Source: Defluviitalea saccharophila
GTDB lineage: Bacteria; Bacillota; Clostridia; Lachnospirales; Defluviitaleaceae
Reading direction: 5' to 3'
NCBI RefSeq assembly: GCF_038396635.1
Contig: NZ_CP121687.1
Coordinates: 1,178,001 to 1,242,000 of the forward strand
DNA length: 64,000 nt
The translations under genes were made by a program, and so were the position numbers. Below the pieces are notes generated by a model. It had not been told where the DNA came from, ran no database searches, and was given only the letters and a program-made list of their open reading frames with translations. Positions within the stretch are counted from its first letter, which is position 1, and every line of letters starts with the position of its first letter. Positions 1 to 64,000 of the stretch are shown in pieces.

Positions 1-1404
1 GGAATTTTGAGAAGTTAATATCTCGATACGATCTCCATTTTTGATCTGATAATCAAACGTAACGATTTTACCATTTACCTTGGCACCTACCATCTTATTT
101 CCAACGGCACTGTGAATTGAATATGCAAAATCAATTGGAGTAGAGCCATAAGGCAAGCTGATGACATCTCCTTTAGGGGTAAAGGCGTATACCTGATCAT
201 TAAAGATATCCAAATCCAGTCTAAGGGCATCCATGAATTCCCTATTGTCTGACATTTCTCTCTGCCATTCAAGGATTTGTCTAAGCCATGCCAGTTTTTC
301 TTCAGTTTTGTCCTGGGATTTGTCTTGATTCTTGCTTCCTTTTTTACCTTCTTTGTATTTCCAATGGGCAGCAATCCCATATTCCGCCGTACGGTGCATT
401 TCCCATGTACGAATTTGAACTTCAAAAGGTTCTCCCTCAGGACCGATGACACTGGTATGAAGAGACTGATACATATTAGGCTTCGGCATAGCAATATAAT
501 CCTTAAATCTTCCCGGGATCGGTTTATACATTTCATGTACAACACCAAGTACCCCGTAGCAATCTTTGACCGAATCGACTATTGCTCGAATAGCAAACAA
601 ATCAAAGATTTGATCTAAAGTTTTATTTTGGCCTACCATTTTTTTGTAAATGCTAAAAAAGTGTTTTGGTCTTCCTTCAACCGATGCCTTAATGCCTGCT
701 TCCTCAAGTTTTTTCTTAACCTGTTCAATAATTTTTTCTATATATTCTACCCGTTCAATGCGTCTTTTTGCAATTTTTTCCACTAAATCATAATAAGCTT
801 CCGGTTCAAGATACCTAAGGGCTAAATCATCCAACTCCACTTTGATCTTGGAAATACCCAGTCTATGAGCCAAAGGGGCATAGATATGCAGGGTCTCATA
901 AGCCTTTTCTTTTTGCTTTTCTGGGGACATGAAGCGAAGTGTTCTCATATTGTGGAGTCGATCGGCAAGCTTGATTAAGATAACTCTTATATCCTGTGCC
1001 ATGGCTAAAAACATCTTTCGATAGTTCTCTGCCTGTATCTCTTCTTTTTGCATTTCTTTATTACCGGTAGAAAACTCTATCTTTCCTAACTTTGTTACCC
1101 CTTCAACCAATCTTGCGATTTCTTCGCTAAAAAGCCTGGATATATCTTCAAACGTGTAATCGGTATCTTCTATAATATCATGCAGAATTCCTGCCGTTAT
1201 AGATTCTAAGTCCAGCTCCAGTTCAGCCAAAATGACTGCTACTTCCAATGGATGTATAATATATGGTTCTCCAGATTTACGGTATTGATTTTTATGAGCT
1301 TCCTTGGCAAGATTGTAAGCACGCTCAATCATAGAAAAATCATTGGAGGGATGATACGATTGAATTGTGCGTATTAACTTTTGGTAAATCGCTTCGTCGG
1401 GCAT
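1..1404 (-). CDS. rel: Bifunctional (p)ppGpp synthetase/hydrolase (Rel/SpoT family), C-terminus cut by window edge
   Basis: This enzyme makes and degrades the stringent-response alarmone (p)ppGpp from GTP/GDP and ATP in the cytoplasm. The minus-strand translation from the ATG at 1404 (MPDEAIYQKLIRT) gives an N-terminal HD hydrolase domain with the motif HDIIEDT. It then gives the synthetase domain with RFKDYIAMPKPNMYQSLHT and the start of the TGS domain (VYAFTPKGDVISLPYGSTPIDFAYSIH). The RFKD (RXKD-type) motif is the signature of bifunctional Rel enzymes, as opposed to the synthetase-only EXDD type. The reading frame is open to base 1, so the ACT and other regulatory C-terminal domains lie outside the window. 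It sits downstream of recJ and apt, a common clostridial arrangement, with an added pseudouridine synthase gene between. Confidence 0.96.
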   Translation of the reverse strand, partial: MPDEAIYQKLIRTIQSYHPSNDFSMIERAYNLAKEAHKNQYRKSGEPYIIHPLEVAVILAELELDLESITAGILHDIIEDTDYTFEDISRLFSEEIARLVEGVTKLGKIEFSTGNKEMQKEEIQAENYRKMFLAMAQDIRVILIKLADRLHNMRTLRFMSPEKQKEKAYETLHIYAPLAHRLGISKIKVELDDLALRYLEPEAYYDLVEKIAKRRIERVEYIEKIIEQVKKKLEEAGIKASVEGRPKHFFSIYKKMVGQNKTLDQIFDLFAIRAIVDSVKDCYGVLGVVHEMYKPIPGRFKDYIAMPKPNMYQSLHTSVIGPEGEPFEVQIRTWEMHRTAEYGIAAHWKYKEGKKGSKNQDKSQDKTEEKLAWLRQILEWQREMSDNREFMDALRLDLDIFNDQVYAFTPKGDVISLPYGSTPIDFAYSIHSAVGNKMVGAKVNGKIVTFDYQIKNGDRIEILTSQNS

Positions 1405-1519
1405 ATTTTTCCCCCATTCGTGATATATAAACATATTTCCTTTATTATAGTCATTCTGCACTATAAATGCAACATTCTCAAAAAAAGAAACTGAACTGTC
1501 AGACCATTCCATACAAATA

Positions 1520-2209
1520 TTAAAAATTAAAAAGAGCAAAAGGATATTCGGCTGGTTTTAATTCAAAACTGCATACTTTATTGGTTTTAGGATGATTAAA
1601 TGTTATTTTCCATGCCCATAGGGCAATTTGAGTCCATTCTTTTTTCTTTACGAAAATTGGATTGTACTTGTTGTCTCCCCAAAGGGGCAAGCTTTTATTG
1701 GCAAGCTGTACGCGGATTTGATGATGTCTGCCGGTCCTTAATTCGATTTTTAAAAGACTTAGAATGCCTTCTTCAGCAAATGCACTATTTACATATGTAT
1801 ATTCAAGGATGGCTTCTTTTGCTCCTTTAGTGCCTTCGGGAACAACTTTGGATACATTCCTAGCTTGATTTTTTAGAAGATAGTCTTTTATTTCTTCATG
1901 GTCTTTCTCCGGTTTTCCACATACTACAGCTAAATATTCCTTTTTAAATCGGTGGGACTGCATTTGCTCCGACAGTTTTGCATTGGCATCTTTGGTCTTT
2001 GCAAATACCATCAATCCCCCAACAGGTCTGTCCAATCGATGGATTAATCCTACATAGGGATTTCTGGCAGCTGGATACTTCTTTTTCAGGTAATCTTTAA
2101 GGATGCTCAGCATATCCATATCCCTTGTTTTATCCTGCTGTGAAGGAACTTTGGAAGGTTTTTCAACCACAATGATATGAGGGTCTTCGTATATTACTTT
2201 TATATCCAT
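1520..2209 (-). CDS. RluA-family RNA pseudouridine synthase
   Basis: This 229-residue protein is predicted to isomerise specific uridines in rRNA or tRNA to pseudouridine. The catalytic motif GLIHRLDRPVGGLMVFAKT, with the conserved Asp in HRLD, lies near residue 60. RTGRHHQIRVQLA and LPLWGDNKY motifs follow, as expected for the RluA/RluD fold. There is no N-terminal S4 domain, so this is the short RluA-type form. The ATG is preceded by AGGAGAAAACT. The target uridine cannot be predicted. The gene interrupts the usual apt-rel spacing and is separated from apt by a hairpin. Confidence 0.9.
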   Translation of the reverse strand: MDIKVIYEDPHIIVVEKPSKVPSQQDKTRDMDMLSILKDYLKKKYPAARNPYVGLIHRLDRPVGGLMVFAKTKDANAKLSEQMQSHRFKKEYLAVVCGKPEKDHEEIKDYLLKNQARNVSKVVPEGTKGAKEAILEYTYVNSAFAEEGILSLLKIELRTGRHHQIRVQLANKSLPLWGDNKYNPIFVKKKEWTQIALWAWKITFNHPKTNKVCSFELKPAEYPFALFNF

Positions 2210-2241
2210 AGTTTTCTCCTTTTTTCAAAGATTAAACTTTT

Positions 2242-2290
2242 CTTTTTATTGCATAAGAAATTCGGAAGAATTTCCTATGCGATAAAAAAT
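2242..2290 (+). repeat. Hairpin-only copy of the structured repeat
   Basis: A CTTTTT run is followed by an imperfect inverted repeat (arms 2248-2263 and 2268-2283, around a 4-base loop) and then an A-run. The same CTTTTT plus hairpin occurs at 18781-18822, and a diverged form at 48291-48333. The longer upstream core found at those two places is absent here, where the start of the pseudouridine synthase gene lies close by. On the minus strand it could also serve as a terminator for apt, since the complement ends in T-rich sequence. Confidence 0.7.
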
Positions 2291-2316
2291 AATGGAACGC
2301 AGTATGCGTTCCGTAA

Positions 2317-2829
2317 TTAGTATTTTATAATAGATTCTACACTATAGTCTTTTAAAACATCTCTGCCCTTTAAAAACTCTAACTCAATCAAATAGACAAG
2401 CTTGACTACTTCTCCGCCAACTTGTTCGATCAAATCAATAATCGCCTTGGAGGTTCCTCCAGTTGCCAATAAGTCATCTATGATTACTACTTTTTGACCG
2501 GGTTTAATCGCGTCAATATGCATTTCAATGGTTGCTGTTCCATACTCTAAATCATACTCTTTTTCAACAGTTTCATAAGGTAATTTTCCTTTTTTGCGTA
2601 TAGGAATAAACCCTTTATTCATGTTGTATGCTAAAGGAACACCAAAAATAAAACCTCTAGATTCCGGTCCTATAATGAGGTCGAAATCTACTCCCTCCAG
2701 TTTATCCATCATTTGATCAATAGATGCTTTTAACCCTTCAGGACTTTGCAAAATAGGTGTGATATCCTTAAATACAATGCCTTCCTTTGGAAAGTCTAGT
2801 ACATCTCTTACAATCTGCTTTAAATCCAT
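2317..2829 (-). CDS. apt: Adenine phosphoribosyltransferase
   Basis: The enzyme salvages adenine by joining it to PRPP, giving AMP and pyrophosphate. The 170-residue length is normal for the family. The PRPP-binding motif VVIIDDLLATGGT is at residues 114-126, and the upstream GPESRGFIFG motif is at about 54-63. The start codon lies one base after the recJ stop (TAG-A-ATG), and its ribosome site GAGGGGG is inside the end of recJ, so the two genes are translationally coupled. Confidence 0.97.
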   Translation of the reverse strand: MDLKQIVRDVLDFPKEGIVFKDITPILQSPEGLKASIDQMMDKLEGVDFDLIIGPESRGFIFGVPLAYNMNKGFIPIRKKGKLPYETVEKEYDLEYGTATIEMHIDAIKPGQKVVIIDDLLATGGTSKAIIDLIEQVGGEVVKLVYLIELEFLKGRDVLKDYSVESIIKY

Positions 2830-2830
2830 T

Positions 2831-5281
2831 CTATTTCCCCCTCTGGTTCTCTTCTAAATGTTTACTCCACTGAATCATTTTTTGAAGTACCTTAGAGGAC
2901 TCTAAAGATACTTTTTGATTCGAAATGTCGTGGAAAAATACAATATCATTTTCAAACTTATAACGTATTAAACCTAATTCTTCAAAAACATCCATACACA
3001 ATAGTATCTTAAATACATTCATATCTGCTGCTTTATTACATTCCGCCAAAAGGCTGTCTATAAAGGCAGAATAAACATTTAAACTTTCAAGCAATTTTAT
3101 ATGTCTATATAGAACTGCAAAATCTTGACGATTAGGAATCAAAATTTTTAGTTCATCCTGATGAATGGTATAGTTTTTCTCAACCCAGTATAGGATATCT
3201 GTTTTTTTCTTAAGCAAGCCATACTCTGAATGACTCCACAATGGGTCGTAAAGAACCACCTTCTCGTATCCATTAAAATCAATTTGTCCAATGATGGGAT
3301 TAACAACGATATCATACTCACTTTTTGAACCACAAATATTAGTATACCAAACTTTTGGCTTTTTGTTAAATAGATTTTGATGATTTTTAATTTCTTTCAT
3401 AAGCTTTACTAAATTTGCTTTGGTATGCACTAAGAGGATCGTTTTTCGATCATCAAATAAATCTTCCACGGAAAGCTTATATTTTGAATTCAAATCTATA
3501 AAATCATCTTTTTGTTTTATGTCCATATGCTGAAATAAATGATATAAAGACAAATAGTAATTGTAAGTTATCTCATCTTCTTCAGTATATTTTAAGTCCT
3601 TGATCACGAGCTGAGGTTCTATCACTTGATTCCATTCATTGATTTCCAGGGCAATAACCGCAGAAATTTTCCGTCCAAAATTTAGATATTTGCTATAATC
3701 CCCCATGCCAAAACCAATGCCGTTTATAGTTTTATTGGAATTTGTAAAAGAAATCTTTAAGTGAGTTCCGTCTTTTCCCACAGGACGAATGCTACCTATT
3801 TCCCCCTCAAAAGAAAAGAGGGGCTGAGGATTGCCGACACCGTAGGGCTCCATCAACGCTAATTCAGAAGCCAAATCTAAATTAATGTCTTCTGTTTTGA
3901 TATGCGCATCCAGATAGATTTTTGGTATTAATGTCTCATCATCCATTATATTATTGGCATATTCATTAATAAAAATTCTAAAATCCTTAATATTTTCTGC
4001 AGGCATAGATAAACCTGCTGCCATTTCATGCCCTCCGAATTTTGTAAGGAATTGACTGCTTCTGCAAAGGGCCTCAAAAATATTAAAGCCTGCTACACTT
4101 CTTGCGGAACCCTTGGCTACCCCATCTTCTATACTCAGCAGAATAGCAGGCCTGTAGAATTTTTCCATAATTCTTGAAGCGGCTATCCCTATTACCCCAT
4201 GATGCCATTTTTCAGAAACAATGACAATGACTTTTGTCTCTTTCATATCAAGTTCTTTTTCAATAAGTTCCAGGGCCTCTTCCAAGATTGTCTGTTCCAT
4301 TTCTTGTCTGCGTCTATTCTCTTCATTGAGTTCTTCCGCAATAGAAGCCGCCATATTTTCATCTTGAGTAATAAATAACTCTATCCCTCTGCTTGCATCT
4401 CCTACTCTTCCTGCCGCATTTAATCTGGGGGCTATACCAAATCCTATAAGTCCCGTACTAATAGCTCCGCCTTTATATCCTGACACCTTAAGAAGTGCTC
4501 TAAGACCTACATTCCAAGTGTTTGGAATACTTTCAAATCCTTTTTTAACAAAGACTCTATTCTCGTCCACTAATGAAACAACATCTGCCACTGTACCGAC
4601 AGCTACAATATCGATATACTTCCAAATACGCTCTTCTACTTTAAGCTTTTTCGCCAGTCCATGAATGAGTTTAAAGGTAACGCCAACCCCGGCTAAAAGT
4701 TTAAAAGGATAGCTGCATTCCTTCTGCTTCGGGTCGATCACCGCATAAGCATCTGGAATTTCACTTTGACATTCATGGTGGTCTGTGATAATAAGATCTA
4801 TTCCTATTTCTTTCGCAAATTTTGCTTCATTGACAGCAGCAATTCCCGTATCCACCGTAATAATAATCTCCGTCCCGCTGTCTTTAAGCTTTTTAATTGC
4901 ATCTATATTAAGTCCGTAGCCCTCTTCTATACGATCTGGAATATAATAGTCTATATTCCCTCCATTTTCTTTTAAAAACATAAAAAGAATTGAAGTACTG
5001 GTGATACCATCGACATCATAATCCCCGTAAACCGTCATTTTTCTTTTCTCTGCTAATCCTTCTAAAATCCTGTCCACCGCTTTTTCCATATCTTTTAGCA
5101 AAAAAGGATTATGAAGTCTGGAATAATCAGGATGTAAAAAGGACATCATATCATCTGTATTTTTAATTCCTCTATTCTTTAAGACTTTAGCCATTAACGC
5201 AGAAACCGGCAATTGATCTGTTTGACCCGAATCACTTTCTATATCACCACGATACACCCATAAATTTTTTGATTTAATCAT
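2831..5281 (-). CDS. recJ: Single-stranded-DNA-specific 5'-3' exonuclease RecJ
   Basis: RecJ degrades single-stranded DNA 5' to 3' in recombination and mismatch or base-excision repair. The protein has the DHH-superfamily metal-binding motifs GDYDVDG (residues 86-92) and DHH (167-169). It also has the DHHA1 motif FGGHEMAAGLS near residue 410. At 816 residues it is longer than the roughly 580-residue E. coli form. The C-terminal extension of over 200 residues is typical of Firmicutes RecJ and has no motif I recognise. GGAGGG precedes the ATG by five bases. It is the first gene of the recJ-apt unit. Confidence 0.96.
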   Translation of the reverse strand: MIKSKNLWVYRGDIESDSGQTDQLPVSALMAKVLKNRGIKNTDDMMSFLHPDYSRLHNPFLLKDMEKAVDRILEGLAEKRKMTVYGDYDVDGITSTSILFMFLKENGGNIDYYIPDRIEEGYGLNIDAIKKLKDSGTEIIITVDTGIAAVNEAKFAKEIGIDLIITDHHECQSEIPDAYAVIDPKQKECSYPFKLLAGVGVTFKLIHGLAKKLKVEERIWKYIDIVAVGTVADVVSLVDENRVFVKKGFESIPNTWNVGLRALLKVSGYKGGAISTGLIGFGIAPRLNAAGRVGDASRGIELFITQDENMAASIAEELNEENRRRQEMEQTILEEALELIEKELDMKETKVIVIVSEKWHHGVIGIAASRIMEKFYRPAILLSIEDGVAKGSARSVAGFNIFEALCRSSQFLTKFGGHEMAAGLSMPAENIKDFRIFINEYANNIMDDETLIPKIYLDAHIKTEDINLDLASELALMEPYGVGNPQPLFSFEGEIGSIRPVGKDGTHLKISFTNSNKTINGIGFGMGDYSKYLNFGRKISAVIALEINEWNQVIEPQLVIKDLKYTEEDEITYNYYLSLYHLFQHMDIKQKDDFIDLNSKYKLSVEDLFDDRKTILLVHTKANLVKLMKEIKNHQNLFNKKPKVWYTNICGSKSEYDIVVNPIIGQIDFNGYEKVVLYDPLWSHSEYGLLKKKTDILYWVEKNYTIHQDELKILIPNRQDFAVLYRHIKLLESLNVYSAFIDSLLAECNKAADMNVFKILLCMDVFEELGLIRYKFENDIVFFHDISNQKVSLESSKVLQKMIQWSKHLEENQRGK

Positions 5282-5369
5282 TTTATCCCTCCATAGTCGC
5301 AGCTTTTATTATAACCAAGCAGCAAAAAAAAGTCCACGAGATTTTCTTGTACCAAAATTGTGTAGAATA

Positions 5370-5378
5370 TGCTATAAT
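5370..5378 (+). promoter_or_regulatory. Extended -10 promoter for the S1-domain gene
   Basis: TGCTATAAT is a perfect extended -10 element. A TTGTAC at 5348-5353 is a poorly spaced possible -35. Transcription would start near 5385, downstream of an alternative upstream ATG at 5358, which supports the start at 5409 for the gene. Confidence 0.65.
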
Positions 5379-5408
5379 GGAGTTGCAATAAAATATAGGA
5401 GTGTTGAT

Positions 5409-5777
5409 ATGTCAAGTAAATATCAAGTTGGTCAAATTGTAGAGGGTACAATTAACAGTATTAAACCGTTTGGAGCTTTTGTAACCCTGGATGAGTCTAC
5501 CCAGGGATTAGTCCATATCTCTCAGGTTACACACGGTTTCCTAAAGGATATCAATGAAGTTGTTTCCGTAGGAGATAAGGTAAAAGTTAAAATTGTATCC
5601 ATCGACGCTCAAACGGGCAAAATTTCGCTTTCTATGAAAGATGCTGTTGCTAAAAAGCCTGTTGAAAGTGCTCAACCAGCTGCTTCCGACAAAGACCGCC
5701 TGGAAGATATGCTAAAAGATTTTTTAAAACATTCTAATGAGAGACAAGCGGCTTTAAATAAGCGAAATAATCGTTAA
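5409..5777 (+). CDS. S1 RNA-binding domain protein (YugI/GSP13-like)
   Basis: This 122-residue protein has a single N-terminal S1 domain (residues ~5-75). Its motifs GQIVEGTINSIKPFGAFV, QGLVHISQV and KVKVKIVSIDAQTGKISLSMK are the canonical S1 OB-fold strands that bind RNA. A short basic and acidic tail follows. Proteins of this type associate with ribosomes and influence translation, by family knowledge of B. subtilis YugI/GSP13. The start is placed at the ATG after AGGAGTGTTGAT, because the longer frame would begin upstream of the -10 box. It is monocistronic and ends at a strong bidirectional terminator. Confidence 0.9.
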   Translation: MSSKYQVGQIVEGTINSIKPFGAFVTLDESTQGLVHISQVTHGFLKDINEVVSVGDKVKVKIVSIDAQTGKISLSMKDAVAKKPVESAQPAASDKDRLEDMLKDFLKHSNERQAALNKRNNR

Positions 5778-5779
5778 AC

Positions 5780-5826
5780 ATCACAAAGACCTGCCAACTG
5801 GCAGGTCTTTGTGATTTTCTTTTTAT
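5780..5826. terminator. Bidirectional terminator between the S1 gene and secF
   Basis: A perfect inverted repeat of about 16 base pairs (arms start ATCACAAAGACCTG and CAGGTCTTTGTGAT) is followed by TTTTCTTTTT on the plus strand. It separates two convergent genes. Confidence 0.9.
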
Positions 5827-5830
5827 GCGA

Positions 5831-6724
5831 TTATGCAGTTTTAGCAATTGATTTTTTATGGAATTCATACCATAAAGGACTTGCAATAAAGATAGAAGAA
5901 TAAGTTCCTGAAATAATTCCTACAATCAATGGCAATGCAAATTCTTTTATGGATGGTACACCTAAGAAATACAACATTGTTATAGTGACCAAGGTGGTTA
6001 TAGAAGTATTAATTGAGCGAACAATAGTCTGAGATACGCTCTTGTCTATTAGTCCTTCTAAATCGCCTTTTTTTGCTACTTTTTTATTTTCACGAATTCT
6101 ATCAAATACGACAATCGTATCATTGATGGAATAACCTACAATGGTTAGAATAGCAGCAATAAATGAATTATTAACTGGAACTCGTGCAATGGAATATACC
6201 GCTAATACGATGAATACGTCATGTATTAATGGCAATACAGCAGCAAGACCAAATCTCCAGTCTTTAAAACGCAGTGTAATATAAATAAGCATTAATATCG
6301 AAGATACAAGTAATGCCTGCAGTGCTTTGAGCTGCATTTCTGTACTGATGGTCGGAGAAACATCATCTACATTTAATAAATCATTCATTCCGTCTAAATT
6401 GTATTTGTCTTTTAAAGCATTGTATAATTTTGCTCTTGTTTCTGGATCTATAGATTTCGTCTTGATTGACACACCCTGAGCTCCAGAACGAGTAATCTGA
6501 GGATTTTCATCTCCTGTAATTTCTACAACAACAGGTCTAATATCATTTGCGATATCAAAGTCTTGTCCAATATTAACTTCCATTACGGTTCCGCCGATAA
6601 ATTCAACATCAAAATTTAAAATTCCATTACCCATAAATGCATTGATTGGCATGGCCAATAATCCTGCAAGAATAATGATAATTGAAATAGTAAACCAGGT
6701 TTTACGTTTTTCAATAATATTCAT
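5831..6724 (-). CDS. secF: Protein translocase subunit SecF
   Basis: SecF pairs with SecD to use the ion-motive force to help pull secreted proteins through SecYEG. The 297-residue protein has a first membrane helix at about 12-30 and an extracytoplasmic P1 domain (FIGGTVMEVNIG). Five further helices follow, with the SecF-typical D4 motif near YSINDTIVVFDRIRENKK. The ribosome site AAAGGAGG is well placed. The gene starts 14 bases after secD, so the two are one operon. Confidence 0.96.
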   Translation of the reverse strand: MNIIEKRKTWFTISIIIILAGLLAMPINAFMGNGILNFDVEFIGGTVMEVNIGQDFDIANDIRPVVVEITGDENPQITRSGAQGVSIKTKSIDPETRAKLYNALKDKYNLDGMNDLLNVDDVSPTISTEMQLKALQALLVSSILMLIYITLRFKDWRFGLAAVLPLIHDVFIVLAVYSIARVPVNNSFIAAILTIVGYSINDTIVVFDRIRENKKVAKKGDLEGLIDKSVSQTIVRSINTSITTLVTITMLYFLGVPSIKEFALPLIVGIISGTYSSIFIASPLWYEFHKKSIAKTA

Positions 6725-6738
6725 CTTCTCGGCCTCCT

Positions 6739-7965
6739 TTATTTCGCACCATATAGTTTTGGATTTTTCAGCCCGAGATTAACGAACTGCTTAACAATAA
6801 TTCTTGTAACTACCAATGCGGTGAACATTGAAACAAGAATACCGATGCCCAGAGTTTGTGCAAAACTTTTAATAAGCCCTGTACCGATCCAATATAATAC
6901 ACCTGCAGCGATTAATGTGGTTACATTTCCGTCTAAAATCGCAGAAAATGCTTTATCAAAACCTGCATCTACAGCAGCTCTTAAAGTTTTGCCCGCATTT
7001 AATTCTTCCTGAATTCTCGCAAAGATAATAACATTTGCATCTACCGCCATACCTACGGATAAGATGATACCAGCTATACCTGGAAGGGTTAATGTTGATT
7101 GTAAATAGCTTAAAATAATCACTACTACTCCACAGTAGAATAGTAAAGCTAAATCAGCAGCCAAGCCAGGAACTCTATATACAACAAGCATAAATAATAA
7201 TACTAAAATAATTCCAATAAAACCTGCTTTAAGACTGGTTTCTAATGCACTCGCACCTAATTTAGCACCAACGCTGTTACTTTGAAGTGGAGTCAATTTA
7301 AAAGGAAGTGCTCCGGCTTTAATTCTTGCAGCCAATTCATCCGCCTCTTCTATAGTACCAACACCTTCTATGATAGCATTCCCTTCAGTAATAACAGCAT
7401 TTACTTTTGGGGCACTGATAATTGTTTCATCAAGAGCAATCATAATAATTTGTCCAACATATTTTTCTGTTGCTTTTGCAAAAGCGTCTTTTCCTTTTGA
7501 ATTAAATTCTAAAGCAACAACTGCTTTTGTAATCCCATTATCATTAATCATTTCTCTTCTGGCATCTTTTACTTCATTACCAGTTAAAATAACTTCTCCT
7601 TCAGGGCTAAGGAATTGAAGCTGTGCAGTTGCACCAATATCTTCTATAGCCTTATTAGGATCTTCTACTCCGGGTATATCTACACGGATTCTTCTATTTC
7701 CTTCTCTAGCTACTTCTGCTTCTGTGTAATTACCACGGTCCAATCTTCCTTGAATCATTTCAATGGCAGCACTCATCTCTTCAGCGGTAGGATTTTCTTT
7801 ATCAGCTTCATAAACAATATTCACTCCACCTTTTAAATCCAATCCCTGTCTGATGTTTTGAGCACCTAAAAAATTATTTTCACCAATTCCAAAATAGGCT
7901 ACTCCGCCTGTCAGTCCAATAAGAACGACAATTAAAAGTAATATCAATCCGCTCTTGACTTTCAT
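6739..7965 (-). CDS. secD: Protein translocase subunit SecD
   Basis: SecD forms the SecDF complex that drives late steps of Sec-dependent export. The protein has an N-terminal helix and the conserved QNIRQGLDLKGGVNIVYE motif at the start of the P1 domain. The C-terminal RND-like helices contain LPGIAGIILSVGMAVDANVIIFARI. I chose the ATG at 7965 (408 residues, MKVKSGL) because GGGAGA lies just upstream of it. An in-frame ATG at 7983 lacks its own ribosome site. The short size is normal for Gram-positive SecD. Confidence 0.95.
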   Translation of the reverse strand: MKVKSGLILLLIVVLIGLTGGVAYFGIGENNFLGAQNIRQGLDLKGGVNIVYEADKENPTAEEMSAAIEMIQGRLDRGNYTEAEVAREGNRRIRVDIPGVEDPNKAIEDIGATAQLQFLSPEGEVILTGNEVKDARREMINDNGITKAVVALEFNSKGKDAFAKATEKYVGQIIMIALDETIISAPKVNAVITEGNAIIEGVGTIEEADELAARIKAGALPFKLTPLQSNSVGAKLGASALETSLKAGFIGIILVLLFMLVVYRVPGLAADLALLFYCGVVVIILSYLQSTLTLPGIAGIILSVGMAVDANVIIFARIQEELNAGKTLRAAVDAGFDKAFSAILDGNVTTLIAAGVLYWIGTGLIKSFAQTLGIGILVSMFTALVVTRIIVKQFVNLGLKNPKLYGAK

Positions 7966-8123
7966 TGTTTTTTCTCCCTTCATACAAAATACACAAATTT
8001 AATTATATGCTTTATCCTAGGTTACGTCAATATTTTTACAACTATTATATTTTATTTTGCATAATTTTTCCCTAATGTGTCTTTTGTTGTAATAACAATG
8101 TTCCCCTCGTTTATTCATAAAAT

Positions 8124-8154
8124 CTGCAGGCCGGCCATATGGACCGACCTGCAG
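8124..8154 (-). terminator. Terminator downstream of scfB
   Basis: A near-perfect inverted repeat (CTGCAGG...CCTGCAG arms with GG/CC-rich inner pairs) is followed on the minus strand by ATTTTAT. It lies just after the scfB stop codon. Confidence 0.7.
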
Positions 8155-8163
8155 GAATATGAT

Positions 8164-9516
8164 TTACTCTGCCAGTTTTGCCGTTACGTATAAAGCACAT
8201 TCTACTCTTTTCTTTTCTAACTCGCAGCCGATTTTATAAGGTATATGAATGTCCCCATGGAACTGATAGGCATTGGCTGCACAGCCTCCGCTGCAGTAAA
8301 ACTTTGCCCAACAGTTTTTACATTCATCTTTGGCATAAACATTGCAAGCCTGGAATTGCTTTTGCATGGGCAAATTCTGAATACCTTCGAAGACAGTTCC
8401 CATTTTGAATTCTTCCAACCCTACAAATTGGTGACATGGATACAAATCTCCTTCCGGGGTAACCGCCAGATACTCGGAACCGGAGCCACATCCTGCAAGT
8501 CTTTTTGCAACACAGGGTCCTTGAGTTAAATCAATCATAAAATGGAAAAAGTTAAAACCTTGTCCTTCCTTCTTACGATGAACCAGTTCTCTTGCCAGTT
8601 CTTCATACTGTGCATATAGCATCGGCAAATCTTCTTCTCTAAGGGCATAGGACATCTCTTTTGGTGCTACGACAGGTTCTACAGAAACCTGCTTAAAGCC
8701 TAAGTCTGCCAAATGCAGTACGTCCTTGGCAAAATCAAGATTCTCCCTTGTAAAAGTGCCTCGTACATAATAATTGGTTTGATTTCGGCTATCGGCAATC
8801 TTTTTAAACTTTGGCACTACGATATCATAGCTTCCTTTATGATTAACGGTATAGCGCATTCTGTCATGAACTTCTTTTCTGCCGTCAATACTTAAAACGA
8901 CATTATGCATATGTTCGTTGATATATGCTTGTATATCATCATCTAATAGAACCCCGTTGGTGGTAATGGTAAAACGGAAATTCTTATTATGCTTCTCTTC
9001 GATGCTTCTTGCATAATCTACAATTTCTTTTACAACCTCAAAATTCATAAGAGGTTCTCCGCCAAAAAAGTCAATTTCTAAGTTGCGGCGGTTTCCTGAA
9101 GCCTGAATTAAGAAATCAATGGCTTTTTTTCCTACTTCGGCACTCATCAGGGAACGATGACCTCTATATTCCCCTTCTCCTGCAAAACAATATTTGCATT
9201 TCAGATTACAGTCATGGGCAATATGAAGGCATAAGGCTTTTACAATAGGATTTCTTCCCTGAAATTGACTTAAATAATCCACATACATATCTTCTGTGAA
9301 AAGAAGTCCTTCTTTTTCTAAGGCTTCTATTTCTTCGATCGCTTCTTCTACTTGGGATATTTCATACTTTTCTTTGTACTTTTGTATGAGTTGATCCCTG
9401 GAATATTTTTTGTAATCATCGACTAATTCATAAACAATGTCATCTACCACATGAACAGCTCCGCTATATATGTCAAGAACCATGTTCACTCCGTCCATGG
9501 AAAACTTATGTATCAT
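8164..9516 (-). CDS. scfB: SCIFF peptide radical SAM maturase (thioether-forming)
   Basis: This radical SAM enzyme installs thioether (sactionine-type) cross-links in the six-cysteine SCIFF peptide encoded just upstream. The 450-residue protein begins with a peptide-recognition region (residues 1-90). The radical SAM cluster motif CNLKCKYC follows (Cys103, 107, 110), with FFGGEPLMNFE behind it. The C-terminal SPASM/twitch region has many cysteines (GCGSGSEYLAVTPEGDLYPC, CKNCWAKFYCSGGCAAN) that hold auxiliary Fe-S clusters. The family and its partner peptide are established in Clostridia. The role of the finished product is unknown. Confidence 0.95.
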   Translation of the reverse strand: MIHKFSMDGVNMVLDIYSGAVHVVDDIVYELVDDYKKYSRDQLIQKYKEKYEISQVEEAIEEIEALEKEGLLFTEDMYVDYLSQFQGRNPIVKALCLHIAHDCNLKCKYCFAGEGEYRGHRSLMSAEVGKKAIDFLIQASGNRRNLEIDFFGGEPLMNFEVVKEIVDYARSIEEKHNKNFRFTITTNGVLLDDDIQAYINEHMHNVVLSIDGRKEVHDRMRYTVNHKGSYDIVVPKFKKIADSRNQTNYYVRGTFTRENLDFAKDVLHLADLGFKQVSVEPVVAPKEMSYALREEDLPMLYAQYEELARELVHRKKEGQGFNFFHFMIDLTQGPCVAKRLAGCGSGSEYLAVTPEGDLYPCHQFVGLEEFKMGTVFEGIQNLPMQKQFQACNVYAKDECKNCWAKFYCSGGCAANAYQFHGDIHIPYKIGCELEKKRVECALYVTAKLAE

Positions 9517-9561
9517 TCTATCACTCCAATTTCTATTTTAGTACATTATATTTTATACAGT

Positions 9562-9589
9562 AAAAAAGCAGCGACTTAATGCCACTGCC
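9562..9589 (-). terminator. Weak terminator or attenuator between scfA and scfB
   Basis: On the minus strand GCAGTGGC and GTCGCTGC pair (8 bp including two wobbles, ATTAA loop) and are followed directly by TTTTTT. It lies between the peptide gene and its maturase. Partial termination here would give more precursor peptide than enzyme. Confidence 0.6.
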
Positions 9590-9594
9590 AGGAA

Positions 9595-9735
9595 TTAATT
9601 GTTTTCGCAAGATTGATTTGCTACAGTACAAGATGTTTTACAAGCAGATTGACAAGATGTTTGGCATTCTCCACAGCCACCTTTTGCCATACTTTTCTTC
9701 AATGTAGCCGTATTTAATGTCTTAATATGTTTCAT
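9595..9735 (-). CDS. scfA: Six-cysteine peptide SCIFF
   Basis: This is a 46-residue ribosomally made peptide, MKHIKTLNTATLKK then a Cys-rich tail. Its six cysteines are at positions 21, 24, 28, 32, 36 and 43, which matches the family definition of six cysteines in forty-five residues. It is the substrate of the radical SAM maturase next to it. The region before residue 20 is the likely leader for enzyme recognition. A ribosome site (GGAGGC) precedes the ATG by about eight bases. Confidence 0.95.
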   Translation of the reverse strand: MKHIKTLNTATLKKSMAKGGCGECQTSCQSACKTSCTVANQSCENN

Positions 9736-9803
9736 ATTTATGCCTCCTTCGCCTTAATTCGCCTCATTATATCATACTTGAATTTAATTGAAAAGGGTAT
9801 TGG

Positions 9804-10229
9804 TTATTTTTTCACATTAATTCCTATCATGCCTCCTAACGTTCCCCCAGCTCCTGCCATAATTAGAAGAGTCGCTGTACTGCGGGTCATCATTAATTCT
9901 TTACCTACAGTACTGGAAACAGCAATTAAAATCACTGCATAAACAAGGCCCGCTGCAAGTCCCCAAAGCCATCCCTTGGATGGTGCTCCTTTAGCGGTGT
10001 CAAAGCCTGCTACTAAAACAGAAATGATCGTAGTAACTATTGCAATAGCGGGAATACTACTCTCAGGCAAAGATGTATAGGTGAGCAGTAATGCGGAACC
10101 AATAAAAAAGATTGCTGTAATCATATAAGCGATTATATTTGCCTTTAAAAGAGTAATGATTCTCCATTCACTTGTCTTGTTCATCGTTTGCACAGGCTTA
10201 GGCTTTGGCTTATGGTTGGCTTTTACCAT
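9804..10229 (-). CDS. TIGR04086-type small membrane protein near SCIFF
   Basis: This 141-residue protein has a short basic, proline-rich start (KANHKPKPKP) and four predicted membrane helices. The helices begin near LLKANIIAYMITAIFFIG and end at LIMAGAGGTLGGMIGI. The size, topology and position beside scfA match the TIGR04086 family of small clostridial membrane proteins. Its function is not known. It is 68 bases upstream of scfA on the same strand, so cotranscription is plausible. I am sure of the gene and fairly sure of the family. Confidence 0.8.
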   Translation of the reverse strand: MVKANHKPKPKPVQTMNKTSEWRIITLLKANIIAYMITAIFFIGSALLLTYTSLPESSIPAIAIVTTIISVLVAGFDTAKGAPSKGWLWGLAAGLVYAVILIAVSSTVGKELMMTRSTATLLIMAGAGGTLGGMIGINVKK

Positions 10230-10337
10230 CTTAGCACCCCTTCTTATTTATCCTATAATTCTTTTCTGTACTATTGTACGATTCTTAGTTATCATTTATG
10301 ATAGAAATAGATTGATTTTTGAAAGGTGGCTAGCAAA

Positions 10338-11186
10338 ATGCAGTATATTGATCTTCATGTCCATTCCAATGTATCTGACGGTACCTTATCTCCTAAAGAA
10401 CTTGTTCATTATGCAAAGCAAAAGGGTCTACGGGCTTTCGCATTAACGGACCATGATATCATAGATGGAATAGATGAAGCCGTCAATGAAGGCAGGGAAT
10501 GGGGTGTTGAAGTGATTCCCGGAATAGAATTTGCAGCGGAATATAAGGACCGGGAAATTCATATTCTAGGATTATTTATTGACTATAAAAATCCTCATTT
10601 TATTCAAAAATTAGATTGGATTCAAAATGCCAGGGTAAGAAGGAATGAAAAGATGCTGCAAAAATTAAATGACATTGGTATGGATATTACCTTGGAAGAT
10701 TTGCAGCAAAGAGCTGGAAAAGATTTAATCACAAGAGCCCATTTCGGAAAAGTCCTTTTTGAAAAAGGCTATACAAAAAATTTAGAAGATGCCTTTCGCC
10801 TCTATTTAAGTCCAGGAGGTCCCGGCTATGTTAAAAGAGATATCTTATCTCCCAAAGACTGCATTAAGCTGATCCATGAAGCAAATGGCTTAGCAATACT
10901 GGCGCATCCTACATTATACCATCTGCCCGATGATGAGTTGAATCATTTAGTACAGTCTTTACGGGAAGATGGTTTGGACGGAATTGAAGCAATTTATTCT
11001 CTTTATTCTAAAGAACAGGAAAATCAAATACGCTCCCTGGCACACCGATTTAATCTTCTCATAACCGGCGGCAGTGATTTTCATGGAACAAATAAGAAAA
11101 ATATAGATATGGGCGTAGGAAAAGGAAATCTTAAGATTCCTTATGACATTTTAGAGGAAATGAAAAAGAAAGTGAGACAAAAATAA
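10338..11186 (+). CDS. PHP-domain phosphoesterase
   Basis: This 282-residue protein has the PHP metal-binding motifs: IDLHVHSNVSDG at the start, FALTDHD, IPGIEF, AILAHPTL and ITGGSDFHG near the end. The family hydrolyses phosphoesters. Relatives act on 3',5'-bisphosphonucleotides (pAp) or 5'-phosphates of short RNA, and this is the likely activity here. The start is the ATG at 10338 after AAAGGTGG. An upstream in-frame GTG overlaps the ribosome site. It is divergent from the TIGR04086 gene and convergent with yajC. Confidence 0.88.
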   Translation: MQYIDLHVHSNVSDGTLSPKELVHYAKQKGLRAFALTDHDIIDGIDEAVNEGREWGVEVIPGIEFAAEYKDREIHILGLFIDYKNPHFIQKLDWIQNARVRRNEKMLQKLNDIGMDITLEDLQQRAGKDLITRAHFGKVLFEKGYTKNLEDAFRLYLSPGGPGYVKRDILSPKDCIKLIHEANGLAILAHPTLYHLPDDELNHLVQSLREDGLDGIEAIYSLYSKEQENQIRSLAHRFNLLITGGSDFHGTNKKNIDMGVGKGNLKIPYDILEEMKKKVRQK

Positions 11187-11215
11187 GAAAGTGCAGATTC
11201 TGCACTTTCTTATTT
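11181..11215. terminator. Bidirectional terminator between the PHP gene and yajC
   Basis: AAATAAGAAAGTGCA pairs with TGCACTTTCTTATTT around a short loop. The A and T flanks give T-runs in both directions. The left arm includes the stop codon of the PHP gene. Confidence 0.88.
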
Positions 11216-11225
11216 TATATAGGTA

Positions 11226-11615
11226 TTATTTACTTGCTGCTTCTTTTTTATCTTCTTTTTTAGTTTCTTCTTTTTCTTCTTTCTTAATTGCCATATCTGG
11301 TTCTTTGATCGCTGCTATATTATTTTTTTGAAGGGGTACTCTAACGCCCTTGTTTAAACCTAATTCTATGATACATATATCGTTAACCATATCTACTACT
11401 TTGCCGTAAAGTCCGCCGGTTGTTAAAACAGTATCTCCCACCTTAACATTGTTGAGCATTTCTTGAATCTCTTTTTCTTTCTTTCTCTGTGGTCGAATAA
11501 TTAATAACCACATAATTAGTGCCAATACTGCAAAATATAAAATCATACCCAATGCTGATCCAGTTTTTTGACCGGTTGTGGTGGCTGCATCTGCCAATAC
11601 AAATAAACTATTCAT
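11226..11615 (-). CDS. yajC: Preprotein translocase accessory subunit YajC
   Basis: YajC is a single-span membrane protein that associates with SecDF. The 129-residue product has one helix (about residues 22-42, LGMILYFAVLALIMWLLIIRP) followed by the family motif PQRKKEKEIQEMLNNVKVGDTVLTTGG. It ends in a Lys/Glu-rich tail. It starts two bases after the tgt stop codon, so tgt-yajC is one unit, in keeping with the queA-tgt-yajC-secDF order seen in many bacteria. Confidence 0.95.
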   Translation of the reverse strand: MNSLFVLADAATTTGQKTGSALGMILYFAVLALIMWLLIIRPQRKKEKEIQEMLNNVKVGDTVLTTGGLYGKVVDMVNDICIIELGLNKGVRVPLQKNNIAAIKEPDMAIKKEEKEETKKEDKKEAASK

Positions 11616-11617
11616 CC

Positions 11618-12754
11618 CTATTCCTCCTCTTTTTGTTTGAAACCATCTAATTTTTGCTTTTTATAAACGGCATAGTTTCCTTGATCCAATGCTTCTCTTA
11701 TTTCTTCCATCATTGTATTGAAAAAGTACAAATTATGAAGCACACAAAGACGCATTCCAAGCATTTCCTTTGCTTTTAAAAGATGCCGTATATAAGCCCT
11801 GCTATAGGTTGTACAAGTTGGACATCCACATCCTTCTTCAATAGGTCTCTCATCTAATTCATATTTTGCATTAAAAAGATTTAATTTTCCCCTATTGGTA
11901 TACACATGCCCATGACGACCATTTCTTGCCGGAAGCACACAGTCAAAAAAGTCAATACCTCTATCTACAGCTTCTAATATATTTTCCGGTGTACCCACAC
12001 CCATCAAATAGGTAGGTTTATTCTGTGGAAGATAGGGTACAACTTCTTCCAGTATGCGATACATTTCAGCATGAGTTTCTCCTACCGCCAATCCCCCTAC
12101 AGCATAACCATCCAAGTCCATTTCGGAAATGATTTTGGCATGCTCTATACGAATGTCTTCGTAGGTGCCTCCCTGGTTAATTCCAAAAAGCATTTGATTA
12201 GGATTAACCGTATCTTCCAATTGATTTAAACGGTTAAGCTCTGCCTTACATCTTTTAAGCCACCTGGTTGTACGTGCAACAGAATCTTCCATATATCCTC
12301 TTTCAGCAGGATACGGCGGACATTCGTCAAAGGCCATCGCTATAGTGGAACCTATATTAGACTGAATCTGCATACTTTCTTCCGGGCCCATAAAAATCTT
12401 TCTTCCGTCTATATGGGAAGAAAAATATACCCCTTCTTCTTTTATCTTTCTAAGAGATGTAAGAGAAAAAACCTGAAAGCCGCCGGAATCGGTAAGAATA
12501 GGTCTGTCCCATACCATGAATTTATGGAGCCCGCCTAATTTTTTAATCACTTTGTCCCCCGGACGAAGATGAAGATGATATGTATTAGAAAGAGCGACCT
12601 GGCATTTTACATCTTTTAAATCTTTAGTGGAAAGAGCACCCTTGATGGCTGCAACCGTCGCCACATTCATAAACACAGGCGTCTGTATGATCCCATGGGG
12701 GGTATGAAATTCTCCTCGCTTTGCCCTTCCTTCAGTTTTCAATAACTTATACAT
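11618..12754 (-). CDS. tgt: tRNA-guanine transglycosylase
   Basis: Tgt exchanges the wobble guanine of GUN-anticodon tRNAs for the queuosine precursor preQ1. Motifs seen are TDSGGFQVFSL, the catalytic region MGVGTPENILEAVDRGIDFFDCVLPARNGRHG with the nucleophilic Asp, and the zinc site CGCPTCTTYSRAYIRHL with a later His. I chose the ATG at 12754 (378 residues, MYKLLKTEG) because AAGGAAGAAG precedes it. An ATG seven codons upstream has no ribosome site. QueA, the next enzyme of the pathway, is encoded about 1.3 kb away. Confidence 0.96.
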   Translation of the reverse strand: MYKLLKTEGRAKRGEFHTPHGIIQTPVFMNVATVAAIKGALSTKDLKDVKCQVALSNTYHLHLRPGDKVIKKLGGLHKFMVWDRPILTDSGGFQVFSLTSLRKIKEEGVYFSSHIDGRKIFMGPEESMQIQSNIGSTIAMAFDECPPYPAERGYMEDSVARTTRWLKRCKAELNRLNQLEDTVNPNQMLFGINQGGTYEDIRIEHAKIISEMDLDGYAVGGLAVGETHAEMYRILEEVVPYLPQNKPTYLMGVGTPENILEAVDRGIDFFDCVLPARNGRHGHVYTNRGKLNLFNAKYELDERPIEEGCGCPTCTTYSRAYIRHLLKAKEMLGMRLCVLHNLYFFNTMMEEIREALDQGNYAVYKKQKLDGFKQKEEE

Positions 12755-12897
12755 GCGTTCTTCTTCCTTTGTCATATATTTATTCAGCGTACGCTATTAT
12801 TTCACAAAAAACAGTGTACCTTGAAAAACACTTTTTTGCAAGGGGTTGATAATAATAAAAGAAAAATACCTCCAAATAATAGGAACAGATAATGTAG

Positions 12898-12926
12898 TTG
12901 AAAAGAAACTAAAATGATGATACAAT
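12898..12926 (+). promoter_or_regulatory. Housekeeping sigma-A promoter for aroC
   Basis: TTGAAA, 17 bases, TACAAT. The predicted transcript starts about 28 bases before the aroC ATG, just ahead of the AAAGGAGG ribosome site. Confidence 0.75.
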
Positions 12927-12960
12927 TTTCTAAAATTTCATCCTTGAAAGGAGGGATCCC

Positions 12961-14061
12961 ATGGCAGGATCCATATTCGGAAAACATTTTCAAATATCTA
13001 CCTGGGGGGAATCCCATGGGAAAGCTCTCGGTGTTGTCATTGACGGCTGTCCTGCTGGCATTTCACTTTCCGAAGAAGATATTCAGAAGGATTTAGATAG
13101 ACGAAAACCCGGTCAATCGCCTTTTTCTACTCCCCGTAAAGAAAGCGATAAGGTAGAAATTCTCTCAGGAGTATTCGAAGGAAAAACAACAGGAACTCCT
13201 ATTTCCTTAATCGTATACAATACCAACCAAAGATCCTATGACTATTCAGAAATCGCAAAGTGCTACCGTCCCGGTCATGCAGATTTCACTTACGACGAAA
13301 AATACGGTTTTAGAGACTATCGCGGGGGAGGCCGTTCTTCCGGCCGTGAGACCACTGCAAGGGTTGCAGCTGGCGCAATCGCTAAAAAAATCCTTGCTGA
13401 ATTTGGTGTGGACATTATGGCTTATACCCTGTCCATTGGACCTGTTTCTATTGACGCTGCTAAATTTAAAAGGGAAGAAATATTTAATAACTTCCTGGCA
13501 ATGCCGGATCAAGAAGCGGCAGAAAAAGCAGCAGCTTATCTCCATGAAATAAAGGAAAAAGAAGACTCTGCCGGAGGAATCATCGAATGTGTCGTTACCG
13601 GTCTTCCCAGCGGCGTTGGAGAGCCTGTTTTTGAAAAATTAGACGCTATGCTTGGAAAAGCCATCTTTTCAATTGGTGCGGTAAAAGGTCTGGAATTTGG
13701 CAGTGGATTTAGTTCTGCCCAAAAAACAGGCTGGGAAAATAATGACTTTTTCCAATACGATGAAGAGGGCCACCTTACAAAATTAACAAATCATGCCGGC
13801 GGTATTGTAGGCGGTATCAGTGACGGTTTCCCGATTGTCTTTAGAGCTGCTGTTAAACCTACCTCTTCCATTCATAGGGTACAGAAAACTGTCAACAAGG
13901 AAGGACAAAATATCGAACTCCAGGTAGAAGGCCGCCATGACCCGATTATCGTTCCCAGAGCTGTAATTGTTGTAGAAGCCATGACAGCTCTTACTTTGGT
14001 AGACTATCTGTTTGAAAGAATTTTTTCCAGAATCGATTTAATTAAAAAAGCTCTTTTATAA
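12961..14061 (+). CDS. aroC: Chorismate synthase
   Basis: AroC converts 5-enolpyruvylshikimate 3-phosphate to chorismate, the last step of the shikimate pathway, using reduced FMN. The 366-residue length is normal. Motifs are WGESHGKALGVVIDGCP at the start, YRPGHADFTY, and GGGRSSGRETTARVAAGAIAKK. ATG follows AAAGGAGGGATCCC. It is alone, on the opposite strand to the flanking queuosine genes, with its own promoter and terminator. Other aromatic pathway genes are not present in the window. Confidence 0.97.
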   Translation: MAGSIFGKHFQISTWGESHGKALGVVIDGCPAGISLSEEDIQKDLDRRKPGQSPFSTPRKESDKVEILSGVFEGKTTGTPISLIVYNTNQRSYDYSEIAKCYRPGHADFTYDEKYGFRDYRGGGRSSGRETTARVAAGAIAKKILAEFGVDIMAYTLSIGPVSIDAAKFKREEIFNNFLAMPDQEAAEKAAAYLHEIKEKEDSAGGIIECVVTGLPSGVGEPVFEKLDAMLGKAIFSIGAVKGLEFGSGFSSAQKTGWENNDFFQYDEEGHLTKLTNHAGGIVGGISDGFPIVFRAAVKPTSSIHRVQKTVNKEGQNIELQVEGRHDPIIVPRAVIVVEAMTALTLVDYLFERIFSRIDLIKKALL

Positions 14062-14063
14062 AC

Positions 14064-14112
14064 AAAAGTGCCTGTTTATTCACATGAATGTGTATAAACA
14101 GGCGCCTTTTTA
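14064..14112. terminator. Bidirectional terminator between aroC and queA
   Basis: GCCTGTTTAT pairs with ATAAACAGGC, extended by inner CACAT/ATGTG pairs and outer A/T pairs, then CTTTTTATTTT. It lies between convergent genes and overlaps the queA stop. Confidence 0.88.
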
Positions 14113-15135
14113 TTTTATGAACATTGCATCTCCAAAACTAAAGAATCGATACTTCATATCTACAGCGGTTTTATAAGCGTTGAGTATAATTTCTCGGCTC
14201 GCCAGGGCAGATACCAACATGATTAATGTGGATTCCGGAAGATGGAAATTGGTGATCAGGGCATCAACAATTTTAAATTGATAGCCCGGATAAATGAAAA
14301 TATCCGTCCACGTACTTTTTGCCTGAACGACTCCGTTTTCATCTGTACAGGATTCCAGCGTTCTGCAGCTGGTTGTTCCTACAGCAATAATTCTACCTCC
14401 GTTTTGCTTGCATCGGTTGATTTTATCTGCTTCTTCTTGATCAATCCAGCAGTATTCGGAGTGCATTTTATGCTCCAATACATTCTCTACTTTTACTGGT
14501 CTAAAGGTTCCCAGTCCCACATGAAGGGTCACATTGGCGATCTCTATATTTTTCTCTTTAATTTCTTCCAAAAGTTCTTTGGTAAAATGAAGCCCTGCCG
14601 TAGGAGCAGCAGCCGAACCCTTATGCTTTGCATAGACGGTTTGATATCTTTCTTTGTCCTGTAGCTGGTGAGTAATATATGGAGGCAAAGGCATTTCCCC
14701 TAATGCATCCAATACCTGTTCAAATATACCTTCATAAATTAAGTGGACAATTCTCTTTCCATCATCAATGATTTCTTCTACTTCTGCTTTTAATTCTCCG
14801 TTTCCAAAAACGATGATGTCTCCGGGACGAGCCTTTTTCCCCGGCTTCACTAACGCTTCCCATCGGTCATTATCTTTTCTTGTTAATAAAAGTACCTCTA
14901 CCTTAGCCCCTGTATTTTCTCTGGCACCGATTAATCGCGCGGGAATAACCTTGGTATTGTTCAATACAAGGCAGTCTCCAGGGTTTAAATAGGATATAAT
15001 GTCTCTAAAATATTTATGTTCCATTTCTCCGGTATTTTTATCTAATACAAGAAGTCTTGAGGAACTTCTATCTTCTAATGGATCTTGAGCAATGAGTTCT
15101 TCCGGTAAATCATAATAAAAATCATGCAAATTCAT
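14110..15135 (-). CDS. queA: S-adenosylmethionine:tRNA ribosyltransferase-isomerase
   Basis: QueA transfers the ribosyl part of SAM to preQ1 in tRNA, forming epoxyqueuosine. Motifs include [21 protein letters not shown] near the start, [24 protein letters not shown], and [17 protein letters not shown] placed the start at the ATG at 15135 (341 residues, the usual size), which has GGAGAACGATT ahead of it. Together with tgt it gives the tRNA queuosine branch. The early preQ1 synthesis genes are not in the window, so the cell may make preQ1 elsewhere or take it up. Confidence 0.96.
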
Positions 15136-15257
15136 AATCGTTCTCCATTCCAATCATTTATAAAGTGTATGTAATATTTTCACCTAATTATAAAGAAATT
15201 TTTCTTGCATTTCAATAAGAAAGCGTTTCGCTAAGGATTTTCTATGTAATTAAAAAC

Positions 15258-15291
15258 GGTGTCTGTTCATTTTCTTATACAAACAGACACC
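15258..15291 (-). terminator. Terminator of the 48-codon gene
   Basis: GGTGTCTGTT pairs with AACAGACACC. The minus strand continues with GTTTTTAATT. It begins a few bases after the stop codon at 15298. Confidence 0.8.
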
Positions 15292-15297
15292 TCCACT

Positions 15298-15444
15298 TTA
15301 CCTGCTTTTTTCATGCTTGCTTTCATGGACACCAATTTTTTGACCGTCAATAATACCTGCATCGGCATTACCCTTTGGGTCCATTTTTCTTAATTCAGGA
15401 TTACTCTTTTCTCTGTCCTTCACCCTATTTTTGTTATTGTCCAT
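15298..15444 (-). CDS. Small hydrophilic protein of unknown function (48 residues)
   Basis: This short frame begins MDNNKNRVKDREKSNPELRK, continues through a DPKGNADAGIIDG segment and ends in HESKHEKSR. It has an excellent ribosome site (AAAGGAGCTATAGAC before ATG) and its own terminator, so I believe it is expressed. It is strongly charged, with no membrane helix, signal peptide or cysteine. I do not recognise a family. The compact charged composition would suit a small spore or nucleic-acid-associated protein, but that is a guess. Confidence 0.7.
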   Translation of the reverse strand: MDNNKNRVKDREKSNPELRKMDPKGNADAGIIDGQKIGVHESKHEKSR

Positions 15445-15510
15445 GTCTATAGCTCCTTTAATAGTTTCTTGCAATAATAGTATTGATACAAAGTCTAAAA
15501 AATATTCAAA

Positions 15511-15545
15511 GGCTCCATATTCTGAATACCTCAGAATATGGAGCC
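15511..15545 (-). terminator. Terminator of the stalk-domain gene
   Basis: A perfect 15-bp stem (GGCTCCATATTCTGA and its complement) with a five-base loop. The minus strand continues with TTTGAATATTTTTT. Confidence 0.85.
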
Positions 15546-15584
15546 TTGTTTTATTATTTTATCTTTTATTATTTTGTTACTTTG

Positions 15585-17258
15585 TTATTTTATGATTTGA
15601 AATGCATTATTGTCTAAAATAGACTCTACTTCTTCATAACCTGTTAAAAACGAAAAATTATAACGGGCAGGAAGGGCGAAAACGTATTTTTCATTACGAC
15701 CAAGTTCTTTTGGCAGAATTGGCGCTGCCCCAACGCTGAATTTTTCTTTCTGCAGGGAATTCCATTGATCCAAAGTAAATATCATAATAGGAATGTCCTG
15801 TCTTGGGGTTTTGTCAGTCCATTGAGGATGTCTTATGCTAAGAACAGGACCTTCCTCGACTTTCTTTCCTGCTTTAGAACCTTTTAAGGAAAGACCTTCC
15901 CATCTATCGGTAACTATCTTATATCCTTCCCAAGTATCCGGAAATGAGAAGCTAAAGCCATATTGGGTATTTTTATAGATGATAGAGTCTGCTTCATTAT
16001 ATTTTTCAAGGGTAACTTCATCTATCAACCAAGTATTACTTATATTTTTTACGATCAAAGTAATCGGCTGTTTTGAAGTAAAGCCTCCACTTAACTTATC
16101 CATGGATGTTACTTCAAGGATTTCTCCTTTTACTTCGTAGCTGTCATTTGATAATTTTTCTACGCTTAAGATTTCTATACAATCCGGATATGGACTGGAG
16201 GTTAATCTTCCCGGAGCACTCTCTATATCCTTCTGCCATTTTGTTAAAAGTGAAGAAGATACAAAAGGCTTATAGTTTTCTTCCATGCTTTTTTTAACCA
16301 CATCTTCCGGAGCTAAAAGCGAAACCATTTGAAGTTTGCTGCCAAACTCTAAAACCAAATCTTGAACTACTTTTTTATCGCTTTCATCGTTATCCTGTTT
16401 TACGCTGGACAAATCTCCCTGAACCTTTTCTATATTGCCCTTATGGAATCTAACGATAGCATTTGGATATGTCAAAGCTTGCGTTACCATGACATCTCTT
16501 CCTGGAGCATGCAGTGTAGCATGAACATATGCCGTTCCAGGCGTTACTTCTGTAATACTGTCTACTGTAATGCTATATCCTCCGGTTGGTTTTTCTCCGG
16601 CTGCAATCAGCACATACTGCCACTGTTTGTCGGATATGAAATGAAAACCTTCTTTATCATAATTGTTTTGATACCACTTCTCCAAAACTGCATTGTCTTC
16701 CAAGTCTTCTCTTTCTACTGCTTCAAATTTTATTGATTTCTCAACATGAATAATATCCTCTTTTTTATTCATATGAATAATCATTGCTCTTAAATTTTTA
16801 TTCCATTCTACTTTAGCACCTAGAGTTTGAGCCACGAATCTTCCGGGTATAAAGGTTCGGTTCTTAGACATCTTTGCCGGAGTATCCAGTTTTAACATTT
16901 CTTCCTTCTGAATTCCATTGATGTTTCTTATGACTTTAACCGTATCTTTTCCAACTATCAGCTCGATCCTGATATCCTCTGCAGAAATTACAACCAATTT
17001 TTGTTCCGGATGCCATTCCACCTTGGCACCTAGTTTTTCCAGTACACCTCTTAAAGGTATTAAGGTACTGTTATTTTCTATAAAAGGTTCTACATCTGTT
17101 TGGAGCCATTGATCATTGACTTGAATACCTATACCCTTAGAAGGTTTCATGACTTTATCCATCAAACTATCTTTCGGCATAGCCATTACTGCTCCAGATG
17201 AAATCAGAGCACAGCATATTCCTAATGCAATAGATTTTTTTAAACTTAATCTTCTCAT
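15585..17258 (-). CDS. Exported protein with copper-amine-oxidase-like N-terminal (stalk) domain
   Basis: This 557-residue protein has a signal peptide (KKSIALGICCALISSGAVMAMP). A domain of the copper amine oxidase N-terminal type follows at about residues 45-165 (LIPLRGVLEKLGAKVEWHPEQK, then NRTFIPGRFVAQTLGAKVEWN). Such domains are cell-surface modules in Clostridia and do not imply oxidase activity. The rest includes a middle region with NTF2-like features (DKEGFHFISDKQWQYVLIAAG) and a C-terminal domain beginning YGFSFSFPDTWEGYK, seen in other secreted Firmicutes proteins. Its function is unknown. It is likely monocistronic. Confidence 0.8.
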   Translation of the reverse strand: MRRLSLKKSIALGICCALISSGAVMAMPKDSLMDKVMKPSKGIGIQVNDQWLQTDVEPFIENNSTLIPLRGVLEKLGAKVEWHPEQKLVVISAEDIRIELIVGKDTVKVIRNINGIQKEEMLKLDTPAKMSKNRTFIPGRFVAQTLGAKVEWNKNLRAMIIHMNKKEDIIHVEKSIKFEAVEREDLEDNAVLEKWYQNNYDKEGFHFISDKQWQYVLIAAGEKPTGGYSITVDSITEVTPGTAYVHATLHAPGRDVMVTQALTYPNAIVRFHKGNIEKVQGDLSSVKQDNDESDKKVVQDLVLEFGSKLQMVSLLAPEDVVKKSMEENYKPFVSSSLLTKWQKDIESAPGRLTSSPYPDCIEILSVEKLSNDSYEVKGEILEVTSMDKLSGGFTSKQPITLIVKNISNTWLIDEVTLEKYNEADSIIYKNTQYGFSFSFPDTWEGYKIVTDRWEGLSLKGSKAGKKVEEGPVLSIRHPQWTDKTPRQDIPIMIFTLDQWNSLQKEKFSVGAAPILPKELGRNEKYVFALPARYNFSFLTGYEEVESILDNNAFQIIK

Positions 17259-17351
17259 TGCACATTTCTCCTTTTAAAATTTATTTGCTTATTACTAATA
17301 TGTAAAATTCATCTTCAAATTATTAGACGAAACAAATCCGTAAAAGTTCCA

Positions 17352-18293
17352 TCATTCATTCAATTTTTTGGGAAGATTAATTGCAATAATCCCCACCGTT
17401 ACCATCAATAGTCCCAAAAAGAGCTGAATGGTAAGCATTTCTCCCGGGATAAATAATGCAGAAAGCAAGCTTCCTGAAACAGGGATCATAAACTGGTATA
17501 TCGTTACCTCCCCAGCCTTATTATATTTTAACAACGCATACCAAAGAGCAAATGCCACTGCCGATAAAAAAGCAGAATAGAGAAATAAAATCCATGCTTT
17601 AGGAGTAAATGTCATGAAATTGATAGAGGATTGATTCATTCCAAATAAGAGCATTACTGTTGCTCCCAATAACATCTGCCATGCTGTTACCAAGAAAGGA
17701 TGGATATCTTTTGACAGCCTCTTAGCTATAAATGTACCCCATGCACTGACGATACCGGATAAAATCATGAATCCTTCTCCCATAAACGAAAAGGATAAGG
17801 AAAAACTATCCCCTCCTTCTTTTCCTAAGTTCGCTAGGATGATTCCGCCAAAGCCTAGAATTAATCCGAGCATTTTATTCGTATCTATTTTATCATCCGT
17901 ATAGATAAAATGCGCAAAAAGCACTACAAAAAAAGTGCTTATAGAAGACAGGACAGAACCCTTCATCCCTGAAGTATAGGCAAGTCCATTATAAAAAAAG
18001 AAATACTGCAATGCTGTTTGCAGCATTCCCAGAATAAAAAGTTCTAATAAAACCTTTTTGTTGACCTTAATAGGAATTTTGATAACCCACTTTATAAGCA
18101 GAAATAAGAAAATTGCCGCCACAAAAAATCTCATTCCAGCAAATATTACTTTTCCATAAAGATCATCTGCTCTAAGTCCGATTTCTTCATAGCTCACTTT
18201 AAGCACAGGAAATGCGCTTCCCCATAAAATCGAACAAAATATTGAAATTGCAATTACAGAATACCTGTTTGTAAGAAATCTTTTACTATCCAT
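17352..18293 (-). CDS. EamA/DMT-family transporter
   Basis: This 313-residue protein has about ten membrane helices in two repeats of the EamA type (first repeat LWGSAFPVLKVSYEEIG, second near GFMILSGIVSAWGTFIAKRLS). The DMT superfamily exports metabolites such as amino acids. The substrate cannot be predicted here. The closing segment (TVGIIAINLPKKLNE) is typical. It has no obvious operon partner. Confidence 0.88.
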   Translation of the reverse strand: MDSKRFLTNRYSVIAISIFCSILWGSAFPVLKVSYEEIGLRADDLYGKVIFAGMRFFVAAIFLFLLIKWVIKIPIKVNKKVLLELFILGMLQTALQYFFFYNGLAYTSGMKGSVLSSISTFFVVLFAHFIYTDDKIDTNKMLGLILGFGGIILANLGKEGGDSFSLSFSFMGEGFMILSGIVSAWGTFIAKRLSKDIHPFLVTAWQMLLGATVMLLFGMNQSSINFMTFTPKAWILFLYSAFLSAVAFALWYALLKYNKAGEVTIYQFMIPVSGSLLSALFIPGEMLTIQLFLGLLMVTVGIIAINLPKKLNE

Positions 18294-18479
18294 AATGTTG
18301 TATATCCCTTCCTAAAAAACTTATGCCTACAGATTATAATTTTCATATCCTTTCAGATACCATTTGTAGTATAGCATAGAAATAGATTTTATATAAAACC
18401 TAAAAATATTGGACTGTATTTTCTTCTCAATAATACAAATACTAATTTATGTTCATTCAAAACTGAAAGGAGTTATGAT

Positions 18480-18683
18480 ATGAATAGAGTACATTATCAA
18501 GTAAATGGTATGCAGAATGAAAACTATAAGAATCAAATCAAAAATGCATTGGATAAAATCGAAGGGGTACAAATGGTCAATGTGGATTTAGTGAGGGGCT
18601 CTGTAGAAGTAGGTTATAATGAGCCTGCTGATGAAAATGAAATTAAAGAATGTATCGAAAAAACCGGATGTACAATCGAATGA
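18480..18683 (+). CDS. HMA-like small protein lacking the metal-binding cysteines
   Basis: This 67-residue protein has the pattern of a heavy-metal-associated ferredoxin-like domain: YQVNGMQNENYKNQIKNAL, then IEGVQMVNVDLVRGSVEVGY, then EIKECIEKTGC. In copper chaperones the GMxCxxC loop binds metal. Here the loop reads GMQNENY, with no cysteine, so copper binding by the normal site is not possible. It has a strong ribosome site, AAAGGAG. The structured repeat copy begins four bases after its stop codon and may form its 3' end. Confidence 0.75.
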   Translation: MNRVHYQVNGMQNENYKNQIKNALDKIEGVQMVNVDLVRGSVEVGYNEPADENEIKECIEKTGCTIE

Positions 18684-18686
18684 ATT

Positions 18687-18822
18687 CAAGAAAGGGGTTC
18701 GCTTGCGAAACTCTCGCGCCGAGCGCGGTCGGCAAAACCGGCAAAATACAATACGCGAGAGTGTACATTCGCCCGGAGGGCTTTTTATTGCATAGGAAAT
18801 TTGAAGGAATTTCCTATGCAAT
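18687..18822 (+). repeat. Structured repeat, copy 1 (core 18687-18786 plus hairpin 18787-18822)
   Basis: The 100-base core aligns without gaps to 48197-48296 with about 15 differences by eye. It folds into a first hairpin (TTCG CTTG CGAA), then a long stem CTCTCGCG/CGCGAGAG that encloses CCGA-loop-TCGG and an A-rich strand. A short GCCC GGA GGGC hairpin and TTTTT close the core. Behind it lies a perfect 15-bp hairpin (arms 18787-18801 and 18808-18822). It follows the HMA-like gene directly. It could be a small RNA, a 3' UTR element or a miniature mobile repeat. Confidence 0.8.
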
Positions 18823-18824
18823 AA

Positions 18825-18852
18825 AATAGGTACCTGCTTTCAGGTACCTATT
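18825..18852 (-). terminator. Terminator of the DUF4236 gene
   Basis: AATAGGTACCTG pairs with CAGGTACCTATT. The minus strand continues with a T-rich stretch into the repeat hairpin. Confidence 0.7.
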
Positions 18853-18861
18853 TATTGTTCC

Positions 18862-19965
18862 TCAATGTCTGGATATTCTTTCCACCGGGCTAAATCCCTT
18901 AGTCTTCACAAACTTCATATTATGTTTGAAATTATTCAAAGCATCTGACGGGTCTATGGATTCAAAATTAAGCCTGTTTAATACTTCTTTATTAAATACA
19001 ACAGACAAAATAGTTTTTTCCTCGTTATGTCCTGTTTCCGTATTAAGTATATTATCCACCGCATGAACAATCACAATACTAACCGGCAGCAGGGCAAAGA
19101 TATCCCTTGCAATTCTGATGGCACAACTGCAGACATAATCTTGTACGATTTCATAATAAGCTGTTTTGCTCAAGGCTTTTTTTGATAATTTGCCTGTTTG
19201 GGTAAGCGTCAGGGAGAAATTAGGTACAATTGTTTCAGATTTAACTTTAATTTCCACCTCAAGAGTATTAGGATCATTCATACCAAATTCAAAATCACTG
19301 CCAAATTCCAAAAGATCATCCAATGGATTCATTTCTTCTATGACTTCTAAGTACGCATCGATATCTCCTGCAATAATACGCTCAGCTAGTCCGTGTAGTT
19401 TTTTCCATTCCACATAGTCTTCCCTGTCTTCTTTGGCAGCCTTTTCAATTGAATTTTTTAATTCCAGCTCCTTTTTTTCCCTTAGGCTCTTAATCAGTTT
19501 TTGGAGAAAATTAGGCTTATATTTTTCAAGAGCTTCTATTGCCTTTGCTTGTTTAGGACCAATCCCTTGAGGATTAAAAGGCCCATTTAAAGAATAAATT
19601 TGATGCCAATCCACGGCCTCGTCACATTCTTTATGGATACCTCGAAGTACTTCAATTAAATTATTGTATTCTTCTACAAGCAGTGCATTTCTTTGTCGTT
19701 CATCCTTTATTTGCTGGGCTTTTTGTGATTGTATCTGCTGTCTTTTATTATAAGCGGAAGAAGAATATTTGCGTTTGCTTCCTCCTGAGGAAGTGACATA
19801 AGAAATTCCTGTTCCGGGAATGCCGATGGAGGATGTTCTTCTGCCACTGGAATGAATACTATATCTTAGACCTTTTGTTCCAAAACTTAAACTTGTTCCC
19901 TTTTTGCCTAAGTTTAATCGAACACCTTTGCCAAGCTTTATACTTTTGCGCATTCTAAGTCCCAT
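18862..19965 (-). CDS. DUF4236-domain protein
   Basis: This 367-residue protein starts with the DUF4236 signature (RMRKSIKLGKGVRLNLGKKG, then SLSFGTKGLRYSIHSSGRR and GIPGTGISYVTS), a glycine-rich beta-strand region of about 60 residues. A charged helical segment follows (residues 75-190), and then a C-terminal domain without recognised motifs. No membrane helix or catalytic motif is visible. The function of DUF4236 is unknown. Ends by its own terminator. Confidence 0.8.
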   Translation of the reverse strand: MGLRMRKSIKLGKGVRLNLGKKGTSLSFGTKGLRYSIHSSGRRTSSIGIPGTGISYVTSSGGSKRKYSSSAYNKRQQIQSQKAQQIKDERQRNALLVEEYNNLIEVLRGIHKECDEAVDWHQIYSLNGPFNPQGIGPKQAKAIEALEKYKPNFLQKLIKSLREKKELELKNSIEKAAKEDREDYVEWKKLHGLAERIIAGDIDAYLEVIEEMNPLDDLLEFGSDFEFGMNDPNTLEVEIKVKSETIVPNFSLTLTQTGKLSKKALSKTAYYEIVQDYVCSCAIRIARDIFALLPVSIVIVHAVDNILNTETGHNEEKTILSVVFNKEVLNRLNFESIDPSDALNNFKHNMKFVKTKGFSPVERISRH

Positions 19966-20071
19966 ATATTAACCCTCTTTTCTATTATAATTCCTATAAT
20001 TAATATATTTCCTATTAAGTAGTATTTCATATAAATTTATTTTATATTTCCTTCTTATCAATAAATAATAA

Positions 20072-20101
20072 AATACCGAGAGAATAGTTTCCCTCGGTAG
20101 T
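20072..20101 (-). terminator. Terminator downstream of the DUF4097 gene
   Basis: TACCGAG pairs with CTCGGTA. On the minus strand it is followed by TTTTATTATTT. Confidence 0.75.
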
Positions 20102-20111
20102 ATTAATCATT

Positions 20112-21140
20112 TTATTCTATTTTTATTGAGCCATTGCTTGTATGAATCTCTATATCTACTTTTATATTGGCTGTTTTGTAATTCCCCGTTTCTCCATTTA
20201 AAACTTTCTCTGTATTTTCCTTTGCTGTAAAATTGTCAAATTGATGAGTGATGCTTGAGTTACTTGTATTGGCGTCTACTTTATAGCCTATTTCTTTTTC
20301 ATTCGGCAACTCTAGCTTTACACTGGCATTAGAAGTATCAAACTTCCAAGTGTACTCATTCTTTGAATCCAGTTGAGCAGATTCGAAATCGATTGAACCA
20401 TTTGAAGTCTCAATAACCACTTCATTCCCTTTAATATGGTCTAAATCCACTTTAGCATTGGTAGTTTTAACTTCTATTTCGTCTCCTAAGACTTCGTCTA
20501 ATTCTACTGGTCCATTGCTGGTTTTAATGTGTAAACTTTCTCCCCTCCATTCTTCTACATCAACCTTCCCGTTAGACGTTTCTAATTGAACCGTTTCGCT
20601 GTCTAGCTCACTCATTTCCAGCTTACCGTTACTGGTTTTTATAAAGATACTATTGAAGGCTCCTTTTGGAATTTGTGCTTTAATTGATATACCTCTCATT
20701 TTGTTTTTGTCATAATCTAAGTATATTTTTCCGTTGTCTTCCTTAATTTCTAAATCAACAGTTCTTCCCCAGGAAAGCATAGACGTTTGATAGACGACAT
20801 TCATTTTAATTTTTTGCCCTTCATAGCCTTCTATTGTAATCGCTCCATTTCGTCCCTCTAATGACAATTCTCCAGAATTCAAAAAAGAAATATCTTTGCT
20901 TAATTTTATCTCTTTCTCTGTTCTAAAAAGCGAAACATTATCAAAAAAGTCTGAGACTCCCATTAAAAGCAAAGCAGCAATCACCAATAATATAATATTA
21001 TTTTTTCGGTCTCGTACACGCTTTTGCTGCAGCTCCTCTAAAGGATCATTGTCATTAAGAGGAATATATCCGTTATCGGGAAATTTCTGCGGGTCATTAT
21101 TATGATCATTTGAAGCGTATTCATTATGATTATCTTGCAC
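20112..21140 (-). CDS. DUF4097 beta-strand repeat membrane protein
   Basis: This 342-residue protein has a charged N-terminal cytoplasmic segment of about 45 residues and one membrane helix (IILLVIAALLLMGVSDFF). Its external part is built of repeated beta strands with TSNGKLEM, TSNGKVDV, TSNGPVEL and TSNGSIDF type repeats. This is the DUF4097 beta-helix-like fold, found in putative adhesins and in bacteria that modulate two-component or stress responses. It is 68 bases downstream of the GDYXXLXY gene on the same strand. It may belong to the same unit or have its own promoter. Confidence 0.85.
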   Translation of the reverse strand: MQDNHNEYASNDHNNDPQKFPDNGYIPLNDNDPLEELQQKRVRDRKNNIILLVIAALLLMGVSDFFDNVSLFRTEKEIKLSKDISFLNSGELSLEGRNGAITIEGYEGQKIKMNVVYQTSMLSWGRTVDLEIKEDNGKIYLDYDKNKMRGISIKAQIPKGAFNSIFIKTSNGKLEMSELDSETVQLETSNGKVDVEEWRGESLHIKTSNGPVELDEVLGDEIEVKTTNAKVDLDHIKGNEVVIETSNGSIDFESAQLDSKNEYTWKFDTSNASVKLELPNEKEIGYKVDANTSNSSITHQFDNFTAKENTEKVLNGETGNYKTANIKVDIEIHTSNGSIKIE

Positions 21141-21208
21141 TGTACTTCCTCCTCATATCATTCATTACTTACGCCTTTATATACGAAGGGGAATATAAAG
21201 AGTATGCT

Positions 21209-21799
21209 TTATAAATCAGTTTTTGCAAATATTTTATTGAATTTAATTCTTCCGGTGAGCAGATAGTCTTCTATTGGCATTTCATTGATAAATAATTGCT
21301 CCACCACTCCAAAGCCTTTCAGAAATCGAATGGTTAAATAGGCATTGTCTATTTCCTCTCTATATACCTGCTCTGCTTTAGGTGCAAGCTTTTCTTCCAT
21401 GTAATATCTGTCAAAAGGAATCTCCACATGAATTTCCTGTTTTCCATAGTCATCTTCGAAGGAATATAAAATTTTTGTGGCAAAGTAATTCCCCTGTTTT
21501 GGTTTTTCTAACTGAATACCTGCAAATTTCGCATATCCCTTCTGGTCTTTGTCTAAAGTAACAAAAACTTTTTGTCCCGGGCGGCTTTCAAAATCTTTAG
21601 AAACAATAAGGGCATCGTTCTTTAAACGAACATCTACATAACGGCCTCTAAAGGGATCGTAAGGGTCAACCGGTTCAACCTGAAATTTATAGACTTCTCC
21701 CCTGCTTAGGGTTATTTCACGGCGGATAATCATAGATAGAGGAATAGCCAACTGAATAACTGCTATAACAATAAAAACAGCCAGTAGTTTTTTCTTCAT
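21209..21799 (-). CDS. GDYXXLXY-domain membrane-anchored protein
   Basis: This 196-residue protein has one N-terminal membrane helix (LLAVFIVIAVIQLAIPLSMI). An extracytoplasmic domain follows, with RGEVYKFQVEPVDPYDPFRG at the front and the family GDY-like positions (RGRYVDVRL, QGNYFATKI). Proteins of this kind are nearly always encoded next to DUF2157 membrane proteins, as here. It starts three bases after that gene's stop, with its ribosome site GAGGAGAG inside the neighbour, so the two are coupled. Function unknown. Confidence 0.85.
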   Translation of the reverse strand: MKKKLLAVFIVIAVIQLAIPLSMIIRREITLSRGEVYKFQVEPVDPYDPFRGRYVDVRLKNDALIVSKDFESRPGQKVFVTLDKDQKGYAKFAGIQLEKPKQGNYFATKILYSFEDDYGKQEIHVEIPFDRYYMEEKLAPKAEQVYREEIDNAYLTIRFLKGFGVVEQLFINEMPIEDYLLTGRIKFNKIFAKTDL

Positions 21800-21802
21800 C
21801 CA

Positions 21803-23116
21803 CTATCTCTCCTCTCTAATGTTTCTAGTAACAAGGTAATTAGATACTAGAAAACCAATTCCTATGAAAATAAAAGCAAGTCCCCTGATGTAGAAACTTA
21901 AATCCATATCAAAAAATCTGAGTACGATTAAAGCCGTAATGAGCAGCATACCGCCGTTGGTTGAACCAATATGACGTTCCTTAATCCCTGTTCTAATGGT
22001 ATATATGCCTGCAACGAATATAAATAAATTAAATAAAAATACAGAATATCCGCTAAGGTTAAGGGAAGATAAAAGATAACAAATGAGGGCTAAAAACGGT
22101 GCCATGACATAAATCGGCTTGCTTCTTTCCTTCTTTTGATATAGAAACACCAGATACGTCACAGCAGTAAGGAATAAGATTGTGATTAAATAATCCATGA
22201 TTCCCGCCCACTGATTATAATAAATACTATCACGATAATGCTGCCATCCGATATGTCTCCAGGGCCATTCGTAGGTCAGCAAAAATGCGATAACAAAAAT
22301 ACCCGAAATGCCTATGACTTTAAATGGACTATCCCAAAATGCTTCGCCGTCGTCGTCAAAGAATACCTTGCTTACTACATATAGAATAGAAAAATAACTG
22401 GTATATACGATAATCCATAAGCCGGGCAATACCTTTTCCAATGTAATACCCAGGCTAAAGCAGAAAGTCAATCCAATGGTCCAACATAAAAAGATAGATC
22501 TATTGGAAGAAATATTTGAAGATAAATTTTTCCAAACATGAGGAATGACTAAAGCGGCAAGCAGCCAAAACAGCAGCACTTGCCCGCCCTCTGACTGAAT
22601 ATATCCTGCCCATGCCGTTATTCCAATAAGATAGAAAATCGCAGGCAAACTTGCACTTAATGTATAAACCAGGGGAAGCCCCAGCAGCATCCAGGTTAAA
22701 AGAAAACTCCCCATATTCCCGGGAATATGATAGGTTTGACCTATTAAAGCAATGGATGAGCCCACAGTTAAAAATAAGAATATGCCAGATCCTTCTCGCC
22801 ATGCAGCAGACTCTTTTCCAGTATAAATTACCCACCCCACAATGATTTGTCCGATGAGTGTAGGCATAAGAGAAAGCAAGGTCCTAACTGGCCTTGATAA
22901 CTCATCCCAATTTTTAGCAATCAATAATATGATCCCGGCTCCAATTAAAATCGCCCCCAAGGTTCCAAATATAGCTAAAGCAAATTGAAGCCAATTGCGT
23001 TCTTCCACTTCACCGTAATAAGAATGAATCTTTTCCGATTGTTCTTTAGTGATTATACCTTTTTCTTCCCATATGGGCAGCTCCTGATACAGCCACCTAA
23101 TATCGTCTTTTCTCAT
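21803..23116 (-). CDS. DUF2157 multi-span membrane protein
   Basis: This 437-residue protein has the DUF2157 opening (WLYQELPIWEEKGIITKEQ, then IHSYYG) followed by about twelve membrane helices. I chose the ATG at 23116 because AGAAGGGATAAGA lies before it. The longer frame starting at 23173 has its ribosome site too close to the start. It forms a pair with the GDYXXLXY protein and probably makes a membrane complex with it. The function of the pair is not known. Confidence 0.85.
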   Translation of the reverse strand: MRKDDIRWLYQELPIWEEKGIITKEQSEKIHSYYGEVEERNWLQFALAIFGTLGAILIGAGIILLIAKNWDELSRPVRTLLSLMPTLIGQIIVGWVIYTGKESAAWREGSGIFLFLTVGSSIALIGQTYHIPGNMGSFLLTWMLLGLPLVYTLSASLPAIFYLIGITAWAGYIQSEGGQVLLFWLLAALVIPHVWKNLSSNISSNRSIFLCWTIGLTFCFSLGITLEKVLPGLWIIVYTSYFSILYVVSKVFFDDDGEAFWDSPFKVIGISGIFVIAFLLTYEWPWRHIGWQHYRDSIYYNQWAGIMDYLITILFLTAVTYLVFLYQKKERSKPIYVMAPFLALICYLLSSLNLSGYSVFLFNLFIFVAGIYTIRTGIKERHIGSTNGGMLLITALIVLRFFDMDLSFYIRGLAFIFIGIGFLVSNYLVTRNIREER

Positions 23117-23178
23117 TCTTATCCCTTCTTTCTCTGAATTAAAGGTGAATCCACGAAACCTTCTAAGGCTCATTTTCC

Positions 23179-25440
23179 TTATTGTCCTAAATTATATTCT
23201 ATAGCAGGGATGATGACTTTATTCTCTTCGAAGGATTTGAAAGAAGAAATCCACTGTGGCTGTGGAGGCGCATCTTTTTGCAAACGCTCAGGATTAATCT
23301 GCTCATAATGCCATTCATCTTCCTCTATTTTTTCAACACCGAGCCTTCTATGCCACTCTTCATCTGTCAAAGGTTTTTCACTTAAAAATTCATAATAACT
23401 GTACACAGCACCTCTGGCCAAATATACCTTTCCATTCTGATACAGAGCAACTAGAATTTCATTAGGCAGTCCCGTACCGATTTCTAAAAATGCCCCTATA
23501 TCTGCGATTCCGGCAACATCGGAAACTACTGCAGAGCTTATGGATTGTCGGTACTGATCGGATAAAGTGTCATCGATATACTCCAATTTCCCTCCAATAT
23601 ATTTTAACTCCCTGTTTTCTTCTTCAGAAATAGGTATGTTCTCTAATTCTTTAACGGCACACGTTCTAAATAATTCATACACCTCTTCCAAGCTATTTAA
23701 TGCCGATTCAGTTCTTTCAGACAGCAACCCTTTATTTTTAAGATTAACCTGTGAGTATCTTACCAGCCACAATAACTTATCATATACTTCAACTGCCGGT
23801 TCTACATAATTAGGATAATCTTCCCCAAGTTCTTCTCCGCCGCCCATTTCTGCTACCGGCTGCTTTGCATAGAGTACTGTGTCATGTTTAAGTTCTGCAT
23901 AACTGCCTAAACCACTGGAAAGATTCTTATCTTCCCAGGCTTGATTTTTCATAAATATTGGCAACCCTTGGGTGTTTGAAGGTTTGGTCCAAAGGGACTT
24001 TAAAACCCATAGCCAACCGTTATACAGATTCTGGGTCCAATCTGACTGGTCAAGGGATTCGACTTTAGACTTCATCTTTGTCATAACATCTCTATATTGT
24101 TCTTCTTCCAATCCTTTTAAATAACTTGCTGTCACAAGGCTTTCTGCCCTTTGGCTGCCAAAGGCTCCCGCAACATCCAAGCCTGTAGGAACTGGTCTTA
24201 CAATAGGAAACATAAATTCTTGCAGAATATTCCCATCTAAGGTATATCTCTGCCCCATAAATCTAAATTGCTTATCAGAAGGAGTGTCCACTGATCCGGT
24301 AATTAGCTTGTGTTGAATTTGAGGAGCTGGTAATTTTTCTAATTCGGCCAAGAGCTTGCCGTGATATTGTTCATCTAGAAAATCTTCCAGTGTCGCATGT
24401 TCACCGTATGTATTGATAATGACTTCTTTTAAATCAAAAATGGTAATATCGTCAGACTGTCCTACCAAAAAATAGGTTGGGGCATAAATTTTATCCCACA
24501 GGGCAATATCATCATGGCCATCCATTTCAAGAAATGAAATATAGGTAATCATCATTGCTTTGGTAATCGAATCAAAATCTGGATTCTTATCTTCTAAGGG
24601 ATATCCGATTAATCCGTACCACATCATGGTTTTAAAATATCTTTGCAGTATTTCATCTCCGGTATAATGTCCTCTGACGGTAAATTGTTCGTAATTGATA
24701 TCAAAACCAAATAGAGGTGATTTGGCATATCCTGTAGCATTCTCAATTTCATTCATTTCTTTTTTGGCAATAGAACTCAATTCTTCCGGAACATTTCCAT
24801 AGGAATCATTTATTAATTTATTGGCTACAGAGAAATATACCACAACATCGCCCAGATAATCTTTAAGAGTTTGGTTTTCTGTTTCCGAATATACTGCCAA
24901 AGTTTTCTGAAGCATATCTTGGGTAAGTTGCTGCAATACCTGATACAGCTCTTCTTTTTCAAGCCCCTTTAAGAGTTCATCATAGAACTTATGATAAATA
25001 TGTAACGCTACATCTACGGTAATGAAATTTGGAATACTTTTATACTCGTTTTCTTCGTAAATATCGTACATCTTCATATAATAATAAGCCTTTTCCGGAT
25101 TAGGATTTAATACAACAAAACCGTTATTAGCCAATTTAGAGCTCTGTTCCTTCGAAAGACCTTCAAATCTGGAAATATTTTTAATATTGCTAAGATCGGG
25201 GTGAATAGAATATTCCGGAACCTTTGGGGTATATTTTATTGGAGAAAATTCCACCCCTACATTAAAATAATCCGATTGATCTTTCCATACTAAAGAAAGT
25301 CCTCCCTCTCTTAGTAAAGCGCCTTCTGCATCTCCGTTGATTTGAATTTTACTGTCTGCCGAAGCATTGGGTACGTTGTTCGTGCACCCAGTCAAAAGCA
25401 TTGCACAACATAAGAAAATAGTAGACACTTTTTTAAACAT
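23179..25440 (-). CDS. DUF3160-domain lipoprotein
   Basis: This 753-residue protein begins with a lipoprotein signal (MLLTGC, lipidated Cys19). The remainder matches the DUF3160 family, large extracytoplasmic proteins of unknown function with helical content. Recognisable parts are PNFITVDVALHIYHKFYDELLKG and the tract TVLYAKQPVAEMGGGEE. The ATG abuts the stop of the previous gene (TAAATG), so the two are coupled. A substrate or partner cannot be named. Confidence 0.82.
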   Translation of the reverse strand: MFKKVSTIFLCCAMLLTGCTNNVPNASADSKIQINGDAEGALLREGGLSLVWKDQSDYFNVGVEFSPIKYTPKVPEYSIHPDLSNIKNISRFEGLSKEQSSKLANNGFVVLNPNPEKAYYYMKMYDIYEENEYKSIPNFITVDVALHIYHKFYDELLKGLEKEELYQVLQQLTQDMLQKTLAVYSETENQTLKDYLGDVVVYFSVANKLINDSYGNVPEELSSIAKKEMNEIENATGYAKSPLFGFDINYEQFTVRGHYTGDEILQRYFKTMMWYGLIGYPLEDKNPDFDSITKAMMITYISFLEMDGHDDIALWDKIYAPTYFLVGQSDDITIFDLKEVIINTYGEHATLEDFLDEQYHGKLLAELEKLPAPQIQHKLITGSVDTPSDKQFRFMGQRYTLDGNILQEFMFPIVRPVPTGLDVAGAFGSQRAESLVTASYLKGLEEEQYRDVMTKMKSKVESLDQSDWTQNLYNGWLWVLKSLWTKPSNTQGLPIFMKNQAWEDKNLSSGLGSYAELKHDTVLYAKQPVAEMGGGEELGEDYPNYVEPAVEVYDKLLWLVRYSQVNLKNKGLLSERTESALNSLEEVYELFRTCAVKELENIPISEEENRELKYIGGKLEYIDDTLSDQYRQSISSAVVSDVAGIADIGAFLEIGTGLPNEILVALYQNGKVYLARGAVYSYYEFLSEKPLTDEEWHRRLGVEKIEEDEWHYEQINPERLQKDAPPQPQWISSFKSFEENKVIIPAIEYNLGQ

Positions 25441-26295
25441 TTACTTGCCCCTTTCTTTTAATAAATAAATTCCATTCTGAGTTTTATCCACAGAAGGTTC
25501 TAAAATAACCGATTTTATCCTCCCGTTTTCCACAATATTCACATGGATCAATGGTTCTTCTTGAATTATTTTTGCCTCAACAGAATCAATCCTATCATAT
25601 ATATGACTTTCTCCCTGCAGAATAAAACCAAATCCAAACCAATAATATACCGATACAACAAATTGGTCCTCGTCTAGTGCCTCTATCGCAATAAATTCGT
25701 CACTTCCATTCCCATTTAAGTCCATAAATAATACATCTGTAAAGGGAGCTCTTAACTTAGAGCCTGTCCATTTTTTCACCAATATATTATTTTTAAAGTT
25801 AAAAAAGAAAGGCCTGTTCTCAATATCTTTATAAAGACGAGTCGCCTTATTCACAGCGATAAAGATTTCCATCTCGCCATCATTGTCAATTTCACATACC
25901 TCGATTTTCCACGGCCTTACAGCACTCATTTTATTTCTATATATTTCTCTAATTTGCAATCCATTAGATACTGCAAGGATATCATAGACAATGAGGGTAT
26001 CGCCATATTGTGAGGTTTTTTCTCCTTCTAAAACCAGGATATTATCTCTGCCATCCCTATCAATATCTCCAACAGCTATATCAATGAGTTTATAACTTTT
26101 ATCTGATAATAAAGGATGCTTGGTTCCCTCATACTCAATATAGCCTTGCCCCGGAACAAAATTTAAGCTGTAGATTTGTCCATCCAAAGAAACATCAATA
26201 AGGGAATCGTACTTTTTGAAACTAATGATAAGGAAGAGACTTAAACCAATTAGCAATAAACAAATCCAAGGGAATTTATTATATACTTTTTTCAT
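25441..26295 (-). CDS. Membrane-anchored FG-GAP/VCBS-like repeat protein
   Basis: This 284-residue protein has an N-terminal membrane helix (FPWICLLLIGLSLFLII) and an outside part with Asp-rich calcium-loop-like repeats: VGDIDRDGRDNILVLEG, EIDNDGEMEIFIAV and DLNGNGSDEFIAIE. These resemble FG-GAP/VCBS blades of a beta-propeller. It is the first gene of the run that continues with DUF3160 and probably with the DUF2157 and GDYXXLXY genes. Function unknown. It may bind calcium, by analogy with the repeat type. Confidence 0.7.
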   Translation of the reverse strand: MKKVYNKFPWICLLLIGLSLFLIISFKKYDSLIDVSLDGQIYSLNFVPGQGYIEYEGTKHPLLSDKSYKLIDIAVGDIDRDGRDNILVLEGEKTSQYGDTLIVYDILAVSNGLQIREIYRNKMSAVRPWKIEVCEIDNDGEMEIFIAVNKATRLYKDIENRPFFFNFKNNILVKKWTGSKLRAPFTDVLFMDLNGNGSDEFIAIEALDEDQFVVSVYYWFGFGFILQGESHIYDRIDSVEAKIIQEEPLIHVNIVENGRIKSVILEPSVDKTQNGIYLLKERGK

Positions 26296-26389
26296 CGTTA
26301 TAACACCAAATCTTATGAATATTTTTAGTTCATAATTATTTTTCTTAATAAAATTATACGATAACCGATACTGATAGTAAACTCAGAAA

Positions 26390-26447
26390 AAAAGTACCTA
26401 TCTTGCTCATCCTTAAAATATTTAAGATGAATCGAAAGGTACTTTTC
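26390..26447 (-). terminator. Terminator downstream of the rubrerythrin-like gene
   Basis: An outer AAAAGTACC/GGTACTTTT stem surrounds inner complementary arms (TCATC-TTAAA and TTTAA-GATGA). The minus strand ends in TTTTTTTC. Confidence 0.75.
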
Positions 26448-26452
26448 ATGAC

Positions 26453-26875
26453 TTATTTATATCGCTTTAAAATTCCTTCTAAAATTCTGGCATGCCGTGC
26501 TTCATCTTTAGCAGATTCATAAAAATAATGCATAGCTGAATCTATTCCCAAATCTTTTGCCTTATCCCCTGCTTCTTTCTTAGAATTGTTGGCAAATATT
26601 TCTCCCTCTAACATCTGTTTAATATTTTCAAATAGATCTTCTTGTATTAGTCCGTTAAGTTCTGCAAATCTTGAAGCATGCTCTGCCTCTTCCCATGCAA
26701 TTGTCTTTAAAACTTCTGCAAGCTCACCAAATCCCTGTCTTTGAGCCAATCTTGCCATGGCCAAGTATATGCCAACCTCCGATGTTTCTCCCTGGAAATT
26801 TTGCTTAACGATGCGCTCCAAAGCTGTTCCTTTTGTTTCTCCTATCATATTTTCAAATAATTCTTTGCTTTCCAT
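26453..26875 (-). CDS. Rubrerythrin-like di-iron protein without rubredoxin domain
   Basis: This 140-residue four-helix protein has the di-iron ligand pattern of rubrerythrins: [29 protein letters not shown] and [15 protein letters not shown]. The C-terminal rubredoxin domain (two CxxC pairs) of classical rubrerythrin is missing. Family members reduce peroxide in anaerobes with electrons from an NADH-linked partner. Its ATG overlaps the stop of the Cys-rich gene (TAATG), so the two are made together and the Cys-rich protein may be an electron donor. Confidence 0.85.
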
Positions 26876-27318
26876 TAAGCACCCTCCTTAATTTGATCAA
26901 AAGCATGGAAAATCTTTTGAGAAAATTCTTCATTGACATTCTTAATATCGTTGAGATACAAAAAAGTGCTTCCTTTATATTCTTGAGGCTCTCCTAATAA
27001 AATCACCTCAAAAGCTGATCTTACAATATTGATAATACATTCTTCATCATGATAGGCGTTACAGTTTCTGCATTGATGCAGTAAAAACCCTAAGGCCTTT
27101 ATAATCACTTCGTCATCGTATACTCGTGTATCGTCATAGGGAATATGATCCAGTCCATGATCTATAAACTCATCATTAGATTTTAAACAAGTGGTTAAAC
27201 ACTTTTTACAATATCCCACCAAACATTTCTCTTTAACACATTCACCGCATATTTCTTCGGTCAAACAGCATTTTTGTATTTGTGTGATCAGTCCCTCATA
27301 ATTAATTGAAGTACTCAT
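26875..27318 (-). CDS. Cysteine-rich protein of unknown function, coupled to the rubrerythrin-like gene
   Basis: This 147-residue protein has eleven cysteines. Eight are in the first 45 residues (C17, 18, 24, 27, 32, 37, 40, 44) with CxxC pairs at 24/27 and 37/40. Three more (83, 86, 94) include HQCRNC near a His/Asp-rich part. This could bind Fe-S clusters or zinc, but the spacing does not match a domain that I know. The overlap with the di-iron protein gene points to a redox role in oxygen or peroxide defence. It is preceded by a consensus promoter. Confidence 0.75.
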
Positions 27319-27333
27319 TTTATCCCCCTTTCA

Positions 27334-27350
27334 ATAAGTACATACTTAAT
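27334..27350 (-). promoter_or_regulatory. Dyad in the leader of the Cys-rich/rubrerythrin operon
   Basis: ATAAGTACATACTTAAT contains TAAGTA and TACTTA as inverted repeats around two bases. It lies between the promoter at 27432-27460 and the ribosome site, a place where a repressor could block transcription. The regulator is not known. Confidence 0.35.
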
Positions 27351-27431
27351 TATTTATATGTTTTTCATTAATCAGGTACAAAAACTAGCAAGTAATATTA
27401 AGTATTAATAGAGATTTGGCATTTTATGAAT

Positions 27432-27460
27432 ATTATAGTTTCATACTTTAATGCTGTCAA
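27432..27460 (-). promoter_or_regulatory. Consensus sigma-A promoter of the Cys-rich/rubrerythrin operon
   Basis: TTGACA, 17 bases, TATAAT on the minus strand: a perfect match at both boxes. The transcript would start about 107 bases before the first ATG, leaving a long leader that holds the dyad at 27334-27350. Confidence 0.85.
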
Positions 27461-27499
27461 GAATAATATTTCTTTTCAGAAATTTTAATAAATAAAAAT

Positions 27500-27535
27500 G
27501 CCTGTTGGTCCTTTTTTACATATGGACAAACAGGC
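27500..27535 (-). terminator. Terminator downstream of the hemerythrin gene
   Basis: GCCTGTT with GTCC pairs with GGAC and AACAGGC. The minus strand then runs ATTTTTATT. Confidence 0.8.
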
Positions 27536-27544
27536 AAAATACAA

Positions 27545-27940
27545 TTATCTACTCTTATAATAATCTGCAAATTCCTTATCCACTTTCATGATATGATCTC
27601 TCAGCCATCCTACGATAGTCTTATTCACTTCTATGACTACCAATATGCTGGCTCCATCTTTTTCAAATCTGCTTTTTAAATCTTTTAGATCTTTAATAAA
27701 TCTTGCATGGAGCTGTCTATGCCCTTCATAACCGGGAAACTGTGATTCAATTTGAAGATTTTCTTCATCATGAAAGTGTTCAGCTACATAACTCTCAAGA
27801 AAATCAAGAGTTTCTCCTACGATTTCTTTTCCCTTTCTTTGATTACAGGCATCCAAAACATTGTTGACTCTTCTCAATAGTTCTTTATGCTGGTTGTCAA
27901 TCTTTTCTACCCCTGTAAGCAAATTATCATTCCATTCCAT
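27545..27940 (-). CDS. Bacteriohemerythrin
   Basis: This 131-residue protein binds oxygen at a di-iron centre. The expected ligands are visible: His18 (DNQHKELL), His55 and the acidic residue of HFHDEE, His74 and His78 (HRQLH), and His116 with Asp121 (RDHIMKVD). It lies alone upstream of the oxygen-defence operon, on the same strand. It probably senses, stores or scavenges oxygen. The ribosome site is AAAGGGGGTG. Confidence 0.93.
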   Translation of the reverse strand: MEWNDNLLTGVEKIDNQHKELLRRVNNVLDACNQRKGKEIVGETLDFLESYVAEHFHDEENLQIESQFPGYEGHRQLHARFIKDLKDLKSRFEKDGASILVVIEVNKTIVGWLRDHIMKVDKEFADYYKSR

Positions 27941-27970
27941 ATCTTCACCCCCTTTACTGGTTTAAGTGAT

Positions 27971-29581
27971 TTAACGTACTGTAGTTCCTGTATAGTAATA
28001 AGATAAGATTTGCTTATAATTATATCCCTGGTCTGCCATTCCTTTTGCTCCCCATTGGCTCAGACCTACTCCGTGACCGGAGCCTTTTCCTTTAAATACG
28101 AAATCTCCTGAAACAGATACCGAAGGTGTGATGGAAATCTCATTCACACCATTTGCACCCTGTACACAAACAGAGTCATTTTCCAGATAAAGCGTCTTTA
28201 TTGTTTTATCTTCTCCTATTACGTATATTTGACTTTGGCTAATATTTTTCTTGGTGTTTCCATCTCCCACAGCAACGATGGAGTTAGATGAAGAAGAAGC
28301 TCCATTTTTGATAATTTCAAACATTCTGCTGGGAAGACTTACACCATTGCTTTTAAAAAAAGTTCGTACCGTTTCCTTGGTAAGGGTTTCTGACCCCTTA
28401 GTACCAATAATTTTTAACTCCATTGCTCTTCCACCGGGAGTATAACTTACAATCTGAAGATCCAATACTTCTCCAATATTCTTTCCACTGTTTGCAAGGA
28501 GTGCCTCTATTTGTTCTTTGCTGAAGCTTCTCGTCCAATCCTGATGATTTTCTTCATAAATATCCGGTACTGCTTTTAAATAAGGAAGCGGTGTAATCCA
28601 GACATTTTCAGAGTTTTCCGTGTATCCGCCGCTGCTGGCAAAATAAAAAGTCTCAATAATTTCATCATCATAATAAAGAAGCTCACCTTGGGTTTCTTTT
28701 ACAGCTTGATTTGAATTTGCATTTTCTACTCCATAACCCTTATAGGCTTGACAATGCTCTCCATCACATAAATCATAACCACTGTTTTTATGTTTTCCCA
28801 TAAACAATACGGCATAATTTCTTGCCACAACAGACTGAGCTTTCAAAGCTTCTATATTCCAGCCAGCATACATTTCCGAAGGAACTACACCGTAAAGATA
28901 TTCATCCAGCAAAATAACATTAACCGCTGTAATGCCTGCTCCTCCATATCTTCCAAATTCCATTCTTCCCCGATATTGTCTGTCTCCAAAATCTATGACT
29001 TCATCCCTGAAATTAGAACTCATCCCTACAAATTGAGGATAGGCTTCTTCTCCTTCTATAACTGCAATAATTTCATTTTGATTTTTTAGCATAATACGGG
29101 TATTGGAAGGTTCCTTGATCATACCCTCTATACCTGTAAGATCACTTGCACTAAGGCTTATAGCTTGCGCTTCTCCATAGGAAGAAAACTCTCCAATATA
29201 AACCGTCCATTTTGAGGAAGATAGCCCGGAAGGAAAAGCATCTAATCCCAATCTTTGAAAATCCTTCGCCAATGCCTTTGCTTCATCATATGTATTAAAA
29301 TATTGATTTATGGATATAAAATAAGCGGTAGAGGGAATCACGCAAAATCCTGTATTGGATTGGAATACTGCTTCAGGAATAAAGTCTCCTTTCAGTTCAT
29401 AACCCATTAAAATTTCATTATTTTTTATATCTATTCTATTGGCATTCTTATATTTATATTCCAAACCAATTCTCACCCAACTGGGTATATGAACTGCCCC
29501 TGCTGGTGACAATTTAGGCATAAAAATATATGTAAAAAACACAATACAAAGCAGTAGATTCAATTTTTTTGTCATTTTCAC
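27971..29581 (-). CDS. SpoIID/LytB-domain protein with SPOR domain
   Basis: This 536-residue exported protein has a signal or anchor (KLNLLLCIVFFTYIFMPKLS) and a SPOR-like region near residues 90-155 (YFISINQYFNTYDEAKALAK, then WTVYIGEFSSYGEAQA). It also has a SpoIID/LytB domain with LYGVVPSEMYAGWNIEALKA and a final GHGVGLSQWGAKGMADQGY motif. SpoIID-type enzymes cleave peptidoglycan glycan strands, for instance in engulfment. I take the GTG at 29581 as start because AAGGAGG is six bases away. An ATG two codons later also fits. It may not be spoIID itself, since Clostridia carry several paralogues. Confidence 0.85.
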   Translation of the reverse strand: MKMTKKLNLLLCIVFFTYIFMPKLSPAGAVHIPSWVRIGLEYKYKNANRIDIKNNEILMGYELKGDFIPEAVFQSNTGFCVIPSTAYFISINQYFNTYDEAKALAKDFQRLGLDAFPSGLSSSKWTVYIGEFSSYGEAQAISLSASDLTGIEGMIKEPSNTRIMLKNQNEIIAVIEGEEAYPQFVGMSSNFRDEVIDFGDRQYRGRMEFGRYGGAGITAVNVILLDEYLYGVVPSEMYAGWNIEALKAQSVVARNYAVLFMGKHKNSGYDLCDGEHCQAYKGYGVENANSNQAVKETQGELLYYDDEIIETFYFASSGGYTENSENVWITPLPYLKAVPDIYEENHQDWTRSFSKEQIEALLANSGKNIGEVLDLQIVSYTPGGRAMELKIIGTKGSETLTKETVRTFFKSNGVSLPSRMFEIIKNGASSSSNSIVAVGDGNTKKNISQSQIYVIGEDKTIKTLYLENDSVCVQGANGVNEISITPSVSVSGDFVFKGKGSGHGVGLSQWGAKGMADQGYNYKQILSYYYTGTTVR

Positions 29582-29795
29582 GAGAATCCTCCTTAAGCTA
29601 GTAAAAAACAACGCCAAGCCGCAAAATACGTTTATTTCGACTTTTAATAAACTATATTATAAAAGAGAATATGATAAAAATCCATAGTACTTTAGGCAAA
29701 ATTTCAATGATATACATTTTTCTTTCCTTTAATAAATATAAATCTTACTTTTTATGTGTCCATATAAAAAAATCCAATAAATTGAAATTATCTAT

Positions 29796-29823
29796 TTGAA
29801 ATTTTTTACATTTATGGTATAAT
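29796..29823 (+). promoter_or_regulatory. Sigma-A-type promoter of spo0A
   Basis: TTGAAA, 16 bases, then extended -10 TGGTATAAT. Transcription would start about 70 bases before the GTG start. It sits in the 320-base divergent region (29582-29901) between the SpoIID-like gene and spo0A, where I see no gene. Confidence 0.65.
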
Positions 29824-29901
29824 TCATTATTGTATTGGTTCTTTTTACAATTTCTGTTGTATGAAAAAACTCTAAATGACAAATAAGAAAGGGGATTCAT
29901 T

Positions 29902-30708
29902 GTGAAAAATCGTATTAGTGTGTTGCTTGCAGATGATAATAAGGAATTTTGTGAGATTCTTGAGGATTACCTGGAAAGACAAAATGATATGGAGGTTATT
30001 GGAGTAGCGAAAGATGGTATAGAAGCTTATGATATGATCATGGAGAAATACCCCGATGTTGTAATATTAGATACGATTATGCCTCGTTTAGACGGTTTGG
30101 GTGTATTAGAAAAACTCAATAATTCCCCAATTAAAAAATCGCCTATATGTATTATGTTGTCTGCAGTTAATCAAGATAAAGTAACTCAGAAAGCTCTCCG
30201 ATTAGGAGCAGAATATTATATTGCAAAACCTTTTGATATGGAAACCTTAATGCTTAGAATCAGGCAGTTAATCAATCTTGCTCCAACCCCCAAGATTGGA
30301 AAAACCTATAATGATTCTGTGGAGGCTGATAATCACTTTCTAATCCCTTCAACCCATCAGCTGGAGGCTGAGGTTACATATATTTTAAGAGAAATTGGAG
30401 TTCCTGCCAATATAAGAGGATATCATTATCTTAGATATGCTATTACCATGGCCGTAAATAATATGGATATACTAAACAGTATTACAAAAGAACTTTATCC
30501 TTCCATTGCAAAGAAATTTAATACCACTTCCAGCCGAGTGGAAAGAGCAATTCGCCATGCCATTGAAGTAGCCTGCAACCGCGGCAGCTTAGAGACTATG
30601 CACAAATTATTCAGCTATACTATTAATAATAATAAAGGCAAGCCTACCAACAGCGAATTTATTGCCCTTATTGCTGACAGGTTAAGGCTCAACCTAAAAA
30701 TTGGCTAA
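29902..30708 (+). CDS. spo0A: Sporulation transcription factor Spo0A
   Basis: Spo0A is the master regulator of entry into sporulation and is activated by phosphorylation. The 268-residue protein has a receiver domain (acidic pair D11/D12, phosphoacceptor D57 in VVILDTIMP). Its C-terminal DNA-binding domain contains the invariant [19 protein letters not shown] and the earlier [15 protein letters not shown]. It starts at GTG after AAAGGGG. It is not next to spoIVB, unlike in B. subtilis. Confidence 0.97.
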
Positions 30709-30715
30709 AATATTA

Positions 30716-30742
30716 CACCCCCTAAATGAAATTTAGGGGGTG
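30716..30742. terminator. Terminator between spo0A and the LysM gene
   Basis: CACCCCCTAAAT pairs with ATTTAGGGGGTG around GAA, immediately followed by T-rich sequence. The genes are convergent. Confidence 0.85.
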
Positions 30743-30745
30743 AAT

Positions 30746-32377
30746 CTATTTAATGATTCCTGCAGCAATTTTGATTTGTTCTTGATGGGCTTGGGAAACT
30801 AAGCCGTCTTTATGCCTTGTACTATTTTTAAAATGCAAGTCAAAATGTCCGTTAAAATTATTATCTTTAATATAACTAACATCATGGGGCATAGATGCCA
30901 TGGATGCAGCGATCTTTCTTCCATCTACTTCAACAATAACTGCCCTTTCTTTCCATGAATATTCTCCTCCCCAGATTTCTTTTATAGTCGCCGCATCTTT
31001 GGCTGTTAACGGCTCAGAATCGGCATGGTTTGCGCCGGTTGTTCTTTTGATTTGGAATCTCCTTCCTGTTTGAAAATCCGTTACTGTAGCAACTTTGCCG
31101 ATTGGGAAAACATACTGAGCCTCAGTCCACCAATCTAAATATTCTCCGTGCTTGTCACTCACTCTTTCCTTAACAGCTATATTATAAACCGGAATGAGGA
31201 TTTTTTGACCTATAGATAAAGGACTATCGACTGTCATTTTATTCACTTGCAATAATTCTGCCATCGGAATTCCATATCTATTGCCAAGTTCCCACATATT
31301 ATCTCCTGACTTAATAGTATAAGTGATATAAGAAACACTATTACCCTGGGGATCTGTTGGCGTTTGAACGGTGGTATCGGCTTTTAATTTTAATACCTGA
31401 CCGGCATAAATTGTATCACTTGTTAATTGGTTGGCTTTTTTAAGTGCATCTACCGAGATCCCAAACTTGGTAGCAATAGACCAAAGGGAATCTCCTGCTT
31501 TTACGGTATACGTCTCTGTACTTGCTTCTTCTTTTGGTTTAGGTGCTACTGTTTCTTTTACCTTTAAAATCTGTCCGACAAATATGGTATCACTGGACAA
31601 ATTGTTTATGGATTTTAATTTATCTATGGATATTCCATATTGCTGACTTAATTTGAATAAAGTATCTCCTGCTTTTACCTGATGGGTTACCGGCTGAGAA
31701 AATAATGTCGCTGTTTTTTCAGCTTGATTCCAGTCTACTGTCATTCCAAGAGATTCTGCCACAAACCTTAAAGGGACCATCGTAACCCCATTGGTTATAA
31801 AGGACGGCTCCATGGAAACTTGCTCACCATTGACCCGGGCTTTATTATCACCGACAACAAATGCAATTTTGATATCTCCTTTATTGATGCCTACAGTTTT
31901 TGATTCACCGTTCCACCAAATTTCTCCGCCTAAAGCTTCAGTAACTCCACGGATTGAAATATAAATTTTTCCATCTATAATCATAGGCGATTGAGAGAAA
32001 TTAATCTGTTTTCCGTCAATAATAATTTTAATACTCTGTTCAGCCTCTTGAACTGCTTGGGTTTGTGGAGCTGTTGCTGCACTCACATCTTGAACCATTC
32101 CGGAAAAAGGAAGAGTCGTCAGTAAAATAGAACCAATCATGATTTTTACTGCATTTACTTTTATATCTGGAAAATGAGAACTGATATAACTTCTGATACT
32201 TTTATCCAGTATGCCCACGTTCCCGGTATCTTTCACAATTCCGGTATCTTTCACTACTCCTGAGTCTTCCGCAATGCCGATTTCTTTTGAAAACTCAGTT
32301 AAATTCGGATTTAGGTACAAGGTTAGAATATATCCTTCTTGATCTTCAACCAATTTATGACGAATAAATACGCTCAT
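30746..32377 (-). CDS. LysM repeat protein with stalk domain and N-terminal anchor
   Basis: This 543-residue protein has an unusual N-terminal segment (residues 1-70, ending SYISSHFPDIKVNAVKIMIG) that leads into a membrane helix. A copper-amine-oxidase-like domain follows (about 105-210, with TMVPLRFVAESLGMTVDWNQ). Then come three LysM modules (HQVKAGDTLFKLSQQYGI, TYTVKAGDSLWSIATKFGI, TYTIKSGDNMWELGNRYGI) that bind cell-wall glycan. The C-terminal domain of about 130 residues (VKERVSDKHGEYLDWWTEAQ onwards, HFDLHFKNSTRHKDG near the end) recurs in clostridial LysM proteins and has no known function. The N-terminus has a short KDTG repeat. Confidence 0.82.
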   Translation of the reverse strand: MSVFIRHKLVEDQEGYILTLYLNPNLTEFSKEIGIAEDSGVVKDTGIVKDTGNVGILDKSIRSYISSHFPDIKVNAVKIMIGSILLTTLPFSGMVQDVSAATAPQTQAVQEAEQSIKIIIDGKQINFSQSPMIIDGKIYISIRGVTEALGGEIWWNGESKTVGINKGDIKIAFVVGDNKARVNGEQVSMEPSFITNGVTMVPLRFVAESLGMTVDWNQAEKTATLFSQPVTHQVKAGDTLFKLSQQYGISIDKLKSINNLSSDTIFVGQILKVKETVAPKPKEEASTETYTVKAGDSLWSIATKFGISVDALKKANQLTSDTIYAGQVLKLKADTTVQTPTDPQGNSVSYITYTIKSGDNMWELGNRYGIPMAELLQVNKMTVDSPLSIGQKILIPVYNIAVKERVSDKHGEYLDWWTEAQYVFPIGKVATVTDFQTGRRFQIKRTTGANHADSEPLTAKDAATIKEIWGGEYSWKERAVIVEVDGRKIAASMASMPHDVSYIKDNNFNGHFDLHFKNSTRHKDGLVSQAHQEQIKIAAGIIK

Positions 32378-32491
32378 TGATTCACCTCCTTTACTACCTT
32401 AGTTTGTTCAAATTGATTAATTTTATAATTACATATTATTTTCTACCTGAACATAAAATATATTACATAAATCGGTTCAGGAGGAGTATAG

Positions 32492-33589
32492 ATGGATCAA
32501 AAAGGATTTATAAAGCATGTATTTCCCGGCGGCAATACAACGAAAGGCTTTGTCTCTTTTTATGACAATATCCTTTTTCAAGAAGATGCCAAAAAAATTA
32601 TTATTCTAAAAGGAGGTCCGGGAGTCGGCAAATCATCTTTCATGAAGAAAATTAGTGAGAGATTTTGTAATTTGGGATATAATCTCGAACATCACCACTG
32701 TTCTTCCGACAATAATGCATTGGATGGCATTGTTATTACAGATTTAAAGATAGCCATTCTGGACGGAACTGCTCCCCATGTGGTGGACCCAATTAACCCC
32801 GGGGCTATCGATGAAATTCTCAACTTAGGCGAGTATTGGAATGAAGAAGGCATTCGCAAAAATAAAGACAGGATTATGAGTATCCATAAGGAAGTAGGAA
32901 GGCTTTTTAAAAAAGCTTACAATTATTTAGCAGCAGGCGCAGCAATTTATGAAGCATGGGCAAATACAGAAAGGCTGGCACTTAATCAGTCGAAATTGAA
33001 TTTAAAATCATGGGAGCTATTAGAATCTATATTTGAAAAATATCCTGTAAAAAACCAGATCGGTAAGGACAGACATCTATTTGGCACAGCAATAACTCCT
33101 AATGGTTTAACAGAATATCTTCATACAATCATTGGAACCAGTAAAAATGTATATATCATTAAAGATTCTCCCGGTGCTTCTGCAAAACAACTCATGAACA
33201 GAATTCATAATGAAGCAGTTATAAAAGGTTTTTATGTGGAATGTTATCATTCCCCCATAGATGTTGATAAGATTGAAGATATTCTTATTCCTGAACTTGA
33301 CTGTGCAATTACGGTATCTAATGATTATCATAAAGCTAAAGTACTTCCAACCAATGTAGTGGACCTTACAACTTGTCTAGAAGAATCGATTTATAGACCT
33401 CTGCAAGCAGAAATCGATAGAGATAAAAAACTCTTTGACGATCTCCTTCAAAGAGCCATCGCTTCCATTCAAAAAGCTAAAAAAGCTCACGATGAACTGG
33501 AAAGCTATTATATTCCAAGTATGGATTTTGAAAAAATTAATGATGTATTAGAAAATACAGTGAAAAAAATAATGACATTTGTAGAATAA
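32492..33589 (+). CDS. P-loop ATPase of the PRK06851 type
   Basis: This 365-residue protein has a clear Walker A (KGGPGVGKSSFMKK) about 50 residues in. A second half carries a Walker-like IKDSPGASAKQLMNRI motif, so it looks like a tandem P-loop protein. The opening MDQKGFIKHVFPGGNTTKGF is characteristic of the clostridial PRK06851 group, which has no assigned function. ATG follows AGGAGGAGTATAG. A CCTGAAC/GTTCAGG dyad (32444-32481) covers the edge of that ribosome site. Confidence 0.75.
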   Translation: MDQKGFIKHVFPGGNTTKGFVSFYDNILFQEDAKKIIILKGGPGVGKSSFMKKISERFCNLGYNLEHHHCSSDNNALDGIVITDLKIAILDGTAPHVVDPINPGAIDEILNLGEYWNEEGIRKNKDRIMSIHKEVGRLFKKAYNYLAAGAAIYEAWANTERLALNQSKLNLKSWELLESIFEKYPVKNQIGKDRHLFGTAITPNGLTEYLHTIIGTSKNVYIIKDSPGASAKQLMNRIHNEAVIKGFYVECYHSPIDVDKIEDILIPELDCAITVSNDYHKAKVLPTNVVDLTTCLEESIYRPLQAEIDRDKKLFDDLLQRAIASIQKAKKAHDELESYYIPSMDFEKINDVLENTVKKIMTFVE

Positions 33590-33626
33590 TATAATAATAA
33601 AATACCTTTTCACGTCTTGTTTTTAT

Positions 33627-33655
33627 TGAAAGATGTGTTAATATATGGTAATATC
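33627..33655 (+). promoter_or_regulatory. Promoter of the 61-residue gene
   Basis: TTGAAA, 17 bases, TAATAT, with a TGG ahead of the -10 box. Transcription would start about 30 bases before the ATG at 33691. Confidence 0.65.
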
Positions 33656-33690
33656 ATCAAGGAAACTTAAGTATTGAAAGGAGAACTACG

Positions 33691-33876
33691 ATGACTAAAT
33701 ATGTAAAGATTAAAGCTGACTTAAATTCACAGACTTTCCTTTATCTTTTGGAAAAACAAGCGGAAAAAAGTTATATTATTTTTCAAAAATCCATATATCC
33801 TGGTGAAAAGAACAGGTATTTATTTTTTAATAATCTTCAAATTGCTGAATTACAATTTAATAAATTAATAAATTGA
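33691..33876 (+). CDS. Small protein of unknown function (61 residues)
   Basis: This short protein begins MTKYVKIKADLNSQTFLYLLEK and is basic, without helix or cysteine motifs that I can place. GAAAGGAGAACTACG before the ATG and a promoter at 33627-33655 argue that it is real. It ends 27 bases before the ribosome-site hairpin of the next gene. I do not recognise a family. Confidence 0.65.
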   Translation: MTKYVKIKADLNSQTFLYLLEKQAEKSYIIFQKSIYPGEKNRYLFFNNLQIAELQFNKLIN

Positions 33877-33903
33877 TTTCATAGATATCAGTCATAATTA
33901 AAC

Positions 33904-33952
33904 GCCTCCTTCATATATATAAAATTGTAACCACTTATATATGTAAGGAGGC
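33904..33952 (+). promoter_or_regulatory. Hairpin that traps the Shine-Dalgarno site of the FMN-bind-like gene
   Basis: GCCTCCTT (33904-33911) pairs perfectly with AAGGAGGC (33945-33952), and ATATATA pairs with TATATAT inside, around a loop of about 17 bases. AAGGAGG is the only good ribosome site for the ATG at 33958, so the site is fully paired in this fold. It could be an RNA thermometer or other translational switch. It could also terminate the upstream gene, since TTTATAT follows. Confidence 0.7.
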
Positions 33953-33957
33953 TTTAT

Positions 33958-34368
33958 ATGTCTTCCACAAAAATATTTGTTCTAAGGCTGAAAGAAGTCA
34001 TTTATACATCCCTATTTGCTATTCTGGGGCTGATACTGCTGATCGTACTCATCTTTATGTTGATTCCTAACAAAAAAGGGGATACGGCAATCTATGATGA
34101 CGGAGTATATACCGCTCCAGTCAACCTGGATTATGCTTCTTTCAATGTTTCAGTAGTCGTCGAAGATGATAAAATTACATCTGTTGAATTGACCGATTTT
34201 AATGAAGACATGGCTGTTATGTATCCTCTTATCGAGCCTACCATGGCTTATCTTAACAAACAAATTACTAAAAAACAAAGTTTAGATGTCAAAGCTCCTG
34301 AAGAATCCGTGCATACAACAAAAATCCTTCTCGACGGAATAAAAGCAGCTTTAGATAACAAACATTAA
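33958..34368 (+). CDS. Membrane-anchored FMN-bind-like protein without the flavinylation motif
   Basis: This 136-residue protein has one helix (residues ~17-36, TSLFAILGLILLIVLIFML). An external domain begins IYDDGVYTAPVNLDYASFNV, continues VVVEDDKITSVEL and ends SVHTTKILLDGIKAALD. The strand pattern looks like the FMN_bind domain of RnfG/NqrC-type proteins. However, the SGAT-like site where flavin is attached is replaced by APEESVHTTK, so covalent flavin is unlikely. The call is from pattern only, and a novel fold is possible. The stop overlaps the stop of the convergent gene. Confidence 0.6.
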   Translation: MSSTKIFVLRLKEVIYTSLFAILGLILLIVLIFMLIPNKKGDTAIYDDGVYTAPVNLDYASFNVSVVVEDDKITSVELTDFNEDMAVMYPLIEPTMAYLNKQITKKQSLDVKAPEESVHTTKILLDGIKAALDNKH

Positions 34369-34637
34369 TCCCATTTTTTCCAGTAATCTTGTTCTTCTCC
34401 ACTGTCAGCTGCAGCCAGGTACATATCCACAATTTTAAATATTTCCGATTCATCTTCTAACTGATAGAATTTTTTTCCGTCTTTTACTTCTATCTGTGGT
34501 ACGGATTTACTTTTGTCATTTACCAATGATAAAAATTTTTGCTCCCACTCAAGGGCTTTTTCTTCCCCAAGTTCTTCATATCCAATAATTTCAGATTTTA
34601 CTTCTTCAATAAAATCTTCTAAAGGCATTTTAACCAT
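34365..34637 (-). CDS. Small acidic protein of unknown function (90 residues)
   Basis: The product starts MVKMPLEDFIEEVKSEIIGYEE, has a Trp-rich end (EEQDYWKKWD) and no membrane helix. The ribosome site is AAGGAGGAATTAAA. The gene lies after phoU on the same strand, separated by a terminator-like hairpin that sits nearer phoU. Its last codons overlap those of the convergent FMN-bind-like gene. I do not recognise a family. Confidence 0.7.
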   Translation of the reverse strand: MVKMPLEDFIEEVKSEIIGYEELGEEKALEWEQKFLSLVNDKSKSVPQIEVKDGKKFYQLEDESEIFKIVDMYLAAADSGEEQDYWKKWD

Positions 34638-34683
34638 TTTAATTCCTCCTTACTAATAAAATTAATATTATTATATCACGTTT

Positions 34684-34712
34684 AAAAGCCCATTATAAAA
34701 CATAATGGGCTT
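34684..34712 (-). terminator. Terminator downstream of phoU
   Basis: AAAGCCCATTAT pairs with ATAATGGGCTTT, and the minus strand continues into TTTTAAAC. It directly follows the phoU stop codon and closes the phosphate locus. Confidence 0.85.
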
Positions 34713-35366
34713 TCATTTATATTTTAGCTTTCCTGTAATATTATACTCAATCCATTCACATATATTTGTAGCATGATCTGCCATTCTTTCTAAATACTTT
34801 ATTATAAAAATGAAATAAGTTCCCTGGATTATAAAATCTTCCTGAATTTTCATCAGGTCTTGAATTTCTTTTACAATATCCTCAAAGTATTTGTCTACGA
34901 TATCATCATCATCAATAACTTTTCTTGCCTTCTCTATATTCTTTTCCACATAGCTGTCAATTGTATCTTTAACCATCTTTTTCACCTGTTGAGCCATCAT
35001 CGGTATATGTTCAAGAGGCTTTTTATATGGCTCATTGGAAAGTCGAATCACATATTCGGAAATATCAGCACAATGGTCTGCAATCCTTTCTAAATCTGTA
35101 ACGATTTTTAATACGGAGGTAATTAATCTTAAGTCACTGGCTATGGGCTGCTGTCTTGTAACAAGCATTATACATTCCGTCTCCATGGAAATCTCCATTA
35201 GGTCAATTTCATCATCTCTTTGAATCACTTTCCGAGCTAAAGCGATATCTTGATTTTTCATTGCTTCAATAGTATCGTCAATAGACTGCTCTATAAGCGC
35301 ACCCATTTTCAAAAGTTGCTTATGCATTTTTGTTAATTCTTTTTCAAACTCATATCGTATTGGCAT
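34713..35366 (-). CDS. phoU: Phosphate transport regulator PhoU
   Basis: PhoU links Pst activity to PhoR and represses the phosphate regulon when phosphate is plentiful. The 217-residue protein is built of two three-helix repeats with the metal-binding-type motifs ERIADHCADISE and ERMADHATNICEW. It is the last gene of the Pst cluster. Confidence 0.95.
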   Translation of the reverse strand: MPIRYEFEKELTKMHKQLLKMGALIEQSIDDTIEAMKNQDIALARKVIQRDDEIDLMEISMETECIMLVTRQQPIASDLRLITSVLKIVTDLERIADHCADISEYVIRLSNEPYKKPLEHIPMMAQQVKKMVKDTIDSYVEKNIEKARKVIDDDDIVDKYFEDIVKEIQDLMKIQEDFIIQGTYFIFIIKYLERMADHATNICEWIEYNITGKLKYK

Positions 35367-35399
35367 AAGTTCAATCCTTTCATTTAAAATTGATAAAGA

Positions 35400-36155
35400 T
35401 TAACCAAATCTTCCGGTAATATAATCTTCAGTTCTCTTATCCCTTGGATTGCTAAAGACCTTTTCCGTTTTATCAAACTCTATCATCTCACCTAAAAGGA
35501 AAAACGCGGTATTATCCGATATACGAGCTGCCTGCTGCATATTATGAGTGACCATGATGATTGTATAATTCTTTTTTAAAGTCGCCGCTAAATCTTCAAT
35601 TTTTAAAGTTGAAATTGGATCAAGAGCAGAAGTCGGCTCATCCATAAGAAGAACTTCCGGTTCCACAGCAAGGGCTCTTGCAATACAAAGTCTTTGCTGT
35701 TGCCCTCCTGATAATCCCAGAGCATTCTTTTTTAACCTATCCTTAACTTCATCCCAAATGGCAGCCGCTTGAAGGCTCTTTTCCACAATTTCATCCAGTA
35801 TCGCTTTCTTTTTTATGCCATGGGTTCGCGGTCCATAAGCAATATTATCATAGATGCTCATGGGAAAAGGATTAGGCTTTTGAAATACCATCCCTACCCT
35901 CTTTCTTAATTGAATGACATCTATATCGTTAAATATATCTTTTCCGTCTAATGTTATCTGGCCTGTAATCTTTACGCCTTCCACTAAATCATTCATTCTG
36001 TTTAAGGTTTTTAAAAGTGTAGATTTACCGCAACCTGAAGGCCCTATAAAAGCAGTAATCTCTTTTTCCGGGATATCCATATCGATGTTTTTTAAAGCTT
36101 GAAAATCCCCATAAAAAAGATTTAAATTGCTTATATGAAATTTAGAATGATTCAT
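35400..36155 (-). CDS. pstB: Phosphate ABC transporter ATP-binding protein PstB
   Basis: PstB powers high-affinity phosphate import. The 251-residue protein has Walker A ([12 protein letters not shown]), the ABC signature LSGGQQQR, Walker B ([12 protein letters not shown]) and the H-loop VTHNMQQA. It follows pstA by 12 bases in the operon. Confidence 0.97.
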
Positions 36156-36167
36156 CGATATTCTCCT

Positions 36168-36995
36168 TTATATTCTAGATTTATTCAGTCTTTTTCCAAT
36201 GAAATTAGCAATAAGATTCATCGTCAAAACAACAATTATTAATACTGTAGCAGTGGCAAATCCACTGTCAAAATTTCCTTCTTTAGTTAAAACATACATA
36301 TGAACCGATAATGTTCTTGAGGAATCCATAATGCTTTTTGCCATGTGTGGAGCAAATCCTGCGGTAAAATACACTGCTGCAGTCTCTCCAACAATACGTC
36401 CGATACTAAGAATAACTGCTATAAGAATTCCGGGAAGTGCACTGGGTAAAACAACTTTTAAGATTGTTCTTAACTTTGAAGCACCTAATCCCAAACTCCC
36501 TTCCCGATAAGAAACAGGAATCGCTTTTAGGGATTCTTCTGTCGTACGAATAATCGTTGGGAGTATCATAATGCTTAATGTCATAGAGCCGGACAATAAG
36601 GAATATTTCCATCCCAACTGTGTAACAAAAAACAAATATCCGAATAAGCCAAATACAATAGACGGAATGCCTGATAAACTTTCTGTTGCAAAACGAATGA
36701 TTCGAACAATTTTCCCCGATTTAGCATATTCAACAAGATAAATCGCAGAGCATACACCAATAGGTGCAGCGATAAGAAGTGATAAAAGCACGATATAACA
36801 TGTTGTTATAATCATAGGGAAAATACCGCCTCCTCCAAACCCTTTTGGAGCAGTCGTTAAGAACTCCCAATTGATTTTTCCTATTCCATTAATGATTACA
36901 TATAGTAAAATCCAGGCCAGTATTGCTACGGTAATAAAAGCTGCTGCCCATATCATTGCCGTTATAACCGTATCGGTTATTTTTCCTTTTTTCAC
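36168..36995 (-). CDS. pstA: Phosphate ABC transporter permease PstA
   Basis: PstA is a membrane subunit of the phosphate importer. The 275-residue protein has six helices. Its EAA loop, the contact to PstB, is YREGSLGLGASKLRTILKVV. The periplasmic-side motif GGGGIFPMIITTCYIVLLSL is also typical. It begins four bases after pstC. Confidence 0.95.
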   Translation of the reverse strand: MKKGKITDTVITAMIWAAAFITVAILAWILLYVIINGIGKINWEFLTTAPKGFGGGGIFPMIITTCYIVLLSLLIAAPIGVCSAIYLVEYAKSGKIVRIIRFATESLSGIPSIVFGLFGYLFFVTQLGWKYSLLSGSMTLSIMILPTIIRTTEESLKAIPVSYREGSLGLGASKLRTILKVVLPSALPGILIAVILSIGRIVGETAAVYFTAGFAPHMAKSIMDSSRTLSVHMYVLTKEGNFDSGFATATVLIIVVLTMNLIANFIGKRLNKSRI

Positions 36996-36998
36996 TTT

Positions 36999-37940
36999 TT
37001 ACTCACCTGCCTTATGGGTTATAGCATTAAGAATCATGTTTAAAAGCATAATAAAAATAAATAATATCACCCCTGTAGCAAACAAAGCTTCCTGTGCAAG
37101 TCCAAAAGCATACCCCATTTCCAGTGCGATATTCGCAGTTAATGTTCTGACAGGCTTTAAAATTGATTTTGGAATGATTGCTGCATTTCCTGAAATTAAT
37201 ATTACTGCCATGGTTTCTCCAATAGCCCTTCCTATTCCCAGAACAATCCCTGCGGTAATTCCTGACTTCGCGGCAGGAAGTATTACCGTAAAAATAGTTT
37301 TTATATGGGAAGCTCCTAAAGCTAAAGCTCCCTCTTTGTATTCTTTTGGAACTGCCCGAATGGATGTTTCAGAAATACTGATGATGGTCGGAAGAATCAT
37401 AATACCCAAAATAATACATACAGCCAACAGACTGTTTCCTGGTCCTCCTAAATTTTTAGCGATAAGAGGTACGATAACAATTAATCCGAAAAATCCATAA
37501 ATAACTGAAGGGATCCCAGCCAGCAGTTCTACTGCCGGTTTAACCAGTTTTACAATCCATTCCGGTGCCAGTTCTGCAATAAATACTGCAGTTAAAACAC
37601 CTATGGGAACACCTATTAAAATTGCTCCGGCTGTGGCATAGAGAGAACCTAAAATCATAGGTAGAAGTCCGAAGATTTCCGCTTCCGGATTCCACTGTAT
37701 CCCAAATATAAACTCCAATACACCTATTTTAAATATTGCCGGGCTTCCTTTTACAAATATAAAGAATGTAATAGTGATGACACTTAATACCGATATGAAT
37801 GCACAGAAGAAAAAAAATCTCTCTACGATTTTTTCAAGCTTTTCTCTTCTTTTAATGCTTTTGGATCTCTCTGATTTTTCTATCCTATTTGCTTCAATTT
37901 TATTAAAAAAACTCGATAAACTCATCTCTTTTATGCTCAT
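36999..37940 (-). CDS. pstC: Phosphate ABC transporter permease PstC
   Basis: PstC is the other membrane subunit of the phosphate importer. I placed the start at the ATG at 37940 (313 residues, MSIKEMSLSSFF) because GGAGG lies six bases upstream. A longer frame has no ribosome site. The EAA loop reads YKEGALALGASHIKTIFTVI, and IFGIQWNPEAEIFGLLPMI is typical of PstC. A small hairpin separates it from pstS. Confidence 0.94.
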   Translation of the reverse strand: MSIKEMSLSSFFNKIEANRIEKSERSKSIKRREKLEKIVERFFFFCAFISVLSVITITFFIFVKGSPAIFKIGVLEFIFGIQWNPEAEIFGLLPMILGSLYATAGAILIGVPIGVLTAVFIAELAPEWIVKLVKPAVELLAGIPSVIYGFFGLIVIVPLIAKNLGGPGNSLLAVCIILGIMILPTIISISETSIRAVPKEYKEGALALGASHIKTIFTVILPAAKSGITAGIVLGIGRAIGETMAVILISGNAAIIPKSILKPVRTLTANIALEMGYAFGLAQEALFATGVILFIFIMLLNMILNAITHKAGE

Positions 37941-37971
37941 TTCCTGCCTCCACTCTATACGCATAAACAAA

Positions 37972-37992
37972 GAACCTTTAAACTTAAGGTTC
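37972..37992 (-). terminator. Attenuator-like hairpin between pstS and pstC
   Basis: GAACCTT pairs with AAGGTTC, and the minus strand continues TTTGTTTATG. It would lower transcription into the permease genes relative to the binding protein, a common Pst arrangement. Confidence 0.55.
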
Positions 37993-38018
37993 CATGTTTA
38001 TAGGTTAAGACCAATCGT

Positions 38019-38939
38019 TTATTTTGCAGTAATATACTTTTCTGCTACAATTTTTTGTCCTTCTTCTCCCAGTGCAAAGTCAAGAAAGTTTTGAGTTTCT
38101 TTACTCACTTCGCCTTTTGTCACCAGAAGGAGAGGTCTTGAAATTTTATAGGTTCCCGATTTTACATTTTCTACAGTAGGCTCTACTCCTTCTATAGTGA
38201 CTGCTTTTATACTTTTATCAAGATAACCTAAAGAAATATACCCTATTGCATTTTCCTGAGTGACGATAGATGTTTTTAAAGCACCGTTACTGTCAAAGGT
38301 CAGCGCATCTGCCGCTATTGCACTGATTTCCTGCCCATCTTCGGTTTTATCCAAAAGTCCTACAATTTCTTCAAAGGCACTTCTCGTACCGGAACCAGCT
38401 TCCCGGCCTAATACCACAATTGGTGCATCATTGCCTCCAATTTCACTCCAGTTTGTGATTTCACCTCTAAAGATTTTATTAAGTGTGTTTCTGTCTAAAT
38501 CGGATATTGGGTTTGAAGGGTGAATGACTACAGCAATTCCGTCATAAGCTAATATATGTTCAGTTAATCCCCATTTCTTTTCCTCTTCTTTTAATTCGCG
38601 GGAAGACATTCCTATATCTACATTCCCGGCTTCAGCATCTTTGATCCCTGTGGAAGACCCTCCCCCTTGAACATTAACAGTAATTTCAGGTTCTACAGCT
38701 GAAAATGCATCTGCAATGGCTTGTGCAACCGGAAGTACTGTAGTAGATCCACTCATTGCCACCGTACCTTCCAATAATTCTTCTGCATTATTCTCTTCTG
38801 CTTGTGTATTTTGCTGTGACACTGTTTCTTCTTTGGATGCTGTTTCTTCAATATTTTTTTCTTGACTTGTGCATCCTGAAAAAAGACCAATTACCATGAC
38901 CATTGTCATAATCACACTTAATAGATGTAATTTTCTCAT
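38019..38939 (-). CDS. pstS: Phosphate-binding lipoprotein PstS
   Basis: PstS captures phosphate outside the membrane and delivers it to PstCA. The 306-residue protein has a lipobox GLFSGC (Cys23), a low-complexity linker, and the phosphate-binding pattern GSTTVLPVAQAIADAF. It also has GGSSTGIKDAEAGNVDIGMS and REAGSGTRSAFEE. Two sets of TTAACA repeats precede it at 39008-39046. It is the first gene of the pst operon. Confidence 0.96.
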   Translation of the reverse strand: MRKLHLLSVIMTMVMVIGLFSGCTSQEKNIEETASKEETVSQQNTQAEENNAEELLEGTVAMSGSTTVLPVAQAIADAFSAVEPEITVNVQGGGSSTGIKDAEAGNVDIGMSSRELKEEEKKWGLTEHILAYDGIAVVIHPSNPISDLDRNTLNKIFRGEITNWSEIGGNDAPIVVLGREAGSGTRSAFEEIVGLLDKTEDGQEISAIAADALTFDSNGALKTSIVTQENAIGYISLGYLDKSIKAVTIEGVEPTVENVKSGTYKISRPLLLVTKGEVSKETQNFLDFALGEEGQKIVAEKYITAK

Positions 38940-39007
38940 TGTTATTCCTCCCCAAAGATATTTGTCTGATCTCTAACCTTATTTACAAGATAACTTTAAC
39001 ATCTTTT

Positions 39008-39046
39008 TGTTAATCCCATATAATGGATATGTTAATTCTATGTTAA
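39008..39046 (-). promoter_or_regulatory. Pho box upstream of pstS
   Basis: TGTTAA (TTAACA on the minus strand) occurs at 39008, 39030 and 39041, that is at spacings of 22 and 11 bases, or helical multiples of 11. That is the pattern of PhoP/PhoB binding sites. The repeats lie 70 to 107 bases upstream of the pstS ATG, and the outermost overlaps the chemoreceptor stop codon. Confidence 0.8.
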
Positions 39047-41052
39047 CTTTTTAATTGAAACATAGACGTCTTGTTTTCTAAATTCTGTGCCATTTTCAGA
39101 AGTTCTTCACTGCTTCTGAAGATTTTTTCAATATTCGATGTTTGCTCTTCTACACTTTCATGAATATGTCTGCACATCAATGCTGAATCCTCCACTTGAT
39201 GAGCTATGTGCTCGATCCCTTCCAATAAATTATTTTTTTCTAAATTCATATAATAAATCGCTTCGTTTAAACGAGTGATCTTTAATGCAATTTCTCCTGC
39301 AATCTTATCAATATGAGTAAATACATTCTCCGTATTTAACATCGCCTCATACTGCAGAGTTGATATTTGCCTGACTTCTTCCATAATCCGTGTCGCTTTT
39401 TCAACTTGAGAAACCATCTCTCCTAAATAACTGTACATTGTATGTGTAAGCTTTTCTGTCTGTTCTGCCAATAATCGAATTTCTGTTGCCACAACTCCAA
39501 AACTTCTTCCATATTCACCTGCTCTCGCTGCTTCTATAGAAGCATTTAATGAAATCAAATTGGTTTGTCGGGCTATGTCTTCGATGTTATATATTATGTT
39601 TGCAACTGCTTTTGTTTTGGATTGCAGTCCTTCAATCTCTATAGTAACTTCTTTCCCTAAGTCCATACCCGTTTTGGAGATCTTGTGTAATTCTTTCACC
39701 CGTTCTACTCCTAATCTATTGACTCTCTTACTTTCCTCTGCCTGTTCCATAACTTCCCGTGCATTCTGAATGATTACATTTATATAATCCGAAAACTGCA
39801 TCGTTTGCTTTAACATATGATCTGTCTCTGTAAACTGCAAATCAGAAGTGGATGATAATTGTTCCAAAGAAGCAGATATGACTTGAGCAGATACTGAATG
39901 GCTCTCGCAAATCCGATGAAATTCTTTAGAAGAATAAAACAATAAATGAGCAGTTTCTAAAATGCTTTTTACCAAATTTCGTATTTGCTCAATCATTTCA
40001 TTAAATTTTCTAGTTAATTTCCCCACTTCATCTCTAGATTGTTCTATTAAATGAACCTCCAGATCTCCCTGCTCTACCTTTTTCATGCCGTCTAACAGAT
40101 ATTTCATAGGCTTTGTAATTCCAGACACAATCCATATGCTAAAGCATATTCCTAATATGAGAACTACGAGTAAAATCATTACATTTTTCAGAATCATATT
40201 TTTGATATCATCTTCTATTTCTTTACTCTCCATCACAACGATAAATTTCCATCCTGTTCGGGCATTGGTTGTGAAATTCATAAAATACTCTTTCCCATTG
40301 ATTTCATACTCCAACTGCCCTGTATCTAAGTCTTTTATTTTTTCAAAAAATGGTTCAGAAGAAATGCTTTTGGAAATCATCTCTTTTTTCCTATGGGCAG
40401 TAATAATACCATCAGAATTTACCGCATATGCATATCCCGTTTTCCCTAAATAAATCTCTTCTAAAATGGAACTAAAATAGTCTGTAGATACTGCAGCAGC
40501 AACAACACCTATTGTTTTTGCATCCTTATTCACAGTTTTAGCAATAATAATTTCAGTATTTCCAGATTGTTCATTGGCTGCTGGAGACAGATAAACCACT
40601 CTTCCTTTATTACTCATAGCCTTTTTATACCATACTTCTTTTGTAGGCTCATAATTTAGGGAGACAGTTTTCGTCTCGGGATATTGATAAAAAATATTAT
40701 TATAAGTGGCAATCATTAATCTTTTGATCGCGCCATTTCCTTCTTCGTAATACTTAAAATCTCCCAGAATTTTTTTCTTGTTATCTTCAGAAATCAAAAT
40801 GTTGGAAACACTATTCTCTCTAGAAATAGCCTGAAGAGTTAATTCAATGCTTGCAAATAATTTTTCAGAAGATTTTTCAATCTGCTTTGCCAATAGAATT
40901 TCTGACTCATTGGCAAATCGCTTAATTCTCCTAGTTGTCTCCAAGGAATTGTTGATCACTACGATAATGAGACTGCTTACTTGCATTACAATTACAACAA
41001 CCAGAATTTTATTCAATATGCTTTTACTAAATGATTTCACAAACAGTTCCAT
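39043..41052 (-). CDS. Methyl-accepting chemotaxis-type receptor in the phosphate locus
   Basis: This 669-residue protein has a membrane helix at about 17-35 and an outside region typical of dCache sensors ([10 protein letters not shown] early, then [14 protein letters not shown]-like segment [17 protein letters not shown]). A second helix lies near 290-310 ([20 protein letters not shown]). A HAMP domain and a full MCP signalling tip ([38 protein letters not shown]) follow. The outside domain would sense a ligand, and the tip would couple to CheA. It sits between phoR and pstS, with its own Pho box, so a role in taxis under phosphate starvation is inferred. The ligand is unknown. Confidence 0.9.
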
Positions 41053-41145
41053 GCAAGTCCTCCTTATTCTTCATGTTCTTCATGATCTTTTGATAAATCA
41101 TTTGTTGTATCATAGCCTTTATCAGTAAAATTAAAATAAAGTTCT

Positions 41146-41162
41146 TGTTAAATTCTTGTTAA
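41146..41162 (-). promoter_or_regulatory. Pho box upstream of the chemoreceptor gene
   Basis: TTAACAAGAA and TTAACAAGAA occur as direct repeats 11 bases apart on the minus strand (TGTTAA at 41146 and 41157 on the plus strand). This matches the spacing of the pstS boxes. The distance to the receptor ATG (about 94 bases) is like that for pstS. Confidence 0.75.
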
Positions 41163-41208
41163 TCTTTTTTAAGCCAAAAAACAACTGCATTGTATTTGTA
41201 AAATAAAA

Positions 41209-41283
41209 AAGTTTGGTCCCGTGCAAACAAGACAAACTTTCTTATGTCATAAAAAAAGAACAAGAATTAAATCCTTGTTCTTT
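41209..41283 (-). terminator. Tandem terminators downstream of phoR
   Basis: Two hairpins lie in a row. The first in the direction of transcription pairs AAAGAACAAG with CTTGTTCTTT and is followed by T7. The second pairs AAGTTTG with CAAACTT and is followed by T6. They separate phoPR from the chemoreceptor and show that the latter has its own promoter. Confidence 0.85.
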
Positions 41284-41297
41284 TCCATATTCTGCAC

Positions 41298-43052
41298 TTA
41301 ATTTTTTATTCTCGGAAGGGTAACGGTAAAAATACTCCCCACTCCTTCTTTACTGTTTACCTCGATCGTACCATCATAAAGTTTCACAATATGTTTTACA
41401 ATAGAAAGACCAAGTCCTGTTCCACCCATTTTTCTCGATCTTCCTTTATCCACCCGATAAAATCTTTCGAAAAGTCGAGGGATATGTTCTTTAGATATTC
41501 CTATTCCTGTATCTTCTACGATCACTTTCAAGGTGTCCTGCTCTGTTTTACAGATGAGTTTCACTTTTCCTTTTTCAGTATACTTTATGCCGTTATCGAT
41601 TAAATTAATCAGAATCTGTTTCATTCTGTCCGCGTTGCAATAGAAAAACATTCTATCTTCAATATCCTTTTCTAAAGCAATACCCTTTTCTTCTGCTTTC
41701 GGTCTCAGTATTGCAAAAACTTCGTCAATCAGTTCATTCATATCCTGCATAGACATATCAATGTCTACTTCTCTCGTTTCAATTTCTGACAGGGATAATA
41801 TATCTTGAATTAAGCGATATAATCTTTCCGTTTCTATATCAATAATATCTAAAAATCGTTCTGCTACTTTTTGGTTTTCTAATGCTCCATTTTTTAAAGT
41901 ATCCACAAAACCCCTGATAGAAGTCAAAGGCGTCTTCAGTTCATGGCTTACGCTGGATACAAAATCACTTCGCATTTGTTCCAGCTTCCTTATTTGAGTA
42001 ATATCTTGTATGACAAGCAAAGTTCCTATGATTCGCTCTCCTTGTTCTGTCAATGTAATCGGGCTTGTATAGATTCTCAAAATCTTGGTTTGCTCATCTA
42101 ATTCCAATTCATCCACAATCGATTCTTGATTTTGAACAGACCTTTCTAAAGCCTCCAGTATTTTTGAATTCCTTACGACTTCATAAAATAGCTTTCCATA
42201 TACATAATCCTCTTTTACAGAAAATATTTTATATGCGACAGGATTCATAAGCATGATATGGAGACCGGAATCCACAGCAATAATTCCGTTAATCATACTA
42301 TTCATGATGGATTCTAATTGAATATTTTTGTGTTTCAATTGAAAAATCGAATATTTTAATTCCTTTGCCATATAATTAAAAGATGTTGCTAATTTTTCAA
42401 TTTCTTCATCTCCATCCACATATACCTTTTTATTATAATTTCCTTTGGCTATTTCTTCTGCTGCATAAACAAGCTGACGAATAGGCCGTGAAAACTTCTT
42501 AGAAAAAATAAAAGCAGCAATAATTGCAATAATTACTCCAAATAAGATTCCTATCATACTATAATCAGCGATTGTACGATTCATTTCCTGAATTTCAACC
42601 AGGGGTACCGACAATCTCAGCACTCCGGTAAAATCTTTGGTTTTTATCGGACATGCAATGTATATAAGATGAACCCCTAACGTCTCACTGTATCTTTTAC
42701 TGAATCCTATTTCATTCTGTAAAGCTTTTATGATTTCAGGACGATTAATATGATTTTCCATAATTTCAGGGGATGACTCAGAATCCCCCAATACTTTTCC
42801 ATTTTGATCTATGATCGTCAGGCGGGCATTAACGCTTTTTCCATATTCTATAGCAAAATTTTGAAAATCCATTTCTTCCACAGATTTGAATTCATTAATG
42901 AACAAATCTGTAAGGAGTTTTCCCTGAACTGAAAGTTCATGATTTAACCTGTTTGTGTAATACTTCTGGCTGGTCTGAAGAGCTGAATAGGCTGTTGCCA
43001 AACAAGAAAAAACAATTAAAACAGTATATGTAATAAGAAGTCTTCTCTGCAT
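41298..43052 (-). CDS. phoR: Phosphate-regulon sensor histidine kinase (PhoR/PnpS)
   Basis: The kinase phosphorylates PhoP when phosphate is low. The 584-residue protein has two membrane helices (residues ~5-25, YTVLIVFSCLATAYSA, and ~160-185, IGILFGVIIAIIAAFIF) around an extracytoplasmic sensor. A HAMP domain, a PAS domain (IMNSMINGIIAVDSGLHIML), the phospho-acceptor motif SSVSHELKTPLTSIRGF and the ATPase motifs (DNGIKYTEKGKVKLI, VEDTGIGISKEH, GGTGLGLSIVKHIV) follow. The domain order is that of PhoR/PnpS. It starts four bases after phoP. Confidence 0.94.
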   Translation of the reverse strand: MQRRLLITYTVLIVFSCLATAYSALQTSQKYYTNRLNHELSVQGKLLTDLFINEFKSVEEMDFQNFAIEYGKSVNARLTIIDQNGKVLGDSESSPEIMENHINRPEIIKALQNEIGFSKRYSETLGVHLIYIACPIKTKDFTGVLRLSVPLVEIQEMNRTIADYSMIGILFGVIIAIIAAFIFSKKFSRPIRQLVYAAEEIAKGNYNKKVYVDGDEEIEKLATSFNYMAKELKYSIFQLKHKNIQLESIMNSMINGIIAVDSGLHIMLMNPVAYKIFSVKEDYVYGKLFYEVVRNSKILEALERSVQNQESIVDELELDEQTKILRIYTSPITLTEQGERIIGTLLVIQDITQIRKLEQMRSDFVSSVSHELKTPLTSIRGFVDTLKNGALENQKVAERFLDIIDIETERLYRLIQDILSLSEIETREVDIDMSMQDMNELIDEVFAILRPKAEEKGIALEKDIEDRMFFYCNADRMKQILINLIDNGIKYTEKGKVKLICKTEQDTLKVIVEDTGIGISKEHIPRLFERFYRVDKGRSRKMGGTGLGLSIVKHIVKLYDGTIEVNSKEGVGSIFTVTLPRIKN

Positions 43053-43056
43053 TATT

Positions 43057-43773
43057 TCACTTACTTTCTTCCCTAAATTTATAACCTATTCCGCGTACCG
43101 TTTTTATAAAAAAAGGTGAGCTGTCATCATCTTCTATTTTCTTTCTCAAATTTCTTATATGAACATCTACCGTGCGACTTTCACCCACATAATCATATCC
43201 CCAAATCTTTTCCAATAACTCTTCTCTGGAAAAAACTCTTCCAGGATTCTTGGCCAGTACAGCTAAAAGCTCAAATTCTTTTAATGGCATTTCAATTACA
43301 TTATCGCTCTTTTTCACTGTTCTGGTAGTCTCATTGATTGCCAGATTCCCTACTTGAATGATTTTTTCTTTTTCTGTTGACTGTGGTAAATATTCTGTTT
43401 CTTCCTTTCGTCTTAATACAGCTTTAATCCGTGCTAATAGTTCACGAATTCTAAAAGGCTTTCCGATGTAATCATCAGCACCCATTTCTAAACCAAGAAC
43501 TGCATCAATTTCTTCATTTTTGGCTGTAAGCATGATAACAGGAATACTTTTAAAATCCTCATTAAAACGAATTCTTCTTAAGACTTCTAATCCATCAATG
43601 CCAGGAAGCATAAAATCTAAAATCACGAGTGCTATCGAAGCATTGAGTTTTTCTAACGCTTCTTCTCCAGATTCTGCCTCTATCACTTCATAGCCACTTG
43701 CCTCAAGATTATATTTTAACAGTTCTAAAATATGGATTTCGTCATCCACGATTAAAATTTTTCGTTTTGACAT
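43057..43773 (-). CDS. phoP: Phosphate-regulon response regulator PhoP/PhoB
   Basis: This OmpR-type regulator binds Pho boxes to switch on phosphate-starvation genes. The 238-residue protein has a receiver domain (acidic pair D10/D11, phosphoacceptor D53 in LVILDFMLPGIDG, conserved Lys in IGKPF). The winged-helix domain contains LLEKIWGYDYVGESRTVDVH and RGIGYKF. It leads the phoPR unit, and the pst genes and chemoreceptor downstream carry its likely binding sites. Confidence 0.94.
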   Translation of the reverse strand: MSKRKILIVDDEIHILELLKYNLEASGYEVIEAESGEEALEKLNASIALVILDFMLPGIDGLEVLRRIRFNEDFKSIPVIMLTAKNEEIDAVLGLEMGADDYIGKPFRIRELLARIKAVLRRKEETEYLPQSTEKEKIIQVGNLAINETTRTVKKSDNVIEMPLKEFELLAVLAKNPGRVFSREELLEKIWGYDYVGESRTVDVHIRNLRKKIEDDDSSPFFIKTVRGIGYKFREESK

Positions 43774-43842
43774 AAAACCACTCCAATTAATCTTTAAGTT
43801 ATTGAGTTCATAATAGCATATGAAATATTTTAGAACAATAAA

Positions 43843-43863
43843 AAAAGTAGCAGTGCTACTTTT
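43843..43863 (-). terminator. Terminator of the small membrane protein gene
   Basis: AAAAGTAGC pairs with GCTACTTTT, with further A/T flanks giving T7 on the minus strand. It overlaps the end of the coding frame. Confidence 0.75.
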
Positions 43864-44101
43864 AATACATGGCGCTTAAACCGGCTAATCCTACAATAAA
43901 TAGGAAATAGCATAAGCATCCTATGATTGGAACTGCAATTCCAATAAATAATAGGGTTTTTCCAAATTTTCTTTTTTCTAAAGAAGCGTTGTTGTCACTC
44001 ATCCAAATGATTCCTAATATGATTCCCAATAAAGGTCCTGGAAAAATAATGGTTCCTATAATCAGCAGTGCTTTCAATCCTCCGCTTAATTCTTGATCCA
44101 T
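43862..44101 (-). CDS. Small membrane protein of unknown function
   Basis: This 79-residue protein has a hydrophobic helix near 12-34 (ALLIIGTIIFPGPLLGIILG) and another near 48-70 (TLLFIGIAVPIIGCLCYFLF). I chose the ATG at 44101 (MDQELSGG) because GAGGAGG lies before it and an ATG two codons earlier overlaps it. The sequence resembles small DUF-type membrane proteins but I cannot name a family. It is upstream of phoP on the same strand. Confidence 0.7.
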   Translation of the reverse strand: MDQELSGGLKALLIIGTIIFPGPLLGIILGIIWMSDNNASLEKRKFGKTLLFIGIAVPIIGCLCYFLFIVGLAGLSAMY

Positions 44102-44287
44102 ATTCATCCTCCTCAACTTGAATCTTCAATACCTTCTTAATTATACAAGTATTTTTGGTTATATACAACATAAATTACTTTTTAATCTAAAATGAACAAA
44201 TATTTATTGTGTATTTTGGTTTCATACTGCAAATAGTAATAGAGAAAACTAATATATTTTCTATGCTGCTAAGAAAGAAGGGATTAA

Positions 44288-44722
44288 ATGACAAATATTT
44301 TAACCAGCGAGCAGCTCTCAGATGAATTAAATAAACTAAAAGCATTAATCAATGATTTTGATTACTCAGAACTAAAGAATGTTACTTTCTTAAACTTAGA
44401 ATCTTTATATACTTATATTGCAGAAGTTGAGGATAACCCTTTCCAAAGGCAATATGAGGCACTCCAAGCTTCTCTGGATATATTAGAACCCTATATACCT
44501 TTTGCAACAGGAGAAAGGGCAAGGGATTTTTTAATTCAAGCAAGTCAAATGAATACGGATGAGGAAATTGAATATTTAAAGCAAGATTATTTGGATCGAA
44601 TGAGATTAGAGTTTGTAAATACGATTCGCATGATTCAATCAGAGGACGAATGGAAGTATCTGACTCAAATCTGTGAAACCATAAGACAAAGCAAAGAAAA
44701 CAATTTTATGTATCAGTATTAA
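44288..44722 (+). CDS. Protein of unknown function (144 residues)
   Basis: This mostly helical protein starts MTNILTSEQLSDELNKLKAL and has no membrane helix or known motif. It is convergent with the glycosyltransferase gene, with directly adjoining stops. A ribosome site AAGAAGGGATTAA precedes the ATG. I do not recognise a family. Confidence 0.65.
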   Translation: MTNILTSEQLSDELNKLKALINDFDYSELKNVTFLNLESLYTYIAEVEDNPFQRQYEALQASLDILEPYIPFATGERARDFLIQASQMNTDEEIEYLKQDYLDRMRLEFVNTIRMIQSEDEWKYLTQICETIRQSKENNFMYQY

Positions 44723-45403
44723 TTAAGAACTATATCTGTGAAGTTTTTTGATCCATTTGAATCGCGATAAAAAATAGCTTTCAAAAAGTGTGGATATAAT
44801 ATTTCGATACATTGAATACTTTTCAATTTTACCTTTGATCCATCCTCTTTTTTGTTCTTTTGGAATATGATAAACATGAGGTAATTTTACTTTTTTAATT
44901 TGGCACCCCATCTTGTGGGCATATCCGGTGATCATAATTTCAATCCCATATCGTGCATGTTCAAAATGAGGCATAGCTTCTAATATCGTTCTTTTGATTA
45001 ATCTTTGCCCCGACAAAAACGGGGCAATTTTATGCGAAAGATCCGTAATGAGTTTTCCTTTTGTAAAAGTACCAATCACCATATCTATACCTTCGATTTT
45101 TGTATATTCAATCATAGAAATGAGATGCTCTTTTCTTAATCCTTTCAAATCCGCATCCAAAAATAATATCCATTCTCCGGTGCTGGCCTCTAATCCTCGT
45201 TTGATGGCTGCCGCCTTTCCCTGATTAAAAGGAAGCTCTATAAGCGTGACGGGATATTGTCTTGCTTCCTTTGCAGTCAAATCCTCTGATCCATCATTGA
45301 CGACGATAATTTCTTTTATAAGTTCAAATCCCATTAATGGGGATAAGACATTTCCAATTCTTCCTTCTTCATTATAAGCAGGGATAATTACCGATATATC
45401 CAT
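44723..45403 (-). CDS. Family 2 glycosyltransferase
   Basis: This 226-residue protein has the GT-A pattern: MDISVIIPAYNEEGRIGNVL, EIIVVNDGSEDLT, EWILFLDADLKGL (DxD motif) and the GKAAAIKRGLEAS helix. Such enzymes transfer sugars from NDP donors, often to lipid or polymer acceptors. I chose the ATG at 45403 because GAGGAG lies upstream of it. No TM segment. The acceptor cannot be predicted. Confidence 0.88.
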   Translation of the reverse strand: MDISVIIPAYNEEGRIGNVLSPLMGFELIKEIIVVNDGSEDLTAKEARQYPVTLIELPFNQGKAAAIKRGLEASTGEWILFLDADLKGLRKEHLISMIEYTKIEGIDMVIGTFTKGKLITDLSHKIAPFLSGQRLIKRTILEAMPHFEHARYGIEIMITGYAHKMGCQIKKVKLPHVYHIPKEQKRGWIKGKIEKYSMYRNIISTLFESYFLSRFKWIKKLHRYSS

Positions 45404-45606
45404 GGAAGTACTCCTCTTGTCTCCTATTCTCATTGAATTGCATTGTTAAATATTGCATAGGATGAATAATTAAATTTCTAAATATATTTTCTATAGTATT
45501 AGCAGTCTAAACCATATTTATTTAAGAATTTTTAATCATTGACGTTTGTCCTATAAGGGTTTACCATAATGGTATGTCATTTTGAATTGAAGAATGGAGA
45601 AGTTAT

Positions 45607-46542
45607 ATGTATTGGGGAGATAAACCTTATTATTCTCTAAATTACTTTCTTCGTCAAAAGTTTGGAGAAAAAGTTTTTAAGATTTCATTGGATGGAGGAT
45701 TTACTTGTCCTAATAGGGATGGTACTTTATCTAAGAACGGATGTATTTTTTGCAGCGGAAGAGGCTCCGGTGATTTTGCTCCGCCGGCTATTCTTCCCAT
45801 TACAGAACAGTTTAATCGCAGTCGAGCACTTTTAAAAGATAAATGGAAGTCAGGTAAATATATTGTTTATTTTCAGGCCTTTACAAATACTTATGGGCCT
45901 GTAGATGTGCTTAGAAAAAAATATGAAGAAGCCCTATCTTTGCCCAATGTGGTGGGCATTGCTATTGCCACCCGACCGGACTGCTTAAGTAAGCCAGTCT
46001 TAGATTTATTAGATGAAATCAACAAGAAGACTTATTTATGGGTGGAACTCGGACTTCAAACAATGCATGAAGATACTGCCGTTCTCATTCAAAGAGGTTA
46101 TCCTCTTTCATGCTTTGAAGAAGCCGTGAATAATCTTTCAAAAAGAAATATAGATACAGTAATTCATATGATTCTGGGGCTTCCAGGAGAAAGTAAGAGC
46201 GATATGCTTTCATCTATAAAATATGCAGCTAAACAGCCTATACAGGGAATTAAGCTGCATCTGCTTCATATTATAAAAGATACGCCTCTATATGAGTATT
46301 ACTTAAAAAATCCTTTTCATGTTCTTACAATGGACGAGTATATTGATTTAGTAATCGACTGCATAGAATTGCTGCCTCCCCATATGGTTATTCATCGAAT
46401 CACCGGGGATGGTCCAAAAGCACTTCTTGCAGCCCCTTTGTGGAGTAAAAATAAGAAAGCGGTGTTAAATGGGATTCATAAAAGGTTAAAAGAAAGGAAT
46501 ACTTGGCAAGGGAAACTTTACTCATTTTCTTGTCGAGAATGA
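45607..46542 (+). CDS. TIGR01212-family radical SAM protein (YtqA-like)
   Basis: This 311-residue protein has a radical SAM cluster motif with widely spaced cysteines (CPNRDGTLSKNGCIFC, then SGRGSGDFAP), typical of TIGR01212/YtqA. It also has the SAM fold features VELGLQTMHEDTAVLIQRGY and HMILGLPGESKSDM. The reaction is not established, though related proteins are thought to modify RNA or metabolites. The likely promoter is TTGACG, 17 bases, TACCAT at 45539-45567. Confidence 0.85.
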   Translation: MYWGDKPYYSLNYFLRQKFGEKVFKISLDGGFTCPNRDGTLSKNGCIFCSGRGSGDFAPPAILPITEQFNRSRALLKDKWKSGKYIVYFQAFTNTYGPVDVLRKKYEEALSLPNVVGIAIATRPDCLSKPVLDLLDEINKKTYLWVELGLQTMHEDTAVLIQRGYPLSCFEEAVNNLSKRNIDTVIHMILGLPGESKSDMLSSIKYAAKQPIQGIKLHLLHIIKDTPLYEYYLKNPFHVLTMDEYIDLVIDCIELLPPHMVIHRITGDGPKALLAAPLWSKNKKAVLNGIHKRLKERNTWQGKLYSFSCRE

Positions 46543-46599
46543 CTTTTTAGTATACAATTAAATAGTACGACTTATTTACCAAAAAGAGGAGGGATTCTG

Positions 46600-47139
46600 G
46601 TGTTTCAATCAATGAATGAATTAGCCACAAATAAGTTGATTTTGTTATACTTAATTTCTAAAATTCAAATGCCTTTATCCCATGCACAAATTACTCAATT
46701 TATTATGGAAAGAGCCTATATGGATTATTTTTCTCTTCAACAATATTTAACGGAATTAATAGATGCCAATTTAATTGTCAGCCAGCAAGAAAACCATAAA
46801 ACCCGTTATATTATTGCCAATAAAGGGGTCACTACCCTTGAGTACTTTATCAATCGTATTCCGGAGAATGTTCGATTGGAAATAGATGAATACATAAAAA
46901 AAAATCGCCAGCATTTAAAGAAGGAACTGGAGATTACCGCTGAATATATTCCTGAAAAACACAGTGAATATATTGTATATTGTAAAGTTAAAGAAAATGA
47001 TATTACGCTGATGAACTTACAAGTAAGTGTTGCTTCGAAAGAACAAGCGAAAAGAATATGTGACAATTGGAAGAAAAATGCACAGAATTTGTACGGATCG
47101 ATTTTATCAAGCTTGATTCAAACCCCATCCAATGAATAA
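46600..47139 (+). CDS. DUF4364-family protein
   Basis: This 179-residue protein starts at GTG after AGGAGGGATTCTG. It has an N-terminal winged-helix-like region (NKLILLYLISKIQMPLSHAQ, then FIMERAYMDYFSLQQYLTEL) and a mixed C-terminal part. This matches DUF4364 of Clostridia, which may be a transcription factor family. It follows the radical SAM gene by 57 bases on the same strand, so cotranscription is likely. Confidence 0.82.
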   Translation: MFQSMNELATNKLILLYLISKIQMPLSHAQITQFIMERAYMDYFSLQQYLTELIDANLIVSQQENHKTRYIIANKGVTTLEYFINRIPENVRLEIDEYIKKNRQHLKKELEITAEYIPEKHSEYIVYCKVKENDITLMNLQVSVASKEQAKRICDNWKKNAQNLYGSILSSLIQTPSNE

Positions 47140-47144
47140 TAAGC

Positions 47145-47387
47145 TCAACTGATGAGTCCTCTTCTGTGAGCTTCTTGTGAAAGGATTTGATGTTTTTCAC
47201 GGGCAAAACCAAAAGCGAGTTTTGCCATTTTTTTTTGAAGATATTCTACAGAGTCTTTTTTGCTTTCTAATTCTTCTATCCATTTCTGTGTGTTTTCAAC
47301 GTCCTTTTTTAATTTATCTATCTCGCTTAATAAACATTGATCATCCAGATGCATATATTGGGATGACCAGTGTGTTCTTAGATCCAT
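47145..47387 (-). CDS. Small coiled-coil protein of unknown function (80 residues)
   Basis: The product is MDLRTHWSSQYMHLDDQ followed by a long coiled-coil (LLSEIDKLKKDVENTQKW, then IEELESKKDSVEYLQKKM). I chose the ATG at 47387 because AAAGGAGG lies before it. It ends close to the convergent DUF4364 gene. I do not recognise a family. It may organise or bind a larger partner. Confidence 0.7.
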   Translation of the reverse strand: MDLRTHWSSQYMHLDDQCLLSEIDKLKKDVENTQKWIEELESKKDSVEYLQKKMAKLAFGFAREKHQILSQEAHRRGLIS

Positions 47388-47484
47388 TTTGCTTCCTCCT
47401 TTCAATAAATCACTGAAACAATCTAAATATATACTATTACTATTATAACCATATTAATACAATATTAAATTTATATTACAAATC

Positions 47485-47519
47485 AAAAAAGGAACGCAAT
47501 ACATGCGTTCCTAAAAAAA
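47485..47519 (-). terminator. Terminator downstream of tRNA-Pro
   Basis: GGAACGCA pairs with TGCGTTCC, with A and T flanks on both sides. It directly follows the 3' end of the tRNA on the minus strand. Confidence 0.85.
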
Positions 47520-47593
<74 letters not shown>

Positions 47594-47640
47594 TAAAAAT
47601 ATATAATTTTGAAGAATTCTAAATAAATCTTTATAAAAAA

Positions 47641-48105
47641 CTACTTACAATTCATAATAAGTTCAATAAGCCTGCCTTGTGCTTTAGCTTCCTGAATAAG
47701 ATCCGGAGTAATAGTATCTCCAATGCGTGCGATTATGTTACCCTCGTCAATAATATCTTTTTGAACAACTTTGCCGCTTAAAAACTCTATTTGTTTTTGT
47801 TCAAACATTTTGCGCATCTGTATTGCTTGATCGTTGGCTTCTTCAAGTCCTAAACCAATTTCGGCAGCTTTGATGTCTTTTAATACTTGATTAATCAAGT
47901 CCTGCTGTGCATCAATTTCTGACTGTTCTTCACTTTTGTCTTGAAAACTAAATGAAAGATCTACTTCATCATGAGCTTCGTTTAAATTGAGCATAGTTTC
48001 CCCTAAAGCGCTATTACTTGGCTCTTCATCGGCCAATGGCTCATCTAAATTCAGAAAAAAGATATCTTCTGATTCATCATGTGTTTCAAAATTAAGATTA
48101 CTCAT
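47641..48105 (-). CDS. Acidic protein of unknown function (154 residues)
   Basis: The N-terminal half is strongly acidic and low in complexity (HDESEDIFFLNLDEPLADEE), and the middle is helical. The C-terminal part reads GKVVQKDIIDEGNIIARIG, then DTITPDLIQEAKAQGRL, a small beta-barrel-like pattern recalling PRC-barrel or RNA-polymerase-type sandwich strands. This suggests protein or nucleic-acid contact, but no named family. The structured repeat copy 2 lies in its upstream region on the opposite strand. Confidence 0.65.
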   Translation of the reverse strand: MSNLNFETHDESEDIFFLNLDEPLADEEPSNSALGETMLNLNEAHDEVDLSFSFQDKSEEQSEIDAQQDLINQVLKDIKAAEIGLGLEEANDQAIQMRKMFEQKQIEFLSGKVVQKDIIDEGNIIARIGDTITPDLIQEAKAQGRLIELIMNCK

Positions 48106-48196
48106 GATTTTCCCCCAAATAATTCATATTCTTCATTTCACCGCAAGTATATTATATATACTTTTAACAGGTTTTACAAGTCCATCTTGAAAATTT

Positions 48197-48333
48197 CAAG
48201 AAAGAGTTTCGTTTGCGGAACTCTCTCGCCGAGCGTAGTCGGCAAAACCAACAAAATTCAATACGGGAGAGTGTGCATCCTGCCGGAGGGCTTTTTGTTA
48301 CATAGAAATCTAGAAGAATTTTCTATGTAACAA
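48197..48333 (+). repeat. Structured repeat, copy 2 (core 48197-48296 plus hairpin 48295-48333)
   Basis: It aligns without gaps to copy 1 at 18687. Stems are GAGTTTCG/CGGAACTC (8 pairs, one wobble) and CTCTCTCG/CGGGAGAG (8 pairs, one wobble), with CCGA-loop-TCGG inside. The last hairpin is TTGTTACATAGAAA/TTTCTATGTAACAA, a perfect 14-bp stem whose bases differ from copy 1 on both sides together. It lies between two minus-strand genes, so it must be transcribed on its own or from the plus strand if it acts as RNA. Confidence 0.8.
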
Positions 48334-48359
48334 AAAAAGTCCGGTATATCGGACTTTTT
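48334..48359 (-). terminator. Terminator downstream of the PspC gene
   Basis: AAAAAGTCCG pairs with CGGACTTTTT around a short AT loop. The minus strand continues into TTTGTTAC of the repeat hairpin. Confidence 0.8.
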
Positions 48360-48367
48360 AACAGGTT

Positions 48368-48577
48368 TCATCTTAAATCTCTATACTCATCATCTACAGG
48401 CATTACTGCCCAACAAATAATATAAAGTAAAAATCCCGGAAATCCTGTACTCATAAGAGTTAATAAAACCCACAAAATACGGACTAACGTAGGATCAAAA
48501 TCAAAATACTCAGCAATTCCTCCGCAAACTCCTGCGATCTTTTTGTCTCTGCTGGATAAATGTAATCTTTTTTGCAT
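48368..48577 (-). CDS. PspC-domain membrane protein
   Basis: This 69-residue protein has the PspC pattern: KKIAGVCGGIAEYFDFDPTL, VRILWVLLTL and GFPGFLLYIICWAVMP. It has a membrane helix. PspC homologues take part in envelope stress responses, but this short form is widespread and of uncertain role. I chose the ATG at 48577 because AGAAGGAGGGATCGTG precedes it. Confidence 0.88.
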   Translation of the reverse strand: MQKRLHLSSRDKKIAGVCGGIAEYFDFDPTLVRILWVLLTLMSTGFPGFLLYIICWAVMPVDDEYRDLR

Positions 48578-48691
48578 CACGATCCCTCCTTCTAACCATC
48601 GCTCTTTATTCTCAAAACTCTTAATATAAAAGCTGTTCATTTTTCATTAATATATACGGCATATCTCAAAAAAAGTTTGTTTACTAAAATA

Positions 48692-49294
48692 TTATTTTTC
48701 ATTCTCTTCCTCAAGAACCCATTTGTCAAGTATTTCCCATATCTCTTCTTTTCCTTGTTTCGTCTCAGCTGAAAAAGGTATAATAACATGATTTGGATCC
48801 ATTTGAAGCGCTTTACGAATAAGGGCTACTTGTTTTTGAATTTGGCTTCTTTTAATTTTATCTGCCTTGGTAGCAACTACCAGGACATTATTTTGATAAT
48901 GGCAAATCCAATCATACATCATCTTGTCATTTTCATTGGGCTCATGTCTTATATCCACTAATAAAACCACTTGTTTGAGCTGTTCTCTTTTGGTTAAATA
49001 ACTTTCTATGAATTTACCCCATTTTTCCCTTAAATTCTTGGACACCTTGGCAAATCCATAACCGGGAAGATCGACAAAGTATAATTTATTTTCTACATTA
49101 TAAAAGTTTATAGTCTGAGTTTTGCCGGGCTGGCTGCTGGTTCTTGCCAATGCCTTTCGATTAATAAGAGCGTTGATCAAAGAAGATTTTCCTACATTGG
49201 ATTTCCCTGCAAAAGCTATTTCATTGAATTGGGTATCAGGAAATTGACTTGGATTTCCACACACTACCTCTAAGCTTACGTTATTTACATTCAT
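48692..49294 (-). CDS. ysxC: Ribosome-assembly GTPase YsxC/EngB
   Basis: This 200-residue GTPase takes part in large-subunit assembly. The G motifs are GKSNVGKSSLIN (G1), GKTQTINFY, DLPGYG (G3) and ATKADKI (G4). The length and the TKREQLKQVVLLVDIRHEPN region are typical. It lies 11 bases after lon in the same operon. Confidence 0.96.
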   Translation of the reverse strand: MNVNNVSLEVVCGNPSQFPDTQFNEIAFAGKSNVGKSSLINALINRKALARTSSQPGKTQTINFYNVENKLYFVDLPGYGFAKVSKNLREKWGKFIESYLTKREQLKQVVLLVDIRHEPNENDKMMYDWICHYQNNVLVVATKADKIKRSQIQKQVALIRKALQMDPNHVIIPFSAETKQGKEEIWEILDKWVLEEENEK

Positions 49295-49305
49295 AGAAAC
49301 TCTCC

Positions 49306-51630
49306 TTATTTAATAATAGCATGATTTAAAACCTCTTCCATATTCTTTGCCAAAACAAACTCCATATTCTCTTTTATGGAATCTGATAATTCATTCAGGT
49401 CTTTTTCATTATCTATGGGCAAAATGACTTTCTTAATGCCTGCTGCTTTTGCTGCCAGGACTTTTTCCTTTAATCCTCCAATGGGGAGTACTCTTCCGCG
49501 AAGGGTTATTTCCCCTGTCATCCCTACATCATTGCGTACCGGTTGATTTGTAAGAGCAGAAATCATTGCAGTTGCCATCGTAATCCCTGCAGAAGGTCCA
49601 TCCTTAGGCACTGCTCCTTCTGGAATATGGATATGAATATCCGTGGTTTTATAAAATTCACTGTCAATACTTAAGTCCTCCGCTTTGGAGCGAATATAGC
49701 TTATAGCTGCTTTTGCGGATTCCTTCATCACATCTCCTAATTGCCCCGTTAACTCAAACTTCCCGGTTCCTTTCATAATATTTACTTCAATTGAAAGGGT
49801 ATCTCCTCCAACGGGAGTCCATGCCAGACCTCTTGCAATGCCTATTTCTGCTTCTTCCATGATTTTATTCAGCCTATACTTTTTAGTTCCTAAATATTTT
49901 TCCAAGTTAGCTTCTGTAATACGAATGTACTTCTTATCTTCTTCTAGGATTTCTTTAGCAGCTTTTCTGCATAACTCTCCAATACATCTCTCAAGCTTAC
50001 GAACTCCGGCTTCTTTTGTATAATAGGTAATGATGTCTTTTAGAGCTTCCTTGCTTATACGAAGCTGGGACTTTGTCATTCCATGCTTTTCTAATTGTTT
50101 TTCTATTAAATGGTTGTAGGCGATATGGAATTTTTCTTCTTCTGTATAACTGGAGATATTAATAATCTCCATACGGTCTAAAAGAGGTCTTGGTATGGTA
50201 TCAAGGGTATTTGCCGTTGCTAAAAATAAAACCTTGGATAAATCAAAGGGCATTTCAATAAAATGATCTCTAAAAGAATGGTTCTGTTCAGCATCTAATA
50301 CTTCAAGCAATGCAGCAGAAGGATCGCCTCTAAAATCCGAACTCATTTTATCGATTTCATCTAATAACATTAGAGGGTTTTTAGCTTTTGCCTGCTTTAA
50401 TGCCTGAATGATTCTTCCGGGAAGCGCACCAACATAAGTACGTCTATGTCCCCTGATTTCTGCTTCGTCCCTTACGCCTCCTAATGAAATTCTTACATAA
50501 TTGCGATTAAGGGCTTTTGCAATGGAATGTGCAATAGAGGTCTTACCTACTCCCGGAGGCCCTACCAAACATATAATTGGGCTATTTACTTTAGTAGACA
50601 TTTCTCTTATAGATAAGAATTCGAGAATTCTTTCTTTTACTTTCTCCAAACCATAATGTTCTTTTTCTAAAATCTTTTTTGCATATTTGATATTATGAGA
50701 TTCATTCGTTTCCTTACTCCAGGGAAGATCCAGTATCCAGTCAATATAGTTTCTAACGACCACACTTTCTGCGGAAGCAGCAGGAATCTTCAGCATTCTT
50801 TGGAGCTCTTTTTCTACTTTTTCTTTAACTTCTTTCGGGGGATTGATTTCATTTAATCTTGCCTTATATTCATTAATTTCTCCCTGTATCCCGTCTCGAT
50901 CTCCCAGCTCATTTTGAATAATTTTCAGTTGTTCTCTAAGATAGTATTCCTTTTGGGATTGGTCGATGTTTTTCTTGACCTTGTCTAAAATATCTTTTTG
51001 GACATGTAAGATTTCAATTTCAGATTTTAATATTTGAATGACTAAAAGAAGTCTTTCTTCTTCATCAAATGCGCCTAAAATTCTTTGCTTGTCCTCTAAT
51101 TTCAGTTGAATATTGGAAGCAATAGCATCTGCCATTTCTCCCGGCTTTTCCATTGAAATAATATTTCTTATGGTATCGGATGAAATTCTATTATTAATTT
51201 TTGCATATTCTTCAAAAATTTCAGCTCCGGCTCTTAAAAGGGCTTGCTGATTAACATCTATATAATCCTCCTCCTGGGAGTATTCTTCAACATTCACTAA
51301 AAAATAGGGGTCCTCTTGCTCAAATGATACAATTCGTCCTCTTTTATTGCCTTCAACCAAAACGCGAATGGTATTGGTAGGAAGTTTTAAAATCTGCTTG
51401 ATAGAAGATATTGTTCCTACAGTATATAGATCCTTACTTTCTGGTTCTTCCGTTTCGGCTTCCTTTTGGGCAACCAAAAAGATTGATTGATCGCTGATCA
51501 TTGCCTCTTCTAAAGCTTTTATAGATTTTTGACGGGCTACGTCAAAATGTAAAATCATATTAGGAAATACATTCAGTCCTCTTAATGCCACTAAAGGCAT
51601 CTGCAGTAGATTCTTGTCGTCTTTTTTCAT
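49306..51630 (-). CDS. lon: ATP-dependent protease Lon
   Basis: Lon degrades damaged and regulatory proteins. The 774-residue protein has a LAN N-terminal domain, an AAA+ module (Walker A GPPGVGKTSIAHS, Walker B MLLDEIDKM) and the protease domain with the Ser-Lys dyad (PKDGPSAGITMATA; GGLKEKVLAAKAAGI). It has a consensus promoter at 51664-51692. Nearby genes lonB, clpX, clpP and tig form the common proteostasis group. Confidence 0.97.
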   Translation of the reverse strand: MKKDDKNLLQMPLVALRGLNVFPNMILHFDVARQKSIKALEEAMISDQSIFLVAQKEAETEEPESKDLYTVGTISSIKQILKLPTNTIRVLVEGNKRGRIVSFEQEDPYFLVNVEEYSQEEDYIDVNQQALLRAGAEIFEEYAKINNRISSDTIRNIISMEKPGEMADAIASNIQLKLEDKQRILGAFDEEERLLLVIQILKSEIEILHVQKDILDKVKKNIDQSQKEYYLREQLKIIQNELGDRDGIQGEINEYKARLNEINPPKEVKEKVEKELQRMLKIPAASAESVVVRNYIDWILDLPWSKETNESHNIKYAKKILEKEHYGLEKVKERILEFLSIREMSTKVNSPIICLVGPPGVGKTSIAHSIAKALNRNYVRISLGGVRDEAEIRGHRRTYVGALPGRIIQALKQAKAKNPLMLLDEIDKMSSDFRGDPSAALLEVLDAEQNHSFRDHFIEMPFDLSKVLFLATANTLDTIPRPLLDRMEIINISSYTEEEKFHIAYNHLIEKQLEKHGMTKSQLRISKEALKDIITYYTKEAGVRKLERCIGELCRKAAKEILEEDKKYIRITEANLEKYLGTKKYRLNKIMEEAEIGIARGLAWTPVGGDTLSIEVNIMKGTGKFELTGQLGDVMKESAKAAISYIRSKAEDLSIDSEFYKTTDIHIHIPEGAVPKDGPSAGITMATAMISALTNQPVRNDVGMTGEITLRGRVLPIGGLKEKVLAAKAAGIKKVILPIDNEKDLNELSDSIKENMEFVLAKNMEEVLNHAIIK

Positions 51631-51663
51631 TATATTGCCACCTCAAAATTTATTTCTCTTGTA

Positions 51664-51692
51664 ATTATGAGTAATTCAGTATAAATTGTCAA
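51664..51692 (-). promoter_or_regulatory. Sigma-A promoter of lon
   Basis: TTGACA, 17 bases, CATAAT on the minus strand. It lies about 34 to 62 bases before the lon ATG. No clear CtsR or HrcA site is visible around it. Confidence 0.8.
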
Positions 51693-51808
51693 ACCAATTT
51701 ACTTCTTAATATTCATTAATACATCGATTATATTTTCACCTAATCCAATCACATTATACTTTATAGAAGCCCATAGCCGTGAATTGTTTAATATGTACAG
51801 GCTGAATT

Positions 51809-51842
51809 AAAAAAGAGACGTATATCATGTACGACTCTTTTT
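51809..51842 (-). terminator. Terminator downstream of the GNAT gene
   Basis: AAAAGAG and CGTA arms pair with TACG and CTCTTTT, with one A/A mismatch in the stem. It overlaps the end of the GNAT gene. Confidence 0.75.
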
Positions 51843-52329
51843 AAATACAATTATTCACATTGTAAGGGGTATCATCTTGTTTGATTTTTTCCATATAAAT
51901 ATATCGAAGCTGCTTTGATACTTCCTGTACCTGGAATTCTTTATATCCAAGCTTTTTATATAAGTTGATATTTCTTATACTTTTATGACCGGTAAATATT
52001 TCAAATCTTGTACAATCTGAAAAAATTCTTTCAACCTCTTCTATAAGCCGAGTTCCTATTCCTTGCCTTTGGAATTTAGGATGAACCACCAATCTTCCTA
52101 CGTAACAAGTATCCCCTTCCTTATAGGCCCTTACAGCACCAATGATCACTCCGTTCATAATGGCCTTTAAAAAAAGATGCTTCGAAAACTCTCTTTCAAT
52201 TTCATCCAGTGTTTCTGTTAGCGGTAGCATATGAAAATCGCTATATAACTCTGCTTCACTTACGTAAGCCTGCTTTTGAAGCAAAAGAATTTCAGCCAAA
52301 TCTTTTACTTGAGCTTGTTCTATAATCAC
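51841..52329 (-). CDS. GNAT-family N-acetyltransferase
   Basis: This 162-residue protein starts at GTG after GAGGGGG. The acetyl-CoA motif A is LVVHPKFQRQGIGTRLIEEVE. The substrate is not predicted. Position between lonB and lon on the same strand but with a separate terminator suggests independent expression. Confidence 0.85.
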   Translation of the reverse strand: MIIEQAQVKDLAEILLLQKQAYVSEAELYSDFHMLPLTETLDEIEREFSKHLFLKAIMNGVIIGAVRAYKEGDTCYVGRLVVHPKFQRQGIGTRLIEEVERIFSDCTRFEIFTGHKSIRNINLYKKLGYKEFQVQEVSKQLRYIYMEKIKQDDTPYNVNNCI

Positions 52330-52420
52330 CTTGACTACCCCCTCTATATATCTAAAAATTATACCACATGTAAAAATGCTTTCTCAATATATATTTAAAA
52401 ATATTTACATAAAATATATG

Positions 52421-52458
52421 AAAAAAGACCCAATGTTTATAACATTAGGTCTTTTTTT
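52421..52458. terminator. Terminator downstream of lonB
   Basis: AAAAAAGACC and CAATGT arms pair with ACATTAGGTC and TTTTTTT, giving T-runs on both strands. It separates lonB from the GNAT gene. Confidence 0.8.
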
Positions 52459-52471
52459 ACATTTTAGAGCT

Positions 52472-54139
52472 TTATATCCCTTGAGCAGTCAATACTTTAG
52501 AAGTATCAGGCTTAGAGATCACTTCATCTTTTGCTTCATTAAACACTTCTTTGAGAACTTCATCAATATTTTTAACCGGGATAACCTTTATACTATAATC
52601 TTCAAAAGTTTCTTGCCAATTGTCCTCCGGTATAAGTACTTTTTCGATTCCTGCTGTTACTGCTGCATTTATTTTGGCATGGACACCACCTACAGGATGA
52701 ACGTTTCCTCTGATTGAAATCTCACCGGTCATTGCAATTTTATTTGAAATGGGTTTCTTTAAAATAGCCGAATATACTGCAGTAAATATGGCTATTCCGG
52801 CAGAAGGTCCATCCACAGGCATTCCCCCTGGGAAGTTGATATGAATATCGTAGTTTTTATAATTAATATTTAAAGTGTTTTTCATAGCAGTCAAAACATT
52901 TTCTATCGACCCTTTGGCAGTACTGCTTCTTTTCATTTTTCCGTTTAATTTATTAAATTCTTCTTCTTCAATAATTCCTGTTACAGTTAAGGTTCCTTTT
53001 GACTTTTCCTCTGCAGGTTGAGCAATAACTTCAATTTCAAGCACTGACCCCATTCGGACACCATAAACCGCCAGGCCATTGACACATCCTATAGCCTTTT
53101 CGTGGGAAATCTTTTTATCCAGTCTCCTGCTATATTGTCCAAATTCAATGACCCATTCAACGTCTTTTATGGTAATTTCCTTTCTATTTTCTATAGTAGC
53201 TATACATCCTGCTGTTTGCACGATATTCACTGCATCCCGTCCGTTAGCAGCATAATGCGTAATCAGCTCGGCTACGCCATCATCCAAGACAAAAGCTCCT
53301 TTTTTCGCCGCATTTTTTACGATCTTCGCTACATCATCCTTGGTAAGGGGTTGAAAGAATATCTCGGTGCATCGAGAGCGAAGGGCAGGAGGTATTTCTT
53401 CCGGAGTTCTTGTGGTTGCTCCAATTAATCTGAAATCCGCAGGCAAGCCATTTTGAAAGATGTCATGGATATGACATGGGATATTGCTGTCTTCTGAAGA
53501 ATAGTAGGCACTTTCTAAAAATACCTTTCTGTCTTCAAGAACCTTTAATAATTTATTCATTTGAATTGGATGAAGCTCTCCTATTTCGTCAATAAATAAA
53601 ATGCCTCCGTGGGCCTTGGTTACCGCTCCTGGCTTTGGCTGAGGAATACCAGCACTGCCATATGCCCCAGCCCCTTGATAAATTGGATCATGAACAGAAC
53701 CAATTAAAGGGTCTGCAATACCTCTTTCATCGAACCTTAGAGTCGTAGCGTCCATTTCTATGAATTTGGCATCCTCCTGAAAAGGAGAAATTGCTATTTT
53801 CTTTGCTTCTTCCAAGGTCACTCTGGCAGCTGCAGTTTTGCCTACCCCCGGTGGTCCGTAAATAATAACATGCTGAGGATTGGGTCCGCACAAAGCTGCT
53901 TTTAACGCTTTTAGTCCATCATTTTGGCCAATGATTTCTTCAAAGGAGCTTGGTCGTGTTTTTTCCGCCAGAGGCTCAGACAAACGAATTGCACGTAACT
54001 TCTTTAATTTTTCTAATTCCTTTTTCGATTCTTTCCCGATACAATTTTTTGTGGTCTGCTGCGTTTTTAAAAGAGAAAAAAAATAGATCCCTATTATAAC
54101 TGTGAAAACAAATTGAATATAAATTAAGATCTCGCTCAC
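52472..54139 (-). CDS. lonB: LonB-type ATP-dependent protease
   Basis: This 555-residue membrane-anchored relative of Lon starts at GTG (54139) after AGGAGG. It has an N-terminal helix (IYIQFVFTVIIGIYFFSLL). The AAA+ module has Walker A GPPGVGKTAAAR and Walker B ILFIDEIGELH. The protease domain has the Ser-Lys dyad (PVDGPSAGIAIFTA; GGVHAKINAAVTAGI). In B. subtilis LonB acts in the forespore, which fits a spore-former. Confidence 0.92.
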   Translation of the reverse strand: MSEILIYIQFVFTVIIGIYFFSLLKTQQTTKNCIGKESKKELEKLKKLRAIRLSEPLAEKTRPSSFEEIIGQNDGLKALKAALCGPNPQHVIIYGPPGVGKTAAARVTLEEAKKIAISPFQEDAKFIEMDATTLRFDERGIADPLIGSVHDPIYQGAGAYGSAGIPQPKPGAVTKAHGGILFIDEIGELHPIQMNKLLKVLEDRKVFLESAYYSSEDSNIPCHIHDIFQNGLPADFRLIGATTRTPEEIPPALRSRCTEIFFQPLTKDDVAKIVKNAAKKGAFVLDDGVAELITHYAANGRDAVNIVQTAGCIATIENRKEITIKDVEWVIEFGQYSRRLDKKISHEKAIGCVNGLAVYGVRMGSVLEIEVIAQPAEEKSKGTLTVTGIIEEEEFNKLNGKMKRSSTAKGSIENVLTAMKNTLNINYKNYDIHINFPGGMPVDGPSAGIAIFTAVYSAILKKPISNKIAMTGEISIRGNVHPVGGVHAKINAAVTAGIEKVLIPEDNWQETFEDYSIKVIPVKNIDEVLKEVFNEAKDEVISKPDTSKVLTAQGI

Positions 54140-54210
54140 AAAATATCCTCCTATCATGCATCCTAGATGATTTACGTATAGTATGCACAATCAGGAAGTT
54201 TTTATGATAT

Positions 54211-54241
54211 AAAAAATGTACAATCTTTCGACTGTACATTT
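54211..54241 (-). terminator. Terminator downstream of clpX
   Basis: AAATGTACA and AATC pair with GA(C)TGTACATTT. The minus strand continues into TTTTTTATATC. It separates clpX from lonB. Confidence 0.75.
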
Positions 54242-54259
54242 TATTGTAATATAATATTT

Positions 54260-55555
54260 TTATGAGGCTGATTCTCCTCTTTTAGTTCTTTTCTTCTTTG
54301 GCTTCTTAATAGGCTGTTTATTTGGGTTTATAATAAGCTCCGGCATTTTCTTTGATTCAACGGTTTCTTTCGTAATAATACATTTTTCTACGTCTTTTGT
54401 AGAAGGTATTTCATACATTACATCCGTCATCATTTCTTCAATAATTGCTCTTAAACCTCTGGCACCAGTTTCTCTCTCAATAGCTTTTTTAGCTATTAAA
54501 TTAAGTGCTTCCTTTTCAAATTCAATAATAACGTCATCCATTTCAAACAGCTTCTTATATTGTTTAATCAATGCGTTCTTAGGTTCCGTTAAAATTTGGA
54601 TAAGAGCTTCTTCATCTAAACTATTTAAAGTAACAATAACAGGTACCCGACCGATAAATTCAGGAATAAGACCAAATTTCAGCAAATCCTGCGGTAAAAG
54701 ATTATTCAGAATTTCTCCGATATCTTTTTCTTTTTTGCTTTTTACTTCCGCACCAAAGCCCATTCCCTTTTTACCGATTCTTTTTTCAATAATCTTATCG
54801 ATTCCGTCAAAAGCTCCACCACAAATAAACAAAATATTTGTAGTGTCAATCTGAATAAATTCCTGATGAGGATGCTTTCTTCCCCCTTGAGGCGGAACAG
54901 AAGCTACAGTTCCCTCCAGGATTTTAAGAAGCGCTTGCTGTACACCTTCGCCGCTAACGTCTCTTGTTATGGACGGATTATCGGATTTACGGGCAATTTT
55001 GTCAATTTCATCAATATATATAATACCTTGTTCTGCTCTTTCAATATCATAATCGGCTGCTTGAATAAGTTTCAGCAAGATATTCTCTACGTCTTCACCA
55101 ACATACCCAGCCTCTGTCAATGAAGTTGCATCTGCTATAGCAAATGGAACATTTAACATTTTGGCTAAGGTTTGTGCGAGAAGTGTTTTACCTGAACCTG
55201 TAGGACCAAGCATCAAAATATTACTTTTTTGCAGTTCCACATCGTCGTAGCGATCATCTGAATAGATTCTTTTATAATGATTATATACTGCAACCGCAAG
55301 GGCTTTTTTAGCTTTATCTTGTCCTATAACATATTCGTCCAGTACAGCCTTGATTTCTTTTGGTTTAGGAACCTTAGAAACTTCACTATTCTCAGGAAGT
55401 TCATCGAATTCTTCTTCAATGATTTCGGAGCACAGCTCAATACATTCATCACATATATATACTCCAGGGCCAGCAATTAAGCGTCTTACTTGTTCCTGGT
55501 TTTTTCCGCAAAATGAACACTTAAGCTGTTTTTTCTCTTCATATCTTCCAGCCAT
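54260..55555 (-). CDS. clpX: ClpXP protease unfoldase ClpX
   Basis: ClpX unfolds substrates and feeds them to ClpP. The 431-residue protein has the N-terminal zinc-binding domain ([25 protein letters not shown]), Walker A ([12 protein letters not shown]) and Walker B ([15 protein letters not shown]). It follows clpP by 21 bases. Confidence 0.97.
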
Positions 55556-55576
55556 TAACTCACCTCTTATTATTTA

Positions 55577-56161
55577 CTACTTCCTTGAAGAAATCACTTC
55601 ATCAATCAGCCCATATTCTTTTGCTTCCTGTGCGGACATGAAATAATCTCTTTCTACATCTCTCTCAATTTTTTCAAGGGGTTGCCCGGTATTTTCACTT
55701 AACATTTGATTCATTTTTCTCTTGATCTTAAGGATATGCTCTGCATGAATTTGAATATCGGTAGCTTGACCTCTAGCTCCTCCTAAAGGCTGATGAATCA
55801 TGACTTCTGCATTAGGAACAGCAAATCTCTTTCCTTTTGCTCCGCCACTGAGCAGGAAAGCACCCATGCTGGCAGCCATACCTATACAAATAGTGGATAC
55901 ATCCGGTTTGATATAGTGCATTGTATCATATATTGCCATACCTGCTGTAATAGAGCCACCAGGACTATTAATGTATAAATGAATATCCTTATCAGGATCT
56001 TCTGCTTCTAGAAATAAAAGCTGTGCAACAACTAGGTTTGCCGTAATATCGTTGATTTCTTCACCAAGGAAAATGATTCTGTCTTTTAGCAGTCTGGAAT
56101 AAATATCATAGGATCGTTCTCCTCTATTGGTCTGTTCAACAACAACTGGCACTAAGCTCAT
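55577..56161 (-). CDS. clpP: ATP-dependent Clp protease proteolytic subunit ClpP
   Basis: ClpP is the tetradecameric serine protease chamber that works with ClpX and ClpC-type ATPases. The 194-residue protein has the catalytic Ser98 ([12 protein letters not shown]) and His123 (MIHQPLGG), with the Asp near 172. The motif [17 protein letters not shown] is conserved. Confidence 0.97.
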
Positions 56162-56207
56162 ACAGCACTCCTCCTTATACTTACTTTTATCAGTATCTAT
56201 CTACTGA

Positions 56208-57494
56208 TTAGTTTTCTTTAGCACTATTTACTACCAAGTCAACCGCTTTTCTGATTTTGATATCTTCTCTTACGGATTCTTTTTCTGCATCTCCTACAGT
56301 GCTTAATAATTTGTCTAATTCCATCTGGTATTGTTCTGCCATTTTCTTGAATTCATCATTAAGTTCTTCATCAGTTACTTCAATGTTTTCAGCCTTAGCA
56401 ATTTCTTCAAGAACTAATCTTGCTTTAACCTGGAACTCTGCATCTGAACGGAAGTTTGCTTTAAGAGTTTCCATTGTTTGTCCTGTAAATTGAAGATATT
56501 GCTCAATAGGCAAGCCTTGATATTTCATTCTCATGCTAAAGTCTTGTACCATTTGCTCAATTTGATTGTTAATCATTACTTCCGGTACATCCATTTTTGC
56601 ATTTTCAATGACTTTTTCAATGGCATTTCTTTCTTTTTCTAACTTAGCAGCTTTTTCTTTTTGCTCTAACAGTTTTGCCTTAATATCTTGTTTGTATTCA
56701 TCTAAAGTTTCAAATTCGGAAACATCCTTTGCAAATTCATCATCTAATGCTGGAAGTTCTTTTTCTTTAATTTCTTTAACTTTTACTTTAAATAAAGCTG
56801 GCTTTCCTGATAAATCCTTTTGATGATAGTCTTCAGGGAAAGTAACATTTACATCCAACTCGTCTCCAACATTTGCCCCAATTAATTGTTCTTCAAAAGT
56901 ATCGATAAAGCTGTGAGAACCTATTTTAAGAGAGTAATCTGTTCCCTTTCCACCTTCGAAAGCTGCTCCATCTATAAATCCTTCAAAATCTATAACAACT
57001 TCATCTCCATCTTTTACAGGACGGTCTGTTACCGTAATAATACGGGCATTTTGGTCTTGAACTTTCTTTAATTCTTCTTCAATTTCTTCGTCTTTCACTT
57101 CAACGTCCATTTTAGGTACTTCAACTTCTTTATATTGACCTAATGTTACTTCAGGCTTTACTGTTACAACAGCAGTAAGCACTAAATCCTGACCTTTTTC
57201 TATTTTTTCAACATCGAATTCAGGTCTTGACACAACTTCTAAATTGTGTTCTTTAACTGCCGCTTCATATGCATCAGGAATTACATAATTAACAGCATCT
57301 TCATAAAAAATCTCTGGGCCATAAGCTTTTTCTACAAATGCTCTTGGAGCTTTTCCTTTACGGAATCCAGGAATTGAAATATGTTTTTTATTTTTATTGT
57401 AGGCATATTGCATGCCTTCTTCAAATCTTGCTGCCGATACTTCAATTGTCAATTTAACTTGATTATTTTCTAATCTTTCTAACTGCGAACTCAT
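56208..57494 (-). CDS. tig: Trigger factor
   Basis: Trigger factor is the ribosome-bound chaperone and prolyl isomerase that meets nascent chains. The 428-residue protein has the ribosome-binding signature (GFRKGKAPRAFVE), the PPIase domain (VKDGDEVVIDFEGFIDGAAF) and the C-terminal chaperone domain. It is the first gene of the tig-clpP-clpX unit. Confidence 0.96.
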   Translation of the reverse strand: MSSQLERLENNQVKLTIEVSAARFEEGMQYAYNKNKKHISIPGFRKGKAPRAFVEKAYGPEIFYEDAVNYVIPDAYEAAVKEHNLEVVSRPEFDVEKIEKGQDLVLTAVVTVKPEVTLGQYKEVEVPKMDVEVKDEEIEEELKKVQDQNARIITVTDRPVKDGDEVVIDFEGFIDGAAFEGGKGTDYSLKIGSHSFIDTFEEQLIGANVGDELDVNVTFPEDYHQKDLSGKPALFKVKVKEIKEKELPALDDEFAKDVSEFETLDEYKQDIKAKLLEQKEKAAKLEKERNAIEKVIENAKMDVPEVMINNQIEQMVQDFSMRMKYQGLPIEQYLQFTGQTMETLKANFRSDAEFQVKARLVLEEIAKAENIEVTDEELNDEFKKMAEQYQMELDKLLSTVGDAEKESVREDIKIRKAVDLVVNSAKEN

Positions 57495-57592
57495 TCTTTG
57501 TCCTCCTTGAACGATATTTTAATCTATGTACATAGCTTTATCAGGTGCACATAGTATTTTGTAATGTAAAAATTACAAATAGCCATTTAGAC

Positions 57593-57601
57593 ATTATATC
57601 A
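57593..57601 (-). promoter_or_regulatory. Extended -10 promoter candidate of tig
   Basis: TGATATAAT on the minus strand is an extended -10 element. A clear -35 is not visible. The transcript would start about 90 bases before the tig ATG. Confidence 0.5.
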
Positions 57602-57695
57602 TATGCTAAACTGTAAATCTACTAAAATGCATATTTTCTTTATTATTACCAGTTTCCAAAACATTATATCTAATAAAAAAAACAACGTCAAGGCG

Positions 57696-57977
57696 TCATA
57701 TGATTTCTATTTCGATATCATAAATTTCAGCTTCAATATTATTTTCTATATAGTTGATTACATTTTGAATCATTTGATCCGCATGTTGAGTCTCCTGAGA
57801 GACACAAGCAAAGCCTATAACGCCGTTTTGATGGGAATCCTGCATTTCTATTTCAGCAATGGACACATTAAAACGATGTTTTACTTTGCTGATTATGCTT
57901 TTTAGAATCATCCTTTTTTCTTTTAATGAGGATACCCAGGATGCTCGAAAATAAATCTTGCACGCTCCAATAATCAT
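57696..57977 (-). CDS. DUF503-family protein (YlxP-like)
   Basis: This 93-residue protein has the family pattern (IYFRASWVSSLKEKRMILKS at the start, FNVSIAEIEMQDSHQNGVIG in the middle). DUF503/YlxP proteins are small, ferredoxin-like and often sit near translation genes. Their role is not firmly known. I chose the ATG at 57977 because GGAGTG precedes it. Confidence 0.85.
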   Translation of the reverse strand: MIIGACKIYFRASWVSSLKEKRMILKSIISKVKHRFNVSIAEIEMQDSHQNGVIGFACVSQETQHADQMIQNVINYIENNIEAEIYDIEIEII

Positions 57978-58176
57978 AAACAACACTCCATTTATGTGTT
58001 TGATCACTCATTAAGAAGTTTTCCATGCTTAGGAATTTATATACTATATTATCATATTCTATAAAAAAGAACAAAGTGCCCTTCAAAGCTAAATCATTTT
58101 TTAATCTATTGACATTATCTCAAGCTTATATTATACTATAATGTGCATTGGATAAATGAATAAGCAATTATGATAT

Positions 58177-58248
58177 GCGCGAGTGGCTCAGTGGTGGAGC
58201 ATCGCCTTGCCAAGGCGAGGGTCGCGGGTTCGAATCCCGTCTCGCGCT
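58177..58248 (+). tRNA. tRNA-Gly (anticodon GCC)
   Basis: Acceptor stem GCGCGAG/CTCGCGC, D arm, anticodon stem TCGCC/GGCGA with loop TTGCCAA, and TTCGAATC T arm are visible. The anticodon GCC reads GGC and GGU. CCA is not encoded. A terminator follows. Confidence 0.94.
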
Positions 58249-58254
58249 TCATAT

Positions 58255-58286
58255 AAAAAGGACTCTTCATTGGAAGAGTCCTTTTT
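58255..58286. terminator. Terminator downstream of tRNA-Gly and of the SASP gene
   Basis: AAAAAGGACTCTTC pairs with GAAGAGTCCTTTTT around ATTG, giving T-runs in both directions. It lies between the tRNA and the convergent spore-protein gene. Confidence 0.9.
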
Positions 58287-58301
58287 ATTTTTTATGCTTT
58301 A

Positions 58302-58517
58302 CTATTTAACAGGATTTGTGCCAGCCATTTGTTGTTCTTGTCTTTCAATCATTTTTTTAACCATGTATCCGCCTACATAACCAGCTTGAGCGGATGTTAA
58401 GTCACCATTGTACCCTTGTTTTAAAGGTACTCCAATTTCGTTAGCAACTTCAAATTTGAATTGATCTAAAGCTGCTTTTGCTTGAGGAACTGCTTTTCTG
58501 TTTGTGCTATTAGCCAT
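58302..58517 (-). CDS. Alpha/beta-type small acid-soluble spore protein
   Basis: This 71-residue protein coats spore DNA and shields it from UV and heat. The family pattern is clear: AKAALDQFKFEVANEIGVPL contains the GPR protease cleavage region (FEVANE), and SAQAGYVGGYMVKKMIE follows. The ATG is chosen at 58517 after GGAGGTG. It is strong evidence that the organism forms endospores. Confidence 0.94.
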   Translation of the reverse strand: MANSTNRKAVPQAKAALDQFKFEVANEIGVPLKQGYNGDLTSAQAGYVGGYMVKKMIERQEQQMAGTNPVK

Positions 58518-58537
58518 TTTTTTCACCTCCATGGTAG

Positions 58538-58567
58538 TATTATGTCTCTTTTTGTAAATTAATATGA
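58538..58567 (-). promoter_or_regulatory. Possible sigma-G promoter of the SASP gene
   Basis: TCATATT, 16 bases, CATAATA on the minus strand. The -10 box is near the sigma-G consensus, but the -35 box is a poor match and the leader would be very short. Confidence 0.3.
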
Positions 58568-58696
58568 GATTTTTTGTAAGGGAATTATTGCCATTCTCAA
58601 AAAACTTTTGTACCAACTATTACATATGAAAATAAAAATAAAGTTTGATATAATGAAGTTACTACTATTGCTTTACGGTCAAGGAGGACAGATATA

Positions 58697-59137
58697 ATGG
58701 ATTCATTTCAAGCCAATCAATTCTGCAAGCACACATTTCTACAAATCTATCAAAAAAACATCGAAGAAAAACTTCAAAAAATCGACTTATTTCTAAAGGT
58801 TTCTCCCAAAAAATTAAATATTCATAACACCTCTGAATTATTAAATATAAGCGAAGAAGAGGTAAAAGATATAATGCTGAAAAATGATATTAGCAGTATT
58901 AATCCTGCTTCTTTTTTTATAATTATGGTTCAGGGCAGCAGTTACATATGTGGACTTTTAAGAAGAGAATTACAAAGAGGTTCAAAAACTATTTATTCAA
59001 TAGAAGATATATCTTATATTTATCAGCTGAATCCACAGAAAGTAATTGATGCAAAGAAAGAATCAAATATAGATGAAATCACCTCTGAAAATATTAAAAC
59101 CCTGTTTGAGTATATACCTGTACAAATCTGGGAGTGA
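58697..59137 (+). CDS. Protein of unknown function (146 residues)
   Basis: The product begins MDSFQANQFCKHTFLQIYQK and is helical and basic. It has segments that look like short DNA-binding turns (NTSELLNISEEEVKDIMLK) but no named domain. The ribosome site is AAGGAGG. It is divergent from the SASP gene. A role in spores is possible but only by position. Confidence 0.65.
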   Translation: MDSFQANQFCKHTFLQIYQKNIEEKLQKIDLFLKVSPKKLNIHNTSELLNISEEEVKDIMLKNDISSINPASFFIIMVQGSSYICGLLRRELQRGSKTIYSIEDISYIYQLNPQKVIDAKKESNIDEITSENIKTLFEYIPVQIWE

Positions 59138-59143
59138 AAATAT

Positions 59144-59190
59144 AAAAAGTGACTTACCTTAGAAAAATTTAAAGGCAAGTCACTTTTTTT
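59144..59190. terminator. Bidirectional terminator between the unknown gene and oppF
   Basis: AAAAAGTGACTT pairs with AAGTCACTTTTT, with inner CCTT/AAGG pairs. It lies between convergent genes and overlaps the oppF stop. Confidence 0.85.
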
Positions 59191-60175
59191 AATTTTGGTT
59201 CTCATTTTCTTCCCAGTGGTGACACGCAACATAATGACCCGGTTTTACTTCTTTTAATGCAGGTCTTTGATTCCTGCATTGTTCTGTTGCCATAGGACAC
59301 CTGTCTACAAATTTACATCCTTTTGGAGGATTAATGGGACTTGGAACATCCCCCTGTAAAACAATTCTTTCTCTTTTTCTTTGTATCTCCGGATCTGGAA
59401 TAGGAATAGCTGATAAAAGTGCTTTGGTATAAGGATGAAGAGGATTTTCATATAATTCATCGCTATCGGCTAATTCCACTATAGAACCTAAATACATTAC
59501 GGCTACCCGATCAGAAATATATCTTACCATGGAAAGATCGTGGGCAATAAACAAATAAGTAAGCCCCATCTTTTCCTGAAGCTCTTCTAAAAGGTTTACT
59601 ACCTGTGCTTGAATCGATACGTCCAATGCGGAAATAGGCTCGTCACATACAATAAATTCGGGATTTACTGCCAAAGCTCTTGCGATACCTATTCTTTGTC
59701 TTTGTCCTCCACTAAATTCATGGGGAAATCGATTGGCATGCTCTTTATTTAGTCCTACTAATTCCAGCAGTTCATGAATACGATTGGTTCTTTCCTGTCC
59801 TTTTAGCAAATTATGAATATCGAGACCTTCCCCTATAATGTTAGAAACCAACATTCTGGGATTTAACGATGCATAAGGATCTTGGAAAATCATTTGAGCA
59901 CTCTTTGTAAAATCCTTTGCCGCTTTACCTTTCAGCTTAGAGATGTTTTGTCCTTTAAACTCTACGCTTCCTTCTGTGGCAGGATAAATATTAAGAAGGG
60001 TTCTCCCAGTGGTGGATTTCCCGCATCCTGATTCTCCAACCAAGCCAAGCGTTTCCCCTTTGTATATATCAAAGGAAACATTGTCTACAGCTTTCAGATA
60101 TACTCCTTTTTCTACTTCAAAGTACTTTTTAAGATTTCTTACTTTTATAAGAACTTCCTTTTCTTTGCTCTTCAT
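59189..60175 (-). CDS. oppF: Oligopeptide ABC transporter ATP-binding protein OppF
   Basis: OppF is one of the two ATPases of the peptide importer. The 328-residue protein has Walker A (GESGCGKSTTGR), signature FSGGQRQRIGIARAL, Walker B (FIVCDEPISALDV) and the C-terminal OppD/F extension with its cysteines (GCKFVDRCPMATEQC, then CHHWEE). It follows oppD by two bases. Confidence 0.94.
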   Translation of the reverse strand: MKSKEKEVLIKVRNLKKYFEVEKGVYLKAVDNVSFDIYKGETLGLVGESGCGKSTTGRTLLNIYPATEGSVEFKGQNISKLKGKAAKDFTKSAQMIFQDPYASLNPRMLVSNIIGEGLDIHNLLKGQERTNRIHELLELVGLNKEHANRFPHEFSGGQRQRIGIARALAVNPEFIVCDEPISALDVSIQAQVVNLLEELQEKMGLTYLFIAHDLSMVRYISDRVAVMYLGSIVELADSDELYENPLHPYTKALLSAIPIPDPEIQRKRERIVLQGDVPSPINPPKGCKFVDRCPMATEQCRNQRPALKEVKPGHYVACHHWEENENQN

Positions 60176-60177
60176 CT

Positions 60178-61218
60178 CTATTTTGCACCTCCTTTAGCGG
60201 AAAACTTTTCAGCAAGTTTGTTTGGATTTTCTACCTTTGGCGCCAGTTCATGATTCAGCCAACATGCAGAATATTGATTTTCTCCTGTTTTAAACTGTGG
60301 AGGCATCTGCTTTCGGCAGATTTCCATGGCATGTTCACATCTATCTGCAAAAGGACATCCTTTAGGCGGTGCTAATAAATCCGGAGGTGTACCTTCAATG
60401 GAGTCTAATCTTCCGTCTTCCTTGCTGATATCTAATCTAGGCACTGACTTTAGAAGCCCCCAGGTGTAAGGATGTTTGGAATGATAGAAGATTTCGTCCG
60501 TTGTGCCGCTCTCTACCACTTTCCCTCCGTACATTACAATGATTCTTTGTGCTGAATGGGCTACAACTCCTAAGTCATGGGTAATTAATATAATGGAGGT
60601 TTTAATTTTTTTCTGCAAATCCCTCATTAAATCTAATATTTGAGCTTGAATCGTTACATCCAAAGCAGTAGTCGGTTCATCGGCAATCAGAATTTGAGGA
60701 TTACACACCAGAGCAATAGCAATCATGGCCCTTTGTCTCATCCCACCGGAAAATTGATGAGGGTATTCATGAAATCTCTGTTCAGGATTAGGAATTTGGA
60801 CCATTTTAAGCATGTTTAATGCTGTTTCTTTTGCCACTGCTCCTTCTATCTTCTGATGTTTTTTTAATCCTTCCATAATCTGTTTTCCCACAGTCATGGT
60901 TGGATTTAAAGAAGTCATAGGATCCTGGAAAATCATTCCGATTTGACTGCCTCTAATTTTCTGCATTTCTTTTTCTTTATAGTCTAAAATATTTTTGCCA
61001 TTAAAAAGAATTTGTCCACCTTTATATCTTACAGGTGGTTCAGGGTTGAGCCGCATTAAAGATTTTGCCGTAACAGACTTTCCCGAACCAGATTCTCCTA
61101 CAATCGCTAAAGTTTCACCTTCATACAAATCAAAAGAGATATCTCTTACCGCTTTGACTTCTCCTGCATAGGTGTCAAAGGAAACTTCTAAATTCTTAAC
61201 TTCTAGTATTTTCTTCAT
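60178..61218 (-). CDS. oppD: Oligopeptide ABC transporter ATP-binding protein OppD
   Basis: OppD is the partner ATPase of OppF. The 346-residue protein has Walker A (GESGSGKSVTAK), signature FSGGMRQRAMIAIAL, Walker B (ILIADEPTTALDV) and the C-terminal cysteine motif GCPFADRCEHAMEIC. I chose the ATG at 61218 (MKKILEVKN) because AGGAGG is eight bases away. A GTG three codons earlier overlaps that site. Confidence 0.94.
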   Translation of the reverse strand: MKKILEVKNLEVSFDTYAGEVKAVRDISFDLYEGETLAIVGESGSGKSVTAKSLMRLNPEPPVRYKGGQILFNGKNILDYKEKEMQKIRGSQIGMIFQDPMTSLNPTMTVGKQIMEGLKKHQKIEGAVAKETALNMLKMVQIPNPEQRFHEYPHQFSGGMRQRAMIAIALVCNPQILIADEPTTALDVTIQAQILDLMRDLQKKIKTSIILITHDLGVVAHSAQRIIVMYGGKVVESGTTDEIFYHSKHPYTWGLLKSVPRLDISKEDGRLDSIEGTPPDLLAPPKGCPFADRCEHAMEICRKQMPPQFKTGENQYSACWLNHELAPKVENPNKLAEKFSAKGGAK

Positions 61219-61230
61219 GAGACTCACCTC

Positions 61231-62517
61231 CTATTTTCTAAGTCTTGGATCAAGAGCATCCCTAAGCCCGTCCCCTAATAAATTAAATGCAAACATGGTT
61301 AAACTGATAGCAATCGCCGGAACGAGTAATTGATGAGGATATTGTCTAAATATCTTTGCCCCTTGATTTGCTAATGATCCCCATGATGCATAAGGCACGG
61401 GAACACCAAGGCCGATAAAGCTTAAAAATGCTTCTGCAAAAATCATCTTAGGAATCATCATGGTCATATCCACAATAATAGGTCCCATGGTGTTTGGAAT
61501 AAGATGTTTTAAAATAATTCTCTTGGAATCCGCCCCTAAGGCTTTTGCAGCTACCACATATTCGGAATGTTTAAGTCTCATCACTTCTCCACGAACAATA
61601 CGGGCTGTTCCCATCCATCCCGTTACAATTAATACGATACTTATGGGTTTAATACCCGGGTCCATTACTGTAAGTAATAGAATGGTATAAAGCATATCCG
61701 GTACCGTCATTAATATCTCGACAACACGCATGAGAAGATCATCGACTTTTCCCCCAACATAGCCTGATATTCCCCCATAAAGAATTCCGAAAAGAGCTGT
61801 TATGAATACTGAAATAAAGGCTATAAAGAAGGAAATACGTCCGCCTTCCCACAGTCGTGTAAACAAGTCTCTTCCAAATTCATCGGTTCCGAACCAATGG
61901 GTTTTATTAAACCACTTTTCTCCTTTGGTTTCTACCACCAGGTTGGAACCTTTTTTGGCAAATTCAATTCCTCTAAAATCCGGATCCTGTACCAGTAATT
62001 TTTCACCTTCGACATTGAGCTTGTCTATAATACTTCCCCATGTGTCTGTATTGACAACATCTATAACGAGCTCATATTCTTTCTTATCTCCCTGCCAGGA
62101 TTCATCCACTTGATTTCCGATTTTAAAGCCTAGTTTACCTGCAGCTTTAAGCTGAACATTCTTAAATTTAATCTTGCTTTTACGATAATTAGGAATATAT
62201 TCTTCATATTTAAAAACCTCATTGGATAAAAGCGTAATGCTTCTGGCATTGCTCATAATGGGCGTTTGATTTTGCTCTGCCAGATTTTGCTTCTCATAGG
62301 TATGGCCATATAATGATTTCGTTATTATAGGTCCTATACAAGACATAATAATCAAAACAATTAAAACGAAAAATGAGACCATCGCCACTTTGTTGTTTTT
62401 TAATCTTCTAAAGGCATCTTTCCAATAGGACAAACTTGGTCTTTTAATTTCTCCTGCGGCTTTTAAATTTTTGCCTACATGAGTAAAATCACTTGGGTCT
62501 AATTTCATATTGGTCAT
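61231..62517 (-). CDS. oppC: Oligopeptide ABC transporter permease OppC with an enlarged outside loop
   Basis: OppC is a membrane subunit of the peptide importer. Its 428 residues exceed the usual length of about 300. The first helix (43-62) is followed by a segment of about 145 residues before the family motif HWFGTDEFGRDLFTRLW (207-223), where 30-50 residues is usual. Five helices and the EAA loop (YVVAAKALGADSKRIILKHL) follow. The extra segment is probably outside the cell, with strands such as YELVIDVVNTDTWG. The start abuts the oppB stop (TAG-ATG). Confidence 0.9.
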   Translation of the reverse strand: MTNMKLDPSDFTHVGKNLKAAGEIKRPSLSYWKDAFRRLKNNKVAMVSFFVLIVLIIMSCIGPIITKSLYGHTYEKQNLAEQNQTPIMSNARSITLLSNEVFKYEEYIPNYRKSKIKFKNVQLKAAGKLGFKIGNQVDESWQGDKKEYELVIDVVNTDTWGSIIDKLNVEGEKLLVQDPDFRGIEFAKKGSNLVVETKGEKWFNKTHWFGTDEFGRDLFTRLWEGGRISFFIAFISVFITALFGILYGGISGYVGGKVDDLLMRVVEILMTVPDMLYTILLLTVMDPGIKPISIVLIVTGWMGTARIVRGEVMRLKHSEYVVAAKALGADSKRIILKHLIPNTMGPIIVDMTMMIPKMIFAEAFLSFIGLGVPVPYASWGSLANQGAKIFRQYPHQLLVPAIAISLTMFAFNLLGDGLRDALDPRLRK

Positions 62518-63447
62518 CTATTTTCCTCCCTTCCCTGCAATTTTAAGTCTGGGATCTATTAAGCCGTAAATAATGTCTACCACTAAAATTGAAAGGATAA
62601 TCAAGGCGGCATAAAAAATGGTAATACCCATAATCATAGGATAATCCTGCTCCGTAATTGTAGAAACGAAATATTCACCCAGTCCAGCTACAGCGAAAAT
62701 CTTTTCAACGACAATGGAGCCTGTAATGAGCGCTGCAAACAATGGACCTAATACGGTAATAACGGGCATAATGGCATTTCTTAGTACATGCTTCCATACA
62801 ATTTGAAATTTTGCTAGCCCCTTGGATTTTGCAGTACTAATATAATCCTGTCCAAGCACTTCCAAGGTGGTTGTTCGCATTAATCTTGAAATGGTAGCCA
62901 ATGAACTTAGTGCCAGGGTAATAGACGGTAAAATCAGTGACCATTGTGTTTTATCTACGGTTACAGGGAACCATCCTAACTGGACACCAAAAAAATATGC
63001 CAGTATCGGTCCTAAAATAATGGAGGGTATGGATACACCGATGATTGCAATAATAATGGATAAATAGTCCAAAATCTTTTGATGATTAAGGGCTGCAATG
63101 ATTCCCAAAAACACACCAAAGGCCACAGCAATAATCAGAGCTCTCCATCCTAAAGCAAAGGATTTCGGAAAACTTTGTTTGATCATATCCGTTACAGAGC
63201 GTCCCGGATATTTGATAGACGTTCCCAAATCTCCTTTTGCAATATTTTTCATATAGATGATGTATTGCTCGGAAAGAGGCTTATCTAATCCATATTTTAC
63301 TCTTAGGGCTTGTTTCACTTCCGGCTTTAATTTTGGATCGGTAAATGGGTCATTAGGAAGGGCATGCATTAAGAAAAACGTCAGTGTTGCAATAACCCAA
63401 AGCGTTCCCAGCGCCATTAAAAGCCGTTTTAAAATATACTTCAGCAC
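62518..63447 (-). CDS. oppB: Oligopeptide ABC transporter permease OppB
   Basis: OppB is the other membrane subunit of the peptide importer. The 309-residue protein has six helices, starting LLMALGTLWVIATLTFFLMH. It also has the EAA loop YISTAKSKGLAKFQIVWKHV. It follows oppA after a hairpin. Confidence 0.93.
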   Translation of the reverse strand: MLKYILKRLLMALGTLWVIATLTFFLMHALPNDPFTDPKLKPEVKQALRVKYGLDKPLSEQYIIYMKNIAKGDLGTSIKYPGRSVTDMIKQSFPKSFALGWRALIIAVAFGVFLGIIAALNHQKILDYLSIIIAIIGVSIPSIILGPILAYFFGVQLGWFPVTVDKTQWSLILPSITLALSSLATISRLMRTTTLEVLGQDYISTAKSKGLAKFQIVWKHVLRNAIMPVITVLGPLFAALITGSIVVEKIFAVAGLGEYFVSTITEQDYPMIMGITIFYAALIILSILVVDIIYGLIDPRLKIAGKGGK

Positions 63448-63481
63448 ACAAGTAACCTCCTATCTTTGTTTTTTGATATTA

Positions 63482-63516
63482 AGAGAGGTATATGTATATG
63501 CACATATACCTCTCTC
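63482..63516 (-). terminator. Hairpin between oppA and oppB
   Basis: GAGAGGTATATGT pairs with ACATATACCTCTC (13 bp) around a short loop. The minus strand lacks a clear T-run, so it is more likely to protect the oppA message end or to attenuate than to stop transcription fully. Confidence 0.6.
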
Positions 63517-63548
63517 TTTATAAGTGTTTTTAATCAGAGCTCAACTTA

Positions 63549-64000
63549 TTATTTCTTTTCTGCATTTTTTGCATTCATGTCGATATTTGACCAATAGAAG
63601 TCAACTGTTGCTCCTACCCCTCTGATCACAACACCATTAATATAATTTTTGAATGTGAAATGAACATTTCTATAATACATTGGTGCTATAACAGCATCTT
63701 CAGTAAGAATTTTTTCTGCATCATACAGATATTGAATACGTGTTGCTGCATCTTTTTCTTTTTTGGCTGCCTGAATGAGTTTATCGTATTCAGGATTATT
63801 GTATTTTCCGTTATTGTTTGGATTTACAGATTCAAACAATTCTAAGAAAGTCATCGCATCAGGATAGTCAGGGCCCCATCCGGAAGCACTCATTCCAAAA
63901 TCGCCGTTTTGAAGTCTCGTTAATCTTTCTGCCCATGGAAGCGGAACAAGATTTACGTTGATTCCGATTTCTTTCCAGTCAGCTTGGAATTTTTCAGCAA
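63549..64000 (-). CDS. oppA: Oligopeptide-binding protein OppA, N-terminus outside window
   Basis: The translated 3' part (about 150 residues, open to the window end) contains VNLVPLPWAERLTRLQNGDF and FGMSASGWGPDYPDAMTFLE. It also has NKNGKYNNPEYDKLIQ-type sequence and ends in FKNYINGVVIRGVGATVDFY. This is the DppE/OppA family C-terminal lobe. The protein binds peptides outside the membrane and hands them to OppBC. It leads the opp operon. Confidence 0.93.
   Translation of the reverse strand, partial: AEKFQADWKEIGINVNLVPLPWAERLTRLQNGDFGMSASGWGPDYPDAMTFLELFESVNPNNNGKYNNPEYDKLIQAAKKEKDAATRIQYLYDAEKILTEDAVIAPMYYRNVHFTFKNYINGVVIRGVGATVDFYWSNIDMNAKNAEKK

Follow-up and report, generated by a model that had tools for sequence, protein, structure and literature searches.

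The element described here is closest to the palindrome-associated transposable elements (PATEs) of the IS200/IS605 type in its working and to group IIC introns in its target. Like PATEs, which consist of ends only, it has hairpins at both ends and no terminal inverted repeats (by inspection), it is inserted 3' of a short T-rich sequence retained at the left flank and it shares the kind of target with resident IS200 elements. Unlike IS200/IS605, it has neither tnpA nor tnpB, no autonomous parent was found, its middle is a conserved fold and its target is a whole terminator; we know of no requirement for a conserved folded middle in canonical IS200/IS605 elements. A guide-like arm 3' of the hairpin, which the element also has, is to our knowledge known only as an engineered version of IS608. 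According to the sections of PMC5934647 on this construct, IS608 TnpA accepts an added guide 3' of the left-end hairpin, pairing with the target upstream of the cleavage site, and the engineered guide selects complementary targets in vitro. Insertion at intrinsic terminators is common to the element and group IIC introns (PMC4424553). Unlike these introns, the element has only about 145 nucleotides, with no ribozyme domain found and no room for a reverse transcriptase, and some of its carriers have no RVT_1 match at all.

RUP, BOX and ERIC are other small structured bacterial repeats. REP/BIME sequences are extragenic palindromes tied to Y1-type proteins, the RAYTs, and RAYT-like genes are present in some carriers of the element; unlike REP/BIME, the element has no match near the RAYT-like loci taken, and those whose surroundings were read are flanked by other palindromes, for which reasons RAYT was rejected as its parent. 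A classical MITE differs by its terminal inverted repeats and its target-site duplication, which is not clear in our element (2-bp ambiguity). Repeats of the bcr1 type are likewise short, non-coding, foldable and mobile, and are set apart by their description, not by sequence: terminator targeting is not described for bcr1 in the sections of PMC2267715 that we draw on.

The copies belong to a genuine family of non-coding mobile elements that targets terminators and spans the order Lachnospirales. Multiplicity, spread, insertion context, filled and unoccupied sites, conserved architecture and the copy-specific pairing between target and arm are established. Being absent from Rfam, such a family has probably been missed in annotation, and it joins group IIC introns and, apparently, the IS200 copies of these genomes as a further kind of element for which an intrinsic terminator is a safe place to land.

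Anatomy of the copies in the window

The window is a stretch of 64,000 nucleotides of the Defluviitalea saccharophila genome. The initial annotation had described a two-copy structured repeat with 15 differences over an ungapped 100-base core, and realignment of 18687-18786 with 48197-48296 gave exactly this number; the second-best ungapped match of the core 100-mer reaches 43/100 (window, both strands), and a repeat search joins the two copies over 129 nt (82% identical). As had been reported, each core has CTTTTT at its end and leads into a long hairpin, and the quoted stem changes are present in both copies. The element reaches slightly further than the core, to about 18826 and 48336, and a third site consists of the hairpin only. 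'Two-copy' holds within the window but not for the genome, which has at least 38 near-full copies plus many partial ones and for this reason does not carry a two-copy small RNA.

The element is about 145 bp long and non-coding. In element orientation (plus strand of the window) it consists of the hairpin H1, a core (P1 as the outer stem, P2 as the inner one, and hairpin H3), the small hairpin H4, TTTTT with an arm, and the terminal hairpin H5, beyond which follow the T-tract and the stem of an opposite-strand terminator. Along the gene-sense strand the terminator stem comes first, followed by T-tract, H5, arm, H4, core, H1 and T-rich tail. The features are:

2242-2287, plus strand: hairpin-only copy of the same family, abutting a minus strand terminator-like stem at 2294-2312
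9551-9568, no strand assigned: unoccupied terminator site with the junction at about 9558/9559; full copy there in G002 and one in G001 (congeners of the window's genome, G000)
15214-15255, plus strand: internally deleted element remnant; G002 is full at the same place
18687-18826, plus strand in element orientation (gene-sense strand minus): full copy 1, from repeat and genome searches and alignment
18694-18713, plus strand: hairpin H1, the right-end hairpin in gene-sense reading
18714-18770, plus strand: folded core with P1, P2 and H3, from the order-wide alignment
18771-18781, plus strand: small hairpin H4, GCCCGGAGGGC
18782-18789, plus strand: arm complementary to the target T-tract, proposed guide
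18790-18819, plus strand: terminal (left-end) hairpin H5
18820-18828, minus strand: target terminator T-tract, reading TATTTTATT on the minus strand; insertion point
18828-18849, minus strand: terminator-like stem behind the minus strand ORF ending at 18862
48197-48336, plus strand: full copy 2; G002 has a copy at the same locus (L130)
48292-48299, plus strand: arm of copy 2, TTTTTGTT, matching its own target AACAAAAA
48300-48328, plus strand: terminal (left-end) hairpin of copy 2
48337-48356, minus strand: terminator-like stem behind the minus strand ORF ending at 48368

H1 of copy 1 is followed by the T-rich tail TTTCTTG on the minus strand and is therefore terminator-like. The strong fold is the terminal hairpin (z -5.3 and -4.4 for the two copies); the folds of the 106-nt cores by themselves gain little over those of shuffled sequence (z -1.2 and -1.5), and single-sequence folding of the copy 1 core prefers an alternative pairing, CTCTCGCG/CGCGAGAG.

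Copy number, spread and turnover

G000 is a single contig of 3.01 Mb. A search with a window copy found at least 38 near-full and at least 3 partial places (40 of 105 candidates scored), with near-full matches between sites down to E 1e-51. The terminal hairpin, searched as a pattern with up to 3 mismatches, has at least 57 matches per strand, the reversed control has none, and of 28 more stretches with such hairpins several hold part of the core too. By itself, the terminal hairpin is A/T-rich and occurs often in G000, as expected if there were only plain terminators with chance palindromes and no element. The probability of this is virtually nil: it is refuted by the near-full matches within the genome, scores of more than 100 bits in other genera, the filled and unoccupied sites described below and the unmatched reversed control.

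A plain DNA search of 57 genomes found the element in all three of the genus, with at least 15 copies in G001 and copies in G002 too, and in one of the 54 genomes outside it (G011, one diverged copy). An exact 33-base core pattern matched 11 stretches, all in two assemblies of 'Candidatus Epulonipiscium' (JAAYMW, JAAYPH), a genus placed in Lachnospirales by NCBI; this search of named genomes may leave out records near the window's own genome. The covariance-model search proposed in the initial annotation was done with a model (R1) built from an alignment (A2) of 72 rows, 71 of the genus and one from G011, which leaves out one full copy (L136). R1, which carries a first version of the core fold (H2) instead of P1/P2, has matches at E <= 0.001 in 82 of 392 Lachnospirales genomes (rough E-values, at most 8 candidates scored per genome), 51 of them at E <= 1e-10, and reaches up to 138 bits outside the genus. 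Family f6 accounts for 65 of the 82 genomes and the window's family f1 for four, all of its genus; the remaining 13 lie elsewhere, with best E-values of 3e-10 to 7e-4, and some of these matches are perhaps chance. The four other f1 genomes listed (G003-G006) have no R1 match. A second, order-wide alignment (A4) has 58 rows, namely 55 of 56 distant loci (16 from the R1 search and 40 more) and three copies of the genus; the one locus left out of it and of the folding counts, L231, is cut by a contig end.

Comparison with Rfam, likewise suggested at the outset, gave no family at gathering score for the window or for 18 distant loci, and a known Rfam RNA was rejected on these grounds; a permissive scan of 18600-18900 gave sub-threshold matches only, including group II at 10.8 bits. 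The element has no match in plasmids and the genus consensus none in phages. A distant member matched 11 unannotated faecal contigs in the phage search; two pattern matches in IMG/VR were rejected as elements and look like GC-rich coding sequence. Searches of open-access papers brought up no description of the element.

Among G000, G001 and G002, five loci are filled in one genome and without a copy in another. The sites of the G000 copies at 2924816, 2002878 and 2007830 are unoccupied in G001, with diverged flanks, and two G002 copies are absent from G000, at the window's 9558/9559 and at L125:7518, where no terminator stem is evident by eye. At 9558/9559, G000 has a plain terminator T-tract and the junction is clean with a 2-bp ambiguity. 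The same terminator is filled in G001 as well as in G002, so the empty state in G000 may be due to excision, or the insertions in G001 and G002 may be independent. This is the cleanest filled/empty pair for judging a target-site duplication, the other pairs being too diverged. Locus 2006009 has clearly different copies in G000 and G002 and a hairpin remnant in G001, and locus 2932872 has a decayed part in G001 and other sequence in G002. Where G000 has the 2932872 copy, G002 has a gene of about 600 bases (L103, G002:C114, 489-1285), presumably for a flavodoxin-type quinone oxidoreductase, which it resembles. Two reduced copies are internal deletions retaining parts of both ends, and some copies stay at the same locus across related genomes. 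In L236 (150-480; record partly masked), pieces of other copies border a full copy in head-to-tail order, such that one element's right end is the target of the next. Of the three options originally offered, a small RNA, a 3'-end element or a miniature mobile element, the last is borne out by dispersed copies, filled and unoccupied sites, a constant context and the tandem.

Terminators as target and the question of the enzyme

Copies lie in one orientation and adjoin an opposite-strand intrinsic terminator at its T-tract. For the 50 nt beside the H5 end, folds below -8 kcal/mol were obtained with 92% of the genus copies (n = 64) and 96% of the distant ones (n = 55), compared with 11% and 25% on the H1 side and 27% and 45% at 95-145 nt farther out on the terminator side (RNA parameters throughout). 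The target is T-rich in 62 of the 64 genus copies, with the common form TTT(A/G)TT in 43. At nine sources picked by eye, from which no rate follows, we looked for leaders: a T-box leader precedes the element by 13-25 nt at six loci (L036, L046, L165, L166, L218 and L228; two of them reach gathering score) and a SAM riboswitch precedes it by 31 nt at L011; L122 repeats L036, and L210 gave nothing. The element copy of L011 (1363-1772) sits between two tandem SAM riboswitch aptamers.

The element lies on the G-poor strand in 35 of 38 G000 copies, and 120 of 142 ORFs in the stretches checked are on the leading strand. The bias is no more than gene and terminator direction gives (excess strand bias p = 0.14), and replication-strand targeting was rejected; a preference of IS200/IS605 elements for the lagging-strand template is described in PMC5371812.

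Five near-identical Y1 genes of the IS200 type and a single RAYT-like gene are present in G000; Y1 genes number two in G001, and G002 (78% complete) has none. Some Y1 match is present in 19 of 20 distant carriers, and it is strong and IS200-like in 13 (E <= 1e-33, one with a stop); six have RAYT-like matches or fragments only, and G354, with at least 8 copies, has neither a Y1 nor an RVT_1 match. We took 38 Y1 loci, a subset of the carriers' Y1 genes, and could define the left end in 11 (seven of G000/G001 and four distant; L133-L139, L175, L177, L179 and L192). All 11 follow a hairpin with a T-rich tail: their 50-nt left-end folds range from -10.0 to -31.9 kcal/mol, compared with 5 of 11 below -8 at 120 nt farther upstream. 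In L136, from G001, an IS200 lies precisely where a full element copy has its left-end junction, and the copies of L135 and L136 are near or next to IS200. None of the 38 loci bears element ends around its gene, no autonomous copy was found among them, and the hairpins of the resident IS200 elements differ in sequence from H5 and H1.

On balance, with somewhat better than even confidence, we take the element to be a non-autonomous, IS200/IS605-like family of single-strand DNA transposons that is aimed at terminators and moved by Y1. It probably moves as single-stranded DNA. We infer the Y1 mechanism from the target, the end structure, the lack of a clear duplication and precedent; membership in IS200/IS605 is unproven because no autonomous relative with these ends was found, and our confidence is slightly lowered by a strong IS200-like gene in just 13 of 20 carriers. 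A Y1 (HUH) transposase of the IS200/IS605 type would excise the gene-sense strand as single-stranded DNA, with H5 as its left end, just 3' of a retained target such as TTTTTATT, and H1 followed by the T-rich cleavage site as its right end. The terminator, as a DNA hairpin with T-tract, would resemble the right end of the element, and the arm 3' of H5 (e.g. CAATAAAAA) would pair with the T-tract and position the insertion. Landing behind the terminator would spare the gene, and the folded middle P1-P2-H3 would perhaps serve in transposase binding.

A terminator-targeting mobile element could also be moved by another enzyme (a different HUH nuclease, some unknown recombinase, or a plasmid- or phage-borne protein), which we rate as a serious though secondary possibility. 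It would fit G354, the six further carriers with RAYT-like matches or fragments only, the lack of an autonomous relative around any Y1 gene taken and the conserved middle, which is unusual for Y1 elements; old copies, however, require no present enzyme, IS200 shares the kind of target at 11 of 11 definable left ends, and engineered IS608 (PMC5934647) has its guide in the same place as the element has its arm, 3' of H5.

Very improbable is a SINE-like retroelement, whose RNA a group IIC intron reverse transcriptase would copy at the T-tract. The idea draws on class C group II introns inserting at intrinsic terminators (PMC4424553), on the T-tract, which could prime on an A-rich 3' end, and on the three partial copies from the window-copy search, which all retain the hairpin end; the other partial copies came from the hairpin search and are therefore not countable as support, and L102 retains the other end. 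It is opposed by the two reduced copies with parts of both ends and by the lack of an intron domain above the Rfam threshold. An RVT_1 match is present in 15 of the 20 distant carriers but absent from five, and absent also from G002 and from G001, which is 100% complete and has at least 15 copies. Truncation at the 5' end, considered as a sign of reverse transcription, was rejected, as most partial copies were found by their hairpin and the two reduced copies are internally deleted. Two 434-codon frames with reverse transcriptase matches lie in G000 (6301-6942 and 2582942-2583583; L131, L132) with no element near, and no such frames were found in G001 and G002. A TnpB/omega RNA origin was rejected too: the sole PF07282 match in four genomes is Cas12f/TnpB-like, with no sign of the element in the flanks read. 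This 489-codon frame (L147:307-1773, G000:2467691 region) is followed by a CRISPR-like array with the repeat GTTTTAAAACAACCATAGTTGAGATGGAAC.

Arm pairing, core fold and hairpin turnover

Pairing between arm and target was counted at five positions in 93 hairpins of the genus (64 full copies and 29 hairpin-only or partial ones, some sharing a locus between genomes): 401 of 465 are Watson-Crick, compared with 365.9 (sd 3.8) after permutation, and none of 5000 permutations was as high. The 38 G000 copies alone gave 175 of 190 versus 159.6 (sd 2.1), again exceeding all 5000 permutations. Two positions carry the excess, the 6th and the 7th base from the TAGG of the hairpin (76 versus 60.0 and 79 versus 64.1 of 93); the 5th arm position has little, and positions 4, 8 and 9-12 have none. 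The arm may guide insertion, making the element a natural counterpart of the engineered guide extension of IS608, or the match may arise after insertion through perfection of the hairpin. It could postdate insertion because arms differ at shared loci: at one, the target is common to three genomes and only the arm of G001 fully matches it, G002 keeping the common base, and at locus 2006009 two very close genomes differ in the arm. In the Y1 mechanism, near-perfect hairpins would be perfected or inverted after insertion by DNA events, e.g. template switching.

A more far-reaching version, which is tentative and which we hold to be rather unlikely, combines both options: a natural family of single-strand DNA transposons would carry its own extended DNA guide by the left-end hairpin and, with the folded terminator as a mimic of the right end, would use it to program T-tract insertion order-wide, and the guide would be re-copied from the target by hairpin template switching, re-programming the element at each site. 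In that case the folded core would represent a novel module, either for transposase binding or as RNA.

The first core fold, H2 (TCGCGC/GCGCGA), was replaced by P1/P2 after order-wide alignment. A4 has 267 double-changed cells versus 86.3 in shuffles; H1 and H5 are paired in 97.3% and 95.1% of cells, H1 showing as many as four kinds of pair at a single position. Pairing falls to 75% in the P2 columns and 66% in those of H3, in part because rows are shifted in the alignment, and since the column count for P2 fails for many rows we used a row-wise test, in which a few rows (e.g. L223) are mis-parsed. The longest P2 stem has a mean of 6.22 versus 5.50 with shuffled arms, and in the 28 rows without the common arm GAGCGCG it has 6.21 versus 4.86 (the highest of 300 shuffles was 5.46). 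The order-wide covariation and the row-wise test show a core fold conserved across genera, as RNA or as single-stranded DNA. Within A2, 83 cells are double-changed versus 27.5 in shuffles; most of this excess is H5, as the four core helices contribute only 18 versus 10.8 (a value reached by 11 of 500 shuffles). No core pair of the assumed fold is intact throughout, every one being disrupted in 2 to 15 of the 72 rows.

These data bear on a structured RNA or regulatory element that is kept by the host for its function and dispersed by duplication, which we consider improbable. It would account for whole-stem replacement in a conserved core across genera, for H4 and TTTTT, readable as a terminator in element orientation, and for the persistence of some copies at the same locus in related genomes, but not readily for filled, unoccupied, remnant and deleted states of loci among three genomes, for the broken core pairs or for a constant context that is a terminator. 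The initial annotation had taken paired change as the mark of a conserved RNA; the core fold is conserved across genera, but the paired changes within the genus do not prove RNA, as they lie mainly in the terminal hairpin and their pattern suits mutation of a DNA hairpin. Compensatory stem changes in bacterial repeats may come from turnover of DNA hairpins and, alone, are not evidence of RNA.

A pattern of this kind is present at four loci common to G000 and JAAYPH, which are probably one species (flanks 99.2% alike). Differences number 21 in 566 columns of the element and 25 in 3201 columns of its flanks, and the changes in the element are in or beside hairpins and include an inverted loop. 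They resemble inversion or template switching, which can yield paired changes without selection on RNA. At one of the loci the two genomes differ in their H1 loop, with AA in one and TT in the other, and among 71 H1 loops of the genus 42 are of the TTG or TTA type, 16 of the AAG or AAA type and 13 of other types.
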